Of a stretch of 38,081 nucleotides of DNA, positions 1 through 38,081 are shown piece after piece. Both the position numbers and the translations under genes were made by a program. Source of the stretch: Gammaproteobacteria bacterium (GTDB lineage Bacteria > Pseudomonadota > Gammaproteobacteria > JACCYU01); the NCBI GenBank assembly GCA_013695765.1, contig JACCZW010000054.1, positions 1 through 38,081 on the forward strand, in the 5' to 3' direction. The notes beneath the pieces are model-generated. The model saw only the letters and a list, made by a program, of their open reading frames with translations. It searched no databases and had not been told where the DNA came from. Position 1 is the stretch's first letter. The number at the start of each line of letters is the position of its first letter.

Positions 1-96
1 GAATGGATCGAAGTGTTTTACAATCGGCAACGTCGTCACTCCACGCTTGGCTACCGTTCACCGGCTAAGTTCGAGGCAATGACAAAAGTTGCTTAA
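1..96 (+). CDS. IS3-family transposase (OrfB), C-terminal fragment
   Basis: The frame is open from the first base and ends with TAA. The 31 residues include FYNRQRRHSTLGYRSPAKFE, the conserved C-terminal signature of the IS3-family DDE transposase OrfB, just after the catalytic glutamate. The start and the rest of the enzyme lie outside the window, so this is partial only because of the window edge. In this family OrfB is normally made as an OrfAB fusion by programmed frameshifting and catalyses copy-out/paste-in transposition. It is followed directly by the element's right end. The family call is secure; the IS3 subgroup cannot be decided from this much sequence. Confidence 0.93.
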   Translation, partial: EWIEVFYNRQRRHSTLGYRSPAKFEAMTKVA

Positions 97-126
97 GCCG
101 GTGTCTACAGAAACGGGGGAAGTTCA
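1..126 (+). mobile_element. Right end of an IS3-family insertion sequence
   Basis: Five bases after the transposase stop, positions 101-126 read GTGTCTACAG, a short G-rich run and AAGTTCA. Read from the outside this is TGAACTTCCCCCGTTTCTGT, the usual look of an IS3-family terminal repeat (5'-TGAAC...). I place the element boundary at 126 because host coding sequence resumes on the minus strand at 127. The left end and the short target duplication are outside the window, so the boundary is inferred from the repeat consensus and the reading frame of the interrupted gene. Confidence 0.75.
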
Positions 127-268
127 CACCGACTGGCGCATCGCGAGATAGGTGGAATAACTTATCCGCAGATGCATAGATCTTATCGGCATCTCTACCA
201 ATCGAAACTGCGCTGTCAGCAGCGAGCGCGACTCCGAGACAATTCAGTACAGCAATTTCTGCTGTCAT
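127..268 (-). pseudogene. Proteasome-like (Ntn-hydrolase-like) gene, 5' fragment cut by IS3
   Basis: From an ATG at 268, 47 residues can be read before the IS3 end interrupts the frame. The N-terminus, MTAEIAVLN followed by GVALAADSAVSIG, resembles the first strands of proteasome beta-type Ntn hydrolases: a threonine just after the initiator Met, then a GVxLAADS turn. The following KIYASADKLFHLSRDAPVG matches uncharacterised bacterial proteins that I recall starting this way. A purine-rich stretch AAAGGAA lies 13 bases upstream of the ATG. Everything beyond PVG is missing here and the frame continues into IS sequence, so no functional product is expected. The family link is inference from about 45 residues. 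Confidence 0.6.
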
Positions 269-311
269 TTTCTGTTCACATTCCTTTGAATTAGAAATAC
301 AAAAATTACAT

Positions 312-989
312 CTACTCCACAATCACTACCAGATCCCCCTCCCGCATACGGTCGAATAGCTCAACCACGTCTCGATTGCGCATGCGGATGCAGCCAATCG
401 AAGCCGGCTTACCGATGAGGCCTTCTTCGTGCGTGCCGTGGATGTAGATGTAGCGCGCGTAGCTGTCGATGCCTTCGCCGCGGTTGATGCCTGGTTCCTG
501 GCCTTCCAGCCACAGAATGCGCGATGTGATGAAGTCATGCGCGGTCTTGGTGTGGCCGCTGACGATCTCCGCGACTTGGTGGGTGTTCTTGCGGCCCTTG
601 AATATCGCGCCGAATGGCGCGTCGCCGCCGATTTTTTCCCTGATGCTGTGTACCCCCAGTGGCGTCCTGTAGCTGCCGTCCCGGTTGCCCGCGCCATACT
701 TCGAGGTCGATACGGGATAAGTCTCGATCATATTGCCGTCGCGGTACAGCGAGAGCGTTTGCTTCGACAGACTGACAACCGCCAGCACCTTGTGCGCGGA
801 CGACGGCAAGCGCTGCTGCAGCGCTTCGATGCTGTCGGGCAACGGGTCGCGCGGCATCAACTCAGCGGGGGTGCGTGCGGCATGGACGAGCGATACCGCG
901 GTACAGCTTAAGGCAAGTAAAACGACCGATAGCCACGGCCCGAGATTACGCGCTGTGGTGCAGGTCGATATCCACGTATTTTTTGGCAC
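312..989 (-). CDS. L,D-transpeptidase (YkuD domain), exported
   Basis: This 225-residue protein has a hydrophobic N-terminal segment (about residues 18-38, ending in a VHAA-type signal peptidase site) and a C-terminal YkuD catalytic domain. The active-site signature is HGT at residue 184, followed 16 residues later by the nucleophile Cys200 in [10 protein letters not shown]. Enzymes of this family form 3-3 peptidoglycan cross-links or attach proteins to peptidoglycan in the periplasm, using a Cys thioester; which activity applies here cannot be told. The chosen ATG lies inside the 3' end of purF (44-base overlap), which implies translational coupling. No later ATG would keep the signal peptide. 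It ends with TAG. It is the last gene of the long minus-strand run before the IS3 scar. Confidence 0.9.
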
Positions 990-2451
990 GTTCCTGCTTG
1001 GCCCCGTCGTTGCGTTCGCGTGCCAGCGAATTCAGATATTCGCGGCTCACGTCGGTCACGTACTTGCCGGTAAAAATCGAACAGTCGAAGTGTTGCAGCT
1101 TAGGGTTGCCCTTGCGCACCGACTGCTCCAGATCGTCCAGTTCCTGGTAAATGAGTCGGTCGGCGCCCAGCGCCTCGCGCACCTGCTCCTCGGTACGGCC
1201 GTGGGCGATCAGCTCATTGGAGGATGGCATATCGATACCGTACACATTGGGATACCGTATCGGCGGCGCGGCGGATGCGAAGAACACGTTGCGCGCGCCG
1301 GCCTCGCGCGCCATCTGCACGATCTCCGTCGAAGTCGTACCGCGCACGATGGAATCATCCACCAGCAGCACGTTCTTGTGCTTGTATTCGATATCCAGCG
1401 GGTTGAGCTTCTGGCGCACGGAGCGCTCGCGCTGTTCCTGACCCGGCATGATGAAGGTGCGGCCGATGTAGCGGTTCTTGATAAAGCCTTCGCGGTATTT
1501 CACGTTTAACTGAAACGCGATCTCCTGCGCGGCAGTGCGGCTGGTGTCGGGAATCGGAATCACCACGTCGATGCCGTGATCCGGCCATTCGCGCAGGATT
1601 TTCTGCCCCAGTTTCTTGCCCATGCGCATGCGCGCCTTGTGCACGAACACCTCGTCGATAATCGAGTCCGGCCGAGAAAAATAGACGTACTCGAAGATGC
1701 ACGGGGAATATACCGGGTTTTCCGCGCACTGCCGCGTGTGCAGCTTGCCGTTGTTTTCGATGAACACAGCCTCGCCGGGCGCCAGATCGCGAATCAGTTC
1801 GAAGCCCAGCATGTCCAGCGCGACACTCTCGGACGCGACCATGAACTCCGGGCCGTCCGCGGTCTCGCGCCGGCCGTAGACTACCGGACGGATACCGTAA
1901 GGATCGCGAAACGCGAGCACACCGTAGCCGGTAATCATGGCGATTACCGCGTAGGCGCCACGGCAGCGCCGGTGCACGCCGGCGACCGCGGCGAACACGT
2001 CCTTAGGACTGATCTTGAGTTTTTGCTGGCGGAGCAGTTCCTGCGCCAAGACGTTCAGCAGGATCTCACTGTCGGAATCCGTGTTGATATGGCGCCGGTC
2101 TTCCTTGAACAGACCGCGCTTGAGCTGCGCCGCGTTGGAGAGATTACCGTTGTGACCCAGCGCGATGCCGTAGGGGGAATTGACGTAAAACGGCTGCGCT
2201 TCGGCGGAAGCCGACGTGCCGGCAGTGGGATAGCGCACCTGACCGATACCGATGTTGCCCGGCAGGCGATCCATATGCCGCGACTGGAATACGTCGCGCA
2301 CCAGCCCGTTGTCCTTGCGCAGAAACAGCTTCCCCTGATGATAAGTCACGATACCGGCGGCGTCCTGGCCGCGATGCTGCATCACGGTAAGCCCATCGTA
2401 GAGGAAATGATTGACGGGCTGGCGTCCGACGATGCCGATGATTCCGCACAC
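946..2451 (-). CDS. purF: Amidophosphoribosyltransferase
   Basis: Glutamine PRPP amidotransferase, first step of de novo purine synthesis (PRPP plus glutamine to phosphoribosylamine). The 501 residues match the family length. The start codon is GTG and the protein begins MCGIIGIVG, so Cys2 becomes the N-terminal nucleophile of the glutaminase domain after Met removal. The glutaminase core motifs [17 protein letters not shown] and HNGNLSN follow. The phosphoribosyltransferase half carries the PRPP loop [14 protein letters not shown]. It lies 31 bases after cvpA, the usual cvpA-purF pairing in proteobacteria. In many relatives a met gene follows; here an L,D-transpeptidase does. Confidence 0.98.
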
Positions 2452-2482
2452 GTATGCGTTAAATTCCTGTCATGGGTTCACG

Positions 2483-3019
2483 TCAGACCGTTGCATTCCA
2501 CGAAAAGTGCCGGGCGATGTCTGCCGGCAACAGATCAACGATGCGAATGGCGGTCTGCTCGAACGGCGGCAGCAGATGAGCTGCAAGCCACCAGTCCGAC
2601 AGCGGCGCCATGGTTAGCCCCGCAGCCAACACCATTATGACGATAATCGCGGCGCCGCGCACGATTCCGAACGCCAGCCCCAGCAATCGATCGGCGCCTC
2701 TGACCATCCGCGCACTCGTGACTTTCGCGAGCAGCAGGTTGACGACGGCGCCTGCGATCAGGGTCGCGACCACGAGCAGAACAAACGCGATGCTGATCCG
2801 TATGTTGCGAATCTCGAAGTCGGTGCCGCCCAGCGAGAACGTGGCACGTTCCAGCGCTTGCGGCAGCATTGCCGCGACATCGCCAGAGAACAGCACGGCC
2901 AGCCAGATGGCGGCCACCCAGGTGATAACGGAAACGGCTTCCTTGACAAACCCGCGGGTGAACCCGATCAGGCCCGAGATGACGATGACCAGAACGATGA
3001 CGACATCAAGCCACGCCAT
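2483..3019 (-). CDS. cvpA: CvpA family inner-membrane protein
   Basis: Small polytopic membrane protein of the colicin V production family. It starts WLDVVIVLVIVISGLIGFTRGFVKEA, the typical first helix and the R-G-F motif, and has about four hydrophobic segments before a polar tail. The family is needed for colicin V secretion and for envelope resistance to bile salts in E. coli, and is almost always next to purF; its molecular activity is unknown. I chose the ATG at 3019 (MAWLD...), since it gives the standard N-terminus; a GTG three codons earlier (3028) is possible. It ends 31 bases before purF. Confidence 0.93.
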   Translation of the reverse strand: MAWLDVVIVLVIVISGLIGFTRGFVKEAVSVITWVAAIWLAVLFSGDVAAMLPQALERATFSLGGTDFEIRNIRISIAFVLLVVATLIAGAVVNLLLAKVTSARMVRGADRLLGLAFGIVRGAAIIVIMVLAAGLTMAPLSDWWLAAHLLPPFEQTAIRIVDLLPADIARHFSWNATV

Positions 3020-3126
3020 GCCGGTCACAGCCCGCGTGACAGCGGTTTACTAAACTAAACAATTTGGCATGTCTGCTGCGACGCGAACCGCCACATGGAC
3101 TCACATGACCGCGAACGCCGGCGCCG

Positions 3127-3909
3127 TCAGCCGCCTCCACGTGGCATGGTCGGCGCGGCATCACGCGGATGGCTGACCACAATGCCGCGCAAATCCTTTT
3201 GACTTCGAAGCTTGCCCTGTAACGCCTCCGCACGCGCGCGATCGAGTTCGGGGCCGACCTTGACGCGGAAAACCTGTTCGCCGCCGCTTTTAACCTTTTC
3301 CTCGAATGCCGTGTAGCCCGACGCGCGTAACTGGTCCCGCAACGTCTGCGCGTTCTCGTGTTCGCTGAAGCTGCCCACCTGCACGGCCCAGCCCGAGGTA
3401 CGCGAAGACGCCTCCTCGCCCACGGACGCGGCCTTGGTGGCGGCGGTGCGCTTCGATACCGGCGGCGGCGACCGGGGTGCGGATTCAGAGTCAGGCGTTG
3501 GAACTTCAGCGGCCGCATCGACGGTAGCGGGATCGTCGCCAGCCGCACCAGCGGCCTTGCTACCGGCCGGTTCGGCGTCCGCCAGTTTATTCGATGCGGC
3601 GTCCATTGGTTTGGTAGCCGGATTCGCCTGCGCGGCACCTGCCGCGGGAAGGCGCGCGCCGGAACGTCTCGCGGGCGGCTGTTTGTCAAGCGCGGCCCGC
3701 CTGTGGGACGTAGGTTTGATACCGGCCTGCCTTTCCTTGGCCGCTCCCGGATCCGGCGCGAAGCTATATTTTGGTTCGGGCGGAACGTCCATGTCCAGCG
3801 GGACCGGTTTCTCGCTTGACGAACCATCGAATATCATGGGTAAGAAAACCACAGCCACGGCCACCAAAAAGGCGCCGCCGAGCAGACGTTGTTTGAGCTT
3901 GTTATCCAC
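3127..3909 (-). CDS. dedD: SPOR-domain cell-division protein, DedD-like
   Basis: 260 residues with a short cytoplasmic N-terminus (MDNKLKQRLLGG), one membrane helix (about residues 10-27), a long low-complexity linker rich in Ala, Pro and Lys, and a C-terminal SPOR domain (about 170-250, beginning WAVQVGSFSEHENAQTL). SPOR domains bind glycan strands stripped of stem peptides at the septum, so the protein probably acts in the periplasm during division. The start is GTG at 3909, which gives the family's usual N-terminus. Its place between folC and cvpA is the conserved dedD position in gammaproteobacteria. Confidence 0.9.
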   Translation of the reverse strand: MDNKLKQRLLGGAFLVAVAVVFLPMIFDGSSSEKPVPLDMDVPPEPKYSFAPDPGAAKERQAGIKPTSHRRAALDKQPPARRSGARLPAAGAAQANPATKPMDAASNKLADAEPAGSKAAGAAGDDPATVDAAAEVPTPDSESAPRSPPPVSKRTAATKAASVGEEASSRTSGWAVQVGSFSEHENAQTLRDQLRASGYTAFEEKVKSGGEQVFRVKVGPELDRARAEALQGKLRSQKDLRGIVVSHPRDAAPTMPRGGG

Positions 3910-3995
3910 GATTGGTATCCCCTGCGTTAAGACGATCGTGAGATCGGGATTTAATCTTTCCTTATTACCAAGTTGAGAAAAGATTATCCAGTAGT

Positions 3996-5255
3996 TTATA
4001 CGTGCAGCGCGAGCACTTCCGCCACGGTAAACGCGGAGCCGAACACAACGATGCGATCGCTTTTCGCCGCGGCTTCGCGGGCCGCAGCATAGGCTCGCGC
4101 CACGCTGCCGAAAGCTTCGATGCGCGCCGCGACTTTTTCATCGAGCAAGGCCCGCAACGCCGCGATCGGCAATGCCCGCGCGGAATGATTGGCCGCAAGG
4201 TACCAGTGATCGACGCTGCTTGTGAGCGCATCCACCATACTGGCGGCGTCCTTATCGGCCAGCACCGCGAACACACCAAGCGTACGCCCGGCCGCGGGCA
4301 TGGCGCGCAAGGTCGAGGCGAGCGCTCTGGCGCCGGCCGGGTTGTGCGCGACATCCAGAATCACTTCCGGCGTCCCGGGCAGTCGCTGATACCGGCCCGC
4401 CAGGGTTACGCATCGCAGACCATGGCGGACGTGGCTTTCGCCGACCGGCAGGTGCGAATTCAGCAGCGACAGCCCCATCAAGACGGCCGCGGCGTTCTGC
4501 AATTGAATAGCGCCGCACAGCGCGGGCAAAGGCAGGCGCGCGTATCGGCTCGCTCCTGCGCGCCAGCCCCAGCTGTCACCTTCGCGACTATAACGGAAAT
4601 CGGCGCCAAGCTGATATATCCGCGCACCGACCGCATGCGCGTGCGCGGCAATGCTGGCGGGCGGCTCTGGGTCACCGCACACCACGGGCTTGTTTTTGCG
4701 CATGATACCGGCCTTCTCGAAGCCGATCGATTCGCGCTCGGCGCCCAACCACTCGGTGTGATCCAGGTCTATGCTGGTGATCAGAGCGAGGTCGGCATCC
4801 AGCAGGTTCACAGCGTCCAGGCGTCCGCCCAGACCCACCTCCATGATGGCGACATCGAGATCAATGTCCGCGAACACCAGCATGGCCGCCAGCGTGCCGA
4901 ATTCGAAGTAGCTGAGACTGACGGACTGGCGCGCGCTGTCGATCCGCTCGAAAGTCTCGCTCAGCGCGGTGTCAGTAACGGGTTGTTGCTGCACGCGCAC
5001 GCGCTCGTTGTACCGCAGCAGATGCGGCGAGGTATAACTGCCGACCCGGTAACCTGCATCGATGAGAATTGCTTCGAGCATCGCCACGCAGGACCCTTTG
5101 CCGTTGGTGCCGGCGACCGTAATCACCTTATGGCGCGGATCCTGAATCCCCAGCCGACGGGCGACCACGCTCACCCGCTCCAGCCCCAGTTCGATGGTGT
5201 GCGGATGCAGCGACTGCTGCCAGCACAGCCAGTCTTCGAGCTTATCGAAGCGCAA
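3996..5255 (-). CDS. folC: Dihydrofolate synthase / folylpolyglutamate synthase
   Basis: Mur-ligase-type enzyme that adds glutamate to dihydropteroate and then extends the polyglutamate tail of folates. The 419 residues include the ATP loop VAGTNGKGSCVAMLE, the SYTSPHLLRYNERV segment, the FEFGTLAAMLVF helix and the EVGLGGRLDAVN motif, all standard for FolC. The start is TTG at 5255, giving MRFDKLEDWL; no better in-frame ATG is available without losing conserved residues. It follows accD by 27 bases, the usual accD-folC-dedD order. Confidence 0.96.
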   Translation of the reverse strand: MRFDKLEDWLCWQQSLHPHTIELGLERVSVVARRLGIQDPRHKVITVAGTNGKGSCVAMLEAILIDAGYRVGSYTSPHLLRYNERVRVQQQPVTDTALSETFERIDSARQSVSLSYFEFGTLAAMLVFADIDLDVAIMEVGLGGRLDAVNLLDADLALITSIDLDHTEWLGAERESIGFEKAGIMRKNKPVVCGDPEPPASIAAHAHAVGARIYQLGADFRYSREGDSWGWRAGASRYARLPLPALCGAIQLQNAAAVLMGLSLLNSHLPVGESHVRHGLRCVTLAGRYQRLPGTPEVILDVAHNPAGARALASTLRAMPAAGRTLGVFAVLADKDAASMVDALTSSVDHWYLAANHSARALPIAALRALLDEKVAARIEAFGSVARAYAAAREAAAKSDRIVVFGSAFTVAEVLALHV

Positions 5256-5282
5256 TCTGATGATAACCCGGTGCGCCGATGC

Positions 5283-6224
5283 TTATGCCGGCTGCTGCTC
5301 GGTGTCGCGCTCGGGCTCCTGCACGTCCTGCGCTTCGACAATGGACGCGGCGTCCGCGTCTTTCTGGCGCATTGCATGCTGGCTCAGCATCGATAACAGC
5401 GAGAAAATACGTTCGCGCAACTGACGGCGATCGACAATCATGTCGATGGCGCCGTGCGCCAGCAGAAACTCGGCGCGCTGAAATCCTTCCGGCAGGGTCT
5501 CGCGTACGGTCTGCTCGATGACTCGCGGTCCGGCGAAACCGATCAGCGCGGCAGGCTCGGCGATATGCAGATCGCCCAGCATCGCGAAACTCGCCGATAC
5601 ACCGCCCATGGTCGGATCGGTCAACACGGAGACGAAGGGAATACCGCGTGCCGACAGACGCCCCAGCGCGGCGCTGGTCTTGGCCATCTGCATCAGCGAG
5701 GTCAGCGCCTCCTGCATACGCGCGCCGCCACTCGCCGCAAAACACACCAGCGGAATGGTTTCCTCCAGACAGGCATTGACGGCGCGCACGAAGCGTTCAC
5801 CGACCACCGAACCCATGGACCCGCCCATGAAGTCGAACTCGAAAGCGGCCGTCACGACTGGCAGACCTTTAAGCTGTCCGCGAATGACAACCAGCGCGTC
5901 TTTTTCGCCGGTGGCTTTCTGCGCGGCGTTCAGTCTGTCCTTGTATTTTTTCTCGTCACGGAATCTTAAGAAATCGACGGGCTGCAGATCGGCGCCGAGC
6001 TCATCGCGCGGTTTGCTGTCCAGAAACATATCGAGCCGCCTGCGCGCACCGATGCGCCGGTGATGACCACACTTGGGGCAAACGTTCAAATTGCGCTCCA
6101 ACTCGGCGCGGTAGAGGATCGCGCCGCATTCCTCGCATTTGTCCCACAGACCTTCGGGCACGTTGCGTTTGTTGTTACCTTCCGTGCGGATGCGGGAAGG
6201 CATTAATTTCTCGAACCAGCTCAA
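5283..6224 (-). CDS. accD: Acetyl-CoA carboxylase carboxyltransferase subunit beta
   Basis: Beta subunit of the carboxyltransferase that transfers CO2 from biotin to acetyl-CoA, committing carbon to fatty acid synthesis. The N-terminal zinc ribbon is visible as CEECG and CPKCG (about residues 32-54). The carboxyltransferase core has [10 protein letters not shown] and the [13 protein letters not shown] oxyanion region. The 313 residues end in an acidic, glutamine-rich tail. The start is TTG at 6224, giving the family N-terminus [12 protein letters not shown], and an AGGAAAG ribosome-binding site sits about 7 bases upstream. It lies between trpA and folC. Confidence 0.97.
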
Positions 6225-6304
6225 GTCATCTTTCCTGCTGTTATTTATTCCGCTCGGACATACGCCGATCGAAGCCGTTTAGCCGACAATGTCTGTCCGG
6301 CGCC

Positions 6305-7132
6305 TCATGCCACCTGCACGTCGCTGGAACGCGCGTCCATCGCCTCCCGCATCCCGCGCAACAGGTCGGCGACTGCCGCCTGCGCGGCCTTGGCATCGGC
6401 GGCATTGTCAGCGATACGCTCGACCAGCGCGCTGCCGACCACCACGGCGTCGGCAATTTGCGCCATGCGCGCGGCGGACGCTGCATCCTTGATCCCGAAG
6501 CCGACGCCAATCGGCACTTTAGCGCAGGCGCGAATCTCGTCGAGCTTGCGCTCTACCGCGGCAACATCCAGCGTCGCGGCGCCGGTCACGCCTTTGAGCG
6601 ACACGTAATAAATGAACCCGCGCGCTGCCGCACAGATGGTTTCAATACGCGCCGGCGTCGTGGTCGGCGCTAAGAGAAAGATCGGATCGATATCGACCCG
6701 CGCCAGCGCCTGCACAAACTCATCGGCCTCTTCGGGCGGCAAATCCACCGTGATGACGCCGTCCACGCCAGCCTGCGCGGCGCTTTGCGCGAATGTGTGA
6801 CAGCCCATCGCCTCGATGGGATTGAGATAGCCCATCAACACCACCGGCGTGTGCGGATCGTGGCTGCGAAACGACTGAAGCATGTTGAGCGTATCACGCA
6901 GGGTGACGCGGTTTCGCAAGGCGCGTTCACCGGCTGCCTGGATTACCGGCCCGTCGGCCATGGGATCGGAAAACGGCACACCCAACTCCAGAATATCGGC
7001 CCCCGACGCGACCATCGTGTGCATCAATGGCACAGTCGAATCGCGCTCTGGATCGCCGGCCATCAGGTAGGCCACGAGCGCACTGCGCCGCCGCGCCTCT
7101 AAGCGCTCGAAAGCCGTCGCGATACGGCTCAT
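6305..7132 (-). CDS. trpA: Tryptophan synthase alpha chain
   Basis: Alpha subunit, cleaving indole-3-glycerol phosphate to indole and glyceraldehyde 3-phosphate and passing indole to TrpB through the internal tunnel. The TIM-barrel signatures are [19 protein letters not shown] (with the catalytic Glu and the following Asp), [22 protein letters not shown], and the phosphate-binding GVGFGIKD. The 275 residues are normal length. Its ATG overlaps the TGA of trpB by three bases (ATGA), so the two subunits are translationally coupled. Confidence 0.98.
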
Positions 7133-8331
7133 AGCTCAATGCCCGCGTGACGCGCTACGGTGTCGATATCCTTGTCGCCGCGCCCGGAAAGATTGACGAT
7201 GATGCGCTGATCCTTGTCCATCTCTTTCGCAAGCTTCGCGGCGTACGCTAGCGCGTGGCTGCTCTCAAGCGCCGGAATAATGCCCTCGATACGCGTGAGC
7301 GCGTGAAAGCCGGAAAGCGCCTCGTCGTCGGTGACCGCCACGTAACGGGCGCGACCGGTGTCTTTCAGCCAGGCGTGTTCGGGACCCACGCCAGGGTAGT
7401 CGAGTCCCGCCGAAATCGAGTGCGTGTCGAGAATCTGCCCCTCCGGGCCCTGCATCAGATACGTTCGATTGCCGTGCAGCACGCCGGCCTTGCCCGCGCA
7501 CAGAGACGCCGCGTGCTTGCCGGTGCTCAAACCCTGACCCGCGGCCTCAACGCCATAAAGTGCGACACTGGTATCTTTAAGAAACGGATAAAAAAGCCCC
7601 AGCGCGTTGGAACCGCCACCCACGCAGGCTACCAGCGCATCCGGCAGGTGACCGGTTTGGTCAAGGCACTGCGCGCGCGCCTCGCGCCCGATTACCGCCT
7701 GGAAATCGCGTACTATCAACGGGTACGGATGCGGTCCGGCGACGGTGCCGATGATGTAGAACGTGTCGTCCACATGGGTGACCCAGTCACGCATGGCCTC
7801 GTTGAGCGCGTCTTTCAGGGTGCGCGAACCGGACACCACCGGTACCACCTCGGCGCCCAGCAAACGCATGCGAAACACGTTCGGAGACTGGCGCTTGATG
7901 TCGTCGGTGCCCATGTAGATCACGCATTCGAAGCCCAGTCGCGCGGCCACGGTGGCGGTCGCCACGCCGTGCTGCCCCGCGCCGGTCTCGGCGATGATGC
8001 GCGTCTTCCCCATGCCCCTGGCCAGCAACGCCTGCCCCACCGTGTTGTTGATCTTGTGCGCGCCGGTGTGATTCAGGTCTTCGCGCTTCAGATAAATCTG
8101 CGCGCCGCCCAGTTTGCGGCTCCAGCTTGTCGCGTGATATAGGGGACTGGGCCGGCCGACATAGTGTGCGAGATCAGCGTCCAGTTCGGCCTGGAAATCC
8201 TTGTCCGCGCGATAATGTTCGTAAGCCGCGCGCAGCGCATCCAGCGGCTCCATCAGCGTCTCGGAAACGAACCGGCCCCCGTAAATGCCGAAGTGGCCGT
8301 ACTGATCCGGAAGCTGCTCCGGCGTTTGCAT
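7129..8331 (-). CDS. trpB: Tryptophan synthase beta chain
   Basis: PLP enzyme joining indole to serine to make tryptophan. From the ATG at 8331 it is 400 residues and begins [20 protein letters not shown]. The PLP lysine is in [11 protein letters not shown], the indole-site glutamate in ETGAGQHG, and the phosphate loop is [10 protein letters not shown]. The frame is open upstream into trpF, but those residues do not belong to the family. A GTG seven codons earlier (8352) is an alternative start that would overlap the trpF end. The ribosome-binding site is weak, which fits reinitiation 7 bases after the trpF stop. Confidence 0.97.
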
Positions 8332-8338
8332 GCGAGTT

Positions 8339-8989
8339 TTAGTTTCGATCACAGTCGACACGCTTGACCTCTTTGATAAATTCCTCGATTTTTGCCGCGT
8401 CCTTGATGCCGCCGGCACTTTCAACGCCGCTGCTGACATCCACACCATACGGATAGCTGCGACGCACGGCATGCGCGATGTTGATGACGTTCAGACCGCC
8501 CGCCAGGATCAGCGGGCGCGAGCTTGTCCGTGGAATCCGGGCGAAATCGACGGTCAACCCGGAACCGCCGGCCTGACCGGACACGTGGCTATCCAGCAGG
8601 AATCCCGACGCGCTCGGATATCGGGCCATGTAAGGCTCAATGTCGGCTCGCTCGGCTATCTCGGCCCTGGGGCCCATTGCGATGGCCTTGAGATAAGGTT
8701 TGTCAAGGCGACGACAAAATGTTTCGGATTCCTCGCCGTGAAACTGCAGCATGTCCAGTTGCACGCGCGCCAGCACTTCGTCGATATACGCCGCATCCGC
8801 ATCCATAAATACGCCGACGCGTGTGACGAACGGCCCTACGGCAAGCGACAGTTCCCGCGCCTGAGCGATTGAAACATGGCGGGAACTGGCGACATAAAAT
8901 ACCAGACCGATCGCATCCGCACCCAGTTCAACCGCGGTGCGCGCGTCTTCGGCCCGGGTAATGCCGCATATCTTAATCCGCGTACGCAA
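8339..8989 (-). CDS. trpF: Phosphoribosylanthranilate isomerase
   Basis: Amadori isomerase of tryptophan synthesis, converting phosphoribosylanthranilate to CdRP. The 216-residue barrel begins with RIKICGIT, which holds the catalytic Cys, has [10 protein letters not shown] in the middle and the catalytic Asp in GFLLDS. Phosphate binding residues appear in PLILAGGLN and [11 protein letters not shown]. The start is TTG at 8989. It is placed between truA and trpB, the split trpFBA arrangement of pseudomonads and betaproteobacteria, with the earlier trp genes elsewhere. Confidence 0.97.
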
Positions 8990-9071
8990 CTGTCGCTATC
9001 CGTAAGGTAAACAACGCAAAAGCGTATCACAATTGGCCGCGCCTTAACGAACCATGGACTCTCCGTAATCC

Positions 9072-9851
9072 CTATCCGTAGCGGGGCGGCGCGATCTCAG
9101 CGGGAAGCCCGAAGCGCGGATCATAGTCGACATGCACGAGGTAAAGCCCGTCGGGCGGCGCGGTGACGCCACCCTGCGCACGATTTTTAAGCGACAGCAA
9201 TTCCTTAACCCACGCGGGTTGCCGCTCGTCGGCGCCAATGCTCATCAATACACCAGCGATATTGCGAACCATGTGGTAGAGGAATCCATTGGCGTGAACG
9301 TCGATGTATATGTAGTCTGCCGAGCGACTCACTCGCAGTTCGTATACGTGGCGCACCGGCGATGTCGCCTGGCACGCCAGCGCGCGAAAACTGGTGAAAT
9401 CGTGTTCACCGACCAGGTGTGCGGCCGCATCATTCATGCGCGTTTCGTCCAGAGGCTTGCGCTGCCAGGTGACGTGGGCGCGCAATACGGCAGAGCGCAC
9501 CCAGCGATTCAGGATCACATAGCGATAGCGCCGCGATACTGCGCGAAAGCGGGCGTGAAAATCCGGCGCAACCGCCTGCGCCCAGACGACCGAAATGCCC
9601 GGTGGCAGATTAACATTGGCGCCCAGCACCCAGGATCTTGGCGTCCGGGCGGCCACACTTTTGAAATGTACGACTTGACCCACGGCGTGGACACCCGCGT
9701 CGGTGCGGCCGGCGCAGATAACCCTGATCGGGTGATCGGCGACTCTGGACAGCGCGGTTTCCAGGCTATCCTGCACCGTACTGACACCGCGTTGCGACTG
9801 CCAGCCGCTGAATCCGCTGCCGTCGTATTCGAGTCCCAGGGCGATAATCAT
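9072..9851 (-). CDS. truA: tRNA pseudouridine(38-40) synthase
   Basis: Modifies uridines 38-40 in the anticodon stem. The catalytic Asp is in CAGRTDAGVHAVGQVVHF (about residue 52). The C-terminal half has the FTSFRA and YHMVRNIAGVLMSIG motifs. The 259 residues are standard length. The start ATG at 9851 gives MIIALGLEYDGSGFSGWQ. A hairpin terminator lies just upstream between fimV and truA, so truA and trpFBA may need their own promoter. It ends with TAG, one of several real TAG stops in this run. Confidence 0.97.
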   Translation of the reverse strand: MIIALGLEYDGSGFSGWQSQRGVSTVQDSLETALSRVADHPIRVICAGRTDAGVHAVGQVVHFKSVAARTPRSWVLGANVNLPPGISVVWAQAVAPDFHARFRAVSRRYRYVILNRWVRSAVLRAHVTWQRKPLDETRMNDAAAHLVGEHDFTSFRALACQATSPVRHVYELRVSRSADYIYIDVHANGFLYHMVRNIAGVLMSIGADERQPAWVKELLSLKNRAQGGVTAPPDGLYLVHVDYDPRFGLPAEIAPPRYG

Positions 9852-9899
9852 TCAATCAAGGCTGAAAAGCGGGAGATCCCTGCATTACCGGCGCACCAT

Positions 9900-9932
9900 A
9901 AAAGCGAAAGGCCGGGCGCACTGCTCCCGGCC
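9900..9932 (-). terminator. Rho-independent-type terminator after fimV
   Basis: On the minus strand GGCCGGG (9932-9926) pairs with CCCGGCC (9916-9910) around a 9-base loop, followed by TTTCGCTTTT. The 7-bp all-GC stem with a T-rich, slightly broken tail sits 26 bases after the fimV stop and before truA. It looks like an intrinsic terminator splitting the biosynthetic run into two transcription units. The interrupted T run makes its strength uncertain. Confidence 0.7.
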
Positions 9933-9957
9933 TCCTGAATTCCACGCGCGGTCCACG

Positions 9958-12714
9958 TCAGGCGATCTGTCGCATCAGGGTCTCCGCCTGTTCGCGCTGA
10001 TCGTCGTCACCGTCCTGCAACACTTCTTCCAGTGTGCTCAACGCGCCGTCGGCGTCGCACATATCAATGTAAGCCCTGGCCAAATCCAGTTTTGTACCCA
10101 CTTCGTTGATATCCGACAGATCATCCACGTTATCAGGATTCAGATCCTGCTCGGAAAACGCGCCGCTGGACAATTGTGTCAGGCTTTCCGCGTCTTCCGT
10201 CTCGCCCGAGGCGACTTCGATCGAGAATGACGCTTCATCGATACTGTCGGCGTCCAGTTCGATCAACGATGCCGAACTGCCAGGCAAAGAGGCGTCGGGA
10301 TCGTATTCGCTCGCCGAATCGATTGTCGTCGGCGACTGACGATACAAATCGGCCGACTCGTCCGCGCTTTCCAGTTCGGATAAATCGAAGCTCATTTCAT
10401 CTTTGCGGTCACCCGCAAGAGAGTCCGACGGGGTGGCTGACGCATCGGCGGCAGTTTCGCCGTCAAAGTCTCCAAGGTCGAATTCGAGTATCTTGCTGTT
10501 ATACGCAGTAGGCGTGGACTCGGCTGGCGGCAGACTGGCCTCGCTATCGGTCGACGCACCCTGGCGCTCATCCGGCGCAAATGCAAATCCGGCCGCGCTG
10601 CTTGTGATTTGCGGGGTAACGCCGGTCCGGGATTCAGTTCTGGTGGCCTGATCCTCGCTGATAGTCGCTTGCAAAGGCGCGTTTGCATCCGCTTCGCTAC
10701 CCCCATACAACGGATTGCGCGGATCGATCTCCAGCCCCATCGTTAGGACCCGTTCCCACGCCGCATCGCGCCTGCCGCCCGTGGCGCCGAACAAGTCTTT
10801 TGCCTGCGCATCGAACGCCGCATGGTTCCTGCCAGCATAGTAGATTTCCAGCAGTTTCAAGCGGTAATCGATACGCTCGGGGTTTCGCCCGATCGCTTCT
10901 CGGAGAAGATCTTCGCCCTGCTGATGCAATCCGTAAGCGATATAAACATCGGCTTCGGCGAGCGTATCGTCGTGGCCCGGTTTCGCCGGCGGCTGGGCGG
11001 CCGGAGCGCCAAGCCGGGCCGATGGCATTTTATCGGGCGCCTCGTTTATCGGCGCCATGGGATTTATCGCCATGGGCACATGAGCCCGCGCGGCCGTAGC
11101 GGCTTGCGCGGGTTCGATCGCGCTGGCGTCTGGCTTAAATGGACCAGCTTGATCCCGGTTATCGCCGTCATTGTCCACGTAGTTCGCAAGATCGATCCGT
11201 TGAGTGCGCGACGCAGCCCGTTTGACGATCAGCCAGATGAGTGCCAGCAACAGCAACCCGGCCGCGCCGGCGCCAACCAGCATCACCGGGTTGCCCAGAA
11301 CCGCGTTCAAACTGTCGGACTCTGCCGGCGGCGAGACTGGCTCGTCAAGCACCGCACCCTCCTGCGTTTCGGATGCTGTCTCCGTCGTCGCCTGGGTGTC
11401 ACCGAAGGTGGCGGCGTCAGGCCGTACCTGGGCGGTCGCGTCAGCTACTGCGCCGCCCTGCTGAACGCCATCATCGTACCGCCCGGGTTCAGCGACGACG
11501 CCATTTCCATCCAGACGAGCCTGCAAATCCGCAAGCGCCTCGCTCTGCAGGCTGATGACGCGCTCCTGCTTGCTGAGCATCGACTCCAGTTCCGAAACTC
11601 TCGTCTGCAACGAATCAATTTCCACGCGCCGTGACTCAGCCAGTTCCCGCAATAGAAGGTCATTGTTCTCCGTGTCGTTTACGCTTGATGCGGACGTGTC
11701 GCGGACCGCCTGGGCGCTGGCAACACCGTCGGGCACGGCACTTTCATCGGCAGCCATGATTTTCAGCCGCGCCTGCTTGTCGCTGTCGGGGGAAGTCGCA
11801 TCCTTGGCGACCGCCGTCTCGGTGGCTGACGGCTCTTCGCTCGGGATCTTCGTTGGCACTGACTCGCCCGCGGTCAACGCGCGAGACGCTTCCCAGGCGC
11901 GCTCTTGCCGCGCAATTTCGGCCACCGCGGCCGCGCTTTCGACCGCGGCGATCTCCCGCGGGTCCGGCATTCGCAGGATTATGCCGGTTCTCAAGTCGTT
12001 GATATTGCCCTGCGCGAAAGTGTCCGGATTGGCGCGCCCAATCGCGACCACCATGCGCGACAGTTCAACCCTTTCATCCGTACGATAACGCTGGGCGATT
12101 TCGCCAAGCGTATCGCCTGGTACGACTGTGTGAGTGGCAGGCCTTCGGCCGGGAACCTTGCCCGCCGACGAATACAGCTCGTCCGCTGCCGTTGTGTCAT
12201 TACCCGTCGCCCCGCCGAAGCGCGACGCCGCAGGTCTATTGCCGGCAGCGGTTTGCGGCCTCGTGGCCTCGGCCCGTACGAACGGCGCCTGCGCCAGGAT
12301 GCCCTGCTCATCCATCAGCACCGGTGGATCCAGCAGTACCGTGTACTCGCGCACCAACCGGCAGTCGGGCCAGCGCAAATCGATGAGAAAATTAAGAAAC
12401 GGTTCGCGCACCGGTTCCCTGGTCGTCACCTGAATGATTGCGCCGTCATCGCTGGCGGGCACGACGTTGAATTGCAGCTGCGTCAGCGCGAACGGGCGCT
12501 CAATACCAACCCGCTCGAAAACCTGCTGCGAAGCGAGCGCGGCCTGCATGTTTTCAATATCGTCTGGTTCTACCGAAAGCACGCGGATGTCGGCACGCAA
12601 CGGCTGGTTGAGCGCGGTGCTGATCGTGATGTCCCCGAGTCCCGTACACCATGTGGCGCCGGGCGTGAGAACCGCTAGCAGGAGCAGGCCCCGAGCAAGA
12701 TTGCGCACTTTCAT
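9958..12714 (-). CDS. fimV: FimV/HubP-like polar peptidoglycan-binding protein
   Basis: 918 residues from the ATG at 12714, preceded by an AAGGGG ribosome-binding site (an ATG nine codons earlier lacks one). Order of parts: signal peptide; the FimV N-terminal domain beginning LGDITISTALNQPLRADIRV; a LysM domain starting THTVVPGDTLGEIAQRY; a coiled-coil stretch (EIDSLQTRVSELESMLSKQE); one membrane helix (VMLVGAGAAGLLLLALIWLIV); an acidic, low-complexity cytoplasmic part with TPR-like segments; and the conserved C-terminal motif LDLARAYIDMCDADGALSTL. The family organises the cell pole, and in Pseudomonas supports type IV pili and cAMP control. Position between asd and truA is the conserved fimV locus. 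Confidence 0.95.
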   Translation of the reverse strand: MKVRNLARGLLLLAVLTPGATWCTGLGDITISTALNQPLRADIRVLSVEPDDIENMQAALASQQVFERVGIERPFALTQLQFNVVPASDDGAIIQVTTREPVREPFLNFLIDLRWPDCRLVREYTVLLDPPVLMDEQGILAQAPFVRAEATRPQTAAGNRPAASRFGGATGNDTTAADELYSSAGKVPGRRPATHTVVPGDTLGEIAQRYRTDERVELSRMVVAIGRANPDTFAQGNINDLRTGIILRMPDPREIAAVESAAAVAEIARQERAWEASRALTAGESVPTKIPSEEPSATETAVAKDATSPDSDKQARLKIMAADESAVPDGVASAQAVRDTSASSVNDTENNDLLLRELAESRRVEIDSLQTRVSELESMLSKQERVISLQSEALADLQARLDGNGVVAEPGRYDDGVQQGGAVADATAQVRPDAATFGDTQATTETASETQEGAVLDEPVSPPAESDSLNAVLGNPVMLVGAGAAGLLLLALIWLIVKRAASRTQRIDLANYVDNDGDNRDQAGPFKPDASAIEPAQAATAARAHVPMAINPMAPINEAPDKMPSARLGAPAAQPPAKPGHDDTLAEADVYIAYGLHQQGEDLLREAIGRNPERIDYRLKLLEIYYAGRNHAAFDAQAKDLFGATGGRRDAAWERVLTMGLEIDPRNPLYGGSEADANAPLQATISEDQATRTESRTGVTPQITSSAAGFAFAPDERQGASTDSEASLPPAESTPTAYNSKILEFDLGDFDGETAADASATPSDSLAGDRKDEMSFDLSELESADESADLYRQSPTTIDSASEYDPDASLPGSSASLIELDADSIDEASFSIEVASGETEDAESLTQLSSGAFSEQDLNPDNVDDLSDINEVGTKLDLARAYIDMCDADGALSTLEEVLQDGDDDQREQAETLMRQIA

Positions 12715-12822
12715 TTGTGTCCCCTTCCCCTTAATTATCAAATCCGTAATTATCGATGATCGACCCGCGACAAATGTTCAGCGCGTATATCCGAACGGCT
12801 CGCGGTCGCGGTATAGCCGCAC

Positions 12823-13866
12823 TTATAAGAATTTTTTGATCAATAGTTCCGCGATCTGAACACTGTTGAGCGCCGCACCCTTGCGGACATTGTCGCTCAC
12901 TACCCATAAATTAAGTCCGCGTGGATGCGAGATATCCTCGCGGATGCGCCCTACGAATACCTCGTCGTGGCCGGCCGCGTCGGTAACCGGCGTCGGATAA
13001 CCGCCATCGCGGTGCTTGTCGATGACGCGAACGCCCGGCGCCCTGGCCAGTAATTTTCGCGCGGTCGCGGCGCTGATCTTGTCGCGGGTTTCAATGTGCA
13101 CGGCCTCGCAATGTCCGTAAAACACGGGCACGCGCACCGCCGTCGGATTGACCTGAATGTGCTCGTCGCCCATGATTTTGCGCGTCTCCCACACCATCTT
13201 CATTTCTTCCCTGGTGTAGCCGTTGTCCTGAAACTGATCGATGTGCGGCAACGCGTTGAAGGCAATCTGCTTTGGATAAACCTCACATTCCGCCTGCTGA
13301 CCGTTAAGCAGCCGAGCCGTCTGCCCCGCCAGTTCCTCGATCGCTTCCCTGCCGGTGCCCGATACCGCCTGATAGGTTGCCACATTGATGCGCTCGATGC
13401 CGACCGCGTCGTAGATGGGTTTGAGCGCCACCACCATCTGGATGGTTGAGCAATTCGGGTTGGCGATGATGCCACGCGTCTTAAAGCCCGCCATGGCTTG
13501 CGGGTTCACCTCCGGCACGATCAGCGGAATGTCGTCATCGTTACGAAAACACGAAGTGTTGTCGATCACCACACAGCCGACCGCCGCCGCGCGCGGCGCG
13601 TACTCGGCCGATACCGACGCGCCGGGGGAAAACAAACCTATCTGCGCCTTCGCAAAATCAAAGGTGCTTAAATCTTCCACCAACAAGGGCTTGCCGTTGA
13701 ACATTGCCCGGCTACCCGCCGAACGCTGGCTCGCCAGCGCGTACACCCGGCCCACTGGGAACTTGCGCGCCGCCAGGATCGAAAGCATGGTCTCGCCCAC
13801 GGCGCCGGTCGCGCCGACCACAGCTATGTCGAACTGCCTGCTCACGTTGTCGATTGGTTGTATCAA
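12823..13866 (-). CDS. asd: Aspartate-semialdehyde dehydrogenase
   Basis: Reduces aspartyl phosphate to the semialdehyde, the branch point to lysine, threonine, methionine and diaminopimelate. It has the NADP loop [10 protein letters not shown], the catalytic Cys in [10 protein letters not shown], and the substrate-binding [13 protein letters not shown], typical of the form found beside leuB. The start is ambiguous: TTG at 13866 has an AGGTGA site four bases upstream, while GTG at 13845 gives the family's common N-terminus [13 protein letters not shown]. The annotated end uses the TTG. It follows leuB by 33 bases. Confidence 0.96.
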
Positions 13867-13899
13867 CCCATCACCTGGTAAATTCGATACCCGCGCATG

Positions 13900-14997
13900 T
13901 CATCCCGCCTTAGCCGCGCCTGCTTCGCGCAGGGCGAGGACGACTGCATTGCCCATCTGGGCCGTCGTTGCGGGGCGGCCACCGGCGGTAAAAATATCCG
14001 CCGTGCGCCAGCCCCGGTCCAGCACCGTTCCGACTGCCGACTCCACCCGCAGCGCTAGCTCGGGCTCGTTCAAGCTGTAGCGCAACATCATCGCGACCGA
14101 AAGTATGGTCGCAAGCGGGTTCGCAACATTCTGCCCGGCGATGTCGGGCGCCGAACCGTGAATCGGTTCGTACAGGCCGCCGCGCTCGGCATTCAGCGAA
14201 GCGGACGGCAACATGCCAATCGATCCCGTCAGCATGGCGGCGGCATCCGACAGAATATCGCCGAACATGTTGTCAGCCAGCAGTACATCAAACTGCTTGG
14301 GCGCCCGTATCAGTTGCATCGCGGCATTGTCAACATACATATGACTGAGCTGCACGTGTGGGTATTCCGCGGACACTCCTTGTACGACTTCGCGCCATAG
14401 TTCCGATACTTCCAGCACGTTCGCCTTGTCGACCGAACAAAGACGTCTGCCGCGGCGCATTGAGATCTCGAACGCGGAGCGCGCGATCCGCTCGATCTCC
14501 GACTCGCGATAACTTAGTGTGTTGAAACCCTCGCGTTCACCGCTGTCCAGGGTCCGCAGACCGCGTGGCTGACCGAAATAAATCCCGCCCGTCAGCTCCC
14601 GCACGATCATCAGGTCCAGACCCGCCACCAGTTCGGGCTTTAGCGCGGATGCGTGAGCCAGTTGCGAATACAGCAGCGCCGGGCGCAGATTCGAGAAAAA
14701 TCCCAGCTCGTGACGCAGCGACAGAAGACCACGTTCCGGGCGCAGCTCGCGCTCGCACGCCTCAAATTTCGGCCCCCCGACCGCGCCCAGCAGAATCGCA
14801 TCGCTTTCGCGCGCGAGTGCCAGGGTGACTTGCGGCAACGGATGCCCGGTCACGTCGAACGCGGCGCCGCCGATCAATCCATGCTCAGCATCGAAGTTAA
14901 ACGCGAACTCGCTTTTCAGTACCTCTAGCACCTTGAGCGCTTCGGCGACGATCTCCGGGCCGATCCCGTCGCCGGCAACAATCAAGAGCTTGTGCAT
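13900..14997 (-). CDS. leuB: 3-isopropylmalate dehydrogenase
   Basis: Oxidises and decarboxylates 3-isopropylmalate in leucine synthesis. The 365 residues begin [17 protein letters not shown]. The substrate arginines and catalytic residues are in the [18 protein letters not shown] region and [17 protein letters not shown], and the NAD-binding motif is [18 protein letters not shown]. It follows leuD by 24 bases, completing leuC-ecn-leuD-leuB. Confidence 0.98.
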
Positions 14998-15021
14998 CGT
15001 CGCGAGAGCGGACGCCTGGCG

Positions 15022-15657
15022 CTAGAACAGCCAGGGTGCAGTCGCGCGATGACGTGACTCGTAATCACGAATGGCGTCGGCGTGCCGCAAGGTGAGCGCG
15101 ATATCGTCCAGGCCATGCAGCAGGCGATGCTTGTGCGACGCGTCGATGTCAAAGCTTGCAAGTCGTCCGTCGGGCATTTCCACGGTCTGGTCTTCAAGGT
15201 CTATCCGCAATTTAAGACCATTCATACCCGCCACCGCACCAAACAGCCGATCAATGGCCGCATCGTCCATGACGATCGGCAACAAGCCGTTTTTGCAACT
15301 GTTGCTGAAAAAAATATCGGCGAAGCTCGGTGCGATCACGGCCCGAAAGCCCGCGTCGAGCAACGCCCACACCGCGTGCTCGCGCGAAGAGCCGCAACCG
15401 AAATTCTTGCGTGCGAGCAGGATCTGCGCGTCGCGATAGCGCGGCTGATTCAGCACGAAGTCCGGATTCAGTCGGCGGGCGCCGTGATCCTGACCCGCCT
15501 CACCGGAATCCAGATAGCGCCAGTCATCGAACAGGTTCGGTCCAAAACCGGTGCGCTTTACCGATTTCAGGTACTGCTTCGGGATGATGGCGTCCGTGTC
15601 GACATTGGCGCGGTCCAGCGGCGCCACTACGCCGGCCAGCCTGGTAAACGGCTCCAT
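15022..15657 (-). CDS. leuD: 3-isopropylmalate dehydratase small subunit
   Basis: Small (swivelling domain) subunit of isopropylmalate isomerase, pairing with LeuC. The 211 residues begin [30 protein letters not shown] and include the substrate loop [14 protein letters not shown]. Its ATG overlaps the TGA of the upstream entericidin-like gene by one base (TGATG), so translation is probably coupled to that small lipoprotein rather than directly to leuC. It ends with TAG. Confidence 0.97.
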
Positions 15658-15800
15658 CAGTAATCTTTGTTCTCCTCGGCTTCATCCTCGACACTATCGC
15701 CCGCGGATTCCACGTCTTCGCCTATGCCTTCCATGGTGTTGCACCCACTGAGAACCATCACGTACGCGGCGAACAGCGTTGCAAACAATACTTTCATCAT
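15657..15800 (-). CDS. Entericidin-like small lipoprotein
   Basis: A 47-residue protein, [20 protein letters not shown] followed by [23 protein letters not shown]. The lipobox LSGC (Cys20) marks a lipoprotein, and the NTxxGxGxDxxxxG pattern after it is that of the entericidin A/B family. Mature protein is under 30 residues and strongly acidic. Two adjacent ATGs (15800 and 15797) follow a clear AGGAGA site. It sits 34 bases after leuC, and its TGA overlaps the leuD ATG. Family members are small envelope lipoproteins, in E. coli an antidote/toxin pair; here there is only one and no partner is visible. Confidence 0.85.
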
Positions 15801-15834
15801 CTTTCTCCTGTGTAAATAATGGTTGTGCGCGAAT

Positions 15835-17238
15835 CTACAGCTCGCGCACATCGACAAAATGACCCGCGATCCCCGCGGCGGCGGCCATTGCGGGACTGAC
15901 CAAATGCGTACGCCCGCCATGGCCCTGACGTCCCTCGAAATTACGGTTGGATGTTGAGGCGCAGCGCTCGCCCGGCGCCAGACGATCGTCGTTCATGCCC
16001 AGACACATGGAGCAGCCCGGTTCGCGCCATTCAAACCCGGCCCGCATAAAAATATGGTGCAGCCCTTCGGCTTCGGCCTGCTGCTTGACGAGCCCCGACC
16101 CCGGCACGACCAGCGCCTGCTTGATTGACGTCGCCAGCCTGCGCCCGTTGACGACGGCCGCGGCCGCGCGCAAATCCTCGATACGCGCATTAGTGCAGGA
16201 GCCGATAAAAATCTTGTCCAGCGCGATATCGGTAATCGCGGCACCCGGCTTGAGATCCATATATTTCAGCGCGTGCCGCATGCCGTCGGCCCTGGTCGGG
16301 TCGCTCTCGGTATCCGGGTCGGGCACCCGTGCGCCCACCGGCACGACCATCTCAGGCGAGGTGCCCCAGCTGACCTGCGGCTCGATAGTGTGTGCGTCGA
16401 GGCGTACCTCGCGGTCGAACTTCGCGTTGTCGTCCGATTTCAGATCTCGCCAGGCTGTAACCGCCGCGTCCCAGAGTTCGCCGTTGGGCGCGAGCGGGCG
16501 GCCCCGCAGATAATCGATGGTGGTCTGATCCACCGCCACTAACCCTGCGCGCGCGCCGGCTTCGATGGTCATGTTGCATACGGTCATGCGCGCTTCCATC
16601 GACAGCGCGCGGATCGCGTCGCCGCCGAACTCAATTGCGTAACCGGTGCCGCCCGCGGTGCCGATTTCGCCGATGATGGCGAGCATGATGTCCTTGGAGG
16701 TAACGCCGGTGCCGACGTGCCCGTCGACCCTGATTAGCATATTCCTGGCCTTGCGCTGCTGCAGACACTGCGTGGCGAGCACGTGTTCGACCTCGGAAGT
16801 GCCGATGCCGAAGGCGAGCGCACCGAACGCGCCATGCGTTGAGGTGTGAGAGTCCCCGCACACTACCGTCATGCCCGGCAGGGTCGCACCCTGCTCGGGG
16901 CCGATGATGTGCACGATCCCCTGCCGCCGGTCGCTCAGACCGTAATACCTGAGCTTGTGCTGAGCCACATTCGCGTCAAGCGTCTCCACTTGCAGGCGTG
17001 ACACTGGGTCGGCGGTGCTCAAATCCCGCACACGGGTCGAGACGTTATGATCGGCTGTCGCCAGAATCGAGCTGGCGCGCCAGACCTTGCGCCCGGCCAG
17101 CCGCAGCCCCTCGAAGGCCTGTGGCGAGGTCACTTCGTGCACCAGGTGCCGATCGATGTACAACAGCGCCGTACCGTGTTCGTCGACGCGCGCCACGTGC
17201 GTGTCCCACAGCTTATCGTAGAGGGTTCTGCCAGCCAT
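15835..17238 (-). CDS. leuC: 3-isopropylmalate dehydratase large subunit
   Basis: Aconitase-type [4Fe-4S] subunit of isopropylmalate isomerase. The 467 residues begin [18 protein letters not shown]. The cluster cysteines appear in [12 protein letters not shown] and [11 protein letters not shown], and the substrate motif in [29 protein letters not shown]. It is the first gene of the minus-strand run, so its promoter should lie in the gap upstream (17239-17670). No leader peptide or attenuator was recognised there. Confidence 0.98.
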
Positions 17239-17670
17239 TGTCGGATTGGACTTAAATTAAGACCGCGCATCATAGCCCTCTGCGCCGGCTAAGACAAAAC
17301 CCCGCTGATGACGGCGCAACTTTACACATCATCGCCACGGCGACTAACGGTCACCCTGACCCCTCGCGGCAAACCCGCCGCTGGTCGGGCGCGCATCGCC
17401 ACTCATCGGTCAAGCCAGGATTCATGTTTCACACGTTCCCGCTCGGCGCTATATCTATCCGCGAGCCCGCAATCGGTACATGGAAATCGTTGAGTACACA
17501 ACCTTCCAGCAGTTTTGTCTCGGCTATCCAGCGCCCGGTTTCAGTTGGCGTTCAGGGGTGCTGCGGGTGCCGCCTTCGCTGTAATTCCATGAGCGCCATT
17601 GTTGTACCTGCTGCCCGGCAAGAAGTACGACAAGTACAACCAAGCGCCTAAATCTTCAAGTGGGAAATTC
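17239..17670. other. Divergent intergenic region between leuC and the di-heme gene
   Basis: 432 bases between two divergently transcribed genes, so it must hold both promoters. I see no convincing coding sequence, RNA gene or terminator. The only structure that stands out is an inverted repeat close to the plus-strand gene, listed separately. Promoter boxes could not be assigned with confidence. Confidence 0.6.
17601..17640. promoter_or_regulatory. Inverted repeat upstream of the di-heme oxidoreductase
   Basis: GTTGTAC (17601-17607) and GTACAAC (17634-17640) are perfect 7-base inverted copies separated by 26 bases, and an extra AAGTAC lies inside. The pair ends 30 bases before the ATG at 17671. 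It could be an operator or an mRNA hairpin in the 5' leader; the long loop makes chance possible. Confidence 0.3.
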
Positions 17671-19266
17671 ATGAAAACCATACTAGAAATGCCGTGCCGC
17701 ATTGCGTCCGGTTTTTTATTTATCGCATTCGCTTGCTCCGCGCAGGCCCAACTTACTGATATCACGCAGACCCCCAATCCGATCAACGCCGGTATCGCAA
17801 AGTCGCTGCGTCAGCAGGTCGGCACGGGCCAAGGCGACGCGTTCACACCGGGATCGTCGATCTATCTCATTAAGCGCGATCCCGCGCGCTCGGTGCGGCG
17901 CGGACGCCAACTCTTCCAGCGCGCCTTCACCAAGAATCAGGGATTCGGCCCGCGCGTGAACGACGACTCGATCGGCGATATCACGGTCATGCGCAACCTG
18001 GGCGCGGGATTATCGAATAGCTGCGCGGCCTGCCATGGACGCCCGCGAGGTTCGGCCGGGTTCGGCGGCGATGTGGTGACGCGCCCTGACAGTCGCGATG
18101 CCCCTCACCTGTTCGGCGCCGGGCTGGTAGAAATGCTGGGCGATGAGATCACCCATGATCTGCGCAGTATCCGGGGCCAGGCGGTGCAACGTGCCCAAAC
18201 TTCAGCACGATCCGTCACGCAGCCACTGCAAAGTAAAGGCATCGACTACGGCCAGATCACCGCCTATCCCGATGGCGACGTAGATACCTCGCAGGTGCAA
18301 GGCGTAAACCCAGATCTTCGCGTGCGCCCCTTCTTCGCGCAGGGCGCATCGTTCGCGCTTCGTGAATTCATCGTCGGCGCATTCAAGGACGAAATGGGGT
18401 TGGAATCTCCCGATAACATTCTTTGTCAGGCCACCGATCCGGTCAATGCGGTGGTGGCGACAAGCTCTGCCGGCATGGTTTTCGACCCCGCGCTTGACAT
18501 GATCGTGCGCCCGCCCGTGTGCGACCCCAGGGAAGACGGAGATTTTGACCTTGTGGCCAATGAGATCGATCCGGCGGTGGTCGATCACATGGAATTTTAC
18601 TTACTGAACTATTTCAGTCCCGGCACAGGCCAGTTGACCCCACCTGCGCAACAGGGTTTAAAAATGATGGAGCGGATCGGGTGCACGAGCTGTCATGTCC
18701 AGAACCTCCGCGTCGAGCGCGACCGGCGGATAGCCAGCGTAGAAACGCGGTTTGATCCAGCGAAAGGTATCTTCAATCGGCTGTACGCCACGGCCACTAC
18801 CCAATTCAAGGTCGTAAACGATGGCGATCAATACCCACAACTGCTAGGTGAACCATTTCTGGTCAAAAACATCTTCGCGGACTTCAAGCGACACGATCTG
18901 GGGCCGGCCTTTCACGAACGGGAATACGACGGCTCGTTAGTCACGGAATTCGTGACCGAGCCACTGTGGGGAGTGGGCAGCACCCCTTCTTATGGTCATG
19001 ACGGGCGCAGCATCAACCTGGAGGAAGTCATCCTGCGTCATGGCGGTGAAGCGCAGGAACCACGCGACGCCTTCGCATCCATGAACTGGCTCAACCAGCG
19101 CAAGATCCTCGCCTTCCTCGAGACTTTGGTCATCTTCCCGCCCGACGATACAGCGTCCAATCTGAATCCAGGCGTACCGGGCACCGCCAGTCCGCAGGAT
19201 CCTTCCCAGCACGGCAGTATCAACCTGGGCGCCCTGTTTCAGATCCCATCGGAAGGGCGAGAGTAA
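17671..19266 (+). CDS. Exported di-heme c-type oxidoreductase (DUF1111 / DHOR family)
   Basis: 531 residues from the ATG at 17671, chosen because it begins a clear signal peptide (MKTILEMPCRIASGFLFIAF, cleavage after AQA). Two heme c sites are visible: CAACH (Cys118-His122) and CTSCH (Cys338-His342). The first is followed by GRPRGSAGFGG. The C-terminal block PLWGVGSTPSYGHDGR and the ending with repeated acid-Pro linkers are typical of the di-heme thiol-oxidoreductase-like family, distantly related to MauG and cytochrome c peroxidases. It should sit in the periplasm; substrate is not known. Downstream gene is convergent with a six-base gap. Confidence 0.88.
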   Translation: MKTILEMPCRIASGFLFIAFACSAQAQLTDITQTPNPINAGIAKSLRQQVGTGQGDAFTPGSSIYLIKRDPARSVRRGRQLFQRAFTKNQGFGPRVNDDSIGDITVMRNLGAGLSNSCAACHGRPRGSAGFGGDVVTRPDSRDAPHLFGAGLVEMLGDEITHDLRSIRGQAVQRAQTSARSVTQPLQSKGIDYGQITAYPDGDVDTSQVQGVNPDLRVRPFFAQGASFALREFIVGAFKDEMGLESPDNILCQATDPVNAVVATSSAGMVFDPALDMIVRPPVCDPREDGDFDLVANEIDPAVVDHMEFYLLNYFSPGTGQLTPPAQQGLKMMERIGCTSCHVQNLRVERDRRIASVETRFDPAKGIFNRLYATATTQFKVVNDGDQYPQLLGEPFLVKNIFADFKRHDLGPAFHEREYDGSLVTEFVTEPLWGVGSTPSYGHDGRSINLEEVILRHGGEAQEPRDAFASMNWLNQRKILAFLETLVIFPPDDTASNLNPGVPGTASPQDPSQHGSINLGALFQIPSEGRE

Positions 19267-19272
19267 GCTCAG

Positions 19273-19800
19273 TCATCGGGCGCGTCGGGCAAGCGCCTTC
19301 CAATCGAGATGCAGGCTGTGGCCGGGGGCTCCGCTGAGTTCAGCGAGCCGGCCCCCGGCTGTTTCCAGCACAAAAAGCACCGGAAAGCGACTCGAATAAC
19401 GCGGCAACCGCGCTTCGTACTCGGCGTCGCCTTCTCCTGATCGACGTGGCGGTTCCGGTGGCATGGTGTACGTAACAAGCACCTGGCCGTCTTCGTCCAG
19501 AAACGCTACGTCGATAGGCACCCAACTGTCGCGCATGAACGCCGCGACAACCTCTGGTTGCGGCAACACCATCAGCATTCCTTGATGAGGGTCAATAAAC
19601 CTGCGACCGCCTAGACCCTTGCCGCGACTCGCGGGATCGAGCGCGAGATCAAGTGTGAGCCTCTCCTTTGCGATCGCAAGCCGCACCGTCTCGCGCGATT
19701 CTGGCTCGACCGTGGGCTCGCACCCGGCCATGCACACCACCATGAGGCAGAGAACCAACGTGCCTTTAACCAGGGTTCTTATGCTATGCCTGCTAGGCAC
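19273..19800 (-). CDS. DUF192 lipoprotein
   Basis: 175 residues starting at GTG 19800. A hydrophobic segment ends in VCMAGC, a lipobox-like site (Cys27), so the protein is probably lipidated. The rest is a DUF192 domain: RGKGLGGRRFIDPHQGMLMVLPQP, then MRDSWVPIDVAFLDEDGQVL, and a C-terminal ETAGGRLAELSGAPGHSL. The family's usual GLM, GML and M+NT.IPLDI positions are recognisable, but with an insertion of about 20 residues (PPRRSGEGDAEYEARLPRYS). Function of the family is not established. It is convergent with the di-heme gene and 68 bases downstream of the hemoglobin gene, and may end that operon. Confidence 0.8.
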   Translation of the reverse strand: MPSRHSIRTLVKGTLVLCLMVVCMAGCEPTVEPESRETVRLAIAKERLTLDLALDPASRGKGLGGRRFIDPHQGMLMVLPQPEVVAAFMRDSWVPIDVAFLDEDGQVLVTYTMPPEPPRRSGEGDAEYEARLPRYSSRFPVLFVLETAGGRLAELSGAPGHSLHLDWKALARRAR

Positions 19801-19868
19801 TTTCGTGTCGCGCGCGTCAGCGATGTATCGAGAATCGCGAGGCGCGATAAGGCACTCGCCCGATCCGT

Positions 19869-20306
19869 TTAACGATAAATAATCTCTCGGCGTAACGGAG
19901 CAAGCCTGGCGAGCAGACGATTTTGAGTGGCTTCAGGAAAATTGAGGCGCGCCATCGCCTCCTGCAGGTTCTCCACTCCGGCGTTGAACTGAGCCTCAGT
20001 GATGTTCAGGCCCCCGTGCACGACGTCCATAGGATCGCCCGTGTATTCGCACGGGCCGCCGCTTAGCACGCAGATTTGCTCGGCGAGCTTCTCGCGAAGG
20101 TGCGGTATGTCGCTGTCGGCGAAGACCGGCCCCACGCGACTATCGTTCGCGCATATTTCGAGATAGCCATCCACCAGCGCCGCTATACCGCCTAGTTTGC
20201 CCTGGAAGAGAGCATCATCCGCCGCTTGGGCTGATGAGTAACCCATCAGCCCAAGTGCCAGCGATAGGGCTAACATATTGAATAGCTTGACTTTTGACCA
20301 TAGCAT
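19869..20306 (-). CDS. Exported group I truncated hemoglobin
   Basis: 145 residues: a signal peptide (residues 1-29, cut after SAQA) and a short globin. Family marks are LGGIAALVDGYLE, DSRVGPVFADSDIPHLREKL, GGPCEYTG and the proximal His97 in DVVHGGLNI, ending QNRLLARLAPLRREIIYR. Truncated hemoglobins bind O2, NO or CO; most are cytoplasmic, so the signal peptide is notable and places this one in the periplasm. By my alignment the B10 position is Leu rather than the usual Tyr, which would alter ligand chemistry. It starts 21 bases after the DUF3034 stop and is the fourth gene of the cupredoxin group. Confidence 0.87.
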   Translation of the reverse strand: MLWSKVKLFNMLALSLALGLMGYSSAQAADDALFQGKLGGIAALVDGYLEICANDSRVGPVFADSDIPHLREKLAEQICVLSGGPCEYTGDPMDVVHGGLNITEAQFNAGVENLQEAMARLNFPEATQNRLLARLAPLRREIIYR

Positions 20307-20327
20307 GATATCTCGCTCCAGATAGAC

Positions 20328-21200
20328 TCAGTAGCCCGCCTCAACGGACAGATAAAACCCTGTCTGATGATCGAGTCCGGCGACGGATCCTAAATCGGCA
20401 TACGCGGCCACGAACGACACATGTTTGTTGGGAAAGTACCCGACGAAAGCGTCCCACCAGTCATCCTCGCGCGCGAAGCCGAGATTGTCCGGCTTCTGCC
20501 GATATTCCACGCCTACGGCCGTGAAACGGTTCAGCAGCAGAGCCGCGCTGCCCTCGAACACCAGATCGCGCCCGCCCTCGTCGCCACCGAAGCCTAACAG
20601 TCCGAGTTGATTCGCCTCGGTCGAGCGCAAGGTCGCGTTGAGCAGTACGTTGCGCCCGGCCAGTCCGGCGAGGAACAGCTTAGTGGCGGCAAGATATACA
20701 TCGACGCCGCTGTCATCCTCGGCGCCCACCGCGCTTGGAATGTCGAAATCCTTGAGGCGCTTGTACTGCACGCCGGCCGAGACCTGCGGCCAGGGCGTAT
20801 AGATCTAATCGCCCAGAATCCGCACCTTGGCGCCGAAGATATCCTGGCGCAGCACACCGTCAGGTTGTTCCAGCGCCAGACCGAGCGTACCGAGATCCAG
20901 ATCCTGCCGCGCGTACGATATCTCCACGCGATTGCGGAACGTGAACGCAGCGCCCAGCATATCCAGGTTGTAATCGCCAGTGTCCACGCGCGTAATCGCG
21001 AACGTTCCGCCATACTCGTCCCGCGTGCCGTAACCTGCCAGCACAGCCCATGGCACCAACCCGCCGCCCGCGGCACCCTCGATCTGCATCGCGCCGCCGG
21101 TGGCCAGCAAACGGCCGTCCGCCTGCGCGGCCGGCAAACAAGCCAGCGCGATCAATATATGAAGCAGGCAAATTGAAACGCAACTCGTCCGGCGATCCAC
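20328..21200 (-). pseudogene. DUF3034 protein gene interrupted by an amber codon
   Basis: One frame carries a signal peptide and then sequence I recognise as DUF3034 (MQIEGAAGGGLVPWAVLAGY, RVDTGDYNLDMLGAAFTFRNRVEISYARQ). It stops at a TAG (20807-20805) after ILGD, and the same frame resumes at once with IYTPWPQVSAGVQYKRLKDF and runs 159 residues to the C-terminal VEAGY. One base change (for example TTG to TAG) explains this. Alternating strands and the aromatic end suggest an outer-membrane beta-barrel; function is unknown. I place the start at GTG 21200, 20 bases after the EAL stop and behind GAGGGA. It is either a recent pseudogene, suppressed, or a base-call error. Confidence 0.8.
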
Positions 21201-21220
21201 CTTTTTTATTCCCTCAACGT

Positions 21221-23605
21221 TCACATGACTTTTCTGCGCGGCATCTCCGCGGCGGGCGGCGCGCTGGAAACCCGTATTTGTTCGTATTGCTTGAACCACG
21301 CGATAAACTCGGTCAGCGGCAGTGGTTTGCTGATGTGGAATCCCTGCGCCATGTCACAGCGGTAACTCTGCAGCAACTTCAGGGATTCCTCGCTTTCCAC
21401 GCCCTCGGCCACCACGCGCAGCCCCATGTTGTGTCCCAGATCGATGGTGGATTTGACGATCACAGCATCGCTGGGGCTGTTCATCAGATCCAGCACGAAG
21501 GACTTGTCGATCTTCAGTTCATGTACCGGCAAGCGTTTGAGGTGCGAAAGCGAGGAATAACCGGTGCCGAAATCGTCGATCGACAGCCGCACGCCACATT
21601 TATCCAGGCGTTCCAGCATGAGGATAATATTGGTCGCGTCGCGCATGACCATGCTTTCGGTAACTTCCAGGGTCAGGTGTACGGGATCGAGACCATATTC
21701 CCGCAACCGCCCCTCCACGATCAAGGGCAGATCCAGGGTGGTCAGGTCCGTGACGGAGATATTGATCGCCACGCCCACATCGATGCCTTCGCGCCGCCAC
21801 ATGCTGCATTCCCTCACTACCGTATCCAGCAGCCAATAGGTCAATGCACGGATATGTCCGGACTGCTCGCCCAGCGGGATAAACTCGTCCGGCCGTATCA
21901 TGCCGTAGCGCGGATGTCGCCAGCGCATTAGCGCCTCCACATGCGTGACCGCACGCGCGCCGAGCTCGATCTTGGGCTGGTAATGCACGACCAGTTCGTT
22001 GTTGGGCGCCGCGCGGCGCAGATCGTTGACCAGCGCCAACCGGTGCAGGTGCTCTTCCTCGCGGCCCGGCTTATAAGCGGTCGGCGATTGACGCGTCGTC
22101 TTGCCTTCGTACATTGCGATATCCGCGCGACGCAGCAAGGCTTCCGCATCGTCGCCATGATCGGGATACACGGAATACTGATTTCCGTCATCACTTCAAC
22201 CGTGCCGAGTTTCATGGGCTCGGCCATGGCCGCTTTCAGTTTCGCGCCCACGAGCAGGGCCGCTTCCAGCTTCTGGCCGACCACCAGAGTGAGAAACTCG
22301 TCGCCGCCCAGCCGCGCCACCGTATCGCTGGCGCGCACCGTGGCGCGCAGGCGCCGACCCACCTCGATAAGCAACTGATCGCCGGTGTGATGCCCGAGCG
22401 TGTCGTTGATCTCCTTAAAACGATCCACATCTATCATCACCACACCCACCGCGTTGCCATTGCGGCGCGCGTGCTCAATAGCCGATTGCAGGCGGTCATG
22501 GGCCAGCGCGCGATTCGGCAGGCCGGTAAGCGTGTCGTGAAACGCCTGATGGGCGATCTTGCCTTCGCGTTCGGCAATAGCGCTCTGCATCGTATTCATC
22601 GAGGTCGCCAGGGCCCCCAGCTCATCCTTGCGCTGGATCTCGACCTTGTGCCGATAATCGCCCTGTGCGATCCGCTGCGTGGCGGCGACCAGCCGACTCA
22701 GCGGTCGTGCTATGCCATGCGCCAAAATGAAGGCCGCAACCAGCGCAACACCCAGCGCCAGCAACGAAATCAGGGCCAGCCGTTTGCCAAGGGCGCGAAA
22801 CGGCCCACCGTGCTCAAGCGGAATTTGCAACACCGCGCCGACATTGCGCCAGCCGCCAGTTTCCAGAGGTATCTTCAGCGTCAGGTATTCGGCGTCGCGC
22901 AGTCGCATGGCATAAGGTTCGCTGACATCGGCACTCGTACCCAGTGTGCTCGCCAGCGCATTGCGTAGAGGCGCCGACAAAAGTGGAAGGTAAGGGCATA
23001 TCAGCATTGCGGCCGCTTTTGCTGTAACCGACAAAGGATACCTCCAGCCCGGTCAGTGCCTTGAGTTTTGCGACCAGCACATCGTCCAGCACGAATCCCA
23101 TGACCGCCCAGGCGACTCTTTCGGGGGTTTCCACCGGCACGGCCACGAGTTGATGCGGCGCGCTGCCGAACACCACTGTCGCCAGCTCGAATTGCTTGTT
23201 TTCGGCTTCGCGCACAAGTTCGGCCAGAATGGACCGAATCTCTTCGGGCAGGTCGGACGTGCTGACCATCACCTTGCCGTCCAGCGACAGCACCAGCGCT
23301 TCGCGCGCGCCCAGACGCCTCTTGTAGTTTTCCAGTGCCGAGCGGATGGTCGGCACATCTTCGGTCGCCACCGCTTCCTTGAAACCGAAATCGCTGGCCG
23401 CCTGCCGCGCGGCGTACAACAACTGCGTGTTACGTTCCCGCATCGACTCGCCGAACACCCGGGCACCGATTTCCAGAGTCACCTGCGCATGCTCGATCAT
23501 GCTGGCGCGGATGGCGGAATACACCACCACAACGATGGGCGCCATCACGCCCGCGATCACGAACACCAGCGCCGCCAAGAAGCGCGTTCGAAAGTTCAGG
23601 GGCAT
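21221..23605 (-). pseudogene. Membrane GGDEF-EAL protein with two frameshifts
   Basis: Read across frames this is one protein: membrane helix (MPLNFRTRFLAALVFVIAGV), a periplasmic sensor region of about 250 residues, a second helix, HAMP (GIARPLSRLVAATQRIAQGDY), GGDEF (DTLTGLPNR, RLGGDEF) and a complete EAL domain (VEALMRWRHP, IDDFGTGYSSL, KIDKSFV, VAEGVE). It would make and/or degrade c-di-GMP in response to a periplasmic signal. Frameshift one fits an extra T in a T4 run (22979-22982, strand minus). Frameshift two, near 22172-22178, removes about 7 bases so ISIGxSVYP becomes ISI/SVYP. The ATG at 23605 overlaps the cupredoxin TGA (TGATG). Confidence 0.85.
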
Positions 23606-24381
23606 CAATTGCTCCAGCGCCCGAACTTGTCTTCGACGGAATTGGTGGACGGCGCGGGCTGCATGTCCTGAGACGCGGCGCGCAGTTCCAGCCGGTAATT
23701 GCGCTCGACTTCGGCGGCGTCGTTGACTTGCACCGTTTCGCTGACTTGCGACGTGCGCGTTTCGCCATGCGAATGCCATAAACGGACTTCGTAACGGCCG
23801 GCCGGCAGTGCATCGACACGGGTAGTGCCCTGCGCATCGGTTATGCCGAAATAGGGCGTGTCGGTGACATAGATGTAACCCAGCATCCAGTCGTGGATAT
23901 TGCAACCCAGCGTTACAACGCCCGACTGGTCGAACATCAACGGTTCGGCGGGCATATCTTTGTACAGCGGCAATTTGAAGCGCTTGGGCGCAGAGAACGA
24001 GTAGACGCTGTGGTGGATTTCATCGCTGTTGGGGAAATTCACCAGTGTGCCGGTCCACACCGGCAATACGTGCGGATCGAAACGCCGGTTGCGCTGATCC
24101 ATAAAGGCTCTCGGCGCATCCGCCGCGGGCGGTGGCGTAAAGTTCAGCGCGTGCAGCGACACCACCGCATTTGCCGTGGACACGCCCTGTGTATCCGTTA
24201 CGCGCGCGACAAAATCGCCCGCGGCCTTGCATTCAAACACGACCAGCGGCTGCGCAAGCCAGCACAGCGTCCCGACAATAATGTTGATACGATTGATTAC
24301 CAGCGCCTCCGCTGTGCACAGGCGGACGAATTTAACCGACCGGCGGCGGGAGCGTCTGACGCTTATGGACAAAGGACTCAA
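23605..24381 (-). CDS. Exported cupredoxin-like protein (methylamine-utilisation-protein-like)
   Basis: Type 1 copper-type protein with candidate ligands His123/His124 (DEIHHSVYSF), Cys160, His163 and Met166 in GCNIHDWMLGY, followed by YFGITDAQGTTRV and a carboxypeptidase-like turn domain (LPAGRYEVRLWH). Proteins of this type are often labelled methylamine utilisation proteins in annotations, though no mau genes are here. A hydrophobic export signal lies at about residues 31-52. The start is uncertain: no ATG precedes the signal; TTG at 24381 or TTG three codons later are candidates. An unused GGAGG lies close to the signal. First gene of the group; its stop overlaps the GGDEF/EAL start. Confidence 0.8.
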   Translation of the reverse strand: MSPLSISVRRSRRRSVKFVRLCTAEALVINRINIIVGTLCWLAQPLVVFECKAAGDFVARVTDTQGVSTANAVVSLHALNFTPPPAADAPRAFMDQRNRRFDPHVLPVWTGTLVNFPNSDEIHHSVYSFSAPKRFKLPLYKDMPAEPLMFDQSGVVTLGCNIHDWMLGYIYVTDTPYFGITDAQGTTRVDALPAGRYEVRLWHSHGETRTSQVSETVQVNDAAEVERNYRLELRAASQDMQPAPSTNSVEDKFGRWSN

Positions 24382-24512
24382 TATGACCGACCAGCAGTCT
24401 GAGGATTTTCAATACACGACGACACCCCCCGTAAAGCAGCCGCGCGAACGTTTAGAGGTGCGCGGGTTTTATGGAGTCGTTATGGAAGGTTTCTGGATGA
24501 CACGGCGACGAA

Positions 24513-26369
24513 TCAGTGATCACTGTAGCAGCCCGCTACCGCGAGCGTGTCGCCGGCCTTGATAGTTTGATATTTTTTCCAGAAAGCTTCGTCGATAGTC
24601 ATTAGCGACTCCTCCGTCGCGGAGTCCCGGTAGCGCGCCATCTGACTGGGGCCGCCGTTGTACATGGCATAGGTCGCGCGTGCCAGATTCTGGATGTCGC
24701 CGCTCGCGATGTCTTCTTTTTTCGCGATCGCATAATCGACCAGATAGTGGCGCAGGATGTCGGCGCCCGCACGCGCGTTATAGCCGATATCCCACTGCAG
24801 ACCGTTGACGTCGTAGAAACCGCGCCACACGTGCTGGTTGATCTGCATAACACCGATCGAACCCGTGCCGGAACTGATTGGTACGTACTTGCCCCCGCTT
24901 TCCACGAACTGACGCCAACAGCTTTCCTGCCAGGCGGTGGCCAGCACTAGCGGTTCGAACAATGGTCGGTAATCGGGCGCTATTTCACCTTCGCTCAACA
25001 CATCGCGCGCCACCTGGGTAAGCAGATCCGCAACCAGCGGCAGGTATTCGTCCAGTTCGTCAAGACCAGGCAGCCAGCCGGTGAGGCGCTCGACCAGCGC
25101 GTCGTAACCGGCATCCGCGGCATGCGCCGGCGGGATAAGCGACAGCCAGCTTAAGTCCAGTGCGGCCGGACGCCGCCGTGGCGGCGGTAGCGGCGCGCCG
25201 AAGCCCAACGCGCGCCGCAGTTCCGGATCGACCTGAATGTTGTAGTCCAGCGCGTCCGTGGGAAGATTGGGCGCCGCGATGCGCGCCATCCGCCGCAGTG
25301 CGTCCGCCGATAACGTAAAACCGAGATTCGGCGCCAGCCGATCCAGGGTATTCAGCGCGTCGCCCGCGGCAATGAAACTCAGCCACCGTAGCGCGGAGTC
25401 GGACGGTAGCCCGCTACTTTGCGCGCGCAGCACCGGGGCCAGCCGCGACCAGGTCGCGACAAACAGGCGCCGCACCGGGTCAACACCGTCGGAGGGCGAC
25501 GCCGCGAGGATATCAAGCACATCCTGCCGCGCCTGTAGCAATACCGCGAGCAGTTCCGCGCGCAGTGCCAATGACGCATCCGCGCCCGCGCGCTTGATCA
25601 GCGTGGTCACGAACGCGTCCCATTGGTAGGAAGCCTGCCGCCATCGCCGCAGTTCCTCACCGACTAATGCCGGTTCCGCGCAATCAGGCGCCGGCGCGGC
25701 CGCGAGGCTGTCCGGCACGTCCATTGTAACGTTTAGAGTAAGCGCGCCGTCCGCAGCCTTGACGTCCGACAATGCGATAGAGTTCAGCAGCTCGCGCACC
25801 AGCGCTTCATCGTGCGCAAATACGGCCGACAGCAACGATTCCAGCTCCGCGAGCGCCGGGGTCAAACCCAGGCGCAGGCGCTCCAGGCGTGGATGCACGT
25901 GGTTTTTTACCTGATCCCACAAGGTGCCGGTGACACCGGCGCTGCTACCATCCGCGGCGTAAATGTTGGACTCGACGACCCGAAACTCGACCGTGCCGGC
26001 CGCGGCGTTGAGCACCGGCTCCTCGAAACCCTCCACGTAGCCGGTCCAGTCGAGAATCGTCAGGCAGCGGGACCCGAGCGCTGTACCCGCCCGCGCCTCA
26101 CCCGCGCTTATCACCCGCACGACGCCGGTGCGCACATCGACCTGCGGATCGGAAAGCGTGAGGTAATTACAGCCGCTGCCGTCATCCCACACTCGCGCCG
26201 TGCGGTTGGCATCCGTGTACACCTGAGCCATGAGAAAATTACGGATCAGTTGCTCATTGACGCGCACCGGGATGTCGGCCTCGCGCGCGTGGGCGGCTGC
26301 CGTCACGCAGCAGAGAATCAGCAGGATAAGTGTGTTGCCGGTAACGCATCGTAACGACGGATTGATCAT
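24513..26369 (-). CDS. Lytic transglycosylase (SLT domain) with large unassigned N-terminal region
   Basis: 618 residues from the ATG at 26369. A signal peptide (to about AAAHA, residue 28) is followed by roughly 440 residues that I do not recognise, rich in Leu/Ala helices with acidic patches. The C-terminal domain is a soluble-lytic-transglycosylase fold: catalytic Glu482 in ATAWQESCW, GSIGVMQINQHVW, NARAGADILRHYL and ATYAMYNGGPSQMARYRD. It should cleave glycan strands in the periplasm to 1,6-anhydro ends. A gap of 131 bases separates it from the cupredoxin gene, so it could share that transcript. No ribosome-binding site stands out. Confidence 0.88.
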   Translation of the reverse strand: MINPSLRCVTGNTLILLILCCVTAAAHAREADIPVRVNEQLIRNFLMAQVYTDANRTARVWDDGSGCNYLTLSDPQVDVRTGVVRVISAGEARAGTALGSRCLTILDWTGYVEGFEEPVLNAAAGTVEFRVVESNIYAADGSSAGVTGTLWDQVKNHVHPRLERLRLGLTPALAELESLLSAVFAHDEALVRELLNSIALSDVKAADGALTLNVTMDVPDSLAAAPAPDCAEPALVGEELRRWRQASYQWDAFVTTLIKRAGADASLALRAELLAVLLQARQDVLDILAASPSDGVDPVRRLFVATWSRLAPVLRAQSSGLPSDSALRWLSFIAAGDALNTLDRLAPNLGFTLSADALRRMARIAAPNLPTDALDYNIQVDPELRRALGFGAPLPPPRRRPAALDLSWLSLIPPAHAADAGYDALVERLTGWLPGLDELDEYLPLVADLLTQVARDVLSEGEIAPDYRPLFEPLVLATAWQESCWRQFVESGGKYVPISSGTGSIGVMQINQHVWRGFYDVNGLQWDIGYNARAGADILRHYLVDYAIAKKEDIASGDIQNLARATYAMYNGGPSQMARYRDSATEESLMTIDEAFWKKYQTIKAGDTLAVAGCYSDH

Positions 26370-26502
26370 TATTGTTGTACTGATCGGTTAGCACCTTCGC
26401 GCGCTCGATTCCTGGTGACAAGATCTGATTGCGCGTCCCCCGCTGTTTACAAGCACCTGGTGATGTCTATAAACACAGCGCATGCATAGCCATTGATACA
26501 TT

Positions 26503-26536
26503 AAAAAAGCCCGCACTGCAAAAGCAGGAGGCGGGC
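26503..26536 (-). terminator. Rho-independent terminator, minus strand
   Basis: Read on the minus strand GCCCGC (26536-26531) pairs with GCGGGC (26514-26509), with a further CTGC/GCAG pairing inside (positions 26528-26525 and 26520-26517), and is followed by TTTTTTAA. It is a strong intrinsic terminator. Any minus-strand transcript coming from the IS256 side would stop here, about 130 bases before the transglycosylase gene. Confidence 0.8.
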
Positions 26537-26806
26537 ATTGTCGGCACGCTGGAGGAAAATCGATGACTAACTGCCTCAGTAAATCGCGTAAAACGTGCCA
26601 GATTATTTAAGTCTTTAACATCAATAAGTTATAAAATAGCGAAATCCATAGGGTTGTTGTTTTGCACTGCAACGTAGCCACCGCGCGCTGTAAGAGTGCA
26701 GTGCAGAGATTCGTGCGGCGCAGGCCAAATCCATTACGATATGGCCACGCTTTTTCCTGTGCGCGGCTTGAGAGAAGCCCCGAATGGTCTCATTCGAGAT
26801 ATTGTC
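26537..26806. other. Unassigned stretch left of the IS256 element
   Basis: 270 bases with no gene I can support. A minus-strand frame gives about 70 residues from inside the IS to 26621, and a plus-strand frame gives MATLFPVRGLREAPNGLIRD from about 26740 up to the IS end. Neither resembles a family I know. It may be remains of the locus into which the IS inserted. A GGAGG followed by a 14-codon plus-strand frame at 26563 is probably chance. Confidence 0.4.
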
Positions 26807-26808
26807 AA

Positions 26809-26819
26809 AAGTTGTGGAT
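26809..26819 (+). repeat. IS256 terminal inverted repeat, left copy
   Basis: AAGTTGTGGAT lies 17 bases outside the transposase stop codon and matches exactly, inverted, the copy at 28133-28143. Similarity extends weakly inward (TGG versus GGC). Confidence 0.8.
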
Positions 26820-26835
26820 TGGTTTAGCAGCATGA

Positions 26836-28049
26836 TCAGGCGGCGTGCTTCCGATCCTCTTCGTTAGCTTGGCGTTTGAGCTGCACGCCATCGACGAATT
26901 TCATGCCCGCGCGGACGGGCGGTAACAGGTGTGCGGCATCGAGCTTGCGCCAGCGTGTCTCGGCCATTTCGATGAGTTTGAAGGCCATGGTCAATGCTTT
27001 GGTGCGGGTGCCGGCGCCTTTCGTGATCCGCTGACGCAACCGCACCGTGGCGAATACCGACTCGATCGGGTTGCTGGTGCGCAAGTGCTTCCAATGCTCA
27101 GCCGGGAAGTCGAAGTGGGTGAGCAACACCGCGCGATCTTTGGCCAGGCAGGTAGCGGCCTTGTCGTACTTCGGCGCGAACTCGATTAAGAAGCGGTCGA
27201 TGTCTTGCTCGGCCTGGCTGCGTGTCTCGGCGTACATGATTTCTCGTAGCATGCGCTTGGCCCTGGGCTGCAGGCGTTTGGGCAGCTTGTCGAGTACGTT
27301 GCCTAGCTTGTGGCACCAGTCGCGCTGCTCGCGAGTCGCCGGCCAGACCTCGCGCACCGCCGCCCAAAAACCCAAGGCGCCATCGCCGACCGCGACGGCA
27401 GGTGCCTGCATGCCGCGGTGCTTGAGATCACGCAACAGCGTGGCCCAGCTCTCGCTACTCTCGCGATAGCCGTCCTCCAGCGCGATCAGCTCCTTACGCC
27501 CGTCGGCACGCGCGCCGATCAGCACCAGCGTGCAGCGCCGGTCGTCCTCAAGGCGCACGTTGAAGTGGATGCCATCGGCCCAGACATACACATAATCCCG
27601 CGCGGCCAGGCGCCGCTGGCGAAACTGCCGATACTCGGTCTCCCACACCGCCGTCAGCCGGGCGATGTTGGTCGCTGATAGACCGGCGGCATCTGCACCG
27701 AGTAGCGCCGCCAGCGCGGGCTGAAAGTCACCCGTGGAGAGCCCGCGCAGATACAACACCGGCTAGACCTCGGCCACCTGCGGTGAGCGGCGCATGTACG
27801 GCGGCAGGAGCTGGCTGGTGAACCGTTGCCGCTTGCCCTCCTCATCAAGACGCCGATCATTGACCCGCGGCGCTCGCACTTTAAGGGTGCCCGCCCCGCA
27901 AGTCATTCCGGTGGTGCCCGATGTAGGCCGCGATCTCAGTCTCTAATGCCATCATCAACATCCTGCGCGCACCTTCCCGAGCGATCTCATCCAGCGTCCC
28001 AACTCATGTAGCGCTTCCGTCGTACCTTGGTTTCGATTAATCTCAACAT
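26836..28049 (-). pseudogene. IS256-family transposase, multiply disrupted
   Basis: The last 307 codons are intact and carry the mutator-type DDE catalytic region: Asp in YVWADGIHFNVR, Asp in AVGDGALGFW and Glu in TSNPIESVFATVRLRQRITKG. Upstream, VNDRRLDEEGKRQRFTSQLL...RRSPQVAEV runs into a TAG (27765-27763) in the same frame where relatives have Leu (EVLPVLYLRG). Further upstream the N-terminal DEIAREGARRM...TEIAAYIGHHRNDLR is in another frame (shift near 27880-27895), with perhaps 30 residues missing at the junction. A third shift lies near 28000. The ATG at 28049 (MLRLIETK) follows a GGGGGAAGGAG site. Confidence 0.88.
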
Positions 28050-28132
28050 GGGTGGCGTCTCCTTCCCCCGGCTGTAACCGGGCGTCGTGTGGTTGATTAC
28101 ACGGAAGGATACGCCGCCTCCTTCATACCGCC

Positions 28133-28143
28133 ATCCACAACTT
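28133..28143 (-). repeat. IS256 terminal inverted repeat, right copy
   Basis: ATCCACAACTT is the exact reverse complement of the copy at 26809-26819 and lies about 84 bases upstream of the transposase start on the minus strand. The next bases outward (AT) differ from the other end, so the precise tip is unclear. Confidence 0.8.
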
Positions 28144-28147
28144 ATGG

Positions 28148-28355
28148 TTATACCTCTGTACTCATTCAGAGCTTCCCTGAGTTCACAGGCAGAACACCAA
28201 TGGTCAGGCAAACAATACCGAGTGTCACCGATGAATTGTTGGCCCGTCAGATTTTTTGTAATATTATCAGCCGGCGCAGCCTGTAGCGGTGGGTTCCGGC
28301 GCGACCCAAAGCCATCACCTTCGAAGAAGTTGAGCAAGACCCCAATGAAGACTAA
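28148..28355 (+). pseudogene. Possible gene remnant beside the IS256 element
   Basis: From the IS end a single plus-strand frame reads YTSVLIQSFPEFTGRTPMVR then TIPSVTDELLARQIFCNIISRRSL, meets a TAG at 28284-28286, and continues in the same frame with RWVPARPKAITFEEVEQDPN ED to a TAA three bases before the next gene. The composition looks coding and the ending lies where an operon neighbour would end, so this may be the 3' end of a gene cut by the IS. I do not recognise the family, and chance is possible. Confidence 0.35.
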
Positions 28356-28358
28356 CGC

Positions 28359-29486
28359 GTGACTACGGATGGACAAACGTCGGCGTCAGATGGCGCGGCC
28401 CGGGAGCTTCCCTTGGTGTCGGCCATCATGCCTGCGCACAATGCGCAGAAATACATCGCGCTGGCGCTTGACTCCGTACTAACCCAAACCTACAAGAACA
28501 TCGAGGTAATAGTCGTCGACGATGGCTCCACGGATACCACCGCCGAGATCGTCCAGTCATACGCTGGACGGAATCCTCGTGTGACACTGTTACGGCAGCC
28601 GAACGCGGGTGTTGCATCGGCTCGCAATCGGGCGATAGAGGTTTCGCACGGGGAATACATCGCGCCCATCGACGCCGATGACATCTGGTATCCGGAAAAA
28701 ATCGATAAGCAGGTCCGCTACCTGTTCGAGGCGGGATCCAACACCGGTTTAGTTTACGGATGGTTGGCTCGCATCGATAAGAACGGTGAGCTGACGGGAG
28801 GCGCTGACGTTTCTCTTCTATCCGGAGACGTCCTAGCGGCGTTGATATACCGTAACTTCCTATGCTGCGCCAGCCTGCCGCTGATCCACCGAGAGTGCTT
28901 CGAGCGCCTCGGCGGCTATAACACACGCCTGCAGGAACAACGGGCCAGTGGCTCCGAAGACCATGAACTATACCTGCGAATCGCTGAACATTATCAATTC
29001 GGGCTTATTGAGGAACCCTTAGTGGCGTATCGAACGCATTCGAGCAGTATGTCCTGCGACTACCGCTCCATGGAGCGATCACATTTCCTCGTGATTGGCC
29101 AGGTAAGAGAACGTCATCCCCGCATTCCTCCATACCTGCTCCGATGGGCGGCCAGCCGCTATTACATGTATCTTGAATTACGGAGTAGACAAGCGGGACA
29201 TCACTGGACAAGTATCTGCTATCTTTGCAAAGCGGGTTCGGTGGATTTGCGGATGATGCTCTATCCCGATTTTCGTAGACGCCTGGTATTGAACTTATCT
29301 CGCATCGCATACTGGTTGAGGCGCGCCGCTCACTCGCTGGATAAAGGCGCCGGATCGACGACTCGCCGACGCCTCGCGCTAAACGAAATTGTTGAGGTGA
29401 ACAACCGGCGGCCCGCAAGCAAACTCCGACAATTGTATGGACGCCGACTGGAAACGGCACAAAAACTGAACATACGAAGATATTAG
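28359..29486 (+). CDS. Glycosyltransferase family 2
   Basis: 375 residues from GTG 28359. The GT-A fold opens with PLVSAIMPAHNAQKYIALAL and continues with VIVVDDGSTDTTAEIV, NAGVASARNRAIEVSHGEYI and the metal-binding DADD. The central SEDHELYLRI supplies the acidic base region. It lacks membrane helices and should transfer a sugar from a nucleotide donor onto a lipid-linked or growing saccharide at the inner membrane's cytoplasmic face. The basic C-terminus (about residues 300-375) is unassigned. HEAT-repeat gene follows after 13 bases. Confidence 0.92.
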   Translation: MTTDGQTSASDGAARELPLVSAIMPAHNAQKYIALALDSVLTQTYKNIEVIVVDDGSTDTTAEIVQSYAGRNPRVTLLRQPNAGVASARNRAIEVSHGEYIAPIDADDIWYPEKIDKQVRYLFEAGSNTGLVYGWLARIDKNGELTGGADVSLLSGDVLAALIYRNFLCCASLPLIHRECFERLGGYNTRLQEQRASGSEDHELYLRIAEHYQFGLIEEPLVAYRTHSSSMSCDYRSMERSHFLVIGQVRERHPRIPPYLLRWAASRYYMYLELRSRQAGHHWTSICYLCKAGSVDLRMMLYPDFRRRLVLNLSRIAYWLRRAAHSLDKGAGSTTRRRLALNEIVEVNNRRPASKLRQLYGRRLETAQKLNIRRY

Positions 29487-29499
29487 CTAACTGAAAGAA

Positions 29500-30855
29500 A
29501 TGTATAGATTCGACCATCGTGGCGCGTTCGCAGACCGCCGCCAATCACGTCTGATCATGGCAGCCGCTTTGCTTTGTCCAATGCTGTTCGTCGCTCTTAC
29601 GGAAGTAGAAGCTGTTGGACGCGAGGCGACCGGTAAGATCAAGAGCGAAGCTACGCGCGATCTCGATGCAAAGGAAAAGGCGGTTGTATTTACCGAGCAG
29701 TCAGACCAATCGATGCAGCACTTGGTTGAAGAAAGTCTGAATGGATCACAGCAAGCACGCGAGGCACTTGTCAACCTCCGCGATCCTCAGACGCTAACTG
29801 CCCTCGTCGCAGCGCTCAACCACCCTGATCAGGCTGTACGGTACGAGGCCGTCAACACCATCAAGGTCCTCAAGGATGCGCGGGTCGCGCCTGCGTTGAT
29901 CGACGCTTTGAAAAACGGCTATCCGGATGTGCGCGAGACGGCGGCCTGGGCGCTTCTGTCAATCGCCGATAACCGAGCTCTAAAGCCACTGATTGCGCTC
30001 TTGGACGATAGAGTCCCCGACGTTCGTGCGGCGGCGGCTTGGGCGCTCTACCCGATTCCGGATCGTCGATCTGTGGCGCCTCTGATCAAGGGTTTGCATG
30101 ACTGGGACCCGAAGGTACGTATCGCGGCGGCCGACTCGCTGGGCGCACTGGGATACCCCAGTGCCGTTGAGCCTTTAATCTCTCAACTGGGCGATAGACA
30201 CGCTGAGGTGCGCGCAGCGGCAGCATGGGGCGTGGGTAAAATCGGCGACAAACGCGCGGTCCCGGCTTTGATCGACCGAATTGAAGATGTCTATTGGAAA
30301 ATGCGTCAACGTACGGCATGGTCGCTTGGCAATATCGGAGATCAGCAGGCCACCGACGTCTTGATAAAGACCGTGGGCGATGACGACGCAAGAGTCCGCC
30401 GAGTCGCGGCCTCGGCATTGCAATCGCTGGGCGAGCCACTTGGAACCTTGGTTCACTATGCCCTAACGGGTTCGGCCAAAGCCCAGGCAGAACTTGGACA
30501 AAGTAATGACCATCGCGCGGTTACTCCCTTGCTTAAGGCCCTGAACAATCCCGACCCGCTCACCAGGCATGCGGCGGCCCGGAGCCTGGGCGCGCTGGGC
30601 GATGTACGCGGGGTAGACACGCTCGCGGAGATGGCCGGCACGTGGGATCCGCGAGATCGGCTGAGCGCCACGATGGCATTGATTCACATAAAGCAAGCGC
30701 AGCTAATCGATTATCTTGCGACTATCGGCATCGTGATCACTCGGCCGGCAAGCATTGTTTATCTGCTTTGCATCGTGGCTCTACCCGCTTTCATTATAAA
30801 CCGAACTACCCGAAAACATCGAAAACGGCTAAGGCGATACGAACATTACAGCTGA
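29500..30855 (+). CDS. HEAT-repeat protein with terminal membrane helices
   Basis: 451 residues. A hydrophobic N-terminal segment (about 18-38) may be a signal peptide or anchor. Residues about 85-390 are a run of some nine HEAT or PBS-lyase-type helical repeats of about 31 residues, each with the pattern DxDVRxxAAxALxxIxDxxAxxxLIxxL (for example PDVRETAAWALLSI, AEVRAAAAWGVGKI). A C-terminal helix (PASIVYLLCIVALPAFII) is followed by a very basic tail. Such repeats are protein-binding scaffolds. Set inside a glycosyltransferase operon, it may hold assembly enzymes at the membrane; that is inference. Confidence 0.85.
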   Translation: MYRFDHRGAFADRRQSRLIMAAALLCPMLFVALTEVEAVGREATGKIKSEATRDLDAKEKAVVFTEQSDQSMQHLVEESLNGSQQAREALVNLRDPQTLTALVAALNHPDQAVRYEAVNTIKVLKDARVAPALIDALKNGYPDVRETAAWALLSIADNRALKPLIALLDDRVPDVRAAAAWALYPIPDRRSVAPLIKGLHDWDPKVRIAAADSLGALGYPSAVEPLISQLGDRHAEVRAAAAWGVGKIGDKRAVPALIDRIEDVYWKMRQRTAWSLGNIGDQQATDVLIKTVGDDDARVRRVAASALQSLGEPLGTLVHYALTGSAKAQAELGQSNDHRAVTPLLKALNNPDPLTRHAAARSLGALGDVRGVDTLAEMAGTWDPRDRLSATMALIHIKQAQLIDYLATIGIVITRPASIVYLLCIVALPAFIINRTTRKHRKRLRRYEHYS

Positions 30856-30943
30856 CACACCCAAAACGGTTGACGTGGAGAGCTCGGACAGCATGGACGC
30901 CTCAGAAATCTTTTCAACCACACTAAGATGAGCAAACAGAAAA

Positions 30944-32011
30944 ATGGATATCATTTTGGTGACAGGATCGGCCGGGTTGATCGGCTCTGAATCCGTACGC
31001 TTCTTCTGTACGCGCGGCTACACGGTAGTTGGCTTTGATAACGACATGCGCGAGGTATTCTTTGGTAAGGACGCCTCGACTCGCTGGAATCGAGATTGCC
31101 TTTTAGAAGAGTTTGGCGAGAGATACATTCATCATGATCTTGACATTCGCGATCACGAAGCAGTCGCCGAGGTGTTCAAGACCTATGGCAAAGATCTTGC
31201 GCTAATCATTCACGCGGCAGCTCAGCCCTCGCATGATTGGGCGGCGCGAGATCCATACACCGATTTCACAGTTAACGCCAATGGGACTCTCGTGTTGCTT
31301 GAAAACACACGCCAGAATAGTCCCGAAGCGGCATTTATCTTCTGCTCTACGAACAAGGTTTACGGAGACAGTCCAAATACATTACCTTTAGTCGAGGGCG
31401 AACTCCGCTGGGAGATTGAGGATACGCATGCTTACCACAACGGCATCGACGAGACCATGAGCATCGATCGTTGCAAGCACTCCTTGTTTGGAGCGTCCAA
31501 AGTTTCAGCCGACATATTGGTGCAGGAATATGGACGTTATTTTGATATGAAGACGGCCAGTTTCCGAGGCGGATGTTTGACGGGTCCGAGTCACTCCGGT
31601 ACCGAGTTGCATGGTTTTCTTTCCTATCTGATGAAATGCACCATGACCGGATCGCATTACAAGGTTTATGGCTATCAGGGTAAGCAGGTCCGCGACAATA
31701 TACACAGTTATGATTTGGTCAACGCCTTCTATCACTTCTTTCAGGCGCCGCGCGTGGCTGAGGTCTACAACATCGGTGGCGGCCGTTTCAGCAACTGTTC
31801 CATTCGGGAAGCCGCTCGGACCTGTGAAAAGATTGCCGGTAAAAAGCTCGACTGGAGTTATTCGAAATCAAACAGGAGCGGCGATCATATCTGGTGGATC
31901 AGCGACATACAGAGATTCAAAAGTCACTATTCCGAATGGAGCCTGACCTACGGAATAGAAGAAATTTTGACGGAAATCTATACGCGTAACACCGCTCGTT
32001 GGACCCAGTGA
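30944..32011 (+). CDS. NAD-dependent SDR epimerase, CDP-paratose/tyvelose 2-epimerase-like
   Basis: 355-residue extended short-chain dehydrogenase. The NAD loop [10 protein letters not shown] is at residues 5-14, [11 protein letters not shown] and [11 protein letters not shown] follow, and the signature [21 protein letters not shown] with [13 protein letters not shown] is typical of enzymes acting on CDP-dideoxysugars or UDP-sugars. The catalytic YxxxK position reads FGASK (Phe182, Lys186). I recall this Phe as common in this particular subfamily, so it is probably not decay. It likely supplies a sugar nucleotide to the surrounding glycosyltransferases. The exact substrate cannot be read from sequence. 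Confidence 0.85.
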
Positions 32012-32200
32012 CCCCAATGGTCGCGTTTTACAGTAACGATGCAGAACGCGTTGCGGACGCCGTGTCGATCAAGCTTTCGTGAATGCCTGGCCTTCCACTT
32101 GCCAAACGTGGGGTTGGAGGCAAACCCATTGTGGCGGACGACAGGTTCAATGTTGTGACGGCAGATTCTCTATAAACGGACGTTCTTATAGGAATGCGAT

Positions 32201-35200
32201 ATGAAAGTGTTGATCATCTCAGCGTATCCGCCGGAACCTGCCCCTGAAGCGAACCATGCGCTCCACCTCAGTGAGCAATTGGCCAAGGCTGGACTCGCTG
32301 TGCACGTCCTGTGCAAAAAAGGAAGCATCGCTGCCACTCAGCAATACATTGTCGTTCACCCCGTTATCGATGATTGGACGTGGTCGGACCTGGCAAGGTT
32401 GGCTAAATGCATGAGAGAAACCCAGCCAGATGTGGTTCTCCTTCTCTATTTAGGGTGGGTTTTCAATCACAATCCCATGATCACCTTCTTGCCGACTATC
32501 TGTAGGACAGCTCTTCCCAGCGTACCTTGCGTAACACAATTCGAAAATATCGATGTCGGTTCTCTGCCTAAATCTTTCTTGACGCGTGCGCTTCGTAAGC
32601 CCATGGCGCTTTGGGCTGGTGGCAAGGATGTGCACCCTTTCTTTGGAACCCTATTGCGAGACAGCGCGCGGATCATTGTTCTCAGCAGCCCCCATGGAGC
32701 CAGGCTCGCGAAGCACTACTCAGGGGTGGAAGAAAAAAGCGTGATTTTACCGCCACCCCCTCTCATTCGATTTTGCTCGGATGATCCCGCTATGACCCGG
32801 AAGCAGGCTCGTGATGCGATAGGCGCTACCGAGCGTGACTTTGTTTTGGTTCACTGGGGCTATATCTACCCGGGCAAAGGGGTGGACACCCTGTTGCATG
32901 CCTTTCGAATGGTGTGCAATCAGAACGCGAATGTGCGCCTTGTTTTCGTTGGTGGCAAACTTGAGTTCCCGACAAAAACGGGATCCGTTAGCTGTAGCGA
33001 TTACTACCATATGGTCCAGCAGCTTCCCGCAAAACTCGGTATAGCCGAAAGGGTAACCTGGACAGGACACTTCGACTGGGACAGTGACGAAGGATCCCGT
33101 TACCTTCATGCTGGCGACGCCTGCGTTCTGCCAATTGATTACGGAGTAACTCTCAATAATAGTTCCTTGGCCGCAGCAGCCGCGCACGGAGTGCCTGTCA
33201 TCGGCACCGAACTACTTATGGGACAAGATGAGGCGCTGGAGCACGGCCGTAATATCTATCTCTGTCGGCCCCGGGATTCCGAAATGCTTGCGGAAATGAT
33301 TCTGCTGATTAGCGAGAACGCCGCATTGCGTGAGCGTTTGCGAGCGGGGATCCTCAGCCTGGCTCGGGAATGGCATCGCTGGGATACCATGACACAGCAC
33401 CTGGTCGGCGTGTTGGAAGCAGCGGTCTCAAAATCCTCCAATGTGCGCCCTAGCGAGCGTGATGATGAACTTCGACAAGTTCGTTGGACAGATTCACATG
33501 CCGCGCCATGGGTACAGGCCGACGAAGACAATGGGAACACTCCCCTTGTATCTGTGGTGGTCGCGGCCTACAACGTCGAGAAGTATCTGAGTCAATGCCT
33601 GGATTCCTTGATAAGTCAGACATTAAGGAATGTCGAAATCATTGTGGTCAACGACGCTTCGACAGACAACAGTCTTGGTATCATCAACGACTACATATCC
33701 CGGTATCCCAACATTCGAGTTTTCAGCTGCGAATCGAATAAGGGGTTAGCTTCTGTCCGTAATATCGGAATGAAGGTAGCAAGAGGAGAGTACATTGCCT
33801 TCACCGATGGAGACGACTGGGCGGATGTAAGAATGTGCGAGCTACTGCACCGGCGAGCAAAGACGGACAATGCAGACGTTCTGATCGCGGATGCCAAGGT
33901 CTACTACGAAGACTCTAAAGCCATCGGTCCTCTCTTCGACCATCAAGTTCGGCGGATCTTGGACTCTCAGCTGAGAACGATGCCATTTGAACTGTCCCGC
34001 GAACCCCGCATCCTCTTGTTGGAACTTGTCGCTTGGACAAAGCTATACAAGCGATCATTTCTTCGAGAGCATGAGTTGCTTTTTGAGGAAGGAATGAACT
34101 CCTATGAGGATATCTGTTTTCACTTTTCTGTGCTTTTCAAGGCAAGGAAAATATCGCTTACTGATGACGCTCTCCTGTTTTATCGGCGGAACCGACCAGG
34201 TCAGATAACGGCGCGGACGAATCGGAAGAACTTCGAGACATTCGCGATCTTTGACAGGATCCATGAGAACTTGACTTCATGGAATGCCTCTGCCCAGATC
34301 TGGGCCATGCTGATCCGGACCCAGTTACGAATCTTTGACTGGTTGCTTCAAGACCGGGTGCAGGGTCACCATAAGCGGGAATTTCTTGCCTTAGTAGCTA
34401 AACAATTTCAGAAGATCCCGAAACCCGGCTTCCGAATCTTTCGCCGGCAGGCAAATCCCGAGGAATTGCTGAAACTGCTCTGCATGCGAAGAGATTGGCT
34501 TCACGCCTATGAAAAAGTCGCAAGCCAGCACTGGCGTCTACTTTCAGTCATATATCAGATACTCCAGCGGCGGCGCGTTGGCCTAAAGCGGGGTCGTAAA
34601 CGCGGCGTTGGCGTACTGGCTCAGCGATTGACATCTGAACTCCAGCGCTTCGTCAGTAGACTGCTTAATCTACAAAGGTTCACCAAGAAATTCGAGGCAA
34701 TCAGTAAGAGCCTGGGTAAGGTAACCGGCATTAATGCGTTCGCCTCACGAGGCGACGAGCCTCTTATCGACGTCCGCCGGATCGACGATCAGGTACTTTT
34801 TTTCTCGCATTTGGCCAAGAAGTCTGGCCTAGCAGACGCGGTATGGCGAATGGAAAATGACTATTATCTCTTGCATACGGCCTGTTTCAGGGCGGGAGAC
34901 ACAATCATCGACGTCGGCGCGCATGTGGGCGTTATTTCGATCTATCTTGCCAAGAAATACCCGTTCATAACGGTTTATGCGATCGAACCAGATCCCATGA
35001 ACTATAGCTGTCTACAGCGCAACGTCGAGCTAAATGGTGTAACAAACGTCATTGCAATTAATAAAGCAGTTTCTGGAAAAGGGCAAGAAGGAACACTATA
35101 TGTCGATCCCTGGGATAGCGGGTGGGCAACAATCGATGCAGAGGTGGCATCCTCTCGCCGTTTTCTCCAAACCGTACCTGTGGAATCAGTGACCCTCGAA

Positions 35201-37639
35201 CAGCTATTTCAAGAATACGACATCAGTTACTGCCGTCTCCTAAAGATTAATGCCCCCGGGGCCGTTCGTGGGTCTTTGAAAGCGTTCACGAGAAGTGGCT
35301 GCGTCGATCTTCTTTGCGGAGAGGTAAACCTTGAAGATTGCAGCCGAGCGAAACTGGAAATGGCCAGTTGGACAATTGCTCGTCAGCATTTTTGGAGAAC
35401 TGTCACCCGGCAACCCGACGGACCTGTTTACTCTTGGATCCAGCAGCTTCCTACAGAGATTGAGCGGCTTCCGTCTGCGGAACCGTACAACAAGGAGAGA
35501 AAATTTTCGGATATCCACCCTCCAAAGCGAGACGAAGTGCTTTTAGCAATTGACGAGGATGATCCACAGATTCTCTCGCGAGTATGGTCCGGTAGAGATA
35601 GTCTGTACGACATCACCGCTCCCCTTGTATCCGTGATAGTCGCTGCCTACAACGTCGAGAAGTACCTAAGTCAATGCCTAGATTCCTTGGTCAATCAGAC
35701 GTTGAAGAACATCGAAATCATTGTGGTCAACGATGCCTCTACGGACAACAGCGTCGATATACTTGATGACTACAAGTCAACATACCCAAACGTTCGAGTG
35801 GTCAACTGCGAATACAACAGGGGGTTGGCTTCGGTTCGCAATATCGGGATGAAAGTAGCAAGAGGAGAATACATTGCCTTCACCGATGGAGATGATTGGG
35901 CAGATGTGAGAATGTGCGAGGCCATGTATCGGCGAGCCAGCGAGAACGAATCAGACGTTTTGATAGCGGATGCCAAGGTCTTTTACGAAGACTCCAAGAC
36001 TTTTGTTCAGTTCTTCGACCATCATATTCGACAGAGCTTGGATCCTCGATTGAGGACCATGCCATTCGAGCTTTGCGGCGCGCCTCGTGTTCTTCTGCTG
36101 GAACCTGTCGCCTGGACAAAGATATACAAGAGATCATTCCTTAAAGAGCACGCGATCCAGTTTGAGGACGGAATGAACTCTTATGAGGATATATGTTTTC
36201 ACTTCTCTGTTCTATTGAGGGCGACGACAATATCGCTTACCGATGAATCCTTTTTATTCTATCGACAGAACCGGCCAGGTCAAATATCGGGTCGGACCAG
36301 TCGAAAGGTGTTCGAGGTCTTCGCTGTTTTTCGCAAGATCCACGACAACTTGGCTTCGTGGCATGTTTCAGCCGATATTTGGGCGCTGCTGGTCAGGGTA
36401 CAATTGCGGCAGTTTGATTGGCTGCTCAAAGACCGGGTACAGGCGGAACATAAGCGGGAATTCCTTGCGTTGGTCGCAAAGCAACTTCGATTGATTCCTG
36501 AGTCCGGCTTCCAAATCTTTGCTCGGCAGGCAACTCCTGATGAATCGTTCAAGTTGCTCTGTATGCGAAGAAACTGGCTTCGCGCGTACGAAAAGGTTCT
36601 AAGAGGTCGCTGGTCTCTACTTCCGACATCCTACGCAATGCTCCATAGCCGGCGGCGCACCCCCTCAAAACGGCTCCGGCAACCTGGCTCAGGAATGCTG
36701 CGTCGGCGATTGGTCTCTAGATCCCGATACTTTGTCGACCAGTCGCTTAGTTTGGCGAAGTTCAATAAACAGTTGCGGGCCGTCAATGATAATCTAAAGA
36801 CGCTGATCGACGCCAACGCCTTCGCTTCGCAAAGCGAAGAAGCTCTAGTCGAAGTTTGTTGGATCGACGATCAAAAGTTTCTTTTCGCCCATTGGGCTAA
36901 CAATCCGGGCGTGAGAGATGCGGTGTGGCGGATGGCTAATGATTATTACCTTTCGCAAGCGGCCGCTTTCCGGGAGGGAGACACGGTCATCGACGTCGGC
37001 GCACATGTTGGCGTGGTTTCGATCTTCCTTGCCAAGAAGTATCCGTTCATAACGGTTTATGCCATCGAACCCAACCCACTGAACTATGCCTGTCTCAGGC
37101 GGAACATTGAATTGAATGATGCAACAAACGTCATTGCAATCAACAAGTCAATTTCTGGGGAAGGACAAGAAGGAACATTATACGTTGACCCCTGGAATTG
37201 CGCATGGGCAACAATCGACCCGGGCGTGGCGGCCTCGCGTCGTCATCTCCAAATGGTGCCCGTTGAATCCGTAACTCTGGAATGGCTCTTTCAAGTATGT
37301 AGAATTCGGCACTGCCGCTTGCTCAAGGTCACGGCAGTTGGGGCCGTTCGTCGATCATTGAAAGCTTTCACGCGAAGTAATTGCGTCGATCTTCTTTGCG
37401 GGGAATCGGATACAGAGGACTGCAGCCGCGCGACATTGGAATTGGCGAGTAGAACAATAGCTCGTCAGTATTTTTGGAGAACTGTTGAGCGACAGGCTAA
37501 TGCAACCGTCTACTCCTGGATACAGCAGCTTCCCAGACTTTCGAGCGACGAGTCTCATCTCACGAGTTTAGCTGAGGCCGATGGCGCACCTCCCAAGAAC
37601 TGCCCGTACATCAACCGCATGACCCCAAGGTTCAAATAA
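32201..37639 (+). CDS. Giant fusion: GT4 glycosyltransferase plus two tandem GT2-FkbM modules
   Basis: 1812 residues in one frame, preceded by AGGA nine bases before the ATG. Residues 1-410 are a GT-B glycosyltransferase (MKVLIISAYPPEPAPEANHA; HWGYIYPGKGVDTLLHAF; YGVTLNNSSLAAAAAHGVPVIG). Module one: GT2 from 447 (DGDD 536-539, ED 636-637), a helical basic linker, then an FkbM-like methyltransferase (IDVGAHVG, Asp904). Module two repeats this from 1140 (DGDD 1229, ED 1329, SAM Asp1598). Both FkbM-like parts have lost the acidic KIDxEG motif (KINAPG near 1015, KVTAVG near 1708). No membrane helices are seen. It may build and modify a surface glycan stepwise. Confidence 0.93.
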   Translation: MKVLIISAYPPEPAPEANHALHLSEQLAKAGLAVHVLCKKGSIAATQQYIVVHPVIDDWTWSDLARLAKCMRETQPDVVLLLYLGWVFNHNPMITFLPTICRTALPSVPCVTQFENIDVGSLPKSFLTRALRKPMALWAGGKDVHPFFGTLLRDSARIIVLSSPHGARLAKHYSGVEEKSVILPPPPLIRFCSDDPAMTRKQARDAIGATERDFVLVHWGYIYPGKGVDTLLHAFRMVCNQNANVRLVFVGGKLEFPTKTGSVSCSDYYHMVQQLPAKLGIAERVTWTGHFDWDSDEGSRYLHAGDACVLPIDYGVTLNNSSLAAAAAHGVPVIGTELLMGQDEALEHGRNIYLCRPRDSEMLAEMILLISENAALRERLRAGILSLAREWHRWDTMTQHLVGVLEAAVSKSSNVRPSERDDELRQVRWTDSHAAPWVQADEDNGNTPLVSVVVAAYNVEKYLSQCLDSLISQTLRNVEIIVVNDASTDNSLGIINDYISRYPNIRVFSCESNKGLASVRNIGMKVARGEYIAFTDGDDWADVRMCELLHRRAKTDNADVLIADAKVYYEDSKAIGPLFDHQVRRILDSQLRTMPFELSREPRILLLELVAWTKLYKRSFLREHELLFEEGMNSYEDICFHFSVLFKARKISLTDDALLFYRRNRPGQITARTNRKNFETFAIFDRIHENLTSWNASAQIWAMLIRTQLRIFDWLLQDRVQGHHKREFLALVAKQFQKIPKPGFRIFRRQANPEELLKLLCMRRDWLHAYEKVASQHWRLLSVIYQILQRRRVGLKRGRKRGVGVLAQRLTSELQRFVSRLLNLQRFTKKFEAISKSLGKVTGINAFASRGDEPLIDVRRIDDQVLFFSHLAKKSGLADAVWRMENDYYLLHTACFRAGDTIIDVGAHVGVISIYLAKKYPFITVYAIEPDPMNYSCLQRNVELNGVTNVIAINKAVSGKGQEGTLYVDPWDSGWATIDAEVASSRRFLQTVPVESVTLEQLFQEYDISYCRLLKINAPGAVRGSLKAFTRSGCVDLLCGEVNLEDCSRAKLEMASWTIARQHFWRTVTRQPDGPVYSWIQQLPTEIERLPSAEPYNKERKFSDIHPPKRDEVLLAIDEDDPQILSRVWSGRDSLYDITAPLVSVIVAAYNVEKYLSQCLDSLVNQTLKNIEIIVVNDASTDNSVDILDDYKSTYPNVRVVNCEYNRGLASVRNIGMKVARGEYIAFTDGDDWADVRMCEAMYRRASENESDVLIADAKVFYEDSKTFVQFFDHHIRQSLDPRLRTMPFELCGAPRVLLLEPVAWTKIYKRSFLKEHAIQFEDGMNSYEDICFHFSVLLRATTISLTDESFLFYRQNRPGQISGRTSRKVFEVFAVFRKIHDNLASWHVSADIWALLVRVQLRQFDWLLKDRVQAEHKREFLALVAKQLRLIPESGFQIFARQATPDESFKLLCMRRNWLRAYEKVLRGRWSLLPTSYAMLHSRRRTPSKRLRQPGSGMLRRRLVSRSRYFVDQSLSLAKFNKQLRAVNDNLKTLIDANAFASQSEEALVEVCWIDDQKFLFAHWANNPGVRDAVWRMANDYYLSQAAAFREGDTVIDVGAHVGVVSIFLAKKYPFITVYAIEPNPLNYACLRRNIELNDATNVIAINKSISGEGQEGTLYVDPWNCAWATIDPGVAASRRHLQMVPVESVTLEWLFQVCRIRHCRLLKVTAVGAVRRSLKAFTRSNCVDLLCGESDTEDCSRATLELASRTIARQYFWRTVERQANATVYSWIQQLPRLSSDESHLTSLAEADGAPPKNCPYINRMTPRFK
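33539..35453 (+). repeat. Internal tandem repeat, copy 1 (GT2-FkbM module)
   Basis: This stretch and copy 2 encode aligned domains along their full length. Landmarks recur with a period of 2079 bases through the GT2 part and 2082 in the methyltransferase part, so only one codon was gained. Long identical DNA words remain, such as CAACGTCGAGAAGTA and ACATTGCCTTCACCGATGGA. Confidence 0.9.
35618..37534 (+). repeat. Internal tandem repeat, copy 2 (GT2-FkbM module)
   Basis: Second copy of the module, joined to copy 1 by about 55 codons of acidic, unrelated-looking linker. It ends with the same YSWIQQLP residues as copy 1, after which the protein has about 35 unique residues. Divergence is spread evenly, with most codon differences silent or conservative, which points to an old duplication under selection. 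Confidence 0.9.
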
Positions 37640-37774
37640 CTTCCAGACGGCCGTCTATACTTTAGATATGTCCTCTTAACGGGGGCTTACGAGCTGCCGC
37701 AATGCGCGACATTAACGCGATGTGCAAGTAGACGTCGCCAAAGACTAAAAGATCCAAACAGAGTTGAGCGTTGA

Positions 37775-38081
37775 ATGAAACGTCTTCATTTATGTGGGGT
37801 GCTATGGCTGATTTGTACGGCGTGTGGGGTTTGGCATCCAACGATTCTGGATAGGCGCTTACCGGGGTCGCCTGGCGAGACGCGTGCCGACTATACCCAG
37901 CACGTCGCTGTCAGCGCGTTCACCGGTTCGTATTTCGATAGCAAAAATTTCACGAATCGCAAGATGACCCGCGTCGATGATGCGATCGACTTCAATTGGG
38001 GAAAGGGTTCGCCTTCGTCACTCATGAGCCGCGATAGTTTTTCAATTCGCTGGGTTGGCAACTTCGTATTCCAAGAGGGTG
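37775..38081 (+). CDS. Exported PA14-domain protein, 5' part
   Basis: From the ATG at 37775 the frame is open to the window end (102 residues). A hydrophobic N-terminus (LHLCGVLWLICTACGVW) looks like a signal peptide and could be a lipoprotein signal, though the lipobox is imperfect. Residues about 45-102 (AFTGSYFDSKNFTNRKMTRV, AIDFNWGKGSP, DSFSIRWVGNFVFQEG) are the beginning of a PA14 beta-barrel, a carbohydrate-binding fold found in adhesins and glycosidases. Next to a surface-glycan operon, it may bind or process the product. The gene continues outside the window. Confidence 0.8.
   Translation, partial: MKRLHLCGVLWLICTACGVWHPTILDRRLPGSPGETRADYTQHVAVSAFTGSYFDSKNFTNRKMTRVDDAIDFNWGKGSPSSLMSRDSFSIRWVGNFVFQEG

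Follow-up and report, generated by a model that had tools for sequence, protein, structure and literature searches.

The stretch of DNA analyzed here (the window; 38,081 nucleotides from Gammaproteobacteria bacterium, GCA_013695765.1, contig JACCZW010000054.1) carries a row of four minus-strand genes between positions 24381 and 19869. The first, read from the sequence, encodes a predicted cupredoxin (24381-23605); its start codon is uncertain, being either the TTG at 24381 or one further in. It is followed by a gene for a dCache_3-HAMP-GGDEF-EAL signaling protein (23605-21221), a DUF3034 (PF11231) gene with a GTG start (21200-20328) and a truncated hemoglobin (trHb) gene of the Bac_globin family (20306-19869), these three being assigned from the sequence together with Pfam. 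Pfam assigned dCache_3, HAMP, GGDEF and EAL domains to pieces of the GGDEF/EAL gene and recognized the third and fourth genes as DUF3034 and Bac_globin, respectively. The initial annotation had placed four genes here, and all of them were found, as were the junctions it described: a TGATG overlap of stop and start (23607-23603) joins the cupredoxin and GGDEF/EAL genes, and gaps of 20 and 21 bases separate the GGDEF/EAL gene from DUF3034 and DUF3034 from trHb, respectively. It had treated the genes as intact, which does not hold for the sequence as assembled, since the GGDEF/EAL frame changes twice and DUF3034 carries an in-frame TAG.

The product of the first gene has no Pfam cupredoxin match, and its identification rests on conserved ligands, weak sequence matches in the PDB and an AF2 model. 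In this model (pLDDT 89), a carboxypeptidase-regulatory/CnaB-like sandwich (about residues 15-50 plus 136-196) is interrupted by a cupredoxin domain (about 52-135). The cupredoxin domain aligns with plastocyanin (Z 11.8, rmsd 1.9 over 83 residues) and the model also aligns with amicyanin (Z 10.5). The type 1 copper ligands, a His and a Cys-x2-His-x2-Met motif, are invariant in all cupredoxins aligned, and the copper ligands of amicyanin have the same Cys-x2-His-x2-Met spacing. By its ligands and modeled fold the protein qualifies as a cupredoxin of the type 1 copper class, and copper binding is predicted. It differs from amicyanin and plastocyanin, whose fold it appears to share, in that its domain sits inside a carboxypeptidase-regulatory-like sandwich and its partner is a c-di-GMP enzyme.

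In this putative partner, relatives and the window piece alike carry the EAL, N, E-TE, DDFGTG, KID, AEG-E and QG motifs, whereas the GGDEF consensus is missing from 79 of the 99 neighboring copies of the signaling protein. With EAL motifs retained and GGDEF decayed in most copies, the output of the protein is probably c-di-GMP hydrolysis. Whether hydrolysis would be the sole output is less clear in the window lineage because GGDEF is canonical there: the window copy keeps RLGGDEF, and GGDEF is also kept in a sister species of the same genus (G001). Conserved Cys, His or Met residues, which might have hinted at direct metal contact, are missing from the dCache sensor domain, and the protein scored below the cut-offs of all NCBIfam equivalog models.

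The DUF3034 gene, read through its one TAG, matches the PF11231 profile at 365.9 bits over 254 of 255 positions, above the curated cut-off. For a relative, AF2 modeled 12 strands (pLDDT 74), from which a 12-strand outer-membrane barrel is predicted; the most conserved, N-terminal segment of DUF3034 lies in a low-confidence region of the model. The best structural alignments were to FapF (Z 20.0, rmsd 3.1 over 224 residues), COG4313 and KdgM-type channels, and PcoB, a copper transporter, could also be aligned with the model (Z 12.9, rmsd 3.8 over 182 residues). The function of DUF3034 cannot be read from this common barrel fold.

The trHb of the window matches PF01152 at 45.4 bits (cut-off 21), and the F8 His and CD1 Phe are present in 120 of 120 aligned sequences. 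In these features it resembles the group 1 truncated hemoglobins (trHbN). It differs from them in being exported and mostly a predicted lipoprotein, in a Cys-x6-Cys motif found in nearly all relatives (one lacks both cysteines together), and in its distal positions E7 and E11, which are apolar in 120/120, E11 being Leu, Phe or Ile in every case. B10 is apolar in the multiple alignment; aligned pairwise, the sister protein has a Tyr at this position. The polar distal pocket of the trHbN type (Tyr B10, Gln E11) is absent from the trHb. A simple pattern detected a lipobox-like motif in about 97 of the 120 proteins, so that trHb is predicted to be a lipoprotein in most relatives; the window and sister proteins have a signal peptide with no lipobox.

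The initial annotation had made its claim of a single module depend on conservation of the neighborhood in other genomes. In an even sample of 398 genomes across the phylum (Pseudomonadota), DUF3034 was present in 39. All 39 encode an exported trHb, and 38 encode the cupredoxin, compared with 34 of the 359 other genomes (p about 7e-32). At 39 of 41 diverse loci examined, DUF3034 has trHb as its immediate 3' neighbor; a broken second copy (L073) and one further locus (G028) depart from this. All four genes are present at 30 of the 41 loci, and at 6 of these 30 the cupredoxin and GGDEF/EAL genes are divergent from DUF3034 and trHb. Among the best 80 named matches, which come mostly from Pseudomonas, Stutzerimonas, Xanthomonas, Silanimonas and their relatives and lean towards Pseudomonas, trHb directly follows DUF3034 in all 80 and the four genes occur together in about 73; median spacings there are -11, -4 and -1 bases, as estimated from the longest frames. 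Overlapping junctions are typical of the loci. Because the identical gene order recurs across classes of Pseudomonadota, the grouping of the four genes goes beyond chance as judged by sequence comparison, and the single-module claim is borne out in the form of a conserved unit that includes a c-di-GMP enzyme and a predicted barrel of the outer membrane. The opposite reading, four unrelated neighbors, draws only on the fact that no function is known; with order, overlaps and co-occurrence all conserved, it is refuted by the neighborhood data and we give it almost no credence. Clustering of the flanks, an analysis short of full annotation, revealed no other neighbor that recurs widely, which argues that the unit is exactly cupredoxin, GGDEF-EAL, DUF3034 and trHb. 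A wider operon was ruled out since the flanks are not conserved. DUF192 comes after the module at just three loci.

The comparisons further show that the operon joins a signaling pair (cupredoxin and GGDEF-EAL) to an exchangeable outer-membrane pair (DUF3034 and trHb). Many cupredoxins outside DUF3034 genomes adjoin the same GGDEF/EAL protein, and in many loci this pair has no adjacent hemoglobin. Where DUF3034 and trHb stand without the other pair, four of the five genomes concerned encode cupredoxin and GGDEF-EAL at another locus. Exported trHb matches over about 115 bits are nearly confined to the DUF3034 genomes among the 398 surveyed (exceptions G187 and G361). Where DUF3034 is missing, the signaling pair is often found next to a second barrel-like family and no trHb; the cupredoxin gene adjoins a member of this family at 11 loci. 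Members of this family have about 410 residues and a signal peptide, two show weak Porin_4 similarity, and the family is probably an outer-membrane barrel. It matched no Pfam or NCBIfam family beyond the weak Porin_4 similarity, and no sequence relative was found in the PDB; homology to DUF3034 was considered and is unsupported (hhalign probability 6.5%). A quick tree of the cupredoxins indicates about four switches between the two barrel partners.

With some reservation, we favor reading the module as a c-di-GMP sensor that spans the envelope, is composed of two pairs and follows a logic like that of YfiBNR. This reading builds on what sequence comparison established: the unit, its two pairs, the exchange of barrels, and the conserved EAL motifs and metal-ligand residues. 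From there we infer the localization of the proteins, their physical contact and the direction of signal flow. DUF3034 would form the 12-strand barrel in the outer membrane with the exported trHb, usually a predicted lipoprotein, as its partner, and a periplasmic cupredoxin would be the partner of the inner-membrane dCache-HAMP-GGDEF-EAL protein. The input would be the state of the outer envelope or periplasm, comprising ligand entry via the barrel and the redox or gas state of the two metal proteins. The cupredoxin/dCache side would read this state and alter EAL activity, and c-di-GMP would mainly be hydrolyzed. Counting against this reading are the missing metal-type residues of the dCache domain, the broken signaling and DUF3034 genes of the window, and the canonical GGDEF of its lineage. 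YfiBNR (TpbB) of Pseudomonas aeruginosa combines an outer-membrane lipoprotein, a periplasmic protein and an inner-membrane c-di-GMP enzyme in one operon (PMC4887326, PMC4655355). The module would resemble it in conveying envelope state to c-di-GMP, a likeness of inferred architecture for which we claim neither homology nor membership; Pfam scans placed the four module proteins in families other than YfiR, YfiB and YfiN. The enzyme of YfiBNR, YfiN, is a cyclase, neither YfiR nor YfiB is known to be a metal protein, and the system has no barrel, whereas the enzyme of the module keeps EAL, its periplasmic protein is a predicted cupredoxin and its outer-membrane side would consist of a barrel and a globin. 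Globin-coupled and heme-PAS c-di-GMP enzymes (DosP, GCS-HD-GYP) also tie a heme protein to c-di-GMP hydrolysis (PMC4263535, PMC10882959). In these the heme domain and the enzyme are in one protein, whereas the globin of the module is exported as a protein in its own right and goes with a predicted barrel of the outer membrane.

Searches of the literature on DUF3034, on cupredoxins with EAL proteins and on exported globins, with most subscription papers outside their coverage, returned nothing on the operon, and just two of the 5.4 million papers covered mention DUF3034 by name. The parts are of known kinds and the combination is new. More tentatively, the module might represent an undescribed, widespread class of transenvelope sensor in which c-di-GMP hydrolysis is under the joint control of an outer-membrane barrel, the heme lipoprotein dedicated to it and a copper protein of the periplasm, the barrel being exchangeable so that different ligands could feed one signaling pair; we regard this extension as possible but somewhat doubtful. 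The inputs of most c-di-GMP enzymes are unknown, and the operon offers a concrete candidate input pathway that is testable in culturable Pseudomonas, Stutzerimonas and Xanthomonas. It pairs a predicted copper protein with a c-di-GMP enzyme in a conserved arrangement, to which an exported globin and a barrel are added at DUF3034 loci. It also gives DUF3034 a context, and supplies an example of a hemoglobin that is exported and probably lipid-anchored and has an outer-membrane partner of its own.

An O2, NO or copper signal read by cupredoxin and hemoglobin together, which the initial annotation had suggested as input, is possible but unsupported, because NnrS, NirS and regulator boxes are not enriched and because it is the enzyme, not the globin, with which the cupredoxin gene is linked. 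A rival reading, periplasmic NO/O2 chemistry, would have the cupredoxin re-reduce a trHb that serves as an NO dioxygenase or reduces oxygen, with GGDEF-EAL reporting the result. Two exported metal proteins do share one operon, the F8 His and CD1 Phe of trHb are invariant, and a periplasmic trHb of cable bacteria has been proposed as an oxygen reducer (PMC12093952). However, the cupredoxin often occurs without trHb and trHb also occurs without an adjacent cupredoxin, and the E7 and E11 positions that are apolar throughout the 120 sequences contrast with Gln in M. tuberculosis trHbN. NnrS was present in 20 of 41 carriers of the module and 21 of 30 non-carriers, and NirS in 5 of 41 and 5 of 30; with neither enriched in carriers, a link to denitrification or NO was dropped. 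Upstream of the loci, FNR/ANR, NsrR, DNR, CueR-like, Fur and LexA boxes did not exceed shuffled counts, and sigma54-like boxes (2/109 vs 0.05 expected) were too few to use. We consider such NO/O2 chemistry unlikely. Copper sensing or handling, with the barrel admitting copper, the cupredoxin binding it and the signal passing through c-di-GMP, seems similarly improbable. The alignment of DUF3034 with PcoB speaks for it less than it might, given that many unrelated 12-strand barrels outscore PcoB (FapF, Z 20.0 against 12.9); conservation of the type 1 copper ligands in every aligned cupredoxin is in its favor, but no copper genes recur in the flanks as clustered (short of full annotation), the CueR-like word is not enriched, and the hemoglobin is left unexplained.

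A further alternative to the envelope-sensor reading concerns the window organism itself, in which the module may be functionless, either as a decaying pseudo-operon or through assembly errors in a genome that is presumably metagenome-derived. From the ATG at 23605, the GGDEF/EAL frame reaches a stop after 263 residues; coding passes into another frame after the first break and then returns to the first frame, with the changes near 23000-22975 and near 22190-22171. The TAG in DUF3034 lies at 20807-20805. In the sister species, the signaling protein is one 800-residue frame and DUF3034 is open. Among about 22 genes common to the window and the sister contig, only GGDEF/EAL and DUF3034 are broken in the window, and the rough chance of three breaks falling within two adjacent genes, computed post hoc, is 0.003-0.006. 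Genome-wide break rates were obtained for the EAL and ABC-transporter domain families only: besides the module gene, the window genome has two EAL genes with breaks in contig interiors and a third with a stop close to the end of its contig, vs 0 of 39 ABC-transporter domains, and EAL genes of the sister genome are broken as well. Because other EAL genes are broken in both genomes while the ABC domains are not broken in that of the window, the comparison favors relaxed selection on the c-di-GMP genes of the window lineage, with assembly error as a possible other cause. Set against these signs of decay or error, dN/dS relative to the sister is 0.07-0.29 across all four genes (the value for one half of DUF3034 uses a saturated dS), which suggests that the module was constrained until recently in the window lineage. 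We give loss of function in the window organism an even chance. The module is probably decaying or mis-assembled in the window genome while that of the sister is intact, and because two of the four genes are broken, a working relay in the window genome is doubtful. The sister contig has breaks of its own, in the neighboring DHOR and DUF192 genes.

Beyond the broken GGDEF-EAL gene of the module itself, further broken EAL/GGDEF genes were found in the genome carrying the window (G000), on contigs C67 (L185), C87 (L186) and C111 (L187), and in the sister species G001, on contigs C160, C200 and C227. None of the 39 ABC-transporter domains used as a comparison set in G000 was broken. c-di-GMP signalling is possibly decaying across the genus that includes both genomes.

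The DHOR di-heme and DUF192 genes adjoining the module are open frames in the window (17599-19266 and 19273-19800, respectively) and are broken in the sister contig, L034 (6225-7840 and 7794-8288). Synteny between the window and the sister contig stops at about 26.6 kb, close to a transposase-like gene (26836-27759) that was assigned by eye to the IS256 type.

The AF2 model predicts that the product of window 23608-24267 is a carboxypeptidase-regulatory/CnaB-like sandwich interrupted by an inserted cupredoxin domain. At loci without DUF3034 (L161-L164, L166-L170, L175 and L176), the cupredoxin gene is adjoined by a family of ~410 residues, often with GGDEF-EAL also present; no Pfam or NCBIfam model scored above cut-off for this family, which is probably an outer-membrane barrel. 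More distant cupredoxin relatives (L181 and L182) are followed by a di-heme cytochrome c peroxidase-like gene, rather than a c-di-GMP gene. In many Pseudomonas loci (L118, L128, L115, L096, L121, L093 and others), a second dCache-GGDEF-EAL gene lies immediately upstream of the cupredoxin gene and seems to have arisen by tandem duplication.

The exported truncated hemoglobin of Pseudomonas matsuisoli (L142, 6831-7247) has lost both cysteines of the Cys-x6-Cys motif, a joint loss in line with the two residues forming a disulfide.

Follow-up and report, generated by a model that had tools for sequence, protein, structure and literature searches.

The 1812-residue protein encoded near the right-hand end of the window is the module-duplicated form of a small GT4-GT2-FkbM family. 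The window, which is the whole stretch of DNA analyzed here, comprises all of contig 54 (38,081 bases) of a 3.13-Mb genome that is 99% complete. We hold at roughly even confidence that the protein is a multi-module glycan glycosyltransferase with a duplicated module, in which the GT2 domains, perhaps joined by the GT4 domain, would act in sequence and the FkbM domains are probably non-catalytic. The gene and its parts are as follows.

32201..37639, + strand: five-domain gene GT4-GT2-FkbM-GT2-FkbM (1812-codon open reading frame from ATG to TAA, 1812 residues)
32201..33436, + strand: GT4 domain with GT-B fold (residues 1-412; assigned by Pfam and motif reading)
33536..34300, + strand: GT2 domain 1 (residues 446-700; Pfam; NDASTDN, TDGDD and SYEDIC intact)
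34670..34732, + strand: heptad, coiled-coil-like segment before FkbM 1 (residues 824-844; same aligned place in four module copies)
34832..35455, + strand: FkbM-like domain 1 (residues 878-1085; SAM motif IDVGAHVG at 903-910)
35243..35266, + strand: degenerate motif IV of FkbM 1 (KINAPGAV; KxDxEGxE in relatives)
35618..36382, + strand: GT2 domain 2 (residues 1140-1394; Pfam; motifs intact)
36752..36814, + strand: heptad segment before FkbM 2 (residues 1518-1538; same aligned place in four module copies)
36914..37537, + strand: FkbM-like domain 2 (residues 1572-1779; SAM motif IDVGAHVG at 1597-1604)
37325..37348, + strand: degenerate motif IV of FkbM 2 (KVTAVGAV; KxDxEGxE in relatives)

No stop codon or frameshift interrupts the 1812 codons between 32201 and 37639, and the open reading frame call agrees with the Pfam and TIGR01444 profiles on the single frame and five-domain order given in a preliminary description of this DNA. 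Glyco_transf_4 matched residues 18-185 (PF13439, 30.1 bits against a cut-off of 28.5) and Glyco_trans_1_4 matched residues 215-371 (PF13692, 63.9 bits against a cut-off of 27), corresponding to the two halves of the GT4 domain. Three further profiles each matched the protein twice: Glycos_transf_2 (PF00535; best match 1144-1269, E = 1.4e-72), Methyltransf_21 (PF05050; best match 904-1021, E = 2.3e-11, with 44.6 bits on the FkbM-like domain against a curated cut-off of 22.7) and TIGR01444 fkbM_fam (132.8 bits against a cut-off of 37.7).

DNA repeats within the gene are spaced 2079 and 2082 nucleotides apart, which equals the period of 693 and 694 codons described earlier. The two GT2-FkbM modules share 446 of 686 residues (65%), with a dN of 0.24 and a dS of 1.14 between them; the resulting dN/dS of about 0.2 is similar in the GT2 and FkbM parts. 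Identity between modules is 72% in GT2, 70% in FkbM and 54% in the intervening region. The duplication is therefore old and under purifying selection. Protein divergence of 35% together with a dS of about 1.1 rules out a recent assembly duplication, so the concern that the repeat might be an assembly-duplicated segment was not borne out. This divergence and the independent single-module homologue in another phylum, described below, exclude both chance and a recent assembly duplication as explanations. The duplication may have come before or after the split from the Nitrospira lineage: the two window modules were sisters with 65% and 71% support in two FkbM trees and 59% in a concatenated tree, and a GT2 tree did not join them (42%).

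We searched for relatives of this protein in several genome collections. The FkbM alignment, run against 84,980 species genomes, picked up one strong relative, 57% identical across the whole domain, in a Nitrospira MAG. This MAG (JACOEF010000019.1, L014:1340-4696) encodes a complete GT4-GT2-FkbM protein of 1118 residues that is 56% identical to residues 1-1088 of the window protein. On G378 contig 210, from another Nitrospira genome, GT4-GT2-FkbM is encoded up to a contig end that falls inside FkbM. Both share the first three domains with the window protein in the same order at 55-56% identity. In contrast to the two GT2-FkbM modules of the window protein, the complete Nitrospira fusion has one, and its gene lies directly after an ABC ATPase gene with a Wzt_C domain, as in Wzt-type exporters; the second Nitrospira protein has one module before the contig end, and another may lie beyond it. 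The species scan was built on two short peptide patterns; as it missed the second Nitrospira fusion, it is not exhaustive. Profile searches of 369 genomes of the class, 398 of the phylum, 175 of the Nitrospira family and 396 of the Nitrospirota (partly overlapping sets) produced no further fused member. The architecture is rare: no second five-domain protein was found in the 84,980-species scan or when about 1,400 genomes were searched with profiles, no relative of the FkbM module was found in genomes of the same genus and class, and plasmids, phages and viral contigs yielded generic GT2 matches or none, with no close relative.

Three other candidates were rejected as family members. G648 encodes an aminotransferase fused to an FkbM domain whose motif is intact, G641 is probably the same kind of fusion, since its frame is equally long, and G538 is an ordinary FkbM protein (KVDVDG). 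At L137:1261-3387, in another genome of the same phylum, an aminotransferase that is DegT-like as read by eye is joined to FkbM with the motif intact.

We then compared the FkbM domains with their relatives. The SAM site, consisting of GDTxIDVGAxxG (motif I) and EP (motif II), is intact in all fused FkbM copies. Motif IV is readable in only three of these copies, because the contig ends within the second Nitrospira copy, and in all three both acidic residues and the next Glu are replaced; the complete Nitrospira fusion reads KMTAHGAT and has thus lost the acids as the window protein has. Among 39 aligned FkbM relatives, which were picked with a pattern for motif IV itself, the K and G of the motif are present in 39/39, the first acidic position is D in 34 and N in 5 (N, T and T in the fused copies), and the second is E in 32, Q in 4 and D in 3 (P, V and H in the fused copies). 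Nearly all unselected FkbM-type loci also have the KxDxEG motif; the exceptions were one KIDVER, one KLDIEG that a search window set too short had missed, and one protein without FkbM-like sequence in this region. The nearest stand-alone FkbM found outside the fusion, from another Nitrospirota genome (G1088 contig 12), is 37% identical and reads KIDCEGSE. Because this protein keeps the motif, we place the loss in the fused lineage, common to both window modules.

Judging from its conservation and position, KxDxEG is probably catalytic in FkbM proteins. The window domains match the profiles and carry the SAM motifs without motif IV, so we regard them as FkbM-derived by descent and not as typical FkbM methyltransferases. 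A model of the FkbM domain, with a mean pLDDT of 77.5 and values mostly above 87 in the core blocks, shows the Rossmann fold of SAM methyltransferases, with the degenerate motif IV directly following a core strand. It superimposes on the FkbM crystal structure 2py6 with a Z score of 11.9 and an rmsd of 2.9 over 156 aligned residues, and the 2py6 sequence has an intact KMDIEG. Thus, stand-alone FkbM proteins (2py6 and G1088 contig 12) share the fold and SAM-binding motif of the window domains, but retain KxDxEG and are not fused to glycosyltransferases. In Foldseek and VIA-align comparisons of the domain, the top places went to other SAM methyltransferases, COMT among them; the fold is uninformative about the substrate. 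The C-terminal parts contain family-specific conserved stretches (CRLLK, DLLCGE, IARQxFWRT and SWxQQLP), which fit a retained but changed role. The preliminary description had paired each GT2 with its own modification domain. This pairing is doubtful because the fused FkbM domains lack the acidic residues of KxDxEG, which nearly all compared FkbM proteins have, and FkbM domains that are catalytically silent and bind SAM or act as scaffolds appear more likely from the residues at motif IV.

The glycosyltransferase domains differ in how well their motifs are preserved. GT2 membership is indicated by the PF00535 match and by conserved nucleotide, DXD-type and ED motifs, all of which are present, and NDASTDN, TDGDD and SYED are retained in every GT2 copy of the window and of Nitrospira. 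A stand-alone GT4 of Nitrospira, encoded after the epimerase described below, shares 40% identity with the GT4 domain. Read by eye, NNSSLAAAAAHG / DYGVTLNNSSLAAAAAHG stand where the canonical EX7E is expected, and a stand-alone relative has LEGVQLNNSSFASMVAHG at this site. Of the three glycosyl transfers originally envisaged, two by the GT2 domains are plausible because both motif sets are intact, and a third by GT4 is uncertain because the domain lacks a canonical EX7E. A structure model of GT4-GT2-FkbM, built from four aligned sequences, reached a pLDDT of 35, too low to show how the domains are arranged.

The gene lies in a region of unusual composition. The GC content of the right-hand 10 kb is 0.50-0.56 compared to about 0.59-0.63 over most of the remaining window, and that of the five-domain gene is 0.51 compared to 0.65 for the host leuC. 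The neighboring features are listed below.

26836-27759, - strand: N-terminally truncated transposase of the IS256 family, bordering the low-GC island
28359..29486, + strand: separate GT2 gene in the same low-GC island
29500-30855, + strand: HEAT/PBS-lyase-like repeat protein encoded between glycan genes, hydrophobic in stretches close to either end
30944..32011, + strand: NAD-dependent sugar epimerase/dehydratase, the next gene upstream of the five-domain gene
37775-38081, + strand: start of a gene that runs off the contig; its N-terminus resembles that of a lipoprotein, and PA14 matches weakly

We infer that the low-GC region is an acquired surface-glycan island. In both Nitrospira genomes, stand-alone GT4 and GT2 genes adjoin an epimerase to which that of the window is 52% identical. 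At these loci (L111 on G369 contig 152 and L134 on G378 contig 261), epimerase, GT4 and GT2 are adjoining separate genes, and the epimerases and GT4 proteins of the two loci are 82-90% alike. They are possibly the unfused counterpart of the window's epimerase and fusion gene. A scan of the gene region for promoters and terminators gave nothing above chance. The host genome gave no match to Wzt_C in a profile search, and therefore the link to an ABC exporter is limited to Nitrospira. Some Wzt proteins lack the Wzt_C domain.

Chains that join several glycosyltransferases with a methyltransferase have already been described. ORF6 of the Klebsiella pneumoniae O7 locus is ordered methyltransferase-kinase-coiled coil-GT2-GT2 and its kinase is active (PMC11231755). 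Like the window protein, it is a single glycan-assembly chain that combines a methyltransferase domain with a pair of GT2 domains, which in O7 ORF6 are connected by a coiled coil. It differs in its domain order and active kinase, and lacks both a GT4 domain and a duplicated glycosyltransferase-methyltransferase module. A064R of chlorovirus PBCV-1 is a GT-GT-methyltransferase chain of 638 residues whose three activities have been shown biochemically (PMC9614988). It also combines several glycosyltransferases with a methyltransferase, but these belong to other GT families, the methyltransferase is active and there is one module.

An alternative, in line with the preliminary description, is that both FkbM domains act as O-methyltransferases on the sugar added by their own GT2, by a mechanism independent of the usual acidic residues. 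Some methyltransferases do work without a metal or an acid. This possibility fits the intact motif I and EP in all copies, the purifying selection and the example of A064R, whose fused methyltransferase methylates the sugar of the neighboring glycosyltransferase (PMC9614988). Nevertheless, replacement of the motif IV acids and the next Glu in 3/3 readable copies, when the closest stand-alone protein found keeps them, makes it rather doubtful. We also considered a polymerase-terminator of the WbdD, WbbB or O7 ORF6 kind, in which the glycosyltransferases would polymerize the chain, a helical or coiled-coil spacer would follow and the terminal FkbM would cap the product. The Wzt-type ABC ATPase directly upstream of the Nitrospira relative, the heptad segment that separates GT2 from FkbM in each of the four copies, and the union of methyltransferase, coiled coil and two GT2 domains in O7 ORF6 (PMC11231755) are consistent with this arrangement. 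However, known rulers are extended and the segment contains only about three heptads, a signal that shuffled linkers equaled in 4-18% of trials per copy. Moreover, there is no kinase domain, the FkbM acids are lost, one FkbM copy is internal and not terminal, and the host has no Wzt_C match. We therefore consider a terminator of this kind unlikely. A contig end 442 bases beyond the gene, the lost FkbM motif, and the truncated transposase and low GC nearby could also be signs of decay, or of two genes joined during assembly. That the long frame is such a relic or chimera is highly improbable given 1812 codons without a stop or frameshift, a dN/dS of about 0.2 between the modules and the same fusion order in Nitrospira.

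We favor a cytoplasmic multi-module glycosyltransferase belonging to the surface-glycan island, which would have arisen by tandem duplication of the GT2-FkbM half of the fusion shared with Nitrospira. Its pair of GT2 domains, perhaps together with GT4, would extend a glycan, probably on a lipid carrier, one sugar after another. Methyl transfer by the FkbM domains has probably been lost along with the motif IV acids; these domains would retain a SAM-binding fold and probably bind SAM or play a structural part, keeping the module together or binding partners. A further, more tentative possibility is that, within the fused glycosyltransferase family, FkbM domains have become pseudoenzymes that bind SAM and act as scaffolds or regulators of sugar transfer, perhaps as SAM sensors, and that duplication of the module in this lineage gave a chain producing a longer or more complex repeat.

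The literature search found no paper on the GT4-GT2-FkbM-GT2-FkbM order. The earlier suggestion of a new architecture thus holds for the five-domain duplicated form, which these searches found nowhere else, but not for its elements, since GT4-GT2-FkbM occurs in Nitrospira and multi-glycosyltransferase chains with a methyltransferase are in the literature. What is new, as far as these tools reach, is the GT4-GT2-FkbM family shared with Nitrospira, its duplicated module and the common loss of the FkbM acids. Profile-based annotation labels these domains "FkbM methyltransferase", although their catalysis is doubtful. Multi-module glycan polymerases are a bacterial way to fix the order of sugar addition within one chain. 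FkbM domains that have lost their acids, yet remain under purifying selection and were duplicated together with GT2, offer a concrete test case for methyltransferase domains as scaffolds or SAM sensors.
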